A DNA stretch of 42,462 nt, taken from positions 1 to 42,462 of the forward strand of contig NZ_JAFSNZ010000111.1 of assembly GCF_017447225.1 (NCBI RefSeq), in the 5' to 3' direction. The notes beneath the pieces were generated by a model. It saw nothing but the letters and a program-made list of their open reading frames with translations, had not been told where the DNA came from and made no database searches. Below are positions 1 through 42,462 of this stretch, piece after piece. The stretch comes from Methanobrevibacter sp. (lineage in GTDB: Archaea; Methanobacteriota; Methanobacteria; Methanobacteriales; Methanobacteriaceae). Numbering within the stretch: the first letter of the stretch is position 1; each line of letters starts with the position of its first letter. Made by a program: the position numbers and the translations under genes.

Positions 1-1455
1 ACCAACAACCATACTTTTATCCAGTTTCGCTTTATCTGTGGATATTGCTAATCCATTAGCAGATTGAGTTACTGCACTATAAGTTGTATTAGTATCACTT
101 GCAGGAATACCCAATCCAGTAATATTATCTTTAGTAATATTTAAATTAGCAAAAGGTACTTTTGAAATTGTTTTCAAGTTATTACTTGAATCTGTGACTG
201 CTACTTTATTAACACTAGTAATATCTGAATTTAAAGTACCACCATTAGCTAAAGAACCGTGAGTATGACTGGAAGCTGCTCTTGAAGTATCCACTGGATG
301 GACATGGTCTGCTTTTGCAAAAGTTGATAATGAACCTGCACTTTGAGTACCATCCATCTTAATATTAGTAGCAGTACTATTAGCTGAAGGAATAGTTGGT
401 TTGGCTTCGGTTGTTATTTTTCCATTGGCATCAGTTACAACATTCTTTGATGCTTGACCACTTATAACACCATCATTACTAATATTTCCATGAGCATGGC
501 TTGAAGGAGTCATACTTGTAGGGAAATCTGTAATTTGTGATTTTGTATGTGTGTGAGTAGAAGATAAATCAATATCTCCTGCAACAATATCATCACATCT
601 TTCATCAACTTCTTTAATAGCTGAATCTAATGCTGAATTAATGCTTGTTTGTGTAGCATTTGCCGCAGTATTAATTGCTTCGGTATGTGCAGTTGCATCT
701 TTTAAAGTATCGGCAGTATAAGTAGTATTACTATCATATGAGTAAATTAATTGCCAACAACCAGTGCTAACAATACTTGTATTATACATGAAGATACAGG
801 TGGATTTGTTTGGATATCTGCCTGCTGTAATTGCTGAAGCGTTGTAATATATTGGTTTAGCACCTAAACTATTAACATTTAAAGTAGCACTAGCAGCATT
901 CGCACCAATTGCATTATATAATGCTATTAATGTTCCATGAGTTAATGTGACACCAGTTAGTGAAACCGTGTATGCTGAAGTTGTTCCGCCAACATTACCT
1001 GCACTGATACTCATACTTTTATCTAATTTTGTTTTATCTTCTTTACTCATCAAACCATTTGCAGATTGAGTTACTGCAGCAGTACTAGCACGACTGGTAT
1101 CCGTCGGGTGAACATGGTCCCCACGAGCAAATGTGTTCTGTGTTCCTACTGCCTGCGTTCCATTCATTTTAATATTTGTTGCAGTACTTTCAAAATCTCC
1201 TGTAGTCAGTTTACCGGAGGTTGTTGTGATAACTGGCTTGTTTGCAGCAGAACCAATAGCACCCGCATTCGTAATATTACCATGAGTATGACTGGAAGCT
1301 GCTCTTGAAGTATCCACTGGATGGACATGGTCTTCTCTTGCAACATTTTCACTTGTACCTGCACTTTGGGTACCGTTCATTTTTATTTGTGATGCAGTTG
1401 ATCCTAATTTTTTCTTAAACCAATTAGAGATATTTGCTGAGAATTTTTTTACCAT
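1..1455 (-). CDS. Tail fibre/collar-repeat protein, 3' end outside window
   Basis: The minus frame is open from ATG at 1455 to the left edge (485 codons, no stop), so the gene is partial. It begins MVKKFSANISNWFKKKLG after a strong AAAGGAGG site. The protein is built of phage fibre repeats of the form IKMNGTQSAG...AREDHVHPVDTSRA, present at least three times, with SSHTHGNI segments and an ANGLMSKEDKTKLD stretch; all are typical of shaft or collar parts of tail fibres that trimerise and present a receptor-binding tip. The tip is not in the window. It is the last gene visible in the morphogenesis cluster and is separated from the previous fibre gene by oligo-T tracts, so it may have its own transcript. 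Fibre class is clear; receptor unknown. Confidence 0.85.
   Translation of the reverse strand, partial: MVKKFSANISNWFKKKLGSTASQIKMNGTQSAGTSENVAREDHVHPVDTSRAASSHTHGNITNAGAIGSAANKPVITTTSGKLTTGDFESTATNIKMNGTQAVGTQNTFARGDHVHPTDTSRASTAAVTQSANGLMSKEDKTKLDKSMSISAGNVGGTTSAYTVSLTGVTLTHGTLIALYNAIGANAASATLNVNSLGAKPIYYNASAITAGRYPNKSTCIFMYNTSIVSTGCWQLIYSYDSNTTYTADTLKDATAHTEAINTAANATQTSINSALDSAIKEVDERCDDIVAGDIDLSSTHTHTKSQITDFPTSMTPSSHAHGNISNDGVISGQASKNVVTDANGKITTEAKPTIPSANSTATNIKMDGTQSAGSLSTFAKADHVHPVDTSRAASSHTHGSLANGGTLNSDITSVNKVAVTDSSNNLKTISKVPFANLNITKDNITGLGIPASDTNTTYSAVTQSANGLAISTDKAKLDKSMVVG
260..1333 (-). repeat. 51-bp direct repeat copies (260-310 and 1283-1333) in the fibre gene
   Basis: The 51 bases at 260-310 are identical to those at 1283-1333, 1023 bases apart (341 codons, so in frame). 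They encode the DHVHPVDTSRAASSHTH module. Shorter shared blocks occur nearby, such as the AGATTGAGTTACTGCA block around 61 and 1066. They are direct, not inverted, so recombination would delete or duplicate fibre modules rather than flip them. Confidence 0.85.
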
Positions 1456-1516
1456 ATTGAATATTCCTCCTTTAAATAGATATTTTAGTAAATAAAAATT
1501 TTTTAGAATAATCTTG

Positions 1517-1535
1517 AAAAAAAATAGAAAAAAAA
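1517..1535 (-). terminator. Oligo-T terminator between two fibre genes
   Basis: Just after the stop of the fibre gene at 1560, the minus strand carries two runs of eight T (1528-1535 and 1517-1524). Archaeal RNA polymerase terminates at such T tracts without needing a hairpin. The rest of the 104-base gap up to 1455 is A+T-rich and could hold a promoter for the distal fibre gene. Confidence 0.5.
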
Positions 1536-1559
1536 GTTAGAAGAAAAAAGAATTTTCCT

Positions 1560-2429
1560 CTAATAATCAATAGTTAAAATACCAGTGTCTTCATCAAAAG
1601 CAGGTTGGAAGTTTGCAGTTTGCATGTAACCAGATAAATCAATACGTGCAGTATCAACTTTCTCCCAATCATAATTATTACCAGATTTTACAGTGATGAA
1701 AATTTCATAATTATCATTGGTAGCACTGGTGGATTCTGCAACAAGATACATTTTATTCATAGTAGATGCTGAAGCAGTAGGGAGATTTGCAACAACAGTA
1801 ATTAATTCAATTGCTAATAATGAACCAATTTTGGAGTTCACTGCACTGTTAATAGTTGCTTGAGTAGCACCTGCAGCAGTTTCTAAATTTGCATAAGCAG
1901 TTGCATCAGTAACTTCAGATGCGGAATGTGAATGAGAAGATGCTGCTTTGCCATCTAAAGCACTTTTAACTACTTTGTTTTGAACTGGGTTTTCACTTGT
2001 TGCATTTAATGCAGAATCAACTGTAGTGTTTTCTAATCCTGCTAATTTGGTTTTTTCAGCTGTGGTAAAGTCTTCTGTGGATAATCCTTTACCGTTTACT
2101 TTGTCAACTTTACCATCTAAAGCAGTGTATATTGCTTTGTTTTGAACTGGGTTTTCTGAAGAGTTGTCTAATGCTGCATCAACAGTAGTGTTTTCGAGGT
2201 TTGCTAATTTGTTTTTTTCTGCAGTAGTAAAATCTTCAGTGGATAATCCTTTACCTGATACTTTATCGACTTTAGTGTCCATTTGAGTGTCGATTTCAGT
2301 TTCAGTGTAATATAAATCTCCGTGTTCGTGGTTTGAATCTGCTTTACCATTTAATAAGGTATCTATTTCACTTTTTATGTAAGTTATTTTTTTAATATAG
2401 TTTTGTATATTTAATGTAAATTTTCCCAT
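1560..2429 (-). CDS. Tail fibre protein with NPVQNK repeats
   Basis: Protein of 289 residues starting MGKFTLNIQ at 2429; a GTGAT element precedes this ATG. The N-end carries a LLNGKADSNHEH/YYTETEID phage fibre motif. Two tandem repeats of about 54 residues follow, each reading KVDKV(S/N)GKGLSTEDFTTAEK...ENTTVD..L...SENPVQNK, then a KAASSHSHSASEV segment and a C-terminal domain ending QPAFDEDTGILTIDY. These repeats are common in shafts of phage fibres from gut anaerobes. It resembles the N-end of the 3128-4111 protein (LLNGK.D..H.H), suggesting duplication. Likely a side fibre or adaptor on the baseplate; receptor unknown. Confidence 0.75.
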   Translation of the reverse strand: MGKFTLNIQNYIKKITYIKSEIDTLLNGKADSNHEHGDLYYTETEIDTQMDTKVDKVSGKGLSTEDFTTAEKNKLANLENTTVDAALDNSSENPVQNKAIYTALDGKVDKVNGKGLSTEDFTTAEKTKLAGLENTTVDSALNATSENPVQNKVVKSALDGKAASSHSHSASEVTDATAYANLETAAGATQATINSAVNSKIGSLLAIELITVVANLPTASASTMNKMYLVAESTSATNDNYEIFITVKSGNNYDWEKVDTARIDLSGYMQTANFQPAFDEDTGILTIDY

Positions 2430-2455
2430 ATTAATCACATTTTAAAATATATTTT

Positions 2456-3082
2456 TTATTTTTCGAAAGTTAATTCTCCATTCTCAAAATCAAAATCAAG
2501 ATTTTTTATATATCCTTCGGATTCTAAGAATGTTTTTAATTCAATTTTACTAACATAATCTTGTATCAACTCATTAAAACGAGTTTCATCTACAAAACTG
2601 TTTAAACCATTTAAACTGACACTGTCAATTAATTCACCATCACTATAACATTGAATGCTGTTATCGATGACAAGGATATCATCTATTTTCTTATCTAGTT
2701 TATCGAAAATATCTACAAAGATATCTTTATGTTCATGATGACATTCATGTTGGTGATGATGCTTGCTATAACCACTTTTCATTAATGGAATAGTCACATC
2801 ATTTGTAGTGACAAGGTCTCCTCCATAAACAGTGACTTTGAAGTATGTTCCGTTTAAGCAGGAAGCCGGCACTATGCAACTGCATTTGCATGATTTTCCA
2901 AGATGGGTTGTTATTTTATTTCCCCAGGAATCAGTGAATATTGCGAATTTATTAATATTTTCCCATATTTCACCGTTGAAAGAAAAGAAGGTTTTGATGA
3001 TGTTTTTAGCATTTTGTACTATGACTATGGTGTCGGTTCTTTTTAATTGTTGGTTATTTACCGTGAATAAAGTTTCTATCAC
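2456..3082 (-). CDS. Baseplate/fibre-attachment protein with His/Cys cluster
   Basis: Protein of 208 residues read from a GTG start at 3082, chosen because GGAGG lies 10 bases upstream and no in-frame ATG is near. The first 105 residues (TVNNQQLKRTDT...FSFNGEIWENINKFAIF...CIVPASCLNGTYFKVTVYGGD) resemble the N-terminal domain of baseplate upper-protein-like proteins of Firmicute phages. It is followed by a striking metal-ligand cluster (residues 108-118: HHH, H, C, HH, H) and a Cys cluster at 65-75. The C-end (FVDETRFNELIQDYVSKIELKTFLES...DFDFENGELTFEK) is fibre-like. Probably links fibres to the baseplate; the His cluster may bind a metal. Confidence 0.55.
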   Translation of the reverse strand: MIETLFTVNNQQLKRTDTIVIVQNAKNIIKTFFSFNGEIWENINKFAIFTDSWGNKITTHLGKSCKCSCIVPASCLNGTYFKVTVYGGDLVTTNDVTIPLMKSGYSKHHHQHECHHEHKDIFVDIFDKLDKKIDDILVIDNSIQCYSDGELIDSVSLNGLNSFVDETRFNELIQDYVSKIELKTFLESEGYIKNLDFDFENGELTFEK

Positions 3083-3127
3083 AAAATATCATCCTCCAAA
3101 GAAAATAATATGATTTTTCATAAAAAA

Positions 3128-4111
3128 TTAGTCAATTCTCAATTTAATACTACGGTAAACTTGATAATAGTTTCCTGATCCAGCGAACATGAAATGTATA
3201 TCAAATGTTCCAGGACCTATATTAATACCAATTGTCCCTCCATTATCAACAACTCTATTTGCACCATTGATAGAATAATGAACAGTAGTATTTGGAATAG
3301 CATAATTATCTATATTATCATATACATCTATGGGACTACCCATTTCATCTTGATTGAATACAACAACTTTCAAACGGGTGCCTTTATCAATAGTGATTAA
3401 ATTTTGATTCGTATTGTCTTTATCAGAACTAATGTATATTCCAGGAACTCGTTTCTTTGCTTTAGCACCATCAGTAATACTATCCAGTTTATTTTTATCC
3501 GTACTAGACATTAAACCCCTATTTGAACTACTAGCCATAGTTAATGGAGCTTTATTATCCAATTCTGCAAGAATTAACCTAGATTCAATTGGATTTGTAC
3601 TTTCCTGAATCCATTGATTATCTACAGTGACAAGTTCATCCTTATCCGCTTTATAAGATAAATCCTCTTCTAAACCAGCAATATTACTAACAGTATGAGT
3701 ATGATTAGTATTGGCTTTACCATTCAATGCATTATTGATTACTTTATTTTGAACTGGATTCGTAGATGAATTATTTAATGCAGTGTCAACTGTATGAGTA
3801 TGAATTGCATTAGCTTTATCATCTAAAGCATCTTTAACTACTTTGTTTTGAACAGGATTAGTGGAATTCGCATTTAATGAGGAGTCAACTGTATGTGTGT
3901 GGTTTGTATCTGATTTACCATTTAATTTAGTGGTTACTTCTGTTTCTGTGAAGTAACGGTCATCATGAATATGGTCTGTATCAGATTTTCCATTTAAAAG
4001 GATATCCACGTCACTTTTAAGATAAAAATGTGATTTCATTGCTTCTTTAATGTTGCATAATAAATCGCTTATACTATCAATTTTATCAATTAGATTATCT
4101 GTATCAACCAT
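3128..4111 (-). CDS. Tail fibre protein with C-terminal Ig-like domain
   Basis: Protein of 327 residues; the ATG at 4111 follows a GGGTGAT ribosome binding site. N-terminal coiled coil, then the fibre motif LLNGKSDTDHIHDDRYFTET and three copies of an (H)THTVD..LN..STNPVQNKV repeat, then SSNRGLMSSTDKNKLDSI, a classic phage fibre motif. The last ~100 residues (PGIYISSDKDNT... to the end) look like a beta-rich domain ending in GTIGINIGPGTFDIHFMFAGSG, similar in style to Ig-like units of methanogen adhesins. It sits between two other fibre genes and probably contributes to receptor binding. The fibre assignment is firm; the Ig-like reading is by pattern only. Confidence 0.75.
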   Translation of the reverse strand: MVDTDNLIDKIDSISDLLCNIKEAMKSHFYLKSDVDILLNGKSDTDHIHDDRYFTETEVTTKLNGKSDTNHTHTVDSSLNANSTNPVQNKVVKDALDDKANAIHTHTVDTALNNSSTNPVQNKVINNALNGKANTNHTHTVSNIAGLEEDLSYKADKDELVTVDNQWIQESTNPIESRLILAELDNKAPLTMASSSNRGLMSSTDKNKLDSITDGAKAKKRVPGIYISSDKDNTNQNLITIDKGTRLKVVVFNQDEMGSPIDVYDNIDNYAIPNTTVHYSINGANRVVDNGGTIGINIGPGTFDIHFMFAGSGNYYQVYRSIKLRID

Positions 4112-4117
4112 AAAATA

Positions 4118-4921
4118 TCACCCATTATTTTCTACAACTAAAAATTTTTGTTCACTTACCGGATTTTTACCATCATAACCCGCCATTAATGCAGTGACAA
4201 GATAAGTTCCAGGACTTAAATTAATTGTAACTGCACTAGTTTTTCCTTGTCCATCAGTAATTCTATCATACATTACACCATTAATCAACAATCTTATTGT
4301 GCGTCCATTTAAATCATAGTCCTGCTCGTCACAATCAATACGTGCAACAATACCATTTCCTGTATTATACCCCATGATAATTTGAGTTCCAGTTTCGCCT
4401 GCACCATCACTTTTACGTGAAAGAAGTATTCGAACATTATTTTTCTTAACATTTCCTTCCAAATCTGTGAGTCTTGAATCTAATTCATAACCTTGCCTAG
4501 CAGATAATGCTTCCCCATCATGATAACTGTCATGATTGCAATTATCAACTAATTTAACATGACCATAATCTGATGTAGAACCTGCTCCATAAACTGGAGA
4601 AGATGAACTATGTGGACCTGGTGAAAATTGATAAGCATTAATATCATCTGTTTTTAGAAATTTATCACTAGCAAAACCAGATAGTGTAGTAGCATTAATT
4701 ATGTTTGATTCGTTTGAATTTTCTAAATATTCTTTTAATTCATTGTTATCAACATAAGTAGTATTTAATTCACCTAATTGTTCAGATAATTCATCAAATT
4801 TTGTTTTATCGACTAAAACAATATTATCTATAACATCATCACCACTATAAATTATTACTTCAGCACCAATGACCTTACCTTCATTATCATTATGATAACA
4901 TCTAACTTTAAAATCAGTCAT
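4118..4921 (-). CDS. Fibre-like protein with C-terminal Ig-like domain
   Basis: Protein of 267 residues starting MTDFKVRCYH at 4921, where AAGGTG is suitably spaced; an upstream in-frame GTG at 4927 lacks room for one. The first ~80 residues resemble an adaptor with a coiled coil, the middle (GHVKLVDNCNHDSYHDGEALSARQG) is a phage fibre motif, and the last ~100 residues (RILLSRKSDGAG... SPGTYLVTALMAGYDG) form a beta-rich Ig-like unit parallel to that of the neighbouring 3128-4111 gene. Its start overlaps the stop of the upstream 760-residue protein, so translation is coupled. Likely another receptor-binding component. Confidence 0.6.
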   Translation of the reverse strand: MTDFKVRCYHNDNEGKVIGAEVIIYSGDDVIDNIVLVDKTKFDELSEQLGELNTTYVDNNELKEYLENSNESNIINATTLSGFASDKFLKTDDINAYQFSPGPHSSSSPVYGAGSTSDYGHVKLVDNCNHDSYHDGEALSARQGYELDSRLTDLEGNVKKNNVRILLSRKSDGAGETGTQIIMGYNTGNGIVARIDCDEQDYDLNGRTIRLLINGVMYDRITDGQGKTSAVTINLSPGTYLVTALMAGYDGKNPVSEQKFLVVENNG

Positions 4922-4923
4922 AA

Positions 4924-7206
4924 TCACACCTTATATTCAATATAATTTGGCTTAATATTCACTTGTTTATCAGTATTTTCCCTTTTAGCATAATAACCAA
5001 TACTAATTGCATTATCATCCAAATTAGGAGTATAAACAATTTTAATAATATCTCCCTCGGCGATAATTGGTGATTCACCATCAAAATTAGTAATTTCTAA
5101 AAGAATATTTTTTTCAGATAAAACATAATCAATATTTTCATATAAATTCAGCTCTTCACCATTACTTTTTATCAAAGTAAATTTTCTGATTGGATCTATA
5201 GGTTCTGTTCGAAGATTAATATTTCTAGTTTCCACCATTTCATTATCAACGATAAATGTTTCTTCAAAATAATCTAGGATTAAACCTTCTGTTTTATCCG
5301 CTCTTAAACCAACTTCCTCATTTGTCAAACCTTCAATGAAAACTGGATTATATGAAACAGTTAAAGTTCCTTTCACAAGATTTTCAAGATTATAATCAGA
5401 TAAAGTTAAAATATTCTCATCATAATCTATGATGTAATCATACCATTCACCATAATTAACAGTAGAACTACCAACAGCAGATGGTTGTAATGATGCATTA
5501 ATCATAGGATAAGCCGGTTTATTAATGAATTTAAACTCATCAATGAAACCAATAACATAAATATTATGTTCTTTCAATAGGGAAACAATTGAAGGTTTAT
5601 TCGTTAAATAAGTTTTAAGTTGATTTGCAGTTTTGCCTTCAATATCACTAGCTTCAATACCCTCAATATAAGTATAATATATTAAATCCGATGGTTCAAT
5701 TATGATAAAATGTTCCATTACTTCTTTTTCTCTGATTATTTCCACACCACAAGTTGTTGTTGGGTCACAATCAAATGGAGCGAAAATTCTTCCCCAGACA
5801 GAAGCTCCTAGAATACAGGATAATTGAGGATAATAAAATGGAGTTCTAACATACATTTCACGAGGCAAATCAGTGCTTAAAGTTAATCCTAATGATTCAA
5901 TGTACGGTGTTTTAGAACCATTAGTGCTTTTAAATATTGCTCTAACGAATAACACATTAACTGGATTTTCAAAATAGATTGTTCCACCATTAGATATGCT
6001 CTTCCAGGTATGGCCATCATTGCTTACTTCATATTTTAATGTGTAACCGGATGTAGCAGTTGACCCTTCACATTCAGCACCTAAAGTAACAGATTTGATT
6101 GGATTGTCAAAAATAGGCTTTAAGTATAAGTAACATTCATCCGTACTATAAGCAGTACCCAATTCTCTTATATGGCATTGATATGAGAAATCTTGCGGAG
6201 CATATTTTCCCTGATGATAATCTACATCTTCATCTTTACCATATCTAATCCAAGTGTATCCACAATTAAAACTATAGAATGCATGTTCATTTGGAGTATT
6301 ATCCGCATGACAATGTTTATTCCACCCACCAACTGCATAGCAATTAGTTGAATGAGATAATGGAGATAATAAAACTATAGCATAAGTTTCACCTTCTTTA
6401 ACCGTGCAAGGATAATCAAAAGTAACACTATATACACCAGGATTAGTATTATTAAATTTAACTTCCTGATAAGCCAAATGATTTACATCTGAATTAACAG
6501 GCACGTAAACATCATCAATTTTTTCTGTTTTTCTTATCTCAACAACAAGAGGCATTCCAGTATTTGTACCCCCTTGAAGATTAAGAACAACATTTTCTAG
6601 TAATCCTGAGGATTTAGCAACAAATGTTTGAGCTCTAGTAATTCCCGGTATTTCACCATTAAGCATATTAAAAAGCCAATTAGGCCTGACTTCATAATGT
6701 CTATTCCTATCAAATCCAATGTACCAAAATTCGTTACAAGTCATATCATCTGAAACAACATTTCCATCTTCATCTCTGATGGTCCATGGACTATAATTTC
6801 GAGTTTCCTTATTAATTCCTTTATCCAAAGTAACTAAAGGCAATTCAAATTTATGCTGCACGTTCCTATTATCATCAAGAAAAGACTTCCAAACAGCAGT
6901 GGTTTTTGCTGTATCGACAATACTTAAATCATCAAAATTAAAATTCAATGTTTTTAAAGTTGATTTATTAAATGTAATATTATTATTTTGCTGAATTTTA
7001 TAACCATAACTCTTAGATTCATCAACAGGAATTGGTTTAAAATTTTTTCTAACAGCTGGTGGAGTTAAATACTCCAACTTTTCAATCTGCTTTTTTAGAT
7101 ATTCATCATTATTACAAAAAGTACGCAATAAATCCGCAGTAACATACCTTTGTTCACCAAAACTGCTGAGACCGGGATTTACATATTTATCTCCTGGACA
7201 TGTCAT
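4924..7206 (-). CDS. Large baseplate-associated structural protein, possible carbohydrate-binding module
   Basis: Protein of 760 residues starting MTCPGDKYVNPG at 7206; GAGGT lies 8 bases upstream of this ATG, whereas an in-frame ATG at 7221 has none. No enzyme motif was found. It is rich in beta-strand-like, aromatic and Cys residues. The region near residues 380-450 (LKYEVSNDGHTWKSISNG ... VRAIF) looks like a discoidin/F5-8-type or fibronectin-like sandwich, a fold often used to bind glycans. The last ~200 residues are also beta-rich. It lies between the baseplate proteins and the fibres, a usual place for tail-tip or receptor-binding proteins. Function not recognised from sequence alone. 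Confidence 0.5.
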   Translation of the reverse strand: MTCPGDKYVNPGLSSFGEQRYVTADLLRTFCNNDEYLKKQIEKLEYLTPPAVRKNFKPIPVDESKSYGYKIQQNNNITFNKSTLKTLNFNFDDLSIVDTAKTTAVWKSFLDDNRNVQHKFELPLVTLDKGINKETRNYSPWTIRDEDGNVVSDDMTCNEFWYIGFDRNRHYEVRPNWLFNMLNGEIPGITRAQTFVAKSSGLLENVVLNLQGGTNTGMPLVVEIRKTEKIDDVYVPVNSDVNHLAYQEVKFNNTNPGVYSVTFDYPCTVKEGETYAIVLLSPLSHSTNCYAVGGWNKHCHADNTPNEHAFYSFNCGYTWIRYGKDEDVDYHQGKYAPQDFSYQCHIRELGTAYSTDECYLYLKPIFDNPIKSVTLGAECEGSTATSGYTLKYEVSNDGHTWKSISNGGTIYFENPVNVLFVRAIFKSTNGSKTPYIESLGLTLSTDLPREMYVRTPFYYPQLSCILGASVWGRIFAPFDCDPTTTCGVEIIREKEVMEHFIIIEPSDLIYYTYIEGIEASDIEGKTANQLKTYLTNKPSIVSLLKEHNIYVIGFIDEFKFINKPAYPMINASLQPSAVGSSTVNYGEWYDYIIDYDENILTLSDYNLENLVKGTLTVSYNPVFIEGLTNEEVGLRADKTEGLILDYFEETFIVDNEMVETRNINLRTEPIDPIRKFTLIKSNGEELNLYENIDYVLSEKNILLEITNFDGESPIIAEGDIIKIVYTPNLDDNAISIGYYAKRENTDKQVNIKPNYIEYKV

Positions 7207-7223
7207 AAAAAATAACCTCATTT

Positions 7224-7904
7224 TTATTTAGTTTGTACAATAATTTGAATAGAATTAGGATCTTTACCCAATAAAGGTTTTATATACACATTTTTACTGG
7301 TTACATCCCAATAGTAACAACCTTCAATTAATTCATCCCTACTTTTAACTTGATTATAACCGGAACCAGAATCTAATTCACTAACCCCAACAACAGTATT
7401 CGGCTCATAAATATAATATTCCCCAGATTCTGTAGGTTTCCAATCACTACGTAAACTACCTGTAACAAGACTGAAAGTGTAATGGATTGTAACAGAACTG
7501 GTGGTATTTCCAAGAAAAGTAGATGAAATTTTTCTATAAACATCATGACTAATTAACAAATCATCATTGCATACACCAATTTCACTTGTATCTAAAATTT
7601 CTGAAGCTGAAACATTAGTGGTTAATTCTATTTTTTTAGTTGTTGGATCCACTGAGTAATTACATGTTTTTCGACATGTTTCATTACCTAATGTTTCATC
7701 GCTTTTACGGGGCCTTGAAGTTCCTTTTCCCAGAACAATATATTTTATTGGTGAAAATTCATTGTTGACCCATCGATTCATGAAGAAACATTCACCGAAA
7801 AAAGTTATTAGATTATTGCCTTTAATTTCAATTGATTCATTCATGAACATTGTTGCAATAGGGATAATAAATCTATATGCTCCTTTAACATTGACATTCA
7901 TCAT
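7224..7904 (-). CDS. Unrecognised baseplate-region structural protein
   Basis: Protein of 226 residues. Its start overlaps the stop of the upstream 89-residue gene by four bases (ATGA), which implies translational coupling. No signal peptide, transmembrane segment or catalytic motif is visible. It contains several Cys (FGECFF, NETCRKTCNY, IGVCNDD) and is predicted beta-rich, with the phrase GYNQVKSRDELIEGCYYWD near the C-end. Its position after the gpI-like protein and before the 760-residue protein suggests a tail-tip or fibre adaptor. Not assigned to a family. Confidence 0.4.
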   Translation of the reverse strand: MMNVNVKGAYRFIIPIATMFMNESIEIKGNNLITFFGECFFMNRWVNNEFSPIKYIVLGKGTSRPRKSDETLGNETCRKTCNYSVDPTTKKIELTTNVSASEILDTSEIGVCNDDLLISHDVYRKISSTFLGNTTSSVTIHYTFSLVTGSLRSDWKPTESGEYYIYEPNTVVGVSELDSGSGYNQVKSRDELIEGCYYWDVTSKNVYIKPLLGKDPNSIQIIVQTK

Positions 7905-8170
7905 ATTATATCAACTCTTTTTACGTGATTATTTACTGTTAAGGATAACTCAGAAACAATATCTATTGTAGAATTTAATTCTTGTTTTCCTTCATCTAAT
8001 TTTAAATGAATAGCTTTGCTTAAAGGCATTAATTTTTGCAATCTATTTGATAGATTCGGAACGTCTTCAAGAATAATATTTGATGGTATCTGATTATGAT
8101 TTATTTCTAAATCATAATCGTTTGGTGTCCAATTGTATTTTGTTCTCATGTATTTACAATTTTTAGTCAT
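7901..8170 (-). CDS. Small baseplate-region protein
   Basis: Protein of 89 residues coupled at both ends: its ATG overlaps the stop of the 1320-residue gene (ATGA) and its own stop overlaps the next start. The N-end contains YNWTPNDYDLEINHNQIP, and the rest is a predicted helix (NRLQKLMPLSKAIHLKLDEGKQEL...). Phage baseplate clusters commonly have such small proteins between gpI and the fibres. No function recognised. Confidence 0.45.
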   Translation of the reverse strand: MTKNCKYMRTKYNWTPNDYDLEINHNQIPSNIILEDVPNLSNRLQKLMPLSKAIHLKLDEGKQELNSTIDIVSELSLTVNNHVKRVDII

Positions 8171-11100
8171 TCTTCTTCACCTTCATCGATTAATAAGATA
8201 TCCGGCTCACTATCATCACTATCAATTATAAGAATATCTTCATCTGTTAATGTTGATGTATCATACTCAATATCTGAAGTGATGATTATATTCGGATAAT
8301 CATCATCCAATTCGGTTAAAACATGATATTCTTCTGTTGAATCAATATCTGTTGGGAATTCATCAACTAACATAATATTGAAATCATCATCTTTATTTGT
8401 TGAAATAATATAATATGGTCCATACACAATAAGCAGCACATCAGTGTTTACGTTTTCCAAATAATCATTTCCGGAATAGATTAATTTACATTGTACTTCA
8501 CCAGTTTCTTCCATGACTACATTAAGTTCGCCAGAAGTTACATCCGCTATTGCAATTTCAGAATTATCATTATTATCAATCAATGATATTTCGCCATTTA
8601 ATGGTATTCTAGTATTTCTAGATATGCTGAACGGAATTAATGTTGATTCTAAAACTGGAATTGAATGTTCTGATTCAGCAGTTAGTATTGGTGTAACTTT
8701 AGTAATCACAACATTTTTAGTAATATTTGATGCATTATAAAAAGTATTTTCAACGAAATTGAATGATAATTGATATGTGTCTGCTTTAAGAACTTCATCT
8801 ATTTGTAAGTCAAATTGTCCATTAGTTATATTTTTAGAATAATTTTTATTGTTTAATGAAATATTGACTGTTCCAGTATCAACTTTACGATTATTTTCAT
8901 CTGTTATTTCTCCAGAGATGTTAATTATTTCTCCGGCAGGTAAATTAATATTTTCAGATGTGATAATTGTGTTTAATTGTTTGAATTGTACAGTCACATC
9001 ATCTGTGAAACTAGAATATTTATAATCTGTTTGATTATATTTGATTTGGAATTTAATGTCTTTTCCACGAATATTACTGTTTGTGGTGAATGTTGTTTCC
9101 CATTCTCCGAAGATATCTGTTGTTAATGATTTACTTTGAATTGTTGCACCATCAACAATCATGTTAACAAAAATATTTTCATTTGGAACCGGATCATCAT
9201 CACTATCCACCAGATAACCATTAATATGAAGAACATCATCAGAGTAACTGTAATATGATTCATCTGCAAATATTCCACCAGAAAGATTAATTTCTTCTTT
9301 AACACCATAAACAATATGAGCAACATTACTGTAGACATCTCCATCAACAGTACTGACTGCCTGAAGATATGTTCCACTACAATTTATAATAGCTTGTGTG
9401 GATACATTCACCGCACACCATCCATCATTTCCTGTTGTGTAAACCTGACTAACATTGTTCTCACAAGAATTATTATAAGTATCCCATATTTTAAAAGTAG
9501 TTTTTAAAGGATTTCGATTGCTATCGCATGCAAAAACATTTATTGGAATTAAAGAGGAATTCGAAAGTAATACTTTGTTTTCAGGATATAATCTCAGATT
9601 AATATCCGCTAATTCATTTTCCCTCACTCTTACGCGATAACTATTACTGACACTTGAATAATATTTTCTTGTTTCTCCATATTCGAAGTGTAAATTATGT
9701 GTTCCTGAAGTTAATTTATCATTCCAAGAAACTTCCCCATTACTATCACTATTTAAAGTTGTTATTAACGAGGAGCCATCATATAGTTTTAAACTAGCAT
9801 TTTCAATTGGATTACTGTTTTCATCAGTAATAATCCCTGTAAGTTTGATATTTTCATTAGTTAAGTATGTGGATTTTCCAGAGCCGATTAAACTAATAGA
9901 AGTTTCTAATTTAACAACTTTAACTGAAAATGTAATGTTACTATCAACATAAGTTTCATCATGAGAATAAACAAGTTTATAATTATGAATTCCTTCACTT
10001 GAAGGTGTGTGAGATAATCTTTCTCCGTTATCAACTGTTTTTAGAAGAGTATTGTTTTCATATAATTTTAATGTTCCTCCACTAACATTATTATCATAAT
10101 AATCTAAAACTTCATAATTAACAGAGAATGAATCATCGATAATAATTTTGTCAGCAGTATTAGTCAATAAATAGGTAGGCATTGGGTTTACAGTAACATT
10201 ATAATAATCTTCACTATAACAATATTTTTTGGATTCCTGGTGTTTGACTTTTAAATTAAACTCTCCAATTTCATTGAAATTATAATCTAAATTGTACAAT
10301 CCAGTATCATCTGTAACTTCCGAATCCACAATAATATCTTTATGATATAATTCAATTGTTTCTCCACTTACAGGTTTATCTATCTCATTAGTACTTTCAG
10401 GACAGTTACTGGTTAAAGTACCATTAACTTGTATTTCATTTCCAACACTATAATCGCCAGTATTTGTTAATAATGATCCTGTAAATTGGATGTCTTTATG
10501 AGCATAAACTTCAAGTTCTTTTTCCATATTAATCTTAGTTGAAATTTTACAAACCCACTTAGGAATCGTGATATTAACGGGATAATTTAAAATATTTTGA
10601 TTAATAAAATCATTGCCTGTTGCATTTATTTCACAGCATTTATGTTTTAATGTGATATTTTGAAGATATAATCTGGTATCTTGCATTATTTTAAAGATTT
10701 CCCATCCATTGTTTTGATAAATTACTGCTCCTGCAGGACAAGATAATATACTGCATGTTTCATTAATCACTAATGGATTATCAATATAAAATCGTTCATT
10801 CTTATTAATCAACACGATTACATTATTGGAACCTTCAATTCGTTCTAAAGCATGATTTATAGTACGTAACGGATAATCTTGAGAACCGTCATTGGAATCA
10901 TTACCTGAAACACAGTCAACATATAAATCTGCAGTGGCACATCCTTTTATGATGATTCTTATTTCATCAGATTCAATGTAATTCTGTGAATTTTCCTGTA
11001 GTTTTTTCAATGATTCGTAAGCTCTGAAAGTGAAATCAAATTGATATTTACCATCATTTATTCCTGGAAAATCATCAGTGCTTACTGACCAGGAATTATC

Positions 11101-12129
11101 TGTTAGGTAAAACTCTTCCTGAAATATTTCATCATCAACATAAGGTACGATGTAAAATGTTTTATTATATCTTTTTGCGTAAGCATCATAAAAATTAAAA
11201 GTGAAATTCACTTTTCGTCCTTCAATGGGTGATGCATTGTCAACTTGTGCAAAGAAGAAAATTTTAGGTGAAATTGGACACCATAATGAGTCTTTATGCT
11301 CCCATCTTTCAGGCTGCCAACCATTATCATATTCTCCATCACTATTTAAATGTCTTGAAGTTTCAAACATTTTACATAAATATTTTTCACGATTAGTTAA
11401 CTTAATCAAATCAGGATTAGTTGGATCTAAGCCATAAATCTTCCAAACTTCCAAAACAGGCAATGGGATTTTATTCAAATATTTAATATAATCCAATATT
11501 CTATTCATATAATGATAATCATCTTCTGTAGTGGAATTATTGAAAGGATGTTCTGTTTTTTGATAATAGTCAATTATCTGAATTGGACTCATTTCAGCTA
11601 AATCATTTGAAGATAATGTTTTGTATGTTTTTCTGGGAATATTGTATAATGCTCCGAAAGAATCTAATGATGTATCATGATCATAGATATCATCTATCAG
11701 GCCATCATTTTCAGGAAAGCCTTTCACTAGACTATATTCTTCATGAGTGGTGACATAAATCTTAAACTTATCTTCAGGAATGATATTTTCTGATGTGCTT
11801 TCATAAGAATACTCGAAAGTATGTACTTCATCATTATATGAAAATGTTTCAGTGTATATGGCTTCATCATTTTTATAGCAAGTAACACTTTTCAAGTACG
11901 GGAAATTAGCAACAAAATTAATTGCATACTCATTAGCTGAAGTCTGCTCTCTCCAAATAAGTAAATTTTTCTCTAATTTACCTGCAAGATAAACCTGGAA
12001 TAACTCATTATAAACATCAACTAAACGATTATTGAAAACTTCTTTAGTTTTACTGAAATTACTACCATCAGACTTATCCAAGAAGTAAGGAAATTTATCC
12101 TTTAATTTTTTCAAACTATTACGTGGCAT
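8167..12129 (-). CDS. Baseplate gpI/XkdU-position protein fused to adhesin-like Ig repeats
   Basis: Protein of 1320 residues; ATG at 12129 follows GTGAT. Residues ~1-300 (FPYFLDKSDGSNF.K, LLIWREQTSANEYAINFVAN, NIPRKTY) form a baseplate module, placed directly after the gpJ-like gene where XkdU/gpI belongs. Residues ~403-520 (YVDCVSGNDSNDGSQDYPLRTINHAL) resemble the start of a right-handed beta-helix as in methanogen adhesin-like proteins. From ~580 to ~1210 there are about seven Ig-like/invasin-like repeats with signatures such as DENSNPIENASLKLYDG and SNGEVSW. The last ~80 residues are very acidic (DDSEPDILLIDEGEEE). The repeats may hold or extend the receptor-binding region, or mimic host adhesins. 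The domain reading is strong; the role is inferred. Confidence 0.7.
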   Translation of the reverse strand: MPRNSLKKLKDKFPYFLDKSDGSNFSKTKEVFNNRLVDVYNELFQVYLAGKLEKNLLIWREQTSANEYAINFVANFPYLKSVTCYKNDEAIYTETFSYNDEVHTFEYSYESTSENIIPEDKFKIYVTTHEEYSLVKGFPENDGLIDDIYDHDTSLDSFGALYNIPRKTYKTLSSNDLAEMSPIQIIDYYQKTEHPFNNSTTEDDYHYMNRILDYIKYLNKIPLPVLEVWKIYGLDPTNPDLIKLTNREKYLCKMFETSRHLNSDGEYDNGWQPERWEHKDSLWCPISPKIFFFAQVDNASPIEGRKVNFTFNFYDAYAKRYNKTFYIVPYVDDEIFQEEFYLTDNSWSVSTDDFPGINDGKYQFDFTFRAYESLKKLQENSQNYIESDEIRIIIKGCATADLYVDCVSGNDSNDGSQDYPLRTINHALERIEGSNNVIVLINKNERFYIDNPLVINETCSILSCPAGAVIYQNNGWEIFKIMQDTRLYLQNITLKHKCCEINATGNDFINQNILNYPVNITIPKWVCKISTKINMEKELEVYAHKDIQFTGSLLTNTGDYSVGNEIQVNGTLTSNCPESTNEIDKPVSGETIELYHKDIIVDSEVTDDTGLYNLDYNFNEIGEFNLKVKHQESKKYCYSEDYYNVTVNPMPTYLLTNTADKIIIDDSFSVNYEVLDYYDNNVSGGTLKLYENNTLLKTVDNGERLSHTPSSEGIHNYKLVYSHDETYVDSNITFSVKVVKLETSISLIGSGKSTYLTNENIKLTGIITDENSNPIENASLKLYDGSSLITTLNSDSNGEVSWNDKLTSGTHNLHFEYGETRKYYSSVSNSYRVRVRENELADINLRLYPENKVLLSNSSLIPINVFACDSNRNPLKTTFKIWDTYNNSCENNVSQVYTTGNDGWCAVNVSTQAIINCSGTYLQAVSTVDGDVYSNVAHIVYGVKEEINLSGGIFADESYYSYSDDVLHINGYLVDSDDDPVPNENIFVNMIVDGATIQSKSLTTDIFGEWETTFTTNSNIRGKDIKFQIKYNQTDYKYSSFTDDVTVQFKQLNTIITSENINLPAGEIINISGEITDENNRKVDTGTVNISLNNKNYSKNITNGQFDLQIDEVLKADTYQLSFNFVENTFYNASNITKNVVITKVTPILTAESEHSIPVLESTLIPFSISRNTRIPLNGEISLIDNNDNSEIAIADVTSGELNVVMEETGEVQCKLIYSGNDYLENVNTDVLLIVYGPYYIISTNKDDDFNIMLVDEFPTDIDSTEEYHVLTELDDDYPNIIITSDIEYDTSTLTDEDILIIDSDDSEPDILLIDEGEEE

Positions 12130-12139
12130 AAAATATCAC

Positions 12140-13294
12140 TTACTCCATTTTAATAATAATTTCACCAGCAACACATTTCTCTTCATTATTAACACTGATA
12201 GGTTCTGTAGGATTTGAAAAAACAATATTTTTGAGTTCAGTAATTTCTCTATCAATAAAAACTCCTAATTTATGAGGTATGAAATCTTCACCTATAATCA
12301 TTCCTTTATGATAATTACCATTTGCTAGAAAACCACCATTGATAAAAACTTTAATAGCTGACTTGATTTTTGCGGAAATAATTTCTTTTTCTTTAGTTGA
12401 ATAAGGATTTAAACGGTCAATATCCGTATTACACGTAACATAAATATCAACAGGTTTTAATATTGGAGCCATTAAAACAATATCTTCCGTTTCTTGAGTG
12501 ATTTCATTATTTAAATCATCGTAAATTTTATTAAGTGTATAACTATCTCCAGGATCCACTACAATTTTTACAGTTCCAGAACCATCCCAGTTAGGAACAA
12601 TACTATACCCATCTATGCCATCAGCTCTTGCAAAATAATTTTGATATGCTTTATCACTGCCTTTAAGGTTAATTTCAATCCAGTTAAGTATTAATTCACG
12701 ATATTCATCATCAGTGTAAGTTCTACTTCCACGGCTTGAAACATTATTATTAGTGCATGATACACCGACAGGAATATTATCGATGTTGCTAATGATTTTT
12801 GTTAAAGTATTTTCTATAACACTATATTCTACACCAGCATCAACTGATAATGCATAAACTGTACATTCTGTTTCACCAGATGGGAAATATAAATCCTCTA
12901 CAGTCTTATAAACAATTCCTGTAGTTGATGAAATAAGTATTCCAGCAGGTTCCAGTACGTCTTCGTTCAATGTTCTTCTTAATGAAAAAGTTATTTCAAC
13001 ACCAGCATGTGTCGCCTGTGGTCTAGGACAATTAATTAATTGTCCCCATTTATCCAAATCTGTACCTGTTGCAGTTAAAGGGCTTCCAGCAAGATAAATA
13101 TTATTTTCTTCGATATATGCATCTTCAAGGCTTTTAGCATCAACACTTAAATTCATTACATAAAAATTACTGATATCCTTCTTATTTTTGATATAATTAA
13201 TGAATTCTTCTGAATTGCTAATTAAGCCCTTATCATAAGCATCCTTTAATGAATTTAAAAAGATTTCTTCATATTGTTTGGGTTTAAAAGTCAT
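12140..13294 (-). CDS. Baseplate J-like protein (XkdT/gpJ family)
   Basis: Protein of 384 residues whose ATG overlaps the stop of the gp25-like gene. It shows the layout of baseplate wedge J proteins: N-terminal helical part, the beta stretch ...YLAGSPLTATGTDLDKWGQ..., a central VYALSVDAGVEYSVIENTLTKI region, then RGSRTYTDDEYRELILNWIEINLKGSDKAYQNYFARADGIDGYSIVPNWDGSGTVKI, a family hallmark, and a C-terminal part with IKSAIKVFINGGF. The length fits the family. It forms the wedge ring that triggers sheath contraction. Neighbours gp25-like and gpI-like support this. Confidence 0.85.
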   Translation of the reverse strand: MTFKPKQYEEIFLNSLKDAYDKGLISNSEEFINYIKNKKDISNFYVMNLSVDAKSLEDAYIEENNIYLAGSPLTATGTDLDKWGQLINCPRPQATHAGVEITFSLRRTLNEDVLEPAGILISSTTGIVYKTVEDLYFPSGETECTVYALSVDAGVEYSVIENTLTKIISNIDNIPVGVSCTNNNVSSRGSRTYTDDEYRELILNWIEINLKGSDKAYQNYFARADGIDGYSIVPNWDGSGTVKIVVDPGDSYTLNKIYDDLNNEITQETEDIVLMAPILKPVDIYVTCNTDIDRLNPYSTKEKEIISAKIKSAIKVFINGGFLANGNYHKGMIIGEDFIPHKLGVFIDREITELKNIVFSNPTEPISVNNEEKCVAGEIIIKME

Positions 13295-13743
13295 ATTTCA
13301 ACACTTCCTTCAACTAATTCATCAGAAATACTAGTTACACTAAAAGAAATCCTATGTCTGAAGTATTCATTATCCACATTATCTTCAACTGTAATATCAT
13401 TTATTTTATGGATTCTACGCATATTTTTTAAGACATCTTCAATGAATAATTCCATTTTATATCTTGACATATTGGAGACCTTTCCTTTTATTAACTCGTG
13501 GATTCTACAACCAAAACCATCATATAAAGGCATTTCTTCTAATTCTTTGTATCTGGTCATTATTGCTATGCATATTGCATTGCGTAAACTATCCTGGCCA
13601 GTTACATTAATCCAATCACCATTACTAAATTGTACATCCCATTTGTTGTTTTCATCAGGTTTTAGAAGTACATCTTCATGTAATGTTTTATAAAATCTGA
13701 AATTATCACTTTCCAGATCAACCGGTAGAGTCACTATTATCAC
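13291..13743 (-). CDS. Baseplate wedge protein, gp25/XkdS-like
   Basis: Protein of up to 150 residues. The start is one of two GTG codons: 13743, or 13734, which has AGGTG six bases upstream and is the better choice. Features of the gp25 family: SLRNAICIAIMTRYKELEEMPLYDGFGCRIHELI in the middle, followed by a helix and the strand DITVEDNVDNEYFRHRISFSVTSIS. Length fits XkdS. It lies between the spike-like and gpJ-like genes, as in PBSX. No ATG start is available, so initiation may be weak or coupled to the upstream gene, which it overlaps by up to 26 bases. Confidence 0.75.
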   Translation of the reverse strand: MIIVTLPVDLESDNFRFYKTLHEDVLLKPDENNKWDVQFSNGDWINVTGQDSLRNAICIAIMTRYKELEEMPLYDGFGCRIHELIKGKVSNMSRYKMELFIEDVLKNMRRIHKINDITVEDNVDNEYFRHRISFSVTSISDELVEGSVEI

Positions 13744-14401
13744 CTGTTAATTCTTCTCTTAATTTATCAATGGCTTTTTTAATTTCTTCATCAACTTCTT
13801 CTTTAGTGTAAATTTCTTTTTTATCATAGACATTATCTGAAGTTGCATATTCAACAACAGTATTCTCATCTGCAATCAATCCTTCTGTAAAGGTAACTCC
13901 ATTATTAGAATTAATGCATATGTTTCCTGTGCCAACATCTAAACCATATTCATTTGTAGAACCCACATCAGATATTCTATAATGTCCTTGTTTAGCAGGA
14001 TTAATGAAAACAATATCCTCTTTAATGAAATAACCCAATAATAACTGTTCTTTGGTATTATCATTAATATCTGCTATAAGACAATCAAGTTCACTACGTG
14101 GAATGATGCATGGTTCATTTAATATTTCACAAAAACTAGCATCACCATCTGGAGTAAAGAAATCAATAATGGATCCGTGCATTCTATGTAAAATTTTACA
14201 AAAAATTAATTTATTACCTACTTTAACTTGGGCTTTATCCAAATAGGGATAATATTTAGTTAAAACACCAATATGAATTTTAGATTTATCTACTTCAGAC
14301 TTTATTTTATCATTGACTGTTGAATCAATGACTGAATGAATAATTGGAGAAAATGCTTTAATTACTCTACCATCCGTGGCGGTTATGTCACTACTTTTCA
14401 T
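13718..14401 (-). CDS. Probable baseplate spike/OB-fold protein (XkdR position)
   Basis: Protein of 227 residues starting at an ATG that overlaps the stop of the hub gene (ATGA). The segment at residues ~40-80 (IHIGVLTKYYPYLDKAQVKVGN...DFFTPDGD) looks like the OB-fold of tail-spike proteins, followed by beta-rich repeats (YRISDVGSTNEYGLDVGTGNI, INSNNGVTFTEGL) and a C-terminal helix rich in K/E. The gene order hub, this gene, gp25, gpJ matches XkdQ-R-S-T. It may cap the tail tube as a central spike. Assignment rests on position and fold pattern. Confidence 0.55.
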   Translation of the reverse strand: MKSSDITATDGRVIKAFSPIIHSVIDSTVNDKIKSEVDKSKIHIGVLTKYYPYLDKAQVKVGNKLIFCKILHRMHGSIIDFFTPDGDASFCEILNEPCIIPRSELDCLIADINDNTKEQLLLGYFIKEDIVFINPAKQGHYRISDVGSTNEYGLDVGTGNICINSNNGVTFTEGLIADENTVVEYATSDNVYDKKEIYTKEEVDEEIKKAIDKLREELTGDNSDSTG

Positions 14402-15669
14402 TCTAGTTCCTCCTCTGATGTTTCTTCTTCATTTTCTTCAGAATCATCATCTGAATTTTCTTTTGGTTCACCCAGACTAGGAGGATAATCTGTTAATGTT
14501 AAACTGCATTGAGAATTATTAGGAGAATTAGATTGTGAAACTTTAGTAATATACATAAAGCAATCCTCATCAAAACTGGGAATATAAACTTTAACCCATT
14601 CACCTTGACGCCATTTAGGAGAAGCATTTACTCTACATTCTATTGTATGACCATTCTCACGGCGAATTTTAGCCCATTCTGTTTTAGCGAAATTTAGAGC
14701 TTCTTCATAAGTTTCAACAGGAACTTCTTTGGTGGAAGTGGTAGTTTTAGATTCAGTACTAATAGAATCATCAGCATTACTATCTATTTCACTTGATGAT
14801 GATTCACCGGATGATTCATCCGTTTCTGTGATAGTAATTGTTTTAACAGCATCTAATTCAGATACTTTCTCACCAAACCTATCTATTAACTCATCATTCA
14901 TATAAACAATATCTTCACCATTATTCCAATGTACAATCAGTTTATTAATAGTGTTAGGATTATAATCAGTTATGCTTATTGAATCATATATTACATTAAT
15001 TCCTTCCAATAATTCTAAATTATATGATGATTCTGGTTCAGGAATCTTATTAACAAATACTTTATCATTAATCACTTTACATTCAACTTCACCATCTAAA
15101 GGACTTAATACATCTCTTAAAGCTTCTTTTATTGATGATGCTGAAGATTCTCCATCATCATCACTTCCACCATTAGCTAATTTTGTGGCTATTTCATCAA
15201 AACTACAACCTAACTTTCCACAAACATAGTTAATGTACTGTTTATTCGCTTCAAAATAAGCTTTAGCAGTTTGACCAACGGACTCAATAGTACTTCCACT
15301 ATAATTATCATCATGAGCTCTAACAAGAGGAGTATTGGCGATACCATTGCAGGTTAACCATTTGTCTGTAGTTGCAGTATTGGATGCAAATACTACCCAC
15401 ATATATTTATAGTGATAATAACCGTTTTTTAATCCTGTGACAAAGTCAACGAACATTCCTGCATCAGAACCATTGACAATAAATACTCCAATTTTTCCGG
15501 AGGCTTTAGATGATAATCCATATGATTGAATAGTATTTGGACCCACACCCGCATTTTCACAGGTATGACCTTTGGCTTCTAATTTCTTAATAACAGTATC
15601 AATCCAACCTTTCTCAGTTGCATGATTTCCATTAGAATAATTATCGGCTGCTACTACATATGTAGACAA
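14398..15669 (-). CDS. Baseplate hub C-terminal half with unrecognised N-terminal domain
   Basis: Protein of 423 residues read from a TTG start at 15669, supported by GAGGTGAT five bases upstream; no ATG fits. Residues 1-165 (VVAADNYSNGNHATEKGWID ... GVGPNTIQSYG ... WVVFASNTATTDKWLTCNG ... RAHDDNYSG) form a compact domain I cannot name. After an acidic/Ser linker, residues ~175-270 continue an XkdQ/gpD-type hub, and after a second Ser/Glu-rich linker residues ~330-405 (EALNFAKTEWAKIRRENGHTI ... SPKWRQGEWVKVYIP ... SLTLTDYPPSLG) match the C-terminal XkdQ region. The N-terminal hub half is the gene just upstream. The new domain may be a second wall-active or binding module. Confidence 0.7.
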   Translation of the reverse strand: MSTYVVAADNYSNGNHATEKGWIDTVIKKLEAKGHTCENAGVGPNTIQSYGLSSKASGKIGVFIVNGSDAGMFVDFVTGLKNGYYHYKYMWVVFASNTATTDKWLTCNGIANTPLVRAHDDNYSGSTIESVGQTAKAYFEANKQYINYVCGKLGCSFDEIATKLANGGSDDDGESSASSIKEALRDVLSPLDGEVECKVINDKVFVNKIPEPESSYNLELLEGINVIYDSISITDYNPNTINKLIVHWNNGEDIVYMNDELIDRFGEKVSELDAVKTITITETDESSGESSSSEIDSNADDSISTESKTTTSTKEVPVETYEEALNFAKTEWAKIRRENGHTIECRVNASPKWRQGEWVKVYIPSFDEDCFMYITKVSQSNSPNNSQCSLTLTDYPPSLGEPKENSDDDSEENEEETSEEELE

Positions 15670-15686
15670 ATTAAATCACCTCTTAA

Positions 15687-16721
15687 TTAACATGATGGGA
15701 AATCCCATAATCTAGTCACAGTTTGATTTTCATAGACTTGACCTAAACTTCTTCGAGCATAGCCAGGATCTGAATTTTGCCATTGCCCATCGACATAATA
15801 TTGAACCCATACATGACCAGTACCATAAACTCCACGTGCTTTTAATTTAACAACCTGAGCCATTTCATAACCTAAACGGGCTCTGTCACAGCAATTACTA
15901 TAACCTGAAGATAATACTTCCGATGGGCATTTATGATGATTAGGATAATTTGGTGCAGGGTATTTCACATGGTCACAGATAAAAGCAGTTATTGCATTAG
16001 CCTTTGCTTTTGCAGTTTTTTTACCTTTACAGACTTTTTTAGCCATTGCCTTAACATCTGAAGATACACTACCACTATAATCTCCACCATCATCGCCATC
16101 TTCACTACTGGAAACATTACTATAATCAATAACTTCATCAACCATTCCTGTAAAATCCACTACAGGAACCAATCCTGCAGTTTTAATAATTTCTTCAACA
16201 ATAGCTGAACGTTTCATTTGAGAAAAATCAAACTGATATTTTTTATCTAGTAATTTAGTCATGCCTGCGATTTGAAGTTCAACATTATCTGTTGAAAATC
16301 TTTGTTCTGTTATGAATCCTAATAATACTTCAGCCATATCATCATAAGAAGTAGTTTCATTAGGTGATTCGACATATTCGCGAAGACAAGTTCTCACTCC
16401 TTTATAAAATCTTTTTTTATCAACATATGGGAATGAGATGCTTCCATTATTACTTATATCTTCATAATCATGTTCATGGGAAGAATTGAATATATTTCCA
16501 TAGTAATAAATTTCTTGGATTTCTCCTTGATGTAATGTGAAACCTTCATTATTTTCCTCTTCTTCAGTGGTGGAAGTATCCTCTTCTTCTGAATTATCCT
16601 CAGAAGATTCATTTGATTCACCACCATTAGGAATATATGGAATGAAATTTTCTTCATCAGTTTTATAGACTTCAAATACACTACGATAAATATCATACTG
16701 TTCCATAATTGAAAATACCAT
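15687..16721 (-). CDS. Baseplate hub N-terminal half fused to pseudomurein endoisopeptidase-like domain
   Basis: Protein of 344 residues; ATG at 16721 with GAGGAA upstream. Residues 1-200 resemble the first half of an XkdQ-type hub, interrupted by an acidic linker at 35-60. After a second linker (~203-220) residues 222-344 are a transglutaminase-fold peptidase: GYSNCCDRARLGYEMA (Cys277/278), GTGHVWVQYY (His303) and WQNSDPGY (Asp318) give the Cys-His-Asp triad known from pseudomurein endoisopeptidases (peptidase C71, PeiW/PeiP). Such enzymes cut the isopeptide bond in pseudomurein peptides. On a hub it would open the wall during infection. Strong for fold and triad; substrate inferred from the host group. 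Confidence 0.8.
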   Translation of the reverse strand: MVFSIMEQYDIYRSVFEVYKTDEENFIPYIPNGGESNESSEDNSEEEDTSTTEEEENNEGFTLHQGEIQEIYYYGNIFNSSHEHDYEDISNNGSISFPYVDKKRFYKGVRTCLREYVESPNETTSYDDMAEVLLGFITEQRFSTDNVELQIAGMTKLLDKKYQFDFSQMKRSAIVEEIIKTAGLVPVVDFTGMVDEVIDYSNVSSSEDGDDGGDYSGSVSSDVKAMAKKVCKGKKTAKAKANAITAFICDHVKYPAPNYPNHHKCPSEVLSSGYSNCCDRARLGYEMAQVVKLKARGVYGTGHVWVQYYVDGQWQNSDPGYARRSLGQVYENQTVTRLWDFPSC

Positions 16722-16723
16722 AC

Positions 16724-17173
16724 TTATTCCTCACTTAATTTATCTTCAGGTATGATGAATGTATCACCTGGAATCAAAGAATCCTCACCAGGTATTTCGA
16801 TTACTTGAACATCTAAATTTATATGATTGGGAGATGCTTCCTCAATATCCTTGCTAATGATGACTTCTGCCATGAATTTACCTCCCATATACGGAGAGAT
16901 TACCTCACAAGGTTTACTCATCATTTCACGGAAAATCTCATCATGAACATCTGGACGACCATCAGGCACATAAACCGTAGTGGAAAAACTATAATCTCTA
17001 ACAACATATCTTCCTCTACTCACATGTTCAGTACCATTCATAATAGGTTCACGATTAGTTTCACGACGATTATATGCTTCATTAGCATTAATATTTTCAG
17101 CATAAAAAGGATATCCATCAATTTCAATGTTTTCAGATACATTTTCATTTACATCATCATACATTCCAACCAT
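16724..17173 (-). CDS. Baseplate/tail protein at XkdP position
   Basis: Protein of 149 residues starting MVGMYDDVNENV at 17173, eleven bases after an AAAGGA; a GTG at 17182 overlapping the tape-measure stop (GTGA) is the alternative. The sequence (EIDGYPFYAENINANEAYNRRETNREPIMNG, VVRDYSFSTTVYVPDGRPDVHDEIF) resembles proteins that lie between tape measure and hub in contractile phages, but no LysM domain, usual in XkdP, is visible unless the short C-end (GDTFIIPEDKLSEE) is a remnant of one. Likely connects the tape measure or tube to the hub. Confidence 0.55.
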   Translation of the reverse strand: MVGMYDDVNENVSENIEIDGYPFYAENINANEAYNRRETNREPIMNGTEHVSRGRYVVRDYSFSTTVYVPDGRPDVHDEIFREMMSKPCEVISPYMGGKFMAEVIISKDIEEASPNHINLDVQVIEIPGEDSLIPGDTFIIPEDKLSEE

Positions 17174-17178
17174 ACATA

Positions 17179-20100
17179 TCACATTCCTTTGATTGGTAAA
17201 TCAATTCCTAAACTTTCTAATGCTAAAAGCAACCATTGTTTAGCTTCATAAGAAGTCATATTTCTCGCATCTATTGGGATGGAACCTTCATTGAAAATGA
17301 TTGTTGTTGAGTTATTATTGGTAGTACTTGGAGGTGCTTGGGAATTTACAGTATCAATTGCAGACAATTGATCCATATTCCAACCAGAACTTATTACGGG
17401 TTCTGACAACATTAAACTAGGATTTCCAAAAGCATTCACAATACCCTGTGCCAGGCCATATGTAGCTTTACGTAACGGAGATTTTGCTTTTTCAATGAAT
17501 CCTTTAATATAACCCATTTCATCATAAGTTGCCCAAGCCATAGCACCAGGAGAACCTGTTTCAATTCCATTTTTAAATGCTTGTACAATTTCCTCTGCAC
17601 CGTTTTGAGCAGCTGTTTTAGCAGCGGCAATACCACTATCCACAGCAGATTTAACATAACCCATCTCAGTACTCATAACATCAGCTAATTTTAAAGTAGA
17701 ACGGAAACCATCAGTAGTTTGAGAACCTAGATTTTGACCGCCTGATGATGCTTCACCACTCGCAGATGAAATTGCAGATGAAACGCTAGTCTGTACATTA
17801 CCACTTAATGGTGCTAAACCTGTTTGCACACCCATTACAATTTGAGAACCTATATTTGTTGCAGGTGCACTGAAACCTCCGGCAAGATTAGTTAAAGTAT
17901 CTCTAAGACCAGTTATCGCGGTATTGATAGTGCTTAACATAGTTGATGGGTCACCACCATCACCAAAAGTAATAGTTGAAAGATTACCTAATTCAGTAGC
18001 CGCCTTTTGGACAGTTGTAACTGCTGTTGTGATTGTATTCGGGTCAAATCCGTCCATTGGAGGTAATGAAGTTAAACTTGTCATTACACCAGAAACTTCA
18101 CTTATAGCACTGGCAACGTTTTTAATATTAGTAATGGTATCTTCGTTAACTTCACCAACTGTCAAACCACTTAGAGAATCGGCGGCTGTTTGAACATTAG
18201 TCATTACAGTATCAATTGTGCCACTATCAAAGTTTTCCATTTTTGGTAAGCTTGTTAATCCAGAAGCAACATTGGATACTTCAGTTAAAGCATTGACAAT
18301 ATTTTTAATTCCTGTGATTAAATCTTCATTAATTGTATCATTACTAATATCTAATGTGGAAAGTTGTTCTGCTGCCTTATTAACATCTCCAATAATAGTC
18401 TTCAATGCTTCTCCAATATCTTGCCCACCAAATAATCCTTCCATCCATTGGTCAAAATTGTTATTATCTCTGAAACTTCTTAGTGTTTCAAATGCATCAG
18501 ATAAACTAGTTAATGCATCAGAAACTTTTTTGATATTGTTACCTAAATCTTCAGGTATTGATGGAACACTCCAACCACTCAATGCAGTACCTGCATCATA
18601 AATATCCGTTTTAACAGCATTCAAAGCCTCACCAATGTCCACACCACCAAATAATCCATTCACAAAATCAGTGAACATATTATCCCAATTCTGACTATCA
18701 CGAATACTCCTAAGAGCACCCATTGCATCACCAACACTAGCCAAACTATCACAAACATTCTGGATATTCTGTGCTACATTAGAATCCAATGGAGTTAAAG
18801 AAGAAAATTCATTTAACTTTTTAGAAGCAGAAATAATCTCATCTTTAGCCTGTTCAATACCATCAGTAATACTGGAGAACCCTAACATATTAGAAACCCA
18901 ATTACTAAATCCAGTAGTAATATTAGTCCAAGTAATAGCATTCATAGCATTAGAAACAGCACTTAAACTATCACTAACCGCCTGAATATTAGTTGCAATA
19001 GACGGATCAATATTAACACTACTAAACGCTTTAAGTTCATTTGCAGCATCCATAATAGCATCTTTCGCTATTTTCAATGGAGTTGTAATTCCAGTGAAAC
19101 CACTAGTGACAATAGCCAAACCAGTCATGATACTTGTGAATGTCATTGCAGCCATTGCTACTCCAACATAGGCTATTCCCATAGTAATTGATTTTAATCC
19201 TTCAACAGCACCACTTAAATCAATATTTTCAAAATGCAATGCTTCCATAAATTCTCCAAGTAACTTTATGAAAACCATTGCTTCAGCAGCAATTACTGCC
19301 ACGATAGGAATCATGATCATGATAACGGCAGATAATGCTAAAGCCGGGACAATCATACTGGTAAAAGCACCGCTTAGGGTAGTTGTAGCAGCGGCTGCAC
19401 CTTCTGCACCAGCAGCACCTGATGCAAGCATTGGGGCTGTATCACCAACTTCTTCAGCCATTTGTCCCATTTTTTTGATATCATCCCCAACTTCTTCTGC
19501 TTCTTTTAAACCAGAAAGTTTGTCTTTTAGTCCTTTAAAACTATCTGTAAAACTAAAATCACTAATAGAAGAGTATAAAGATTTATTTAAGTTATGTAAT
19601 TTTCCTTTAATATCAGGCATTTTAATTTCAGAAATTGACTTAGTGAAACTAGAAAATTTCCCATTTATAGTTCCAGCAACATCACCTAATCCACCAAAAC
19701 CTTTTTTTAATCCATTTTGTAAAGTTTCACCAACACTAAACTTTTTAATAGAATCAAAACCACTAAGAATACTCGTTTTAAATCCTTTCATTTTATTTGA
19801 AATAGATTTCGTTAAAGTCATATTCTTTTTTTCAAATTCCTTATCAAAACCATCAGCAATAGAATTGAAAAACCCAAATGATTCTTTTAATTGTTCAGGA
19901 GTAGGTTCTTTATTTTTACCCCGACTTTTAAATATATCTAGATTTTTAGCTTTTTCGATACTTTCTTTTAGATTAATATCTTCTTTAGATAATTTTCTTT
20001 GAGTATTTTTGAATTTTTTAGAATCTTTATTTTTGATAGAACGTAATTGTTCAATGAGTTCATTTCTTCTTGAAGCACTTTTTTCAATTTCTTTTTTAAT

Positions 20101-21219
20101 TTTTTCATATTCATTAGTATTTCCTTTCATCAAGTCTGCTGCAGTTAATCCACCAATTCCCAAATCAACTGCTTTTTCAGTTTTACTAGCACCTTTAGCC
20201 ACATCACCCGCACCAGCAACACCTGCCAAACCAGCCATATCTGAAGCATTAGAAGCAATATTTAAAGTATTATTAAACCCTTCAGCAGCATTACTAGCAC
20301 CTTTAATAGCATCACGCACATCATGAAAAGCATCAGCAATATCTTGAACACCATTAATCATAGTAGAAGCAGTGAACAATGCTTGAGAAAGAGCATCGAC
20401 ACTTTCACTAGCAACAAGAATAGTCCCTGCTAAAGCACCACCCAATTCATTATCTAAATCAATGAATCCACGTTTTACATCTTTAATTATTGGTAAAAAC
20501 TCATTACCTATTTTTTTACCGGCACGACTAAAACTTTTTCCAATTAATGCATCTAACCCTTGATTAGTCTCCATTAATTCTTCTGTTGAACCAATGACTT
20601 CTTCTACTGCAGCCATATATCCTTCAACATCATCTTCTTTACCAGACCATAAGCCAGTTCTTTTCAATGCATCTTCAGATACACCATACTGATCCAAACT
20701 TGCAAAAGCACCTTTAATCCCTTTTGACAAATCCATCATTGCTGATTGTGCAAGTTCTGTTGAACCTGTTTGAGCAAGAACAGCAGCACCAAAGTTAGCC
20801 ATTTCATCAGTGACATTTTCTAATGCAGTATCTGAAGCACCAGTTGCTGCTTTAAATGCATTCATCGCAGGAATTAATTCTTGCATTGAAGTAAGACTAC
20901 TATCCGTAACTTTATCAACAGTATCATATAATGACTTAGCAGCATCTTCTGTTTCAGTCATCATATTAATTAAAACTTTATTAGTTTCAGCTTTAGATGT
21001 AGTACCAAATATTATATCACTTGCAGTTTTACCGCCCGTAATGCCGCTAAGCATACTATTCATGCCTGTTGATAAACTCATTAGACCTTGGTTCATCTTG
21101 GACATTGCAGCAGTAATATTAGAAACCATGCTTTGAACTGATCCATCAATTTTTTGAGTGGTGTCAGTGACATTTTCTTTTGAATTGAATGTTATCATGA
21201 TTTCTTCCATAGTTGCCAT
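17179..21219 (-). CDS. Tail tape measure protein
   Basis: Protein of 1346 residues; ATG at 21219 preceded by GAGGT. Long, Ala/Ser/Thr-rich and largely helical, with a coiled-coil N-end (KIDGSVQSMVSNITAAMSKM), a charged helical region near 370-460, a hydrophobic stretch at about residues 610-655 (SMIVPALALSAVIMIMIPIV) that may insert in the membrane during DNA ejection, and at least five diverged repeats between ~710 and ~1080 (ELxxxSSxx..IxxNIxxVxDxLxxVxxAMxxL). The C-end (SLGIDLPIKGM) is usual for the family. Its length sets tail length; at about 1.5 angstrom per residue this suggests a tail near 200 nm. It follows the tail chaperone pair, as usual. Confidence 0.92.
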   Translation of the reverse strand: MATMEEIMITFNSKENVTDTTQKIDGSVQSMVSNITAAMSKMNQGLMSLSTGMNSMLSGITGGKTASDIIFGTTSKAETNKVLINMMTETEDAAKSLYDTVDKVTDSSLTSMQELIPAMNAFKAATGASDTALENVTDEMANFGAAVLAQTGSTELAQSAMMDLSKGIKGAFASLDQYGVSEDALKRTGLWSGKEDDVEGYMAAVEEVIGSTEELMETNQGLDALIGKSFSRAGKKIGNEFLPIIKDVKRGFIDLDNELGGALAGTILVASESVDALSQALFTASTMINGVQDIADAFHDVRDAIKGASNAAEGFNNTLNIASNASDMAGLAGVAGAGDVAKGASKTEKAVDLGIGGLTAADLMKGNTNEYEKIKKEIEKSASRRNELIEQLRSIKNKDSKKFKNTQRKLSKEDINLKESIEKAKNLDIFKSRGKNKEPTPEQLKESFGFFNSIADGFDKEFEKKNMTLTKSISNKMKGFKTSILSGFDSIKKFSVGETLQNGLKKGFGGLGDVAGTINGKFSSFTKSISEIKMPDIKGKLHNLNKSLYSSISDFSFTDSFKGLKDKLSGLKEAEEVGDDIKKMGQMAEEVGDTAPMLASGAAGAEGAAAATTTLSGAFTSMIVPALALSAVIMIMIPIVAVIAAEAMVFIKLLGEFMEALHFENIDLSGAVEGLKSITMGIAYVGVAMAAMTFTSIMTGLAIVTSGFTGITTPLKIAKDAIMDAANELKAFSSVNIDPSIATNIQAVSDSLSAVSNAMNAITWTNITTGFSNWVSNMLGFSSITDGIEQAKDEIISASKKLNEFSSLTPLDSNVAQNIQNVCDSLASVGDAMGALRSIRDSQNWDNMFTDFVNGLFGGVDIGEALNAVKTDIYDAGTALSGWSVPSIPEDLGNNIKKVSDALTSLSDAFETLRSFRDNNNFDQWMEGLFGGQDIGEALKTIIGDVNKAAEQLSTLDISNDTINEDLITGIKNIVNALTEVSNVASGLTSLPKMENFDSGTIDTVMTNVQTAADSLSGLTVGEVNEDTITNIKNVASAISEVSGVMTSLTSLPPMDGFDPNTITTAVTTVQKAATELGNLSTITFGDGGDPSTMLSTINTAITGLRDTLTNLAGGFSAPATNIGSQIVMGVQTGLAPLSGNVQTSVSSAISSASGEASSGGQNLGSQTTDGFRSTLKLADVMSTEMGYVKSAVDSGIAAAKTAAQNGAEEIVQAFKNGIETGSPGAMAWATYDEMGYIKGFIEKAKSPLRKATYGLAQGIVNAFGNPSLMLSEPVISSGWNMDQLSAIDTVNSQAPPSTTNNNSTTIIFNEGSIPIDARNMTSYEAKQWLLLALESLGIDLPIKGM

Positions 21220-21223
21220 AGTA

Positions 21224-21466
21224 TCAGTACCTCATTCTTTTTTGATGCTTTTTATTTTTCTTTGCTTGTTTACGGGCTTCACGAATAGATTTTTGTTCTT
21301 GTTTAATTTCTTCACCATATTTTCGCATTAACATTATCATATCCAAGTCATTGCGTTTATAAATCACTTCAGAAATAGGGATACAGAGATGTTTGGATAC
21401 ACGAAAATAGACTTCACCTAAGAAACTATCTAACAGGTGGAAATAATTCTTCTTCAAATGTATCAT
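21224..21466 (-). CDS. Tail assembly chaperone frameshift extension
   Basis: Frame of 80 codons that overlaps the end of the upstream chaperone gene by 41 bases and lies one base ahead (+1, or -2) of it. The ATG at 21466 has no ribosome binding site at a proper distance (AAAGG is 14 bases away), so it is more likely read by programmed frameshifting in the overlap (21426-21466) to make a long G-T-type chaperone. Residues YFHLLDSFLGEVYFRVSKHLCIPISEV and the highly basic C-end (ARKQAKKNKKHQKRMRY) fit the extension of such proteins. It ends five bases before the tape measure start, the position conserved in tailed phages. Confidence 0.7.
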   Translation of the reverse strand: MIHLKKNYFHLLDSFLGEVYFRVSKHLCIPISEVIYKRNDLDMIMLMRKYGEEIKQEQKSIREARKQAKKNKKHQKRMRY

Positions 21467-22160
21467 TGAATTGTAGAATTCCTTTCACTCTATTGAATAA
21501 GCTTACACGGTAATTTAATTCAATAGTTTTCCAGAATTCTATTTTTTCTTCGAATGATAATTTTTCATCATCTATAAAATCAAGACGGTCTGCTAAAAAT
21601 TTAGTCATTAATTCCATTTGAGCTTCATCATCTTCTAGTTTTTCATTGATTTTATCCATGATGGATTGGTGCATTTTTTCTTCTTCTGGAGATAATGGTT
21701 CATTGTTATTGGCTTTATTGATTAGGATTTTTTCATTTTTATTTAAATCACGGAATATTCCTAATTGAGAACCTATTCCTTCCAGGTATTGTTTGTCTGT
21801 GAATGGTTTTACTTTGAGTTTTAATAAGTATTTTTTACCATTCATCCAGTAATTCATGTCAATACGATATCTTTTTTCATCATGTAGTAATTCGAGTAAT
21901 TGTGATTGAGTTCTAATGATATTATCTGTTGTTTCGATGTTTTCTTCAGCTTGTTTAATATCATATTTTCTGAGGAATGGACGGTAGTTTTTTAATAATA
22001 ATTTTAAATCTGCTAATTCTTCTGGTGTTAATTCTTCGTGATTGATACATTTTTCTGCGAGTATTTTTTCATCTTCTTCTAGATACTCCCATGGTAATCT
22101 TTCACATTCTAATGGAAATCTTGTTTTTAACATATGTTTGTCTAAATTTTCAGTGCTCAT
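21426..22160 (-). CDS. Tail assembly chaperone (XkdN/gpG-like)
   Basis: Protein of 244 residues starting MSTENLDKHMLKTRFPLE, with GAGG eleven bases upstream. Helical and acidic, without enzyme motifs: KAKYLLKL-type strand region (MNGKKYLLKLKVKPFTDKQYLE), then a Glu/Lys-rich helix bundle and a C-end ...YRVSLFNRVKGILQFNDTFEEELF PPVR. Located between tail tube and tape measure with a second overlapping frame downstream, the hallmark of tail chaperones that coat the tape measure during tail assembly. It is longer than most (100-150 residues) because of an extended N-end. Family assignment is mainly from position and layout. Confidence 0.7.
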   Translation of the reverse strand: MSTENLDKHMLKTRFPLECERLPWEYLEEDEKILAEKCINHEELTPEELADLKLLLKNYRPFLRKYDIKQAEENIETTDNIIRTQSQLLELLHDEKRYRIDMNYWMNGKKYLLKLKVKPFTDKQYLEGIGSQLGIFRDLNKNEKILINKANNNEPLSPEEEKMHQSIMDKINEKLEDDEAQMELMTKFLADRLDFIDDEKLSFEEKIEFWKTIELNYRVSLFNRVKGILQFNDTFEEELFPPVR

Positions 22161-22179
22161 CTTATATCAGGCCTCTTTG

Positions 22180-22230
22180 AAAAAAAAAATTATTAAAAGA
22201 TTAAAAATCTGTTTTTAAGATTTTAATCTT
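22180..22230 (-). terminator. Hairpin plus T10 tract after tail tube gene
   Basis: On the minus strand a long imperfect hairpin (22197-22230, AAGATT...AATCTT arms) that includes the stop of the tube gene is followed by ten T (22180-22189). This should end or dampen transcription after the tube gene, reducing expression of the chaperone and tape measure relative to sheath and tube, which are needed in many copies. Confidence 0.6.
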
Positions 22231-22618
22231 TAATTGATAATGCTGTTCCTTCAACATCTAAAGTTAAACCATCTTCACCTTGACTGCGGCTGATGGATGA
22301 AATTCTACAGGTTTTTAATACGCCTTGTTCTTCATAGTCACCGTCATCATCGAAATTGTAAATTCCGATTGGGAAGCTTTTACGTGTTCTTTGGTATTCA
22401 CGTAATAATGGATAATGTTCTGGAGCAACTCCGGACGCACTCCATTCGTATTCATTTTTTCCGCCAGCGTAACGATATGGGTCACGACTGTTAGTTGCAG
22501 TTTTAGTTTCATTTTCTGAACTTAAGTCTACTGTGAATTCTTCACTGACAATAGGTTCTTTATCTAATCTTAATTCACCCATATCATATTTGTTATTATC
22601 TGGATCTATTGTAACCAT
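22223..22618 (-). CDS. Tail tube protein (XkdM-like)
   Basis: Protein of 131 residues; GGAGGT lies nine bases before the ATG at 22618. It is a beta-rich single-domain protein with KTATNSRDPYRYAGGKNEYEWSASGV, RKSFPIGIYNFDDDG and TCRISSISRSQGEDGLTLDVEGTALS, the pattern of myophage tube proteins that stack into the inner tube inside the sheath. It follows the sheath gene by two bases and precedes a terminator, consistent with high expression of both. Confidence 0.8.
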   Translation of the reverse strand: MVTIDPDNNKYDMGELRLDKEPIVSEEFTVDLSSENETKTATNSRDPYRYAGGKNEYEWSASGVAPEHYPLLREYQRTRKSFPIGIYNFDDDGDYEEQGVLKTCRISSISRSQGEDGLTLDVEGTALSIKD

Positions 22619-22620
22619 AA

Positions 22621-23775
22621 TTATCTACCTCCAGCAATAGTGTTTGGTTCTTTAACATACATTGTAAATTCTATGATTAAACTTGAGTTGACTGGAACTG
22701 CTACACCTTCTATTAATAAGTCTGTTGGGTCATCAACAGATTCTTTAACAGTTAATTTAGTTCCATCCATCATGTATCCGAGTTTAATTTTATCATCGAC
22801 TAATACATCTAAATCAGATTGTAAGTAGGATAAGTTGATTTCAGTTTCGTTTCTTTTTAATTGTTCGAATATGATTTCGTATCCTTCTCTGATTAACTGG
22901 TCAGTATTTCTTCTTGCATGTAACCATGAGTCATTTGGCCTGTAATCTGGGTTAGCTGCAAATGCTGTGGATACGGCAAGATTGATACGTGGGATTAATC
23001 TTGAGCCTACTTTTTCATCTTGACCGAAGATGATACCTGCATTTTGTAATTGTTTTGCTTCAGTTTCTGTTAATTCTGGGAATTCTCCGGGTTTTACAGA
23101 ACGCATTTCATAGAATCCAGGTTCTTCTGAGTAATGTGTAGTGCATATTCTTGCTACATATCTTGCAAATTTTTCAGGTTCTGTTAATATGATTCTTGAT
23201 TGTTGGATTTTATTGGAATCACTAGTAGTCAATGCTTTTAATTCTGTAGTGGAATATCCTTGGACTGTGAAATATCCAATTCTTGGGTTACCATGTTCAC
23301 TATCTTTTTCAATGTAAAGATTTGCTGATTCGAGTAATGCAATAAAATCATTAGCTGTTATTCCAGTGTCTTTTTTGAATCCAACATATACTTCAACTTG
23401 CACTTCTCTTTTAACTTTTGCTAATTCAAAAGCAGAAGTCCAAGCACTACCCTGTTTAACAGTAGCATTTCCTAAATCAATCACATACACATAAGGTACT
23501 TTCAAATCACCAGAAGATTTCTTTTTACTTTCAGCAAAAAATCCTTCAAGAAATGCAAGTAATGGATTTGTGGAAGTATCAGTACCAATACCACCATTAG
23601 CTAATGTTTTACAAGCATCAGTATAATCATCGAATTTTTGGATTCCTGATTTCGGAGTTTCATTTCCAGAGATTCCTATGATGATTGGTATTTCTGCACC
23701 AGAACCTGATAAAGTTGGATCTGAATCAGATTCTACATATTTAGTTTTTGGAGTTTCAGTTATTGTGATACCCAT
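22621..23775 (-). CDS. Tail sheath protein (contractile)
   Basis: Protein of 384 residues; AAAGGTG precedes the ATG at 23775. Sheath features: N-terminal ITETPKTKYVES...EIPIIIGISGN, a Rossmann-like middle (VYVIDLGNATVKQGSAWTSAFELAKV), and a C-terminal domain with SWLHARRNTDQLIREGYEIIFEQLKRNETEINL followed by a strand-rich end (SSLIIEFTMYVKE), the region that interlocks sheath rings. Length is at the short end of the XkdK group. It shows that the virion has a contractile tail. Confidence 0.88.
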   Translation of the reverse strand: MGITITETPKTKYVESDSDPTLSGSGAEIPIIIGISGNETPKSGIQKFDDYTDACKTLANGGIGTDTSTNPLLAFLEGFFAESKKKSSGDLKVPYVYVIDLGNATVKQGSAWTSAFELAKVKREVQVEVYVGFKKDTGITANDFIALLESANLYIEKDSEHGNPRIGYFTVQGYSTTELKALTTSDSNKIQQSRIILTEPEKFARYVARICTTHYSEEPGFYEMRSVKPGEFPELTETEAKQLQNAGIIFGQDEKVGSRLIPRINLAVSTAFAANPDYRPNDSWLHARRNTDQLIREGYEIIFEQLKRNETEINLSYLQSDLDVLVDDKIKLGYMMDGTKLTVKESVDDPTDLLIEGVAVPVNSSLIIEFTMYVKEPNTIAGGR

Positions 23776-23777
23776 AT

Positions 23778-24032
23778 TTATTCACCTTTTAAAAATTTTT
23801 TAATAATTTTATCTAATTCATTCATTGTGATACTTGGATTAATATCTTCAGTACCAGTAATGATTGCATGTTGTTCATGACGATATTTGTTTAATAAACC
23901 TGCTTTTGACAATGCCCCAATAATAACAGGGTTTTGTTCTTCATGATTTTGAACTGCTTCAAATAAAGTTAATTTATTTGCAGTTTCAGTTTTTTGAATT
24001 TCTTTTTCATCTGTATTCTTTTTAGATGTCAT
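23778..24032 (-). CDS. Small tail-region protein next to sheath
   Basis: Protein of 84 residues; GAGGA precedes the ATG, which overlaps the stop of the upstream gene. It is charged at the N-end (KKNTDEKEIQKTETANKL) and helical, with ALSKAGLLNKYRHEQ and a C-terminal EYDxIIKKFLKGE-like helix. Small genes of this size occur just before sheath genes in PBSX-type phages. No family recognised. Confidence 0.45.
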   Translation of the reverse strand: MTSKKNTDEKEIQKTETANKLTLFEAVQNHEEQNPVIIGALSKAGLLNKYRHEQHAIITGTEDINPSITMNELDKIIKKFLKGE

Positions 24033-24649
24033 AATAAGTCCTCATTAAGTTGTATTTCATTAAAAGTTATACCACCTAAATCATGTGTTAAGTAATAATC
24101 CATATCCAATTGAATTAATGTTCTAAGAACTGGTTCTGCTATGTCTAATTCATCCATATCATTTCTACCAGATATCTTAAAACTATTCTTTACAATATGG
24201 TGATGATGGAACCAATTACAATAATTATATTTTTTAGGATAAGGACATTGTCCTTTGACACTCCTACCATTATTAACTGTTAATGATTCACATTCATGAT
24301 TTAATGTGCTGCACATTGAATTCTCTTTATTAAAATTAGCACATGTTGTGTAATGGTTTCCTAATGCTTGAAATATTCTTTTAGTTACCTGGTTGATTAG
24401 TGAGTGTCTTTCTTCTTCTGTGTCACACCATATGTTAATCCATATTTCAGCATTATTCTTTAAACCGATGAGTTGAGAATCATTTTTATTTAAATATCTG
24501 CGAGATAATTGAACTTCAGCAGCTTGTTGAATGGTAATACATGGAGTTTTGTCAATTGGTTTTAATCTTCTGATAATTGGAATTTTTGTATTATCTAAGA
24601 AGATGTATCCTTTTAATAAATCTAGTAATGCTTTTTCCATAGGATACAT
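24029..24649 (-). CDS. Probable tail terminator with Cys/His insertion
   Basis: Protein of 206 residues; GGTGGTGA precedes ATG 24649. The first ~100 residues (MEKALLDLLKGYIFLDN ... CITIQQAAEV ... AEIWINIWCDTEEERHSLINQVTKRIFQAL) and the last ~50 (VLRTLIQLDMDYYLTHDL) fit a small alpha/beta tail-completion or terminator protein. Between them, residues 103-151 hold Cys103, 113, 120, 135, 144 and four His (148-151), a likely zinc site inserted in the fold. Its place between the gp10-like protein and the sheath supports the tail-terminator role. The insertion looks peculiar to this virus group. Confidence 0.5.
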   Translation of the reverse strand: MYPMEKALLDLLKGYIFLDNTKIPIIRRLKPIDKTPCITIQQAAEVQLSRRYLNKNDSQLIGLKNNAEIWINIWCDTEEERHSLINQVTKRIFQALGNHYTTCANFNKENSMCSTLNHECESLTVNNGRSVKGQCPYPKKYNYCNWFHHHHIVKNSFKISGRNDMDELDIAEPVLRTLIQLDMDYYLTHDLGGITFNEIQLNEDLL

Positions 24650-24677
24650 TTGAATTCACCACCAAAATTATTATTTT

Positions 24678-25127
24678 TTAGAGTATTCCTTTCATGCGAA
24701 GTATTTCATTAAAATTAATTTCAAATAATCGTTTACCTTTTACTTTTTTCACAGTTCTTGTGACAAATGGATTAGCTTTTGTTCCAGGATGATTAACTTT
24801 ACGTGCAAAATGCATTTTTTTATCTTCACCCTGCCATGCAAGTAGTTTCTTATTTTTCGGAGTGATTGTATGTGCTGATGTACCATATTGAACATTAACC
24901 CAGTATTTCACTCCTGCCGTTAAGCATACTGTACCCATATTGGGATGTGATGTTCCAATACTTCTGCGTAATGTTCCTGTGTCAACTGGAGCTTCTCTTT
25001 GACAGATTGTATCTGCTTCAACAATTGTTCTTGTTAAAACTTCATCAACAATTTTATCATATTGAGCACCAACAATCTTTTTATATTTATCACTGAAATC
25101 AACTGTAACATTAACACTCATTGACAT
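24678..25127 (-). CDS. HK97 gp10-like tail completion protein (XkdI position)
   Basis: Protein of 149 residues. The family pattern is clear: ICQREAPVDTGTLRRSIG, then VKYWVNVQYGTSAHTITPKNKK, LLAWQG and FARKVNHPGTKANPFVTRTVKKV near the end. HK97 gp10-like proteins act at the head-tail junction. The gene lies two bases after the head closure gene. ATG at 25127 has only a weak binding site (TTGAT), so coupling to the upstream gene is likely. Confidence 0.85.
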   Translation of the reverse strand: MSMSVNVTVDFSDKYKKIVGAQYDKIVDEVLTRTIVEADTICQREAPVDTGTLRRSIGTSHPNMGTVCLTAGVKYWVNVQYGTSAHTITPKNKKLLAWQGEDKKMHFARKVNHPGTKANPFVTRTVKKVKGKRLFEINFNEILRMKGIL

Positions 25128-25129
25128 CT

Positions 25130-25468
25130 TTAAATCAACTCTTTTCGCTGTTTTTGTAATGTTACTTTTTTATGATTTATCAAGCCATGATTCCATGTTT
25201 CCACAGATCCAAATATTTCAAAAGTACCTTCTCCAGGTATTTTTACTATGTCTGTATCTTCGATGGGAACATTACTATTGAGATACATTTTATATGTGTC
25301 TTGCAATATCTTTCCGAAGATTTGTTGGCTTGATTGTGGGGATAATGGTTGGATATCAGCTGAATATTCTCCTTTTAATGAGTAGTTATTTTTTCTTCCG
25401 TAATCATCATATTCTCCTTCTTCAAAAGAATATAATTGTATTAGGGTATTGTTGAAAAATGCTGGCAT
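25130..25468 (-). CDS. Head closure (head-tail stopper) protein
   Basis: Protein of 112 residues; AAGGA lies about ten bases upstream of ATG 25468. Beta-barrel-like: MPAFFNNTLIQLYSFEEGEYDDYGRKNNY at the N-end, SADIQPLSPQSSQQIFGKI, TYKMYLNSNVPIEDTDIVKI and FEIFGSVETWN, the pattern of XkdH/SPP1 gp16-like stoppers that seal the head after DNA packaging. Position between connector and gp10-like gene matches. Confidence 0.7.
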   Translation of the reverse strand: MPAFFNNTLIQLYSFEEGEYDDYGRKNNYSLKGEYSADIQPLSPQSSQQIFGKILQDTYKMYLNSNVPIEDTDIVKIPGEGTFEIFGSVETWNHGLINHKKVTLQKQRKELI

Positions 25469-25470
25469 GG

Positions 25471-26052
25471 TTATAACATCCTTGTTACTACTCCTCTTCT
25501 ACTATTCTTTAAATCATTTAAACGATTAATTATCATAGCATTTAAAGAAGTATTTGTATCATAATTAACACTTAAATCTCCTTCTTTGATGCTTGATGCA
25601 TTTTTTGTTGGAGATTTGTCTAAACTATATAGGAGCATGTCATAAGCTAAAGGTAAAACTTTTGAGTTGAAATAAGAATCAGATTCACAACTCATATATT
25701 CGACAATTAATGCTTCTCCTTTAGGCAGTTTCTTTAGAAAATGTAATCTACCATTATCCTTATCCAAAATATAATCTTTTGGACAGATACATTTGTTGTC
25801 TACTCTAACTTGATGTATCTCATTGACAGGATAATATCGGACATTATAATCCTGTGATTCCCAGTTGAAATTAAAATCAACATCCGTATGAGCGGTGGGA
25901 TTTAATTCTAATCCAGTTTCACTTGCTATTTTATCTATTTGAAGCTGAAGTAATGATCCATATTTGGAAATATCTGGGTTTTCATCTTCTAAAGAAATAA
26001 TATTGTTGGAGGTTAGAAATGTTTGTAATGAGGCTGTGTCTATTCCTGGCAT
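25471..26052 (-). CDS. Head-tail connector/adaptor protein
   Basis: Protein of 193 residues; GGAGGT is seven bases upstream of ATG 26052. The N-terminal helices (LQTFLTSNNI...DKIASETGLELNPT) and the middle strand part (VRYYPVNEIHQVRVDNKCICPKDYILDKDNGRLHFLKKLPKGEALIVEYMS) followed by a helical C-end (PLAYDMLLYSLDKSPT) fit the gp6/gp15-like adaptor that binds the portal. Located right after capsid and decoration genes. Confidence 0.65.
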   Translation of the reverse strand: MPGIDTASLQTFLTSNNIISLEDENPDISKYGSLLQLQIDKIASETGLELNPTAHTDVDFNFNWESQDYNVRYYPVNEIHQVRVDNKCICPKDYILDKDNGRLHFLKKLPKGEALIVEYMSCESDSYFNSKVLPLAYDMLLYSLDKSPTKNASSIKEGDLSVNYDTNTSLNAMIINRLNDLKNSRRGVVTRML

Positions 26053-26083
26053 TTAACAAACCTCCTATACTAAATTTATTACT

Positions 26084-26512
26084 TTAAAAATCATCATCAA
26101 CCTCATCATCACCATCTATAATGGTTGAGGCTGCTTTTTTATTGACAGTTAAATTCACTTTAACAGTATCTGAATTTACAGTGACTTTATCATAATTGGC
26201 TAAAGCATTATAATTTTCAGGTAATTCAAGGGAAACATCGTAAACTCCATAAGTTACATTTTGAATTGATGCTCCACCAGCTTTTCCAGTGTCACCAGTT
26301 TTATAAGTTGTGTTACCTGATGTTAATGTTACCTGTGCTCCTTCAACTCCATCTCCATTATCATCCAATACCTGGAAAGTAACTGTTGAAGTTTCACTTG
26401 CAGTTACTGCATTAACCGCATCCACTACTTCACATAGTTTATCATAAAAAAATTTATCTGCTCCATCTCTTGATTTATAAATTTTAGAGAATGGAGGCAT
26501 TTCAATAGGCAT
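26084..26512 (-). CDS. Probable capsid decoration protein with Cna-B-like domain
   Basis: Protein of 142 residues; GGAGGT precedes ATG 26512. Residues ~1-38 may dock on the capsid; residues ~43-125 form a Cna-B/carboxypeptidase-regulatory-like beta domain (VTFQVLDDNGDGVEGAQVTLTSG ... GVYDVSLELPENY), and the C-end is acidic (DGDDEVDDDF). The same kind of domain is fused to the C-end of the neighbouring major capsid protein (ILFRFLGTDAKPVGGCKIQF ... FGDYEVDYDTVPSGY). Both are therefore likely to sit on the capsid surface. Confidence 0.6.
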   Translation of the reverse strand: MPIEMPPFSKIYKSRDGADKFFYDKLCEVVDAVNAVTASETSTVTFQVLDDNGDGVEGAQVTLTSGNTTYKTGDTGKAGGASIQNVTYGVYDVSLELPENYNALANYDKVTVNSDTVKVNLTVNKKAASTIIDGDDEVDDDF

Positions 26513-26535
26513 AAAAAATCTACCTCCTTTATTCT

Positions 26536-26544
26536 AAAAAAAAA
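26536..26544 (-). terminator. T9 tract after the major capsid gene
   Basis: The minus strand has nine T a few bases after the capsid stop codon (TAA at 26551) and just ahead of the GGAGG site of the next gene. It can act as a partial oligo-T terminator, giving excess capsid mRNA over the downstream connector genes. Confidence 0.4.
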
Positions 26545-26550
26545 TGATTT

Positions 26551-27789
26551 TTAGTCTTTGGTTAAAACTAAATCAACACGAGCTTCACTAGCAGAAACAG
26601 TGTAATCAGCAACATTGATTTTAGTGTAACCAGATGGTACTGTATCATAATCAACTTCATAGTCACCGAATGGTACATGTAACATTTCAGCTAAACCACG
26701 GTTGTCAGAAGTTCCTGATTTGAATACATCACCATCATCGTTAGTGAATTGTATTTTACATCCACCAACTGGTTTTGCATCAGTTCCAAGGAATCTGAAT
26801 AAGATTTTTCCAGTTCTGGTTTTTAATGTTCTGTCTTCATCACGACCAATACCAGTAATCATTGCATTGGTATATTCTGCATCCATATATGAAGTGATAA
26901 CTTGAATAATGGATTGGCTGGTTGATAAATCTGTTTTAGCCCATGGCACCATAGTTGGAGGTTGGAATTCTTTAACTTTAATACTGGAAGTATCAACAAT
27001 AGCTAATTTTTCTCCTTCATCCCTTTTGATATGTGGATCAACAATGATTGGGACAATATTTCCAGATGAACTGTAGATTCCAGTTACTTTGTAACCCCCA
27101 GTCATTTCATATTCTAATGGTTTGGTTGTTCCTGGGAAATAGATATCATTGATTTGATTGGCAACTTCAGCAGTACAAACAAGACCTGCAGGGAAACCAT
27201 TTTCTTCCACAATTGCATCAAATGCAGATACAATATCATCTTTGGTTAATAAGTCTCCACCGAGATTGAAAGTGTTAGTGTGAATGTTTTTAAAGATTCC
27301 TTTGAAATCTTTTGCTTCTGCTGTACCTTCACCTTCAAGTAAAGTGTAATCTAGAGTGTTTGCCATGTCGATTAATGCATCATCCAAATCATCTTTGAAT
27401 AAATCGAATTCAGCTGCTGCTTCGGCAATGTCACCAATTTTAACATTTTGGTGTAAGATTTTCATGTAAGCGATTCTTTTATCATAATCGTTTGGAGTGT
27501 ATTCAACAATTGGATCTGTTTCATTCATGAAGTTGGTTTTATTGTTGTTATGTTTGATTTTGTATCCAACTTTAACTTTATCAGTTGAAGTTACACATCC
27601 TTGTCCTCTTAAGAATTCGAGGAACGGTGTTTGTTGAATTATTCTTTTCTTTAATTGTGGATCATATTCAACAGGCATTACAACATTAGCATTAGTTGTA
27701 GTTTGCATTGCTTTTTGTAATTCATGTAATCCTTTATCTAAATCTACATATTGTGATTTTAATTGTTCTAAAGTTACTTCTTCAGACAT
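26551..27789 (-). CDS. Major capsid protein, HK97 fold, with C-terminal Cna-B-like domain
   Basis: Protein of 412 residues starting MSEEVTLEQLKSQ at 27789, nine bases after GGAGG; an earlier in-frame GTG at 27813 lies before that site and is not the start. HK97-type features: an N-terminal helical arm, MPVEYDPQLKKRIIQQTPFLEFLRGQG, then DLDDALIDMANTLDYTLLEGEGTAEAKDFKGIF and ...IVPIIVDPHIKRDEGEKLAIVDTSSIKV. The last ~88 residues are an added beta domain (see the decoration gene). It builds the icosahedral head; gene order protease-capsid is canonical. Confidence 0.85.
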   Translation of the reverse strand: MSEEVTLEQLKSQYVDLDKGLHELQKAMQTTTNANVVMPVEYDPQLKKRIIQQTPFLEFLRGQGCVTSTDKVKVGYKIKHNNNKTNFMNETDPIVEYTPNDYDKRIAYMKILHQNVKIGDIAEAAAEFDLFKDDLDDALIDMANTLDYTLLEGEGTAEAKDFKGIFKNIHTNTFNLGGDLLTKDDIVSAFDAIVEENGFPAGLVCTAEVANQINDIYFPGTTKPLEYEMTGGYKVTGIYSSSGNIVPIIVDPHIKRDEGEKLAIVDTSSIKVKEFQPPTMVPWAKTDLSTSQSIIQVITSYMDAEYTNAMITGIGRDEDRTLKTRTGKILFRFLGTDAKPVGGCKIQFTNDDGDVFKSGTSDNRGLAEMLHVPFGDYEVDYDTVPSGYTKINVADYTVSASEARVDLVLTKD

Positions 27790-27793
27790 ATAC

Positions 27794-28873
27794 TTATTCC
27801 TCCATATTAGCACCTAATCTATTGAATAGGCTATTGGATTTGTTTTGAGTTTGAATGTTTTTGAAGATTTCTTCAGCAGTGTATGTTTTATTAGCTTCAT
27901 CACCAGGAGTATTTCTTGGTGCTGGAGTTGGCTCAGGATTCCTTTCATTTTTAATGAAATCTGCTAATCCTTTTTTGAAGTTTTCTTCAGTGAAAACATT
28001 TTTACCTAATTCTTCTTTGATTTCATCTTTGAAATCAGATAATATTTCAGCGATATCTTTCTCACTACCCTCACCAGAATTATTTTGTGGTTCTGAAGGT
28101 AATGTTAATTCTTTAATTTTATCATCAATCATGCGTTCAACATCTGCTTTACATGCTTCAATAGCTGCTGATTGAATTGCTTCTTGATTTTCAGCAAGAT
28201 ATTCATTCATGTAATTTTTACAGATACTTTTAACTTTTTCCTCAGTCATGACTTCATCATTTTGAGGATTAGGATTTGGATTTGGTTCAGGCATATTATT
28301 ATCCCCCATATATTTTTTTCTTATTAAATTACATGCACCTGCTAAACATTTAGCCTCAACAATATTATTCTTAGTTGTTGTTACAGTACCAAATGTATCA
28401 TAATTTGCAGGCATTCCAGTTAGACTAATTTCAAAAAGGTCTATGTCCTTTATCTCCCACCCATTATTAATTGGGTTATAGTCCGTTACTCTACCACCAA
28501 TACTTAATCCGAGATTAATACCAATATCAAGCATTTCTTTTACTTCTTGAGCATACTTGCTACGGATAATGGCTTTGATTTTCAACAGATTATCTGCACT
28601 GTCTACAACTTCTTTGATAGCACCGATGATGCCATCGAAGAGTTTGTACTCATGATCACCATGAAGATTCTTATGACTTGTAGTTAATTGATGCTTCATG
28701 GAATCAATAGCTGATTGTAAGACAATGTCTCCTTGGAGATCTTTATTGGTGGTGGATGCGACACCTTCAATTGTTAATGTTCCATCTTCATTCAATTCAT
28801 AGTTTTTGTTTAAGTCTGATGGGACATACAATTTGAATCGCATATCGTTTTCATTTATTGCTTTAATTGTCAT
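27794..28873 (-). CDS. Prohead protease fused to scaffold
   Basis: Protein of 359 residues. The N-terminal 160 residues are a herpesvirus-assemblin/U35-type protease: GTLTIEGVASTTNKDLQGDI, TTSHKNLHGDHEYKLFDG (His71/His74 candidates) and GINLGLSIGGRV with the nucleophile Ser124, then FEISLTGMPANYDTF. After a proline-rich linker (MPEPNPNPNPQ, 195-204) a long acidic coiled coil (~205-320) is the scaffold, ending in a flexible Pro-rich tail. It builds the prohead and then cleaves scaffold and capsid. No clear ribosome site precedes ATG 28873; the leader starts at a tRNA-like element 35 bases upstream. Confidence 0.85.
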   Translation of the reverse strand: MTIKAINENDMRFKLYVPSDLNKNYELNEDGTLTIEGVASTTNKDLQGDIVLQSAIDSMKHQLTTSHKNLHGDHEYKLFDGIIGAIKEVVDSADNLLKIKAIIRSKYAQEVKEMLDIGINLGLSIGGRVTDYNPINNGWEIKDIDLFEISLTGMPANYDTFGTVTTTKNNIVEAKCLAGACNLIRKKYMGDNNMPEPNPNPNPQNDEVMTEEKVKSICKNYMNEYLAENQEAIQSAAIEACKADVERMIDDKIKELTLPSEPQNNSGEGSEKDIAEILSDFKDEIKEELGKNVFTEENFKKGLADFIKNERNPEPTPAPRNTPGDEANKTYTAEEIFKNIQTQNKSNSLFNRLGANMEE

Positions 28874-28908
28874 AATTACATCAACTACACATAAAAAGTT
28901 TTTTTAGA

Positions 28909-28969
28909 GTGGGATTAGGGATTCAAACCCTTCTAAATATTATTTTTTAAAAGTAATTAATTATCCCAC
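28909..28969 (-). ncRNA. tRNA-like minihelix 1 (acceptor + T-arm, no D/anticodon arms)
   Basis: On the minus strand the 61-base element begins GTGGGAT (28969-28963) and ends ATCCCAC (28915-28909), a perfect 7-bp acceptor-like stem. Just before the 3' strand is a T-arm-like hairpin AGGG-TTTGAAT-CCCT. The 30 bases between them are A+T-rich and cannot form D and anticodon arms. Its 3' end is 35 bases upstream of the protease start. Not a functional tRNA; could be a tRNase Z/RNase P substrate. Confidence 0.6.
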
Positions 28970-28989
28970 ATTATTTTTAATTTTTAACC

Positions 28990-29073
28990 TAAAAAAAGAG
29001 GAATTATCCCCATTGAATAGTGGAAAGGAAAAATCGAAGGCGAAAAAAAATTAATCCACAGAGAATAATTCCC
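28990..29073 (-). ncRNA. Structured element followed by T7, terminator-like
   Basis: On the minus strand the arms GGAATTAT (29072-29065) and ATAATTCC (29007-29000) pair perfectly, with an inner pair TCCAC/GTGGA type (29055-29059 with ~29021-29025), and the 3' arm runs into seven T (28997-28991). The shape is that of a small RNA or attenuator ending in a terminator upstream of the protease gene. Folding is by eye only. Confidence 0.45.
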
Positions 29074-29169
29074 TAAAATTTTTTTAGGTACCAGAGAGTA
29101 AAAAAATGGTTTTTTATACAAAGACGCTGTTTTAGGTTTTTTGAAAGAATTTGTAAAAGAACGGATTTG

Positions 29170-29218
29170 TTGTCCCAGTTTACTCTGGGTGGACAAAGCA
29201 AAAAAAGACAATGTGTCT
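29170..29218 (-). other. Two adjacent stem-loops with T7 tract
   Basis: Within a gene-free stretch, TTGTCC (29170-29175) pairs with GGACAA (29191-29196) around an inner CCCAG/CTGGG stem, and next to it AGACA/TGTCT (29206-29210 with 29214-29218) forms a small hairpin, followed on the minus strand by seven T (29200-29206). They suggest structured RNA or a weak terminator reading leftward. Nothing here looks coding. Confidence 0.4.
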
Positions 29219-29228
29219 ATCATTTTTT

Positions 29229-29270
29229 ATTCTACATTTATTGTAAGAGACCACTCTTTACTTGTAGAAT
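29229..29270 (-). other. Long stem-loop downstream of minihelix 2
   Basis: ATTCTACA (29229-29236) and TGTAGAAT (29263-29270) pair over 8 bp, and an inner stem GTAAGAG/CTCTTTAC closes on ACCA. It lies 13 bases downstream of the 3' end of tRNA-like minihelix 2 on the minus strand, so processing at the minihelix would release an RNA that starts with this hairpin. Confidence 0.45.
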
Positions 29271-29283
29271 AATTGTTTTTTTT

Positions 29284-29324
29284 GGTGGAACAGGGAATCG
29301 AACCCCGCCAAGATTATTTCCACC
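29284..29324 (-). ncRNA. tRNA-like minihelix 2 (41 bases, near-canonical acceptor + T-arm)
   Basis: Minus strand, 5' to 3': GGTGGAA (29324-29318), ten linking bases, CGGGG-TTCGATT-CCCTG T-arm (29307-29291), TTCCACC (29290-29284), then A. The acceptor stem is a perfect 7 bp, the T-stem has five pairs including one G-U, and the loop TTCGATT fits the universal T-loop consensus. D and anticodon arms are absent altogether: 41 bases against about 73 in a tRNA. It matches the minimal substrate known for RNase P and tRNase Z. This is the clearest of three such elements. Confidence 0.7.
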
Positions 29325-29377
29325 ATAAAGATAAATTAACAATAATAATTAAATAGATTAATTGGAGGTGATAACAC

Positions 29378-29452
29378 ATGATAGTGAATGTCTACATCCA
29401 CGATGATGATGACGATGATGAATTTGAAGGAGAAATACAGAAAGGTCAATGA
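29378..29452 (+). CDS. Acidic 24-residue peptide, the only likely plus-strand gene
   Basis: ATG at 29378 is preceded by TTGGAGGTGATAACAC, whose GGAGGTGAT is fully complementary to the 16S 3' end with five bases of spacing. The peptide is MIVNVYIHDDDDDDEFEGEI plus QKGQ. A run of six Asp dominates. The stop codon lies in the loop of a perfect hairpin that follows. The upstream plus strand (29325-29370) is A+T-rich with candidate TATA elements. It is convergent with the 171-residue membrane gene. Function unknown; an antitoxin-like, regulatory or DNA-mimic peptide is possible but unsupported. Confidence 0.5.
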   Translation: MIVNVYIHDDDDDDEFEGEIQKGQ

Positions 29453-29461
29453 TTGACCTTT
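29441..29461. terminator. Perfect 9-bp hairpin between convergent genes
   Basis: AAAGGTCAA (29441-29449) and TTGACCTTT (29453-29461) pair perfectly around TGA, which is also the stop codon of the plus-strand peptide. The minus-strand membrane gene stops at 29463, two bases beyond. It can act for both strands; no strong T tract follows on either side, so termination strength is uncertain. Confidence 0.5.
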
Positions 29462-29462
29462 C

Positions 29463-29978
29463 CTAAATAAAACAATAAATTAACAATGAAACAAATAATA
29501 ATATCATCACAATATTAATTATAATTAATACAAAGCCAATATTCGCAAATTTAACTTTTCTTTTCATGATTTTCTTATTTTTATCTATAGTTTTTGGCAG
29601 TCTCTTAAAAAGTTTATCAGTAATTGCAGAATACTCCCTCTTTTTAATATAACTTTTTTCTACATAATTTGCAGTAGGAGCTTGCTTAAAAGTTCCCACA
29701 AATTTATATGCCAACATAAAAAGAATCATAGATACCACAGAGGTTATCAAAGAACCAATAAACAATCCAAAAATCCACATCTTAAGAGAACTAGGAATGT
29801 GACTATAAACAAATTCATTCAACAAACCTGTTGTGAATAAGGTTGCTTGTAATGTTAACATAGTTCCAGTCAACACAATCATCTGACTATTCTTAGAATC
29901 AATTAACTCATTACGAGCCACTTCTTCATCATAATTACGGAATAATAATGTTAATAATAATTCCTCAGATTCAGACAT
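29463..29978 (-). CDS. Small three-TM membrane protein, candidate exclusion/defence protein
   Basis: Protein of 171 residues starting MSESEELLLTLLF at 29978 (GGGGG eight bases upstream; the ATG at 30005 has none). Layout: a charged N-terminal helix with RNYDEEVARNELIDSKNSQM, two hydrophobic segments (IVLTGTMLTLQATLFTTGLL and KMWIFGLFIGSLITSVVSMI), a basic cytosolic loop of ~55 residues and a C-terminal hydrophobic segment (FVLIIINIVMILLFVSLLIY). This resembles SLATT/Pycsar TM-type small effectors in outline only. It lies after the MuF toxin-like gene and its partner, outside structural needs, so it may be a moron gene for superinfection exclusion. Function not established. Confidence 0.45.
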   Translation of the reverse strand: MSESEELLLTLLFRNYDEEVARNELIDSKNSQMIVLTGTMLTLQATLFTTGLLNEFVYSHIPSSLKMWIFGLFIGSLITSVVSMILFMLAYKFVGTFKQAPTANYVEKSYIKKREYSAITDKLFKRLPKTIDKNKKIMKRKVKFANIGFVLIIINIVMILLFVSLLIYCFI

Positions 29979-30067
29979 TAATAATGCCCCCATTAAGTAA
30001 TTCATAAAATTATGAAGTTGTGGTGTTTTAACTATTGATATGAGGTTAGTAGTAACTATCCATAAAA

Positions 30068-30364
30068 TTAACTTAATTCAATAGCAATCGCTAATTTATC
30101 ATTATATCGATATCCCTTTCCAGGCCCACTTACACCATTAAGCAAAGCAAAATGATATAACATACCATCTTCACTAGGAGAAGAGAGAGAAATCATATAT
30201 TTTTTATCATCACTAATAAATTCATAATATTCATCCTGAGAATCCGGATCATATTTTTTAGAAAATTTATTATAATTTTCATCGAATTCTAATTCAAGTA
30301 TATGATCAGGTAATTTAAGATGCAAATCAAAATTATCCAATAATTCTTTGATAGTTATGCTCAT
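30068..30364 (-). CDS. Possible immunity protein for the MuF metallopeptidase
   Basis: Protein of 98 residues starting MSITIKELLDNFDLHL at 30364, with GAGGGG seven bases upstream; a TTG at 30379 lies before that site. Small, acidic and cytosolic by appearance: LKLPDHILELEFDENYNKF, then DSQDEYYEFISDDKKYMISLSS and GVSGPGKGYRYNDKLAIAIELS. It begins twelve bases after the stop of the MuF-metallopeptidase gene. In phage MuF toxins the immunity gene usually follows directly. No family is recognised; the role is inferred from position, size and charge. Confidence 0.4.
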   Translation of the reverse strand: MSITIKELLDNFDLHLKLPDHILELEFDENYNKFSKKYDPDSQDEYYEFISDDKKYMISLSSPSEDGMLYHFALLNGVSGPGKGYRYNDKLAIAIELS

Positions 30365-30375
30365 TAAGAAACCCC

Positions 30376-32112
30376 TCAAATCATTGTGAAACCAGACATT
30401 TTTATTTCATTAATTTTTTTAAGAGCAAAATTATATTTATATGGATTTCTTTTTTTCCATTCTTCCAATGATATAGAATTCCTATGATAATCTTCAAGTA
30501 CTGCCATATCTACATTGTCCATTTCATTAAATGCAACCATACTAACAGTTTCAGCCCAATTATCAGGTTGATTTGTCGCACCATACCATGAAGATTCTTC
30601 AATAGGAAATCCATTTAAATACTGAAATGCACGATCTTTTTCACATGCTTTTTGAAATCCCATACTTTTTGATATACTATATCTATCTTCACCATTATAT
30701 ATTTTTCTTAATTCCTTATTTGTAAAATATTGTGGGTACAACCAAGCATTGGCTGAAATTTGGTTCATTAAACTATAATCTAAACAATGACCCATTTCAT
30801 GATATAATGTTTGAGCAACATTTCCTCTGCTAAAAATATTACATTCAAAAGCTCTTGGATGAATTTTAATGCCTTTAATGATTCCATCATATATGGGTAA
30901 TGATGACCCGCAGACATTAGGTTTATTTTTTAGTATTTTTGTGAATAAAATTTGATTAGTCGCCTTTTTAAGTATTTGGGGGGCATCTTCATAAATCTTA
31001 ATAATTTCTTTTAAATTATATTTTCCATTACCCGAATTAGTAAAATCAATATATTTTCGCATCGCACCTTCTCCGACAACATAATACTCATCAATGATAA
31101 TTTCAGTTCCATTAAGTTTATCTTTAAATATATGTTTATTTCCATCCATTCTATACTCTAACTTATAAAATTTAGCAACATCCTCAGGAGTTTTAAGAGC
31201 ACGATATTGGAATTTTCTACGAATATTCCTTAATTTTTCTTTAAGTTTATCCATGAATGATTGAGGAGTTAAATTAACAATCGATGCATCCACTAAGGGG
31301 TTGCCAATTAATATTCCATGTCTGATATATGCTGTAACTGAGCATCTGCATAAAGGGTGGAATGGTACTAAGTTGCTAGCTTCTTCTATTGGATAGATTT
31401 TGTCTGCTGCTTTTCTACATATTGCACAAACATTATCATCACCTGCAGTTAAAATCTTAACTTCCTGTACACCATAGTTAGCATAAGACTGTAAACGACC
31501 CTGTGTCATTGCACGTGCAGTCTCAGTACGAGCAATCATCATAGCACGCTGACGAGCAGACAATGTCTTACCAGTCAATGAATTATCTGTAGCATCAAGT
31601 ATTCGTTTGGCTACTTCAGGCATTGATTCAGAAGCAGCAATACCTATAAATATTTCTGCTCGAATATGATTTTTTAAGTCTTCATTAACATTACTGATTA
31701 AGCTAAAGTTATAATCCTGTAAGAATTCTAAACCAAATTTTGTTGCATCGTTATAGTATTTGGTTCTTCTTATCTCATCAGCACCATGTTGTAGTCCTGA
31801 ATCATAGATATGTGATATGATTTCATCAGCTGTGAGACTGGTATCTCCAACTATACTTTTGATTTCATTATCAATCTTTTCAAAGACTCGTTCATTGTAG
31901 GATTCATTTTCATAGAATATTCTACGTGCTTCATCACTGTCTAGCCAGTCTATGAAGAATTGTAATTGTTTGTCGAATCCACGTGTGATACTGTTATAGT
32001 ATCTGATTTCTTCGGTTGATAAAGTTGAAGTATCAAACAAGTCTTTATCGAAATCAATAATATCTAAAAGTAATTTGTTAGTGGATATTCTGTCTTCTGT
32101 AGAGGTAATCAT
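30376..32112 (-). CDS. MuF (SPP1 gp7-like) head protein fused to C-terminal zinc-metallopeptidase domain
   Basis: Protein of 578 residues, ATG overlapping the portal stop (ATGA). Residues ~90-265 are the MuF region, with IARTETARAMTQGRLQSYANYG and a zinc-like set VCAICRK...FHPLCRCSVTAY (Cys229, 232, 255, 257). MuF proteins enter the head with the portal and are injected with DNA in SPP1-type phages. Residues ~310-560 are extra: TLYHEMGHCLDYS holds the HExxH zinc site (His438, Glu439, His442), and NWAETVSM (Glu521) is a likely third ligand, as in gluzincin-like toxins. The C-domain is not needed for head assembly. Looks like a MuF polymorphic toxin, here in an archaeal virus; target unknown. 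Confidence 0.75.
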   Translation of the reverse strand: MITSTEDRISTNKLLLDIIDFDKDLFDTSTLSTEEIRYYNSITRGFDKQLQFFIDWLDSDEARRIFYENESYNERVFEKIDNEIKSIVGDTSLTADEIISHIYDSGLQHGADEIRRTKYYNDATKFGLEFLQDYNFSLISNVNEDLKNHIRAEIFIGIAASESMPEVAKRILDATDNSLTGKTLSARQRAMMIARTETARAMTQGRLQSYANYGVQEVKILTAGDDNVCAICRKAADKIYPIEEASNLVPFHPLCRCSVTAYIRHGILIGNPLVDASIVNLTPQSFMDKLKEKLRNIRRKFQYRALKTPEDVAKFYKLEYRMDGNKHIFKDKLNGTEIIIDEYYVVGEGAMRKYIDFTNSGNGKYNLKEIIKIYEDAPQILKKATNQILFTKILKNKPNVCGSSLPIYDGIIKGIKIHPRAFECNIFSRGNVAQTLYHEMGHCLDYSLMNQISANAWLYPQYFTNKELRKIYNGEDRYSISKSMGFQKACEKDRAFQYLNGFPIEESSWYGATNQPDNWAETVSMVAFNEMDNVDMAVLEDYHRNSISLEEWKKRNPYKYNFALKKINEIKMSGFTMI

Positions 32113-33392
32113 TTATAATCAGTTCTTATTCTTTCTAAAGCTAATGCTTTACGATAATATTGTTTTTCAGCCGCATCATCAGGAGTTAAAGTATTCATTG
32201 TTGCACCATAAGTTAATGGTACATCACCCCAACTTACCGGGTCCAATCCGTAGCCGGCCCTTACTTCATTTACAAAAGTAGATCCATTACGTAATTTTTT
32301 ATCTTCAATGTTGGCTCTTTTTTCTTTATCTTCCAAGTCTATTTCTTTGAATTTGAAGATTTCTTCAAAACCGGAACGGCCAAATACTTTATTATGGCTG
32401 CCTTCAAAGAGTTTCAACCAACCGGATAAGTTTGCTTTTACGGTTTCTTTTTGGGATTGGCCGGTTCCTCCTCCAAGATTACCTGATTCTATGATTCCTG
32501 CTTCTGCTGGAGTGACACCATAAACGCTTAAGGTAATATCTCTTACAAGATTTTCAAGTTCAATATACTGCATTTCTTTATTAGTGGATTGGGTCGTGAT
32601 ATATTCGGCTCCTTGAACAATCAATGTACCATTAGGATTTTCTTTACGGTCCTTTTCCAAACGTATCAATTCACGTTCCAAATCATCAGGATCAATATTA
32701 ATATCATAATTTAGTACTGCATTTGGATTGATACCATTATTTTCAAAAATGCTTTTATTGAATTTTAAGCCATAGATTTGGAGTGTCAAATATCTGGCCA
32801 AAGAATCAATAAGAGATGAACCCCATTTCTCACCACGAATACCTGGTTCACTGAAATGTATAATCTCATCAGTTTCAAATCGCGTATCATTGTATTTTAA
32901 TCCCCACTGATCCGTATCATAATGATAAGTCATCCACTCAAAAGGCAGATATTCCAATCCGACAGGAACATTGTCGAATACTTCATCATAATGGACCCTT
33001 GCGAATGCATCGCCACATATTAAGAAGCTATCCCACATCCTGTCAATGTAAGTTTCATAAAAATCATCTGCATAAACACCCATTGGATTTTTCATTAAAT
33101 TATTCAGATAATTAACAGTTGAAGGTTGGTTATACTGTTCATTGGGATTTGTTATCCTGTATCCCAATCCCAATACACGATTTTTTATTACCCTTCTGCA
33201 TACTCTTATCCAGGGCATGTCTCCTGCATCAAAGTAAGTGCTAATGTTTAAGCCTATGTCTTTGACTCTTGGCTGTAATGTCCATAGGTAACCTCTTCGG
33301 AGATTATGTAATCTTTCAGCCTCTGAAATTTTAGGCTCTCGAATATTAGGTAAGTTCATTAAACCTTTAACTATTCTATTACGTAAATTCAT
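32109..33392 (-). CDS. Portal protein
   Basis: Protein of 427 residues; AAGGAG precedes ATG 33392. It has the portal pattern: N-terminal wing with GDMPWIRVCRRVIKNRVLGLGYRI, a FLICGDAFARVHYDE strand pair, LEYLPFEWMTYHYDTDQWGLKYN, then EIIHFSEPGIRGEKWGSSLIDSLARYLTLQIYG, and C-terminal NLVRDITLSVYGVTPAEAGI. The start overlaps the large terminase stop. It forms the dodecameric DNA channel. Order TerL-portal-MuF-protease is standard. Confidence 0.88.
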   Translation of the reverse strand: MNLRNRIVKGLMNLPNIREPKISEAERLHNLRRGYLWTLQPRVKDIGLNISTYFDAGDMPWIRVCRRVIKNRVLGLGYRITNPNEQYNQPSTVNYLNNLMKNPMGVYADDFYETYIDRMWDSFLICGDAFARVHYDEVFDNVPVGLEYLPFEWMTYHYDTDQWGLKYNDTRFETDEIIHFSEPGIRGEKWGSSLIDSLARYLTLQIYGLKFNKSIFENNGINPNAVLNYDINIDPDDLERELIRLEKDRKENPNGTLIVQGAEYITTQSTNKEMQYIELENLVRDITLSVYGVTPAEAGIIESGNLGGGTGQSQKETVKANLSGWLKLFEGSHNKVFGRSGFEEIFKFKEIDLEDKEKRANIEDKKLRNGSTFVNEVRAGYGLDPVSWGDVPLTYGATMNTLTPDDAAEKQYYRKALALERIRTDYK

Positions 33393-34702
33393 AATTTTAA
33401 TCTCCTTGAAGCATGATAAATTTCTTTTTTAGCTGTTTTCATTGTACCGCAGATTCCACCACGCCACATGTCCGGGCAGTGGTCATCTACTTTTAGTGGT
33501 TTGTCTTCACCTCTTTGCTGGGATTTTTTGTCCCAACTGTAAGTTTGAGCTTGTTCAATACTATTAATGCATGATTCGTGTATTTTGAATCTTCTATTTT
33601 TTATTAAATCTTGGATTATTCCAATGTCTTCATATACGTCAGGTGCATATGTTTTTACTTTCATCAATATTCTTTCGTCTTTTTGGCATGCTGTTTTGAG
33701 GCTTGCTGCGTCGTGAGGTAGAAAAAGAGTGTTGTTTCTGTTCAAATGATATTTATTCTGTAATTTGATAATGTCATCTACACGTTCACTATCTGATTGT
33801 GTGACCCCTATTACTTCAGCATCATAATAAGTTTCCTCTAAAAGATAATAGGAATTTCCTTTATCCAAATTCTTCTGAATACCCATAACACCAAAAGTAG
33901 TAACAGTCGATACACCATAGTCACAGCAGATATTAATCTCATGAACTTTAGGCATATTCGCGAAAGTATTCTCTGATTCCAGGAACATATCATAAATAGC
34001 ACCTTCAGCAATAACCCACTTACCCAGAATATATCTTTTATATTGTAACTGTGATTTACTGTACAATAACTTCAAATGCTCAACATATTCAGGAGATAAA
34101 TTAAGATTATCCCTCAAAGTAAAATGCCATACCTTAACAACCCCTTTATCTTTTAACTCCTGATTGTTAATGTATTCCTTGTAAATGTAATGGTAAGGAC
34201 TGTCCGGATTCATTGTCCAGAACATTTGAGCACCAGGCAAACTGCACCTGTTCATAGCCATTTTAATAGCTGACTCCGGAGCAGTAGCAGTCTCATCACT
34301 ATACCAACCACCAACAGTCATACCACGTATCTTATCAGTAGCACCTTCATCATTAAAACCTACCAACCAAATACGCTTATCACCAATATCAAAATAACCA
34401 TCAAACTTATTATAATCATAAGGTAGCTTATTATGAATCATTTTAATAAGGTCACGAGTCACATTCCTCTCCAACGTGTCACGTGTTTTACCAGTCATTA
34501 AAAATTCATCATGAGGACTATTAGCAATAAAATCCAACCACCGCACATCAGCAGTGACAGTTTTACTAGACCTGACAGATCCATGAAGAATATTCACAAA
34601 AGCATTACTATTTTCCAAAAAATCTAAAGCTTTAGGAGAAAACAAACCATATTGAAAAGGCTTAACCTTTTTTTGCAATTTCTTTGCTCTTGCGAATGGC
34701 AT
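33389..34702 (-). CDS. terL: Terminase large subunit
   Basis: Protein of 437 residues. ATPase: Walker A GSVRSSKT (41-48), Walker B GGWYSDE (131-137, Asp136/Glu137) and a coupling-motif-like FWTMNPDSPY (161-170). Nuclease: INICCDYGVSTVT (Asp261) and FLPHDAASLK with a late acid in VDDHCPDMWRGG. It drives DNA into the prohead and cuts concatemers. It overlaps the small subunit gene by 41 bases and starts after GGAG. Family is the phage Terminase_6/PBSX-like group, length usual. Confidence 0.92.
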   Translation of the reverse strand: MPFARAKKLQKKVKPFQYGLFSPKALDFLENSNAFVNILHGSVRSSKTVTADVRWLDFIANSPHDEFLMTGKTRDTLERNVTRDLIKMIHNKLPYDYNKFDGYFDIGDKRIWLVGFNDEGATDKIRGMTVGGWYSDETATAPESAIKMAMNRCSLPGAQMFWTMNPDSPYHYIYKEYINNQELKDKGVVKVWHFTLRDNLNLSPEYVEHLKLLYSKSQLQYKRYILGKWVIAEGAIYDMFLESENTFANMPKVHEINICCDYGVSTVTTFGVMGIQKNLDKGNSYYLLEETYYDAEVIGVTQSDSERVDDIIKLQNKYHLNRNNTLFLPHDAASLKTACQKDERILMKVKTYAPDVYEDIGIIQDLIKNRRFKIHESCINSIEQAQTYSWDKKSQQRGEDKPLKVDDHCPDMWRGGICGTMKTAKKEIYHASRRLKL

Positions 34703-35216
34703 CTGCTAACTCTCCAAAACCTTCAGTGATACTATTATCCATTGATGAGCCATTCTGAATATCATGTGCTAGTTTAACTGCTTTAAAACTAACATCAGCA
34801 ACATCTTTTTCATTGACTTTACTATTTTCATTTTTAGCTGCTCTTTTTAAAGCATAATAATCTTCTTCAAAATTTTCTGCAACATTCAAAACTCCACGAT
34901 ATTGTCTTGCAGTAGCATCGGCAAGACCATTAATTTGAGAGTTACCTTTGATTTGACGATTAGCAGTATTTTGGATTACTTCATTTTTCTTGGAATCCAC
35001 AGTTTTAGATTCTTCTTTTAACTGAGCATCTACAATTTCTAAAGCTTCATTTTTGATATGTTTATTTCTGAAATTGCTTATTGCACCATGACCAATACTC
35101 TCACCAAATTGATTTTTCAACTCACGAGATATCCATCTTGAAGATTTACCTTCATCTATCCAGTCGAGTATTTGATTATAATAGGGAGATTGCGATACTT
35201 TACTTTGTGGCGGCAT
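34662..35216 (-). CDS. Probable terminase small subunit
   Basis: Protein of 184 residues starting MPPQSKVSQSPYYN at 35216, chosen because GGTGAT lies five bases upstream; ATGs at 35222 and 35228 lack this. Residues ~10-45 form a helix-turn-helix (ILDWIDEGKSSRWISRELKN...GHGAISNFRNK), followed by long helices for oligomerisation (EDYYALKRAAKNENSK). The C-end overlaps terL. Two perfect palindromes lie just upstream, a possible recognition site. It selects viral DNA for packaging. Family by position and HTH. Confidence 0.7.
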   Translation of the reverse strand: MPPQSKVSQSPYYNQILDWIDEGKSSRWISRELKNQFGESIGHGAISNFRNKHIKNEALEIVDAQLKEESKTVDSKKNEVIQNTANRQIKGNSQINGLADATARQYRGVLNVAENFEEDYYALKRAAKNENSKVNEKDVADVSFKAVKLAHDIQNGSSMDNSITEGFGELADAIRKSKEIAKKG

Positions 35217-35250
35217 GTTCATCACCATGTCATAATAAATTTTTGTTCAT

Positions 35251-35302
35251 CTTGTTCCGGAACAAGTTGTTCTGTTTCACAACAGTGTTTCGAAACACTG
35301 TT
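35251..35302. promoter_or_regulatory. Two adjacent perfect palindromes next to terS
   Basis: CTTGTTCCGGAACAAG (35251-35266) and a 22-bp palindrome (35281-35302, AACAGTGTTTC and its complement) are both perfect and lie in the 86-base gap between the XhlA-like and small terminase genes. They do not resemble each other beyond GTT/AAC. Options: binding sites for a dimeric protein such as TerS or a repressor, a packaging (cos/pac) site, or two hairpins in the late mRNA. Perfect palindromes with almost no loop favour protein binding to DNA. Confidence 0.6.
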
Positions 35303-35701
35303 TCATATTCTTATGAAGTGTAACACAACACCCACAATAATTGAGATTACAGGTATTAATGCCAACATCGTATTACGGAAACTTCTTTGACTACTAACAA
35401 AATCAGTCATATCATTACGATACTTAGATACTTCTTTTTGTAAATCATCAATCTTATCTTCCAAATCCTCAATTTTTTTATTATTTGCTGAGCGTTGTTT
35501 TTGCCCTTCTTCTAATAACACAGTAACACGTGTGACTTTTTCTATAAGTTCTGTTTGGAGTCTTTGCTGACGATCCTTTTCAATTTGTATCTGATGAATA
35601 TCTTCTTTTTTACTGTCTAATCTTGCATTTATTTCTGCTATTTCTGATTCGATAGATGCGAATCTTTCTTCATGAATACAGTTATGGTTAGTCAATGTCA
35701 T
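35303..35701 (-). CDS. XhlA-like lysis-associated membrane protein
   Basis: Protein of 132 residues starting MTLTNHNCIHEERF at 35701 (a TTG at 35704 is upstream). About 90 residues of coiled coil (IESEIAEINARLDSKKEDIHQI ... NNKKIEDLEDKIDDLQKEVSKY) end in one C-terminal membrane segment (MLALIPVISIIVGVVLHFI). This is the layout of XhlA/haemolysin-like proteins that assist holins. It overlaps the holin gene by 14 bases, so the two are translated together. It acts in the cytoplasmic membrane at lysis. Confidence 0.65.
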   Translation of the reverse strand: MTLTNHNCIHEERFASIESEIAEINARLDSKKEDIHQIQIEKDRQQRLQTELIEKVTRVTVLLEEGQKQRSANNKKIEDLEDKIDDLQKEVSKYRNDMTDFVSSQRSFRNTMLALIPVISIIVGVVLHFIRI

Positions 35702-35942
35702 CAACTCCAGTGTTTGCTGGAGCGTATTGTTCTATGATTCTTTGTTCTGCAACTTCTACACGTGTGTTTTCTGTTGCCTGGACTACCAGATAACCTGCCA
35801 ATAGGACAAGTATTGGTGCAAGATATGCGAATTCTTCAGGCAATATTTCTGCTAAAGTATCTTTTCCAATATATGTTATTAGTCCTGCAATGAAAACTAT
35901 TGCATTGGCTGCTTTGGATTTGTATTTATATGTTTGTATCAT
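35688..35942 (-). CDS. Holin-like membrane protein
   Basis: Protein of 84 residues; GGGGA lies upstream of ATG 35942. A first hydrophobic segment (ANAIVFIAGLITYIG), a short acidic turn (LPEEF) and a second (YLAPILVLLAGYLVVQA) fit a small two-TM holin with charged C-end (RVEVAEQRIIEQYAPAN). With the XhlA-like gene next to it, it likely forms the membrane lesion at the end of infection. No separate endolysin gene is seen nearby. Its start is 31 bases downstream of tRNA-like minihelix 3. Confidence 0.6.
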   Translation of the reverse strand: MIQTYKYKSKAANAIVFIAGLITYIGKDTLAEILPEEFAYLAPILVLLAGYLVVQATENTRVEVAEQRIIEQYAPANTGVDDID

Positions 35943-35973
35943 ATTTTAGCATCCCCAATTTAGTTTTATTATT

Positions 35974-36075
35974 GCTGATGGCTGGATTTGAACCAGCATT
36001 AGGAGAAAAAAATAAATTTAAAGTTTTTTTTAGTCTTCCACACCATTAAAAACTGTCTTTTTTATAATCATCAGC
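35974..36075 (-). ncRNA. tRNA-like minihelix 3 (acceptor + T-arm, 71-base insert)
   Basis: Minus strand: GCTGATG (36075-36069) pairs perfectly with CATCAGC (35980-35974); the T-arm GCTGG-TTCAAAT-CCAGC (35997-35981) has five perfect pairs and a consensus T-loop. Between them are ~71 A+T-rich bases including an AGTTTTT/AAAAACT hairpin but no D-arm, no anticodon arm and no tRNA-type variable region. Its 3' end is 31 bases before the holin start. Together with two other elements it forms a recurring motif. Confidence 0.65.
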
Positions 36076-36209
36076 ATAGGTAAGATATTTTTTTGAGGGA
36101 GGGAATTGAACTTAAAATCAACGTGAATAATTCATTTGATGAAAATTAGCAAAAAAACTGTAGGAAATTGTAATATATTAGTTAAAAATTTATTTTATAT
36201 AGCTGGATT

Positions 36210-36455
36210 TTAAATTATGATTAGCCCGTAGGCTAATTCTATCGGTTTTCCGGCAACATATCTTGATGCTGCTCTTGTTATTGTGCCGCATTGGGTACAG
36301 TACTCTTCACATTTTTCTTCGTCTAGAATAATGGTTCGTGTTCGGCATTCTGGGCAAAGTTCCGGGTCGTCTAAGATGTTAATGTCCAGTTCATCTGTAG
36401 GTTCCCCTTCTGTAATATGTTGAGTATGTGTTTTTTGTTTCAATTTTAACTTCAA
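36210..36455 (-). CDS. TFIIB-type zinc-ribbon protein, candidate late transcription factor
   Basis: Protein of 81 residues from a TTG start at 36455, the only start in frame, close after GAGGAGG; the frame is blocked upstream by a stop. Residues 34-56 form a zinc ribbon, CPEC (34-37) and CTQCG (53-57) 15 residues apart, with DEEKCEEYC in between, as in the N-terminal ribbon of archaeal TFB, which contacts RNA polymerase. The N-end (KLKLKQKTHTQHI) is basic and the C-end short. It is just upstream of the late genes. TFB-like by pattern; function inferred. Confidence 0.5.
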   Translation of the reverse strand: MKLKLKQKTHTQHITEGEPTDELDINILDDPELCPECRTRTIILDEEKCEEYCTQCGTITRAASRYVAGKPIELAYGLIII

Positions 36456-36525
36456 TCCTCCTCACTATACTATAGGGATTTAGTGGAAAGATTAATGAAA
36501 AAATTATAAAAAAAGAAAATTGAAA

Positions 36526-36819
36526 TTAAAAACTAACAAATAACTGAATAAATTCTTCATCACTACAATGATAATCCAAATTTTTAATGATATCAAATGT
36601 TTCTTTAACCCGATTATCCATTTCGATTTCACTAATAGTTTTTTGAAACTCTTCTTTAAGTAATAAATACTCTCTTGCAAAAAACCAATCCACATTTAAA
36701 ATCCATTTAAAATTTAAAATAATTTCTGATTCATTTTTTGGAATTTTATTAAATAACTCTCTAGCTTTTTGTTTTCCATATAAATAATTAATATTCCAAT
36801 TTCCAACTTCTAACTCCAT
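36526..36819 (-). CDS. STAS-like (DUF4325-type) small protein
   Basis: Protein of 97 residues; GAGGAG precedes ATG 36819. The pattern YLYGKQKARELFNKIPKNESEIILNFKWILNVDWFFAREYLLLKEEF, a short strand-helix unit with a buried hydrophobic strand followed by FAREYL, resembles STAS-like DUF4325 proteins, often partnered with ATPases or regulators. The C-end is helical (NRVKETFDIIKNLDYHCSDEEF). It lies between the cyclin-like and zinc-ribbon genes. Resemblance is moderate; the role in the virus is unknown. Confidence 0.4.
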   Translation of the reverse strand: MELEVGNWNINYLYGKQKARELFNKIPKNESEIILNFKWILNVDWFFAREYLLLKEEFQKTISEIEMDNRVKETFDIIKNLDYHCSDEEFIQLFVSF

Positions 36820-36865
36820 ATAAACTCCTCTACTTATCTAATTTATATTTTAATTTTATAATACT

Positions 36866-37333
36866 TTATCTTTGACCTGTTCTATATAACAAATCCTGAT
36901 CATATTTTGTAGTTCCTACTGGAACAATTTTAGACTCAGACAACAATGCTTGAACTAACCTGCAGATAATCAATTCAAAAACATTATCTGTCAATCCATA
37001 TTTTTTTGTGACACGATAATTGCATAATTTCAATTTTGGTTCATTTATTTTTGCAACATAGAATATGAATGTTAATATTATTGCTTCTTTGCTGCAGTTT
37101 CCGTGTAGTTTGCGGAAGTCTTGGAATTTATCTATTAAGTAATGTATGTGTTGTTTTTGATATTCAGTGAATATTAGGAATTTGGTTTCGTTTAGTAGTT
37201 CATCTGCTATTAGGTGTTTTTCTTGTAGTCTTTGTTTTTGTTTGTGGATTTTTTCTTGTCTGTGTGTTCTTTTTTCTCCAGGCACATAATTATTGTATTT
37301 TTTCAGTAGTTTGGTTGTTGATTCTAGGCTCAT
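36866..37333 (-). CDS. Cyclin-fold-like protein, possible TFB core mimic
   Basis: Protein of 155 residues; GAGGAG lies five bases before ATG 37333. Residues ~20-45 are very basic (EKRTHRQEKIHKQKQRLQEK). Residues 57-131 read as a five-helix cyclin-box-like repeat: EYQKQHIHYLIDKFQDF, SKEAIILTFIFYVAKI, LCNYRVTKKYGL, TDNVFELIICRLVQALLS, comparable in rhythm to one TFB cyclin repeat with its C-terminal HTH. The TFIIB-type ribbon is encoded two genes downstream. A two-protein TFB substitute is possible. Fold-level guess only. Confidence 0.35.
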   Translation of the reverse strand: MSLESTTKLLKKYNNYVPGEKRTHRQEKIHKQKQRLQEKHLIADELLNETKFLIFTEYQKQHIHYLIDKFQDFRKLHGNCSKEAIILTFIFYVAKINEPKLKLCNYRVTKKYGLTDNVFELIICRLVQALLSESKIVPVGTTKYDQDLLYRTGQR

Positions 37334-37596
37334 ATTATCTCCTCATAGTCTTGTTTTGTGTCCATGTATAGTGCGGTTAATTTATCCCATTCTTTATTTC
37401 TGATTAATTTGTAAATTTTTTCTAGGTGTCTTGCTTGTCGAGTGTTTCTTCTTTCAAGCATCTGAATTTGATGGTCTAAGAATTTTATTTCTTCTTTTGC
37501 TTGTCTTAATTCACCTTGTTGTTCATAAAAGCTTTTTGATAATGCTTCATAATTCATTCGACATTCTGTCATTATATCATTATTATTTTGACTCAT
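37330..37596 (-). CDS. Coiled-coil protein
   Basis: Protein of 88 residues; AAGGAG precedes ATG 37596 and its stop overlaps the next start by four bases. Most of it is one long charged coiled coil (YEQQGELRQAKEEIKFLDHQI and following). No membrane segment or catalytic motif. In an operon of small regulatory-looking genes; function unknown. Confidence 0.5.
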   Translation of the reverse strand: MSQNNNDIMTECRMNYEALSKSFYEQQGELRQAKEEIKFLDHQIQMLERRNTRQARHLEKIYKLIRNKEWDKLTALYMDTKQDYEEII

Positions 37597-37979
37597 CCAA
37601 ATATCTCCTTTTGTAATTCTTCTAATTCTTTTTCTAAATATGGTTTATCACTAATATCGGCAGTTTCAATCAAATAATCTCTTTTTGTTTCAAATAATTC
37701 TTTTTTTAACTGCTCATTCTCACATTCTAATTCTACAATCTTATCATCTATTTTATTCATCTCATCTGCATGAATAGTGCCTAATTCAAACATTGATTTT
37801 TTTAACTCATCGTTTTCATTTAACAAATCAATAATCTCTTCGCTTGTTAATGAATTGCTAAAAACATCATAACTATACTCTGCTTTCTCTTCAACTTCTT
37901 TTTTCGTTAGCTTATTTGAATCAAATATATAATACTCTTCATCATAATCAATACGGAAATATCGTTCTTTTTCACTCAT
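37593..37979 (-). CDS. Acidic coiled-coil protein
   Basis: Protein of 128 residues; GGTGAT precedes ATG 37979. The N-end (EKERYFRIDYDEEYYIFDSNK) is acidic and aromatic; from ~45 onward it is a long coiled coil (IDLLNENDELKKSMFELG ... DDKIVELECENEQLKKELFE). It overlaps both neighbours by four bases, indicating coupled translation. Phages often carry such coiled-coil proteins in early operons; no family recognised. Confidence 0.5.
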   Translation of the reverse strand: MSEKERYFRIDYDEEYYIFDSNKLTKKEVEEKAEYSYDVFSNSLTSEEIIDLLNENDELKKSMFELGTIHADEMNKIDDKIVELECENEQLKKELFETKRDYLIETADISDKPYLEKELEELQKEIFG

Positions 37980-38305
37980 ACAGAATCACCATCTTCATAA
38001 TCATCACAAAAATCAACATCCAACGGATGAATTATTTCAGCTCCTTTTTTATCACAGAAATGTTTAATCATTGTTTCTACTCCAAAGCCTCGATCACCAA
38101 GAATCTGCTCTTCAGCAGAATAATATTTACAAGAGCAGCAATCAATACCCACTTCCTCAATTGATAATAACACAGGTTTCTCGACAAACACAATTGCTGA
38201 ATCCTCAAATTCTTTCAAATGATTAATCACTCCTTCAACAATGGTTTCAGCAGAATCTTGATTACAACAATTAAGTTTAACTTTAATAGTTGCTTCACAA
38301 TACAT
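37976..38305 (-). CDS. Cys-rich small protein, likely zinc-binding
   Basis: Protein of 109 residues starting MYCEATIKVKLNCCN at 38305; GGAGGT is ten bases upstream, and an upstream GTG at 38323 lies inside that site. A beta-alpha-beta-like N-part (ATIKVKLNCC ... EFEDSAIVFVEKPVLLSIEEVG) precedes a Cys-rich end: IDCCSCKYYSAEE, HFCDKK, VDFCDDYED, similar in spacing to short treble-clef zinc fingers. Possible regulator or nucleic-acid binder. Confidence 0.5.
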   Translation of the reverse strand: MYCEATIKVKLNCCNQDSAETIVEGVINHLKEFEDSAIVFVEKPVLLSIEEVGIDCCSCKYYSAEEQILGDRGFGVETMIKHFCDKKGAEIIHPLDVDFCDDYEDGDSV

Positions 38306-38306
38306 A

Positions 38307-38696
38307 TTAAAAACAACCTCCACTCAAATAACTTAAATTCTGACGTAATTTTCTATTCTCAGCACGTAACTTTTCACGCTCACATTTCAAATCAAACAAA
38401 GACTGCTTATACCTATCCTTAGTACCCAACCGCATCTCCAACACAAAATCAATAAACGATTTCGTATCCACAGTCTTATGCTTACGATGATATTTCAAAT
38501 GACAATCCCTGCATAAGAGTACAATGTTTTCTTCATTACTGTAGCTTTCACGTGACTGCTTGACTTTTCTTATATGATGTGGTTCAATCTCCACTTTTGA
38601 ACCACAAATAAAACAGGAATTATCTTCTTTTCTTAACTTATCCACTGTATGGCAGAAATCATAGTAATTCCTGTTTTTATGAATATTCCTACTCAT
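38307..38696 (-). CDS. HNH endonuclease
   Basis: Protein of 129 residues starting MSRNIHKNRN. HNH core: SCFICGSKVEIEPHHIRKVKQ, then NIVLLCRDCHLKYHRKH; two Cys pairs (CxxC) hold zinc and the histidine of EPHHI is catalytic. A coiled coil follows (CEREKLRAENRKLRQNL). Phage HNH nucleases commonly nick DNA for packaging with terminase, though here terminase is 3.5 kb away; homing or DNA processing is also possible. ATG 38696 has no strong binding site; it may rely on coupling. Confidence 0.75.
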   Translation of the reverse strand: MSRNIHKNRNYYDFCHTVDKLRKEDNSCFICGSKVEIEPHHIRKVKQSRESYSNEENIVLLCRDCHLKYHRKHKTVDTKSFIDFVLEMRLGTKDRYKQSLFDLKCEREKLRAENRKLRQNLSYLSGGCF

Positions 38697-38719
38697 CAAT
38701 AAACCCAACCATTATATGT

Positions 38720-38893
38720 TTAGCATTCTGCCTGGCATCTTCTTTTGATTGCCCATTTCAAATGGTCCTCATCCTTATAATCTGATGCATGCTGAAGTTC
38801 GTCTTTGATGATTTTTGTGACTTGATCTTTATCCCAACATCCATAATTATAACACATCATAGACAAGTATCTATGGAAATCATCTACACTCAT
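38720..38893 (-). CDS. Small hypothetical protein (57 residues)
   Basis: ATG at 38893 overlaps the stop of the upstream gene (TGATG). The protein begins MSVDDFHRYLSMMCYNYGCW and ends ...KWAIKRRCQAEC; it is helical, with DKDQVTKIIKDELQHASDYK in the middle. It resembles compact phage early proteins without clear family. Its tight coupling to neighbours supports it being expressed. Confidence 0.5.
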   Translation of the reverse strand: MSVDDFHRYLSMMCYNYGCWDKDQVTKIIKDELQHASDYKDEDHLKWAIKRRCQAEC

Positions 38894-39069
38894 CACACAA
38901 TCACCCCAATTTTATCCAACAATTTACTCCTACGAGCACTTAATTCATCAAGATACTCATGAAGACTGCACCATGTTTCATAATCCATGTTTTTCTTGAA
39001 TAATAAAAATGATTTAACAACAGTTATTGTTGAATCCAAACCTGCTAATTCATCTTCCAAACGATTCAT
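38893..39069 (-). CDS. Small helical protein (58 residues)
   Basis: Starts MNRLEDELAGLDSTITVVKS at 39069, nine bases after GGTGG; an ATG at 39111 lies within the upstream gene and is less likely. A helical protein ending ARRSKLLDKIGVIV. Overlaps the next gene by one base. Function unknown. Confidence 0.5.
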   Translation of the reverse strand: MNRLEDELAGLDSTITVVKSFLLFKKNMDYETWCSLHEYLDELSARRSKLLDKIGVIV

Positions 39070-39073
39070 AATT

Positions 39074-39415
39074 TTAAACCACCATAAACTGATAATAATA
39101 TAACCTATCAAAACGAGTTATTAACGGATAAATTTTAATCAAATCATTCTTCAAATCAGCCAATGAATCATAACCTTCACGCACAGCATCATCCAAGTTA
39201 AGAGATTTGAATTGCTTATAACCAATCTTCAAAATTTTAATATTTAAAGTATCTTCAAGACCTGGAAAAACTGCAGTTACAATATCTCCTTCCTGAACAT
39301 CTAATCTTTTACGTGCTATCCTTAATGTTTGAGTTTTAACACCATCACGGATTACAGGATAATATTCCTTATTGAATTTAATTTCACTTTGAGATTCATG
39401 TACAACATAACTCAT
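39074..39415 (-). CDS. ASCH-like (PUA-fold) domain protein 1
   Basis: Protein of 113 residues; ATG overlaps the stop of the upstream 45-residue gene. Pattern of ASCH domains: IKFNKEYYPVIRDGVKTQTLRIARKRLDVQEGDIVTAVF, then a strand ILKIGYKQFKSLNLDDAVREGYDSLADLKNDLIKIYP and a final DRLYYYQFMVV. The GVKTQTLR motif is the conserved G-x-K-T-x-x-R of the family. ASCH proteins bind or act on RNA or modified nucleotides. A second one is encoded 1.1 kb upstream in the same operon. Confidence 0.7.
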   Translation of the reverse strand: MSYVVHESQSEIKFNKEYYPVIRDGVKTQTLRIARKRLDVQEGDIVTAVFPGLEDTLNIKILKIGYKQFKSLNLDDAVREGYDSLADLKNDLIKIYPLITRFDRLYYYQFMVV

Positions 39416-39549
39416 CCTATCACATCATCATTTTTAACTAGATAAATATCATCTTTTATGCATTCGACAAACACACCATGATCCACATCACTGATATGTT
39501 TCACACTAAAATTTTCGGCAAAACCTAGAACAAATTCACTTAACAACAT
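39412..39549 (-). CDS. Small hypothetical protein (45 residues)
   Basis: ATG at 39549; the protein begins MLLSEFVLGFAENFSVKHIS and continues ...DHGVFVECIKDDIYLVKNDDVIG. It lies in a coupled chain: it starts inside the end of the preceding gene and its stop overlaps the start of ASCH-like gene 1. Looks like a compact beta protein. No function recognised. Confidence 0.5.
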   Translation of the reverse strand: MLLSEFVLGFAENFSVKHISDVDHGVFVECIKDDIYLVKNDDVIG

Positions 39550-39686
39550 CGAAAACCCTCAACAATAATCTTTAATTCTTTTAAACTTTCAGCACGCTCA
39601 TCATCAAAAGGACCATACTCTTTTTTAGGAGTAGGTTTAGGCAGCATATAATCAGCCACCTTAAACACAAATCTTCTATCAATCAT
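39540..39686 (-). CDS. Small hypothetical protein (48 residues)
   Basis: ATG at 39686 overlaps the stop codon of the 208-residue gene (TAATG). Sequence starts MIDRRFVFKVADYMLPKPTP and ends ...KELKIIVEGFRCC. No signal or membrane segment. Overlap with both neighbours and a good frame support expression. No function recognised. Confidence 0.45.
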   Translation of the reverse strand: MIDRRFVFKVADYMLPKPTPKKEYGPFDDERAESLKELKIIVEGFRCC

Positions 39687-40312
39687 TAAAGATAATCCTC
39701 CACTCTACGATTTCTTATTACACCTATTCCATGGTCTACAAAACCACCTTCCAAGTTACTTTTCTTGCAAATAAATTTAATCAATTTATGCAACTCTTTA
39801 TGCTTGTAAGCGTCAATGAAACGTTCCAGATACTCACGATTCATATCCTTATGATAAAATTCATAACTATTCAGAATATAATCAACATTACGCCCTTTCT
39901 TAATATCCAGAATCAGATCCAGTATCTCAGATGCTGTAACAGGAATGAAACATTTACCATTATTTGCATCATAAATACTGTTAACATTCATTGTAGAGGA
40001 ATATTTTAACAGTTTTGGAGTAGCGTATTTACTTCTTAGAATTTCAATATTGCCTCCTTTCAATGAGTTTTTCAAATCCAATAATGCAAAATAAGACCCA
40101 TTACTATTATTTAATGTATCTGTAATGGCATCAATAATCCAATCCACCTGCTCATCATTATAAAATTTACAAAACATCCAACCATTCAATGAAACCTGCT
40201 TTGAACTATCAATTTTCTTAATCAAATTTTTAATATCCGCACGGGAACAAACCCTCCTGGAAACAGGAGCCATATTATTAAACCTCATATCCAAATCCGC
40301 CTGACTAGTCAT
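39686..40312 (-). CDS. Hypothetical protein (208 residues)
   Basis: Starts MTSQADLDMRFNNMAP at 40312, six bases after GGTGG, and overlaps the upstream RHH gene stop by four bases. Mixed alpha/beta: CSRADIKNLIKKIDSSKQVSLNGWMFCKFYND, VDWIIDAITDTLNN, SYFALLDLKNSLKGGNIEILRSK, then a helical C-half (EILDLILDIKKGRNVDYILNSYEFYH). No known motif seen. It belongs to the early-type operon with a repressor-like RHH protein, so a role in control or host takeover is possible. Function unknown. Confidence 0.5.
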   Translation of the reverse strand: MTSQADLDMRFNNMAPVSRRVCSRADIKNLIKKIDSSKQVSLNGWMFCKFYNDEQVDWIIDAITDTLNNSNGSYFALLDLKNSLKGGNIEILRSKYATPKLLKYSSTMNVNSIYDANNGKCFIPVTASEILDLILDIKKGRNVDYILNSYEFYHKDMNREYLERFIDAYKHKELHKLIKFICKKSNLEGGFVDHGIGVIRNRRVEDYL

Positions 40313-40470
40313 AAACAACCACCATACTTCAGAACATAATCCTTCATAGCCTCTTCAGCAGCTAAACTCAACCAATTAGGTCTAAAAGTCCTACTACTAG
40401 CAACACTCCTAAACTCACATAAAACACTCTCCGGAACACGAAGAGTAACACGAACCTTATCATCAACCAT
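40309..40470 (-). CDS. Ribbon-helix-helix (Arc/CopG-type) DNA-binding protein
   Basis: Protein of 53 residues starting MVDDKVRVTLRVPESVLCEF. The strand KVRVTLRVPE followed by two helices (ESVLCEFRSVA and PNWLSLAAEEAMKDYV) is the RHH fold that dimerises and inserts its strand in the DNA major groove. Likely a transcription regulator of this early operon, coupled to the 208-residue gene by ATGA overlap. Operator not identified. Confidence 0.6.
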   Translation of the reverse strand: MVDDKVRVTLRVPESVLCEFRSVASSRTFRPNWLSLAAEEAMKDYVLKYGGCL

Positions 40471-40472
40471 AA

Positions 40473-40814
40473 TTATTTCACCTTCTCACAAACACCCATC
40501 ACTTCAAAACCATACAAATACAACATGCTACCATTATCCAAAGTAACAAACTTATCCAACAGACACCTCTTCAAATCCCTCAAATTATTAAAACCACATT
40601 TGCATGCAATTTTATCAGATAACTCTGAAAACCTGACCCACTCAATACCGGAAATCTCAACAACAACATGATCATCCCTGCCACTGAATCTCATAGGAAC
40701 CCAATCATTAACCCGGACATTCAACCTGGAAGATGGAGTTCGGACAATCATCGTTTTTTGACCTGACTTAACTTTATCATAATCTCCACCAGGAAGAGTT
40801 ATTCTTTCACTCAT
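40473..40814 (-). CDS. ASCH-like (PUA-fold) domain protein 2
   Basis: Protein of 113 residues starting MSERITLPGGDYDKVKSGQK at 40814, five bases after GGTGAT. Same pattern as the first ASCH-like gene: YDKVKSGQKTMIVRTPSSRLNVRVNDWVPMRFSG, ISGIEWVRFSELSDKIACKCGFNNLRDLKRCLLDKF, and LYLYGFEVM. Here the G-x-K-T-x-x-x-R motif reads GQKTMIVR. It diverges strongly from its paralogue. Possible nucleic-acid-binding or RNA-related role. Confidence 0.65.
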   Translation of the reverse strand: MSERITLPGGDYDKVKSGQKTMIVRTPSSRLNVRVNDWVPMRFSGRDDHVVVEISGIEWVRFSELSDKIACKCGFNNLRDLKRCLLDKFVTLDNGSMLYLYGFEVMGVCEKVK

Positions 40815-40941
40815 CAGCAATCACCCGTAACCAAACAGCAACATCAGATTCATGATCCACTTTAACTTCAAAGACTTCATCACCAGCATCAATTAAAACA
40901 TACTTCTCCTCATCAAATTTTTTCAAATCTTTAACTTTCAT
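40807..40941 (-). CDS. Small acidic protein (44 residues)
   Basis: ATG at 40941 overlaps the stop of the zinc-ribbon gene (ATGA). Sequence MKVKDLKKFDEEKYVLIDAG and then DEVFEVKVDHESDVAVWLRVIADE: a compact beta-type protein. Overlaps the start of ASCH-like gene 2 by eight bases. No family recognised. Confidence 0.5.
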   Translation of the reverse strand: MKVKDLKKFDEEKYVLIDAGDEVFEVKVDHESDVAVWLRVIADE

Positions 40942-41087
40942 TTCAAAAGCACCTCACCGAGAATATTATTTTGTGTTTCTTCATGTTCATGGCCACAAAC
41001 AGGACACTTCCAATACTTGGATAAAACACCATGAAAATTACTGGTGCATTTTAAAATAATTTTAGCTCCACAATCAGGACATATCAT
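40938..41087 (-). CDS. Small zinc-ribbon protein
   Basis: Protein of 49 residues starting MICPDCGAKIILKC. Two CxxC knuckles, CPDC (3-6) and CPVC (28-31) with 21 residues between, form a rubredoxin-like zinc ribbon; the ribbon is flanked by KYWK and GHEHEE. AAGGT precedes ATG 41087. Such proteins can bind nucleic acid or other proteins. It is coupled to the next gene. Confidence 0.6.
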   Translation of the reverse strand: MICPDCGAKIILKCTSNFHGVLSKYWKCPVCGHEHEETQNNILGEVLLK

Positions 41088-41128
41088 TTTACCTTAACTC
41101 CTAGAAATAATAATTGAAAAAGGATTTT

Positions 41129-42394
41129 TTAAATAAACCCTTTTTCACGCCTCTTTTGAGGATTATTCTCAACAAACTTATCCTCCTTTTTCAAAAGCAC
41201 CTTCAACTGATAATCATCATAATTATCCACAATCAAACGAATACACTCAGAAGGACAAAAAGGATTCTTATCAATCAATTCACGAACATATTCCTCAAGC
41301 ACATCATCAGAATAACCATAAGGAATACCATCCAACATCTTTTTAACTTCATCAACATTCAACTTAGTCTCCTGACCATTAACCCTCAAAGTACCATTAT
41401 ACACTTCAAAATGAGGATTATTAACCTGACGCAAATATTTATCATACTTAGACAAAATCATACTAAAATGCCCTTTAACCAAATGATAAATAATACATTC
41501 AAAAGAAGAACTATGAACACCACAAGTTGCCAGATAAGTACAACACTCATCAAACAAACCATTAGTTAAAACTTTACCATCAACCATCTTAGCTAACTTT
41601 TTCAACTGCTTAGCATTAATATCAAAAGTTTTACCACGTTTTGATTTAATATACAAATTATTAATCAACTCAAAACCAATATTATTATATCTTTGCTTAA
41701 ACTGATACACACCATCCCCTTTATAGCCTTCATCTACAGCATCAGGAATAATTTTAACATAAATAATAGGAGCATTATGTATATCATTGACAGACATGAA
41801 ACGAATATTTTTCATCGTTCTAGTTTTCTTAAACGTATTATTCACGGTAGATGAAGTTAATCCTAGTTTTTTAGAAATATTTCGAACAGTTGGTTCATCA
41901 ATTAACTTTTTAGTTAAATTTCTACCAGTAATACCCTCGAATTTAGATCGAATTCTTTTAAAGTATTCCTCACATTCACTTTCAGTCATTTCAGGAAGAC
42001 ATTTTAATACGTTTTCATCATTTTTATTTAGTACAATTTCCTCAGTTGACTTTTTACTTTTGGATCCGTTTGAAGTGTTTGTAGTGTGTTTTACTTCAAG
42101 AGAAGGCATTCCATTAAAATCATTTGTGATTGGTTTGGTCTTAACAGATTTTTTAATTTCATCTAATTTTATTAAGATTTTGTCATCTATTGTAGATAAT
42201 TCCTGGAAATCTTTTTTTAATTGGGTAGTTTCGTTATTGATTTCATCTATTTTGTTAGCAACTATATCAAAATAATCTTGTAATTTTTTATTGACATAGT
42301 TTTCAACGATGTTGTTGATTTCAGTGTTATTTTCGTTTTCTTGGAATATGTATTCTAGAAACATTTTTAATGCTTCTTTTTTGTTTTCGTTCAT
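41129..42394 (-). CDS. Coiled-coil protein with central HTH, unrecognised
   Basis: Protein of 421 residues; GAGG lies nine bases before ATG 42394. Residues 20-90 are a coiled coil (NNIVENYVNKKLQDYFDIVA ... ETTQLKKDFQEL), then a linker, then residues 135-195 with a helix-turn-helix (EPTVRNISKKLGLTSSTVNNT). The rest is mixed alpha/beta with FDECCTYLATCGVHSS and a basic C-end (NNPQKRREKGFI). First gene of the rightmost operon, directly after a promoter-like region. Could be a replication initiator or transcription regulator. Function unknown. Confidence 0.5.
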   Translation of the reverse strand: MNENKKEALKMFLEYIFQENENNTEINNIVENYVNKKLQDYFDIVANKIDEINNETTQLKKDFQELSTIDDKILIKLDEIKKSVKTKPITNDFNGMPSLEVKHTTNTSNGSKSKKSTEEIVLNKNDENVLKCLPEMTESECEEYFKRIRSKFEGITGRNLTKKLIDEPTVRNISKKLGLTSSTVNNTFKKTRTMKNIRFMSVNDIHNAPIIYVKIIPDAVDEGYKGDGVYQFKQRYNNIGFELINNLYIKSKRGKTFDINAKQLKKLAKMVDGKVLTNGLFDECCTYLATCGVHSSSFECIIYHLVKGHFSMILSKYDKYLRQVNNPHFEVYNGTLRVNGQETKLNVDEVKKMLDGIPYGYSDDVLEEYVRELIDKNPFCPSECIRLIVDNYDDYQLKVLLKKEDKFVENNPQKRREKGFI

Positions 42395-42462
42395 TTTTAT
42401 CGGCCTCTTTTTTCCTTTTTTAAAATATTAACATTGTTATATTATATCATATATTGATAAAA
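42395..42462 (-). promoter_or_regulatory. Candidate archaeal promoter for the rightmost operon
   Basis: The minus strand upstream of ATG 42394 is nearly all A/T and carries ATATATGATATAATATAAC (about 42433-42452), a plausible TATA box, followed by the purine-rich AAAAAAGGAAAAAAGAGG leader. Seen by eye only; the window ends close upstream, so other elements may be missing. Confidence 0.35.

Follow-up and report, generated by a model that had tools for sequence, protein, structure and literature searches.

A tailed virus or provirus of a methanogen carries three tRNA-like minihelices on the minus strand of its packaging and head gene region, in each of which an acceptor stem encloses a T-arm and whose stems are under selection at the RNA level in related viruses. 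We consider it likely that these elements are viral t-elements, that is, minimal pre-tRNA mimics in a long late transcript which would be cut by the host RNase P and probably also by tRNase Z.

Minihelices and their genomic context

The window (the whole stretch of DNA that was analysed, 42,462 nt) corresponds to the entire contig C108 of an assembled methanogen genome. On its minus strand, the genes for terminase, portal, minor head protein, prohead protease and major head protein follow one another, which identifies a tailed virus or provirus. The earlier note, made from the sequence alone, had guessed this source, a methanogen virus, rightly. The features referred to below are, in the direction of transcription:

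36076, minus strand: U(-1) before mh0, RNase P site predicted from the 5' context
35974-36075, minus strand: mh0, third tRNA-like element (covariance model and T-arm scan)
35691-35942, minus strand: conserved gene of 84 aa (KYKSK protein), located downstream of mh0 (10 relatives aligned; 27 viral loci)
33389-34702, minus strand: terminase large subunit gene (PHROG 10250)
32109-33392, minus strand: portal gene (PHROG 12)
30376-32112, minus strand: minor head/head morphogenesis gene upstream of mh1 (PHROG 115)
29325, minus strand: U(-1) before mh1, RNase P site predicted from the 5' context
29284-29324, minus strand: mh1, tRNA-like minihelix of 41 nt, with a 7-bp acceptor, a linker of 10 nt and a T-arm of 5 bp
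28970-29282, minus strand: structured spacer RNA between mh1 and mh2 (folding z-score, conserved hairpin)
28970, minus strand: U(-1) before mh2, RNase P site predicted from the 5' context
28909-28969, minus strand: mh2, tRNA-like minihelix of 61 nt; the start codon of the prohead protease follows 35 nt downstream
27797-28873, minus strand: prohead protease gene, first after mh2 (PHROG 80/617/1028)
26551-27813, minus strand: major head protein gene (PHROG 1328)

The shortest element, mh1, reads GGTGGAA-ATAATCTTGG-CGGGG-TTCGATT-CCCTG-TTCCACC and has seven Watson-Crick acceptor pairs, a 5-bp T-stem including one G-U pair, and a canonical T-loop. The acceptor of mh2 (GTGGGAT-(30 nt)-AAGGG-TTTGAAT-CCCTA-ATCCCAC) likewise has seven pairs; its T-stem has four (position 1 is A.A), and in its T-loop a U replaces C56. 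Both minihelices had been proposed before, and their places, their strand, the perfect 7-bp acceptors and the linkers of 10 and 30 nt were all borne out; the T-arm with T-loop claimed for both is canonical in mh1 but incomplete in mh2, given its shorter T-stem and the missing C56. The third element, mh0 (GCTGATG-(71 nt)-GCTGG-TTCAAAT-CCAGC-CATCAGC), lies on the terminase side and ends 31 nt upstream of the start of the 84-aa gene (35942), for which no PHROG or Pfam-type family match was obtained. The earlier note thus understated the finding: the window contains three elements, each virus has two conserved loci, and some variants carry large inserts.

The gap of approximately 590 nt (28874-29462) that holds mh1 and mh2 extends from the end of a 180-aa gene (29463) to the start of the prohead protease (28873). 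Its description as gene-free was nearly correct, except that it contains a minus-strand ORF of 79 aa (28984-29223), without PHROG or Pfam family match, and a plus-strand ORF of 24 codons (29378-29452). The latter has a strong Shine-Dalgarno sequence (GGAGGTGATAACACATG) and the product MIVNVYIHDDDDDDEFEGEIQKGQ, and it terminates in the palindrome AAAGGTCAATGATTGACCTTT, a possible two-way terminator.

The elements do not form the cloverleaf with D and anticodon arms that defines a tRNA. ARAGORN called no tRNA and no tmRNA in the window, and here, as in 11 relatives, neither tRNA nor any other RNA family reached the gathering score of Rfam. Below the cut-offs, mh0 scored 26.9 bits with the tRNA family (cut-off 29), the family nearest to mh1 was mascRNA-menRNA (RF01684; 24.3 bits, cut-off 42.5), and tmRNA scored 10.9 bits (cut-off 47). 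A tmRNA, uncalled by ARAGORN and sub-threshold in Rfam, was therefore rejected as an identity of the elements. A coding function of mh1 (ATG GTG GAA...) was also dismissed, because the frame is not maintained across linkers of 8, 9 and 10 nt, and because an early stop occurs in L060.

Conservation in related viruses

When the gap (28874-29462) was subjected to 2000 dinucleotide shuffles, one strict match appeared in a single shuffle and two in none. For comparison, 75 related loci were collected via the prohead protease; the protease of the window as a lone query gave no match in the viral contigs, whereas a query in the form of an alignment did. The genomes of these relatives appear to be Methanobrevibacter MAGs, mostly from ruminants. 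Of the 75 loci, 24 had a strict mh2 element no more than 200 nt ahead of the protease, compared to 0.13 in shuffles and one on the reverse strand. Because the strict scan presets both structure and loop, a repeat scan of 300 nt demanded only a stem of 7 bp around an adjacent hairpin. It yielded a T-loop-like loop in 27 of the 48 loci with any candidate, at positions -31 to -125, these 27 including the complete tRNA-Met of L107. It also uncovered variants with loops of 6 to 10 nt and the acceptor GTTCTTT/AAAGAAC (L074, L076, L129-L134 and others). In the tree of the protease, a single clade with 37 rows (support 92/94) comprises 30 of the 31 carrier rows; L112 lies outside it. The other seven rows of this clade represent shortened contigs (L139, L119, L122) or two losses (L068/L032 and L063/L085); in L119 and L122, whose contigs end early, the T-arm and the 3' acceptor strand are still visible. 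Since L032, L068, L063 and L085 lost mh2, this element is not essential. A search of 139 host-family genomes with the mh2 model gave strong matches at these protease loci only. Matches of model R1 in G108 and G109 (E 0.006) were judged to be due to chance, as they lie away from the protease and show no such paired acceptor by eye.

Most viruses carrying mh2 have no mh1. In L059 and L060, mh1 begins soon after the end of the minor head gene, and approximately 20-90 nt separate the end of mh2 from the protease start codon, so that cuts would land between genes. Two further features of these loci were recorded. The provirus region on G053:C273 (L066, L176) contains identical elements twice, about 77 kb apart, and could be a tandem provirus or an assembly artefact. 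The prohead protease frames of L064, L067, L069, L070 and L077 end at approximately 120-230 codons or are split by stops, which may reflect introns, frameshifts or decay.

The earlier note had named a lack of stem covariation in relatives as evidence against its reading; covariation proved to be strong in all three elements. For mh2 (21 sequences), 11 of 12 pairs changed on both sides, and the covariation of 0.668 compares to 0.141 in shuffled and 0.226 in the best slid version of the alignment. In mh1 (seven sequences), both sides changed in 6 of 12 pairs (0.460 versus 0.163), and in mh0 (11 sequences) in 10 of 12 (0.792 versus 0.233). Among the cells of the mh2 alignment 96.8% were paired, a value partly built in by choosing elements as paired, so that compensatory changes at homologous sites carry more weight. 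Pairs were counted over 31 structured positions, excluding the linker, because MAFFT misaligned short class-B elements. The acceptor, T-arm, T-loop and G53-C61 are kept, C56 is missing from many mh2 elements, and the T-stem is reduced to 4 bp in some. Acceptor sequences differ completely among classes (GTGGGAT, GTTCTTT, CAGAGCA, GGTGATG). Linkers measure between 3 nt (L112) and 77 nt in mh2 and between about 55 and 223 nt in mh0, and this wide variation identifies the acceptor and T-arm as the conserved part. Only mh1 has a conserved linker, AATCTTKG, in contrast to the unconserved, AU-rich linkers of mh2.

5' context, host enzymes and neighbouring tRNAs

RNase P has a known preference for a U at position -1. 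Directly 5' of the acceptor, a U was found in 55 of 57 elements (strict mh2 22/22, variant mh2 11/11, mh1 6/7, mh0 16/17); these rows are kin and the count therefore gives no p-value, but it holds across separate element classes. Position -2 is mostly A, and positions further 5' vary. The tRNA genes of the host have U(-1) in 22 of 30 and A(-2) in 14 of 30 cases, and its genome encodes tRNase Z and the archaeal RNase P RNA. Five mh2 elements are directly followed by U-CCA, which could block tRNase Z. Complete tRNA genes occur in the same region: a tRNA-Leu(UAG) approximately 30 nt upstream of mh2 in L064 (6112-6197) and L078 (249-333), and a tRNA-Met in L107 (3803-3878) at the place of mh2. Should these tRNAs be made as part of the same transcript, cuts at these places would be required anyway.

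Additional structured RNA

The spacer between mh1 and mh2 (28970-29283) folds better than its shuffles (z-score -3.7). A CCCAG/CTGGG hairpin and the motif CAAATCC in it are invariant across four viruses; its length and sequence are strongly variable among relatives. The gap of many relatives contains the motif CCAC..GTGG-[C/T]TAAAC (or GAC/GTC), whose loop is complementary to and covaries with the strand that follows, and which is likely to be an H-type pseudoknot. Such pairings are TTGGAGTA/TACTCCAA in L063 and TGAATA/TATTCA in L134. The motif is often preceded by TCATTTCGCTACTTT, is located 130-700 nt upstream of the protease (L063, L071, L074-L077, L094, L126-L135 and others) and has its counterpart in the window at approximately 29161-29200 on the minus strand. 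No Rfam family was found at this motif, which may be another structured RNA within this gap. A scan of the viral contigs with TCATTTCGCTACYTT gave 84 matches, many of them probably by chance and none in the window.

The interior of mh0 (55-223 nt) has a conserved hairpin of its own. Moreover, upstream of eleven homologues of the 84-aa gene (L071, L168, L169, L196, L201, L204, L207, L209, L211, L212, L214) the 5' acceptor strand of mh0 is also complementary to the strand directly downstream, across a GNRA-like pentaloop. In L204, for example, the local hairpin is GCTATGA-GCGAA-TCGTAGC and the 3' acceptor strand TCATAGC; in L071 these are GTCGTG-GAAAA-CATGAC and CCACGAC, respectively. The local hairpin and the tRNA-like fold are mutually exclusive, and the mh0 of the window has no second copy of the strand. 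This dual pairing might constitute an RNA switch, which we regard as a lead.

Proposed processing and alternative explanations

The elements combine an acceptor stacked on a T-arm with a T-loop and have no tRNA function, and the gene order suggests that they are part of a longer transcript. They share these properties with t-elements, to which we provisionally assign them. According to this model, the host RNase P would cut 5' of G1, right behind the conserved U(-1), and tRNase Z would probably cut 3' of the discriminator base. The mRNA for terminase, portal and minor head protein would be terminated by mh1. Cleavage by tRNase Z after mh1 and by RNase P before mh2 would set free the structured spacer of approximately 313 nt, and the protease/capsid mRNA would begin at a fixed point about 34 nt ahead of its start codon. 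Ahead of the 84-aa gene, mh0 would act likewise. The benefit might be that level and stability of the capsid mRNA are uncoupled from the upstream genes. Both cleavages, their order and this benefit are what we infer from the sequences. Long late transcripts of archaeal viruses that are processed into smaller RNAs have been described in phiH1 and are suspected in HF2 (PMC8707807). In Haloferax, tRNase Z cuts the t-element before the 5S rRNA, and t-elements flanking a crRNA released this crRNA in vivo (PMC4326828).

We favour processing because the conserved parts are those that the two enzymes read, while the linker varies; because the place upstream of the protease or the 84-aa gene and the coding strand are fixed (24 versus 1 reverse); because acceptor and T-stem covary strongly in three separate element classes; because U(-1) matches the host tRNA genes; and because the host has both tRNase Z and the archaeal RNase P RNA. 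The earlier suggestion of processing signals that cut the late viral RNA agrees with the fixed sites, U(-1) and the full tRNAs at the same places, although cleavage as such is deduced from sequence. Several traits do not fit a t-element well, namely the lack of C56 in many mh2 elements, the 4-bp T-stems and the U-CCA after five mh2 elements. Moreover, a structure that is bound and never cut would leave similar traces in the sequence. Without being cleaved, the elements might then serve in translation control or 5'-end protection, as 5'-UTR structures to which a tRNA-binding protein (synthetase, EF1A, Pus10 or a viral one) attaches. The position of mh2 and mh0 20-130 nt upstream of start codons suits such a role, and tRNA-binding proteins also recognise a T-loop with an acceptor. 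However, a single synthetase is difficult to reconcile with the wholly different acceptors of the classes, mh1 is approximately 400-600 nt away from the next gene start, and U(-1) is unnecessary for the binding of a helix; we thus regard this explanation as unlikely.

Still less probable, in our view, is that the products are what matters, i.e. that the minihelices or the enclosed or bracketed RNA are stable viral small RNAs similar to mascRNA and the cutting of the mRNA is a by-product. The folding of the spacer beyond its shuffles, the 55-223 nt with a conserved hairpin enclosed by mh0, the conserved mh1 linker and the sub-threshold resemblance of mh1 to mascRNA-menRNA would agree with this, but mh1 is absent from most viruses with mh2, the spacer is poorly preserved in length and sequence, and the mh2 linkers are unconserved. 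Finally, features at the DNA level, such as an attP derived from a host tRNA, inverted-repeat binding sites of proteins or decayed viral tRNA genes, seem very improbable. Archaeal viruses do have tRNA-like attP sites, as in halovirus HF2 (PMC8707807), and relatives contain viral tRNA genes at the same places. Nevertheless, the compensatory changes at homologous sites include G-U pairs, and the strand bias is pronounced. Random decay of a tRNA, which had been considered an unlikely source from the outset, is at odds with the complementarity of both acceptor strands across the clade, since decay would not preserve it. In the host genome, searched with model R1 and short patterns, no second copy with at most two mismatches was detected that would indicate an attP, and the best match to any of the 35 host tRNAs covered 19 of 24 positions. 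A scan of the neighbouring genes for an integrase gave only a weak PHROG match (13 bits, E 0.054) in a 133-aa gene (35303-35704).

If the proposed cuts occur, the minihelices would be a natural punctuation of viral mRNA by minimal pre-tRNA mimics that retain their shape while their sequence is free to drift. This would explain separate levels of packaging and capsid genes from one long late transcript, provide tens of natural substrates for studying what the archaeal enzymes RNase P and tRNase Z require, and supply a portable tool for defining RNA ends in methanogens. A wider scenario, in which a clade of archaeal tailed viruses uses dedicated mini-tRNA sites to excise structured RNA between packaging and capsid genes, with mh0 perhaps as an on/off switch of processing, is a tentative idea that we consider rather doubtful. 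In any case, gaps in archaeal virus genomes can hide conserved structured RNA that is overlooked by annotation.

Comparison with known systems

Full-text searches of an open-access library brought up no earlier report of elements of this type from methanogen viruses or other tailed viruses. As a kind, t-elements are already known, and the putative viral example appears to be new in the literature searched. The mascRNA-menRNA family (RF01684) shares the acceptor and T-arm around a reduced middle; it is an animal nuclear RNA, however, and the middle of mh1 is merely 10 nt long. RNase P and RNase Z produce mascRNA. The tRNA-like domain of tmRNA also has an acceptor and T-arm that close a long insert, comparable to mh0 of L066, L190 and L191 (146-223 nt), but tmRNA is not known to occur in archaea. 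Armless mitochondrial tRNAs of nematodes have a minimal shape of acceptor and T-arm-like structure (approximately 40-60 nt) and decode, whereas the viral elements have no recognisable anticodon arm.

Halovirus HF2, also a tailed archaeal virus, contains a tRNA-like gene, but this is an attP that matches host tRNA genes and lies beside an integrase (PMC8707807), while the present elements match no host tRNA. Plant mitochondrial t-elements, as cited in PMC8392254, are tRNA-like and set mRNA ends as well, albeit in an organelle and not in a virus; they are likened here without sequence comparison. The closest parallel is the archaeal t-element of the 5S rRNA in Haloferax volcanii, likewise a tRNA-like structure that is not a tRNA within a longer archaeal transcript (PMC4326828). 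There, tRNase Z cuts the element and RNase P can use it (PMC4326828 and papers cited there), and the viral elements would be cut in a similar manner. They differ from it in belonging to viral late transcripts, with at most three per genome, in preceding protein genes, and in having linkers of 3 to more than 200 nt.
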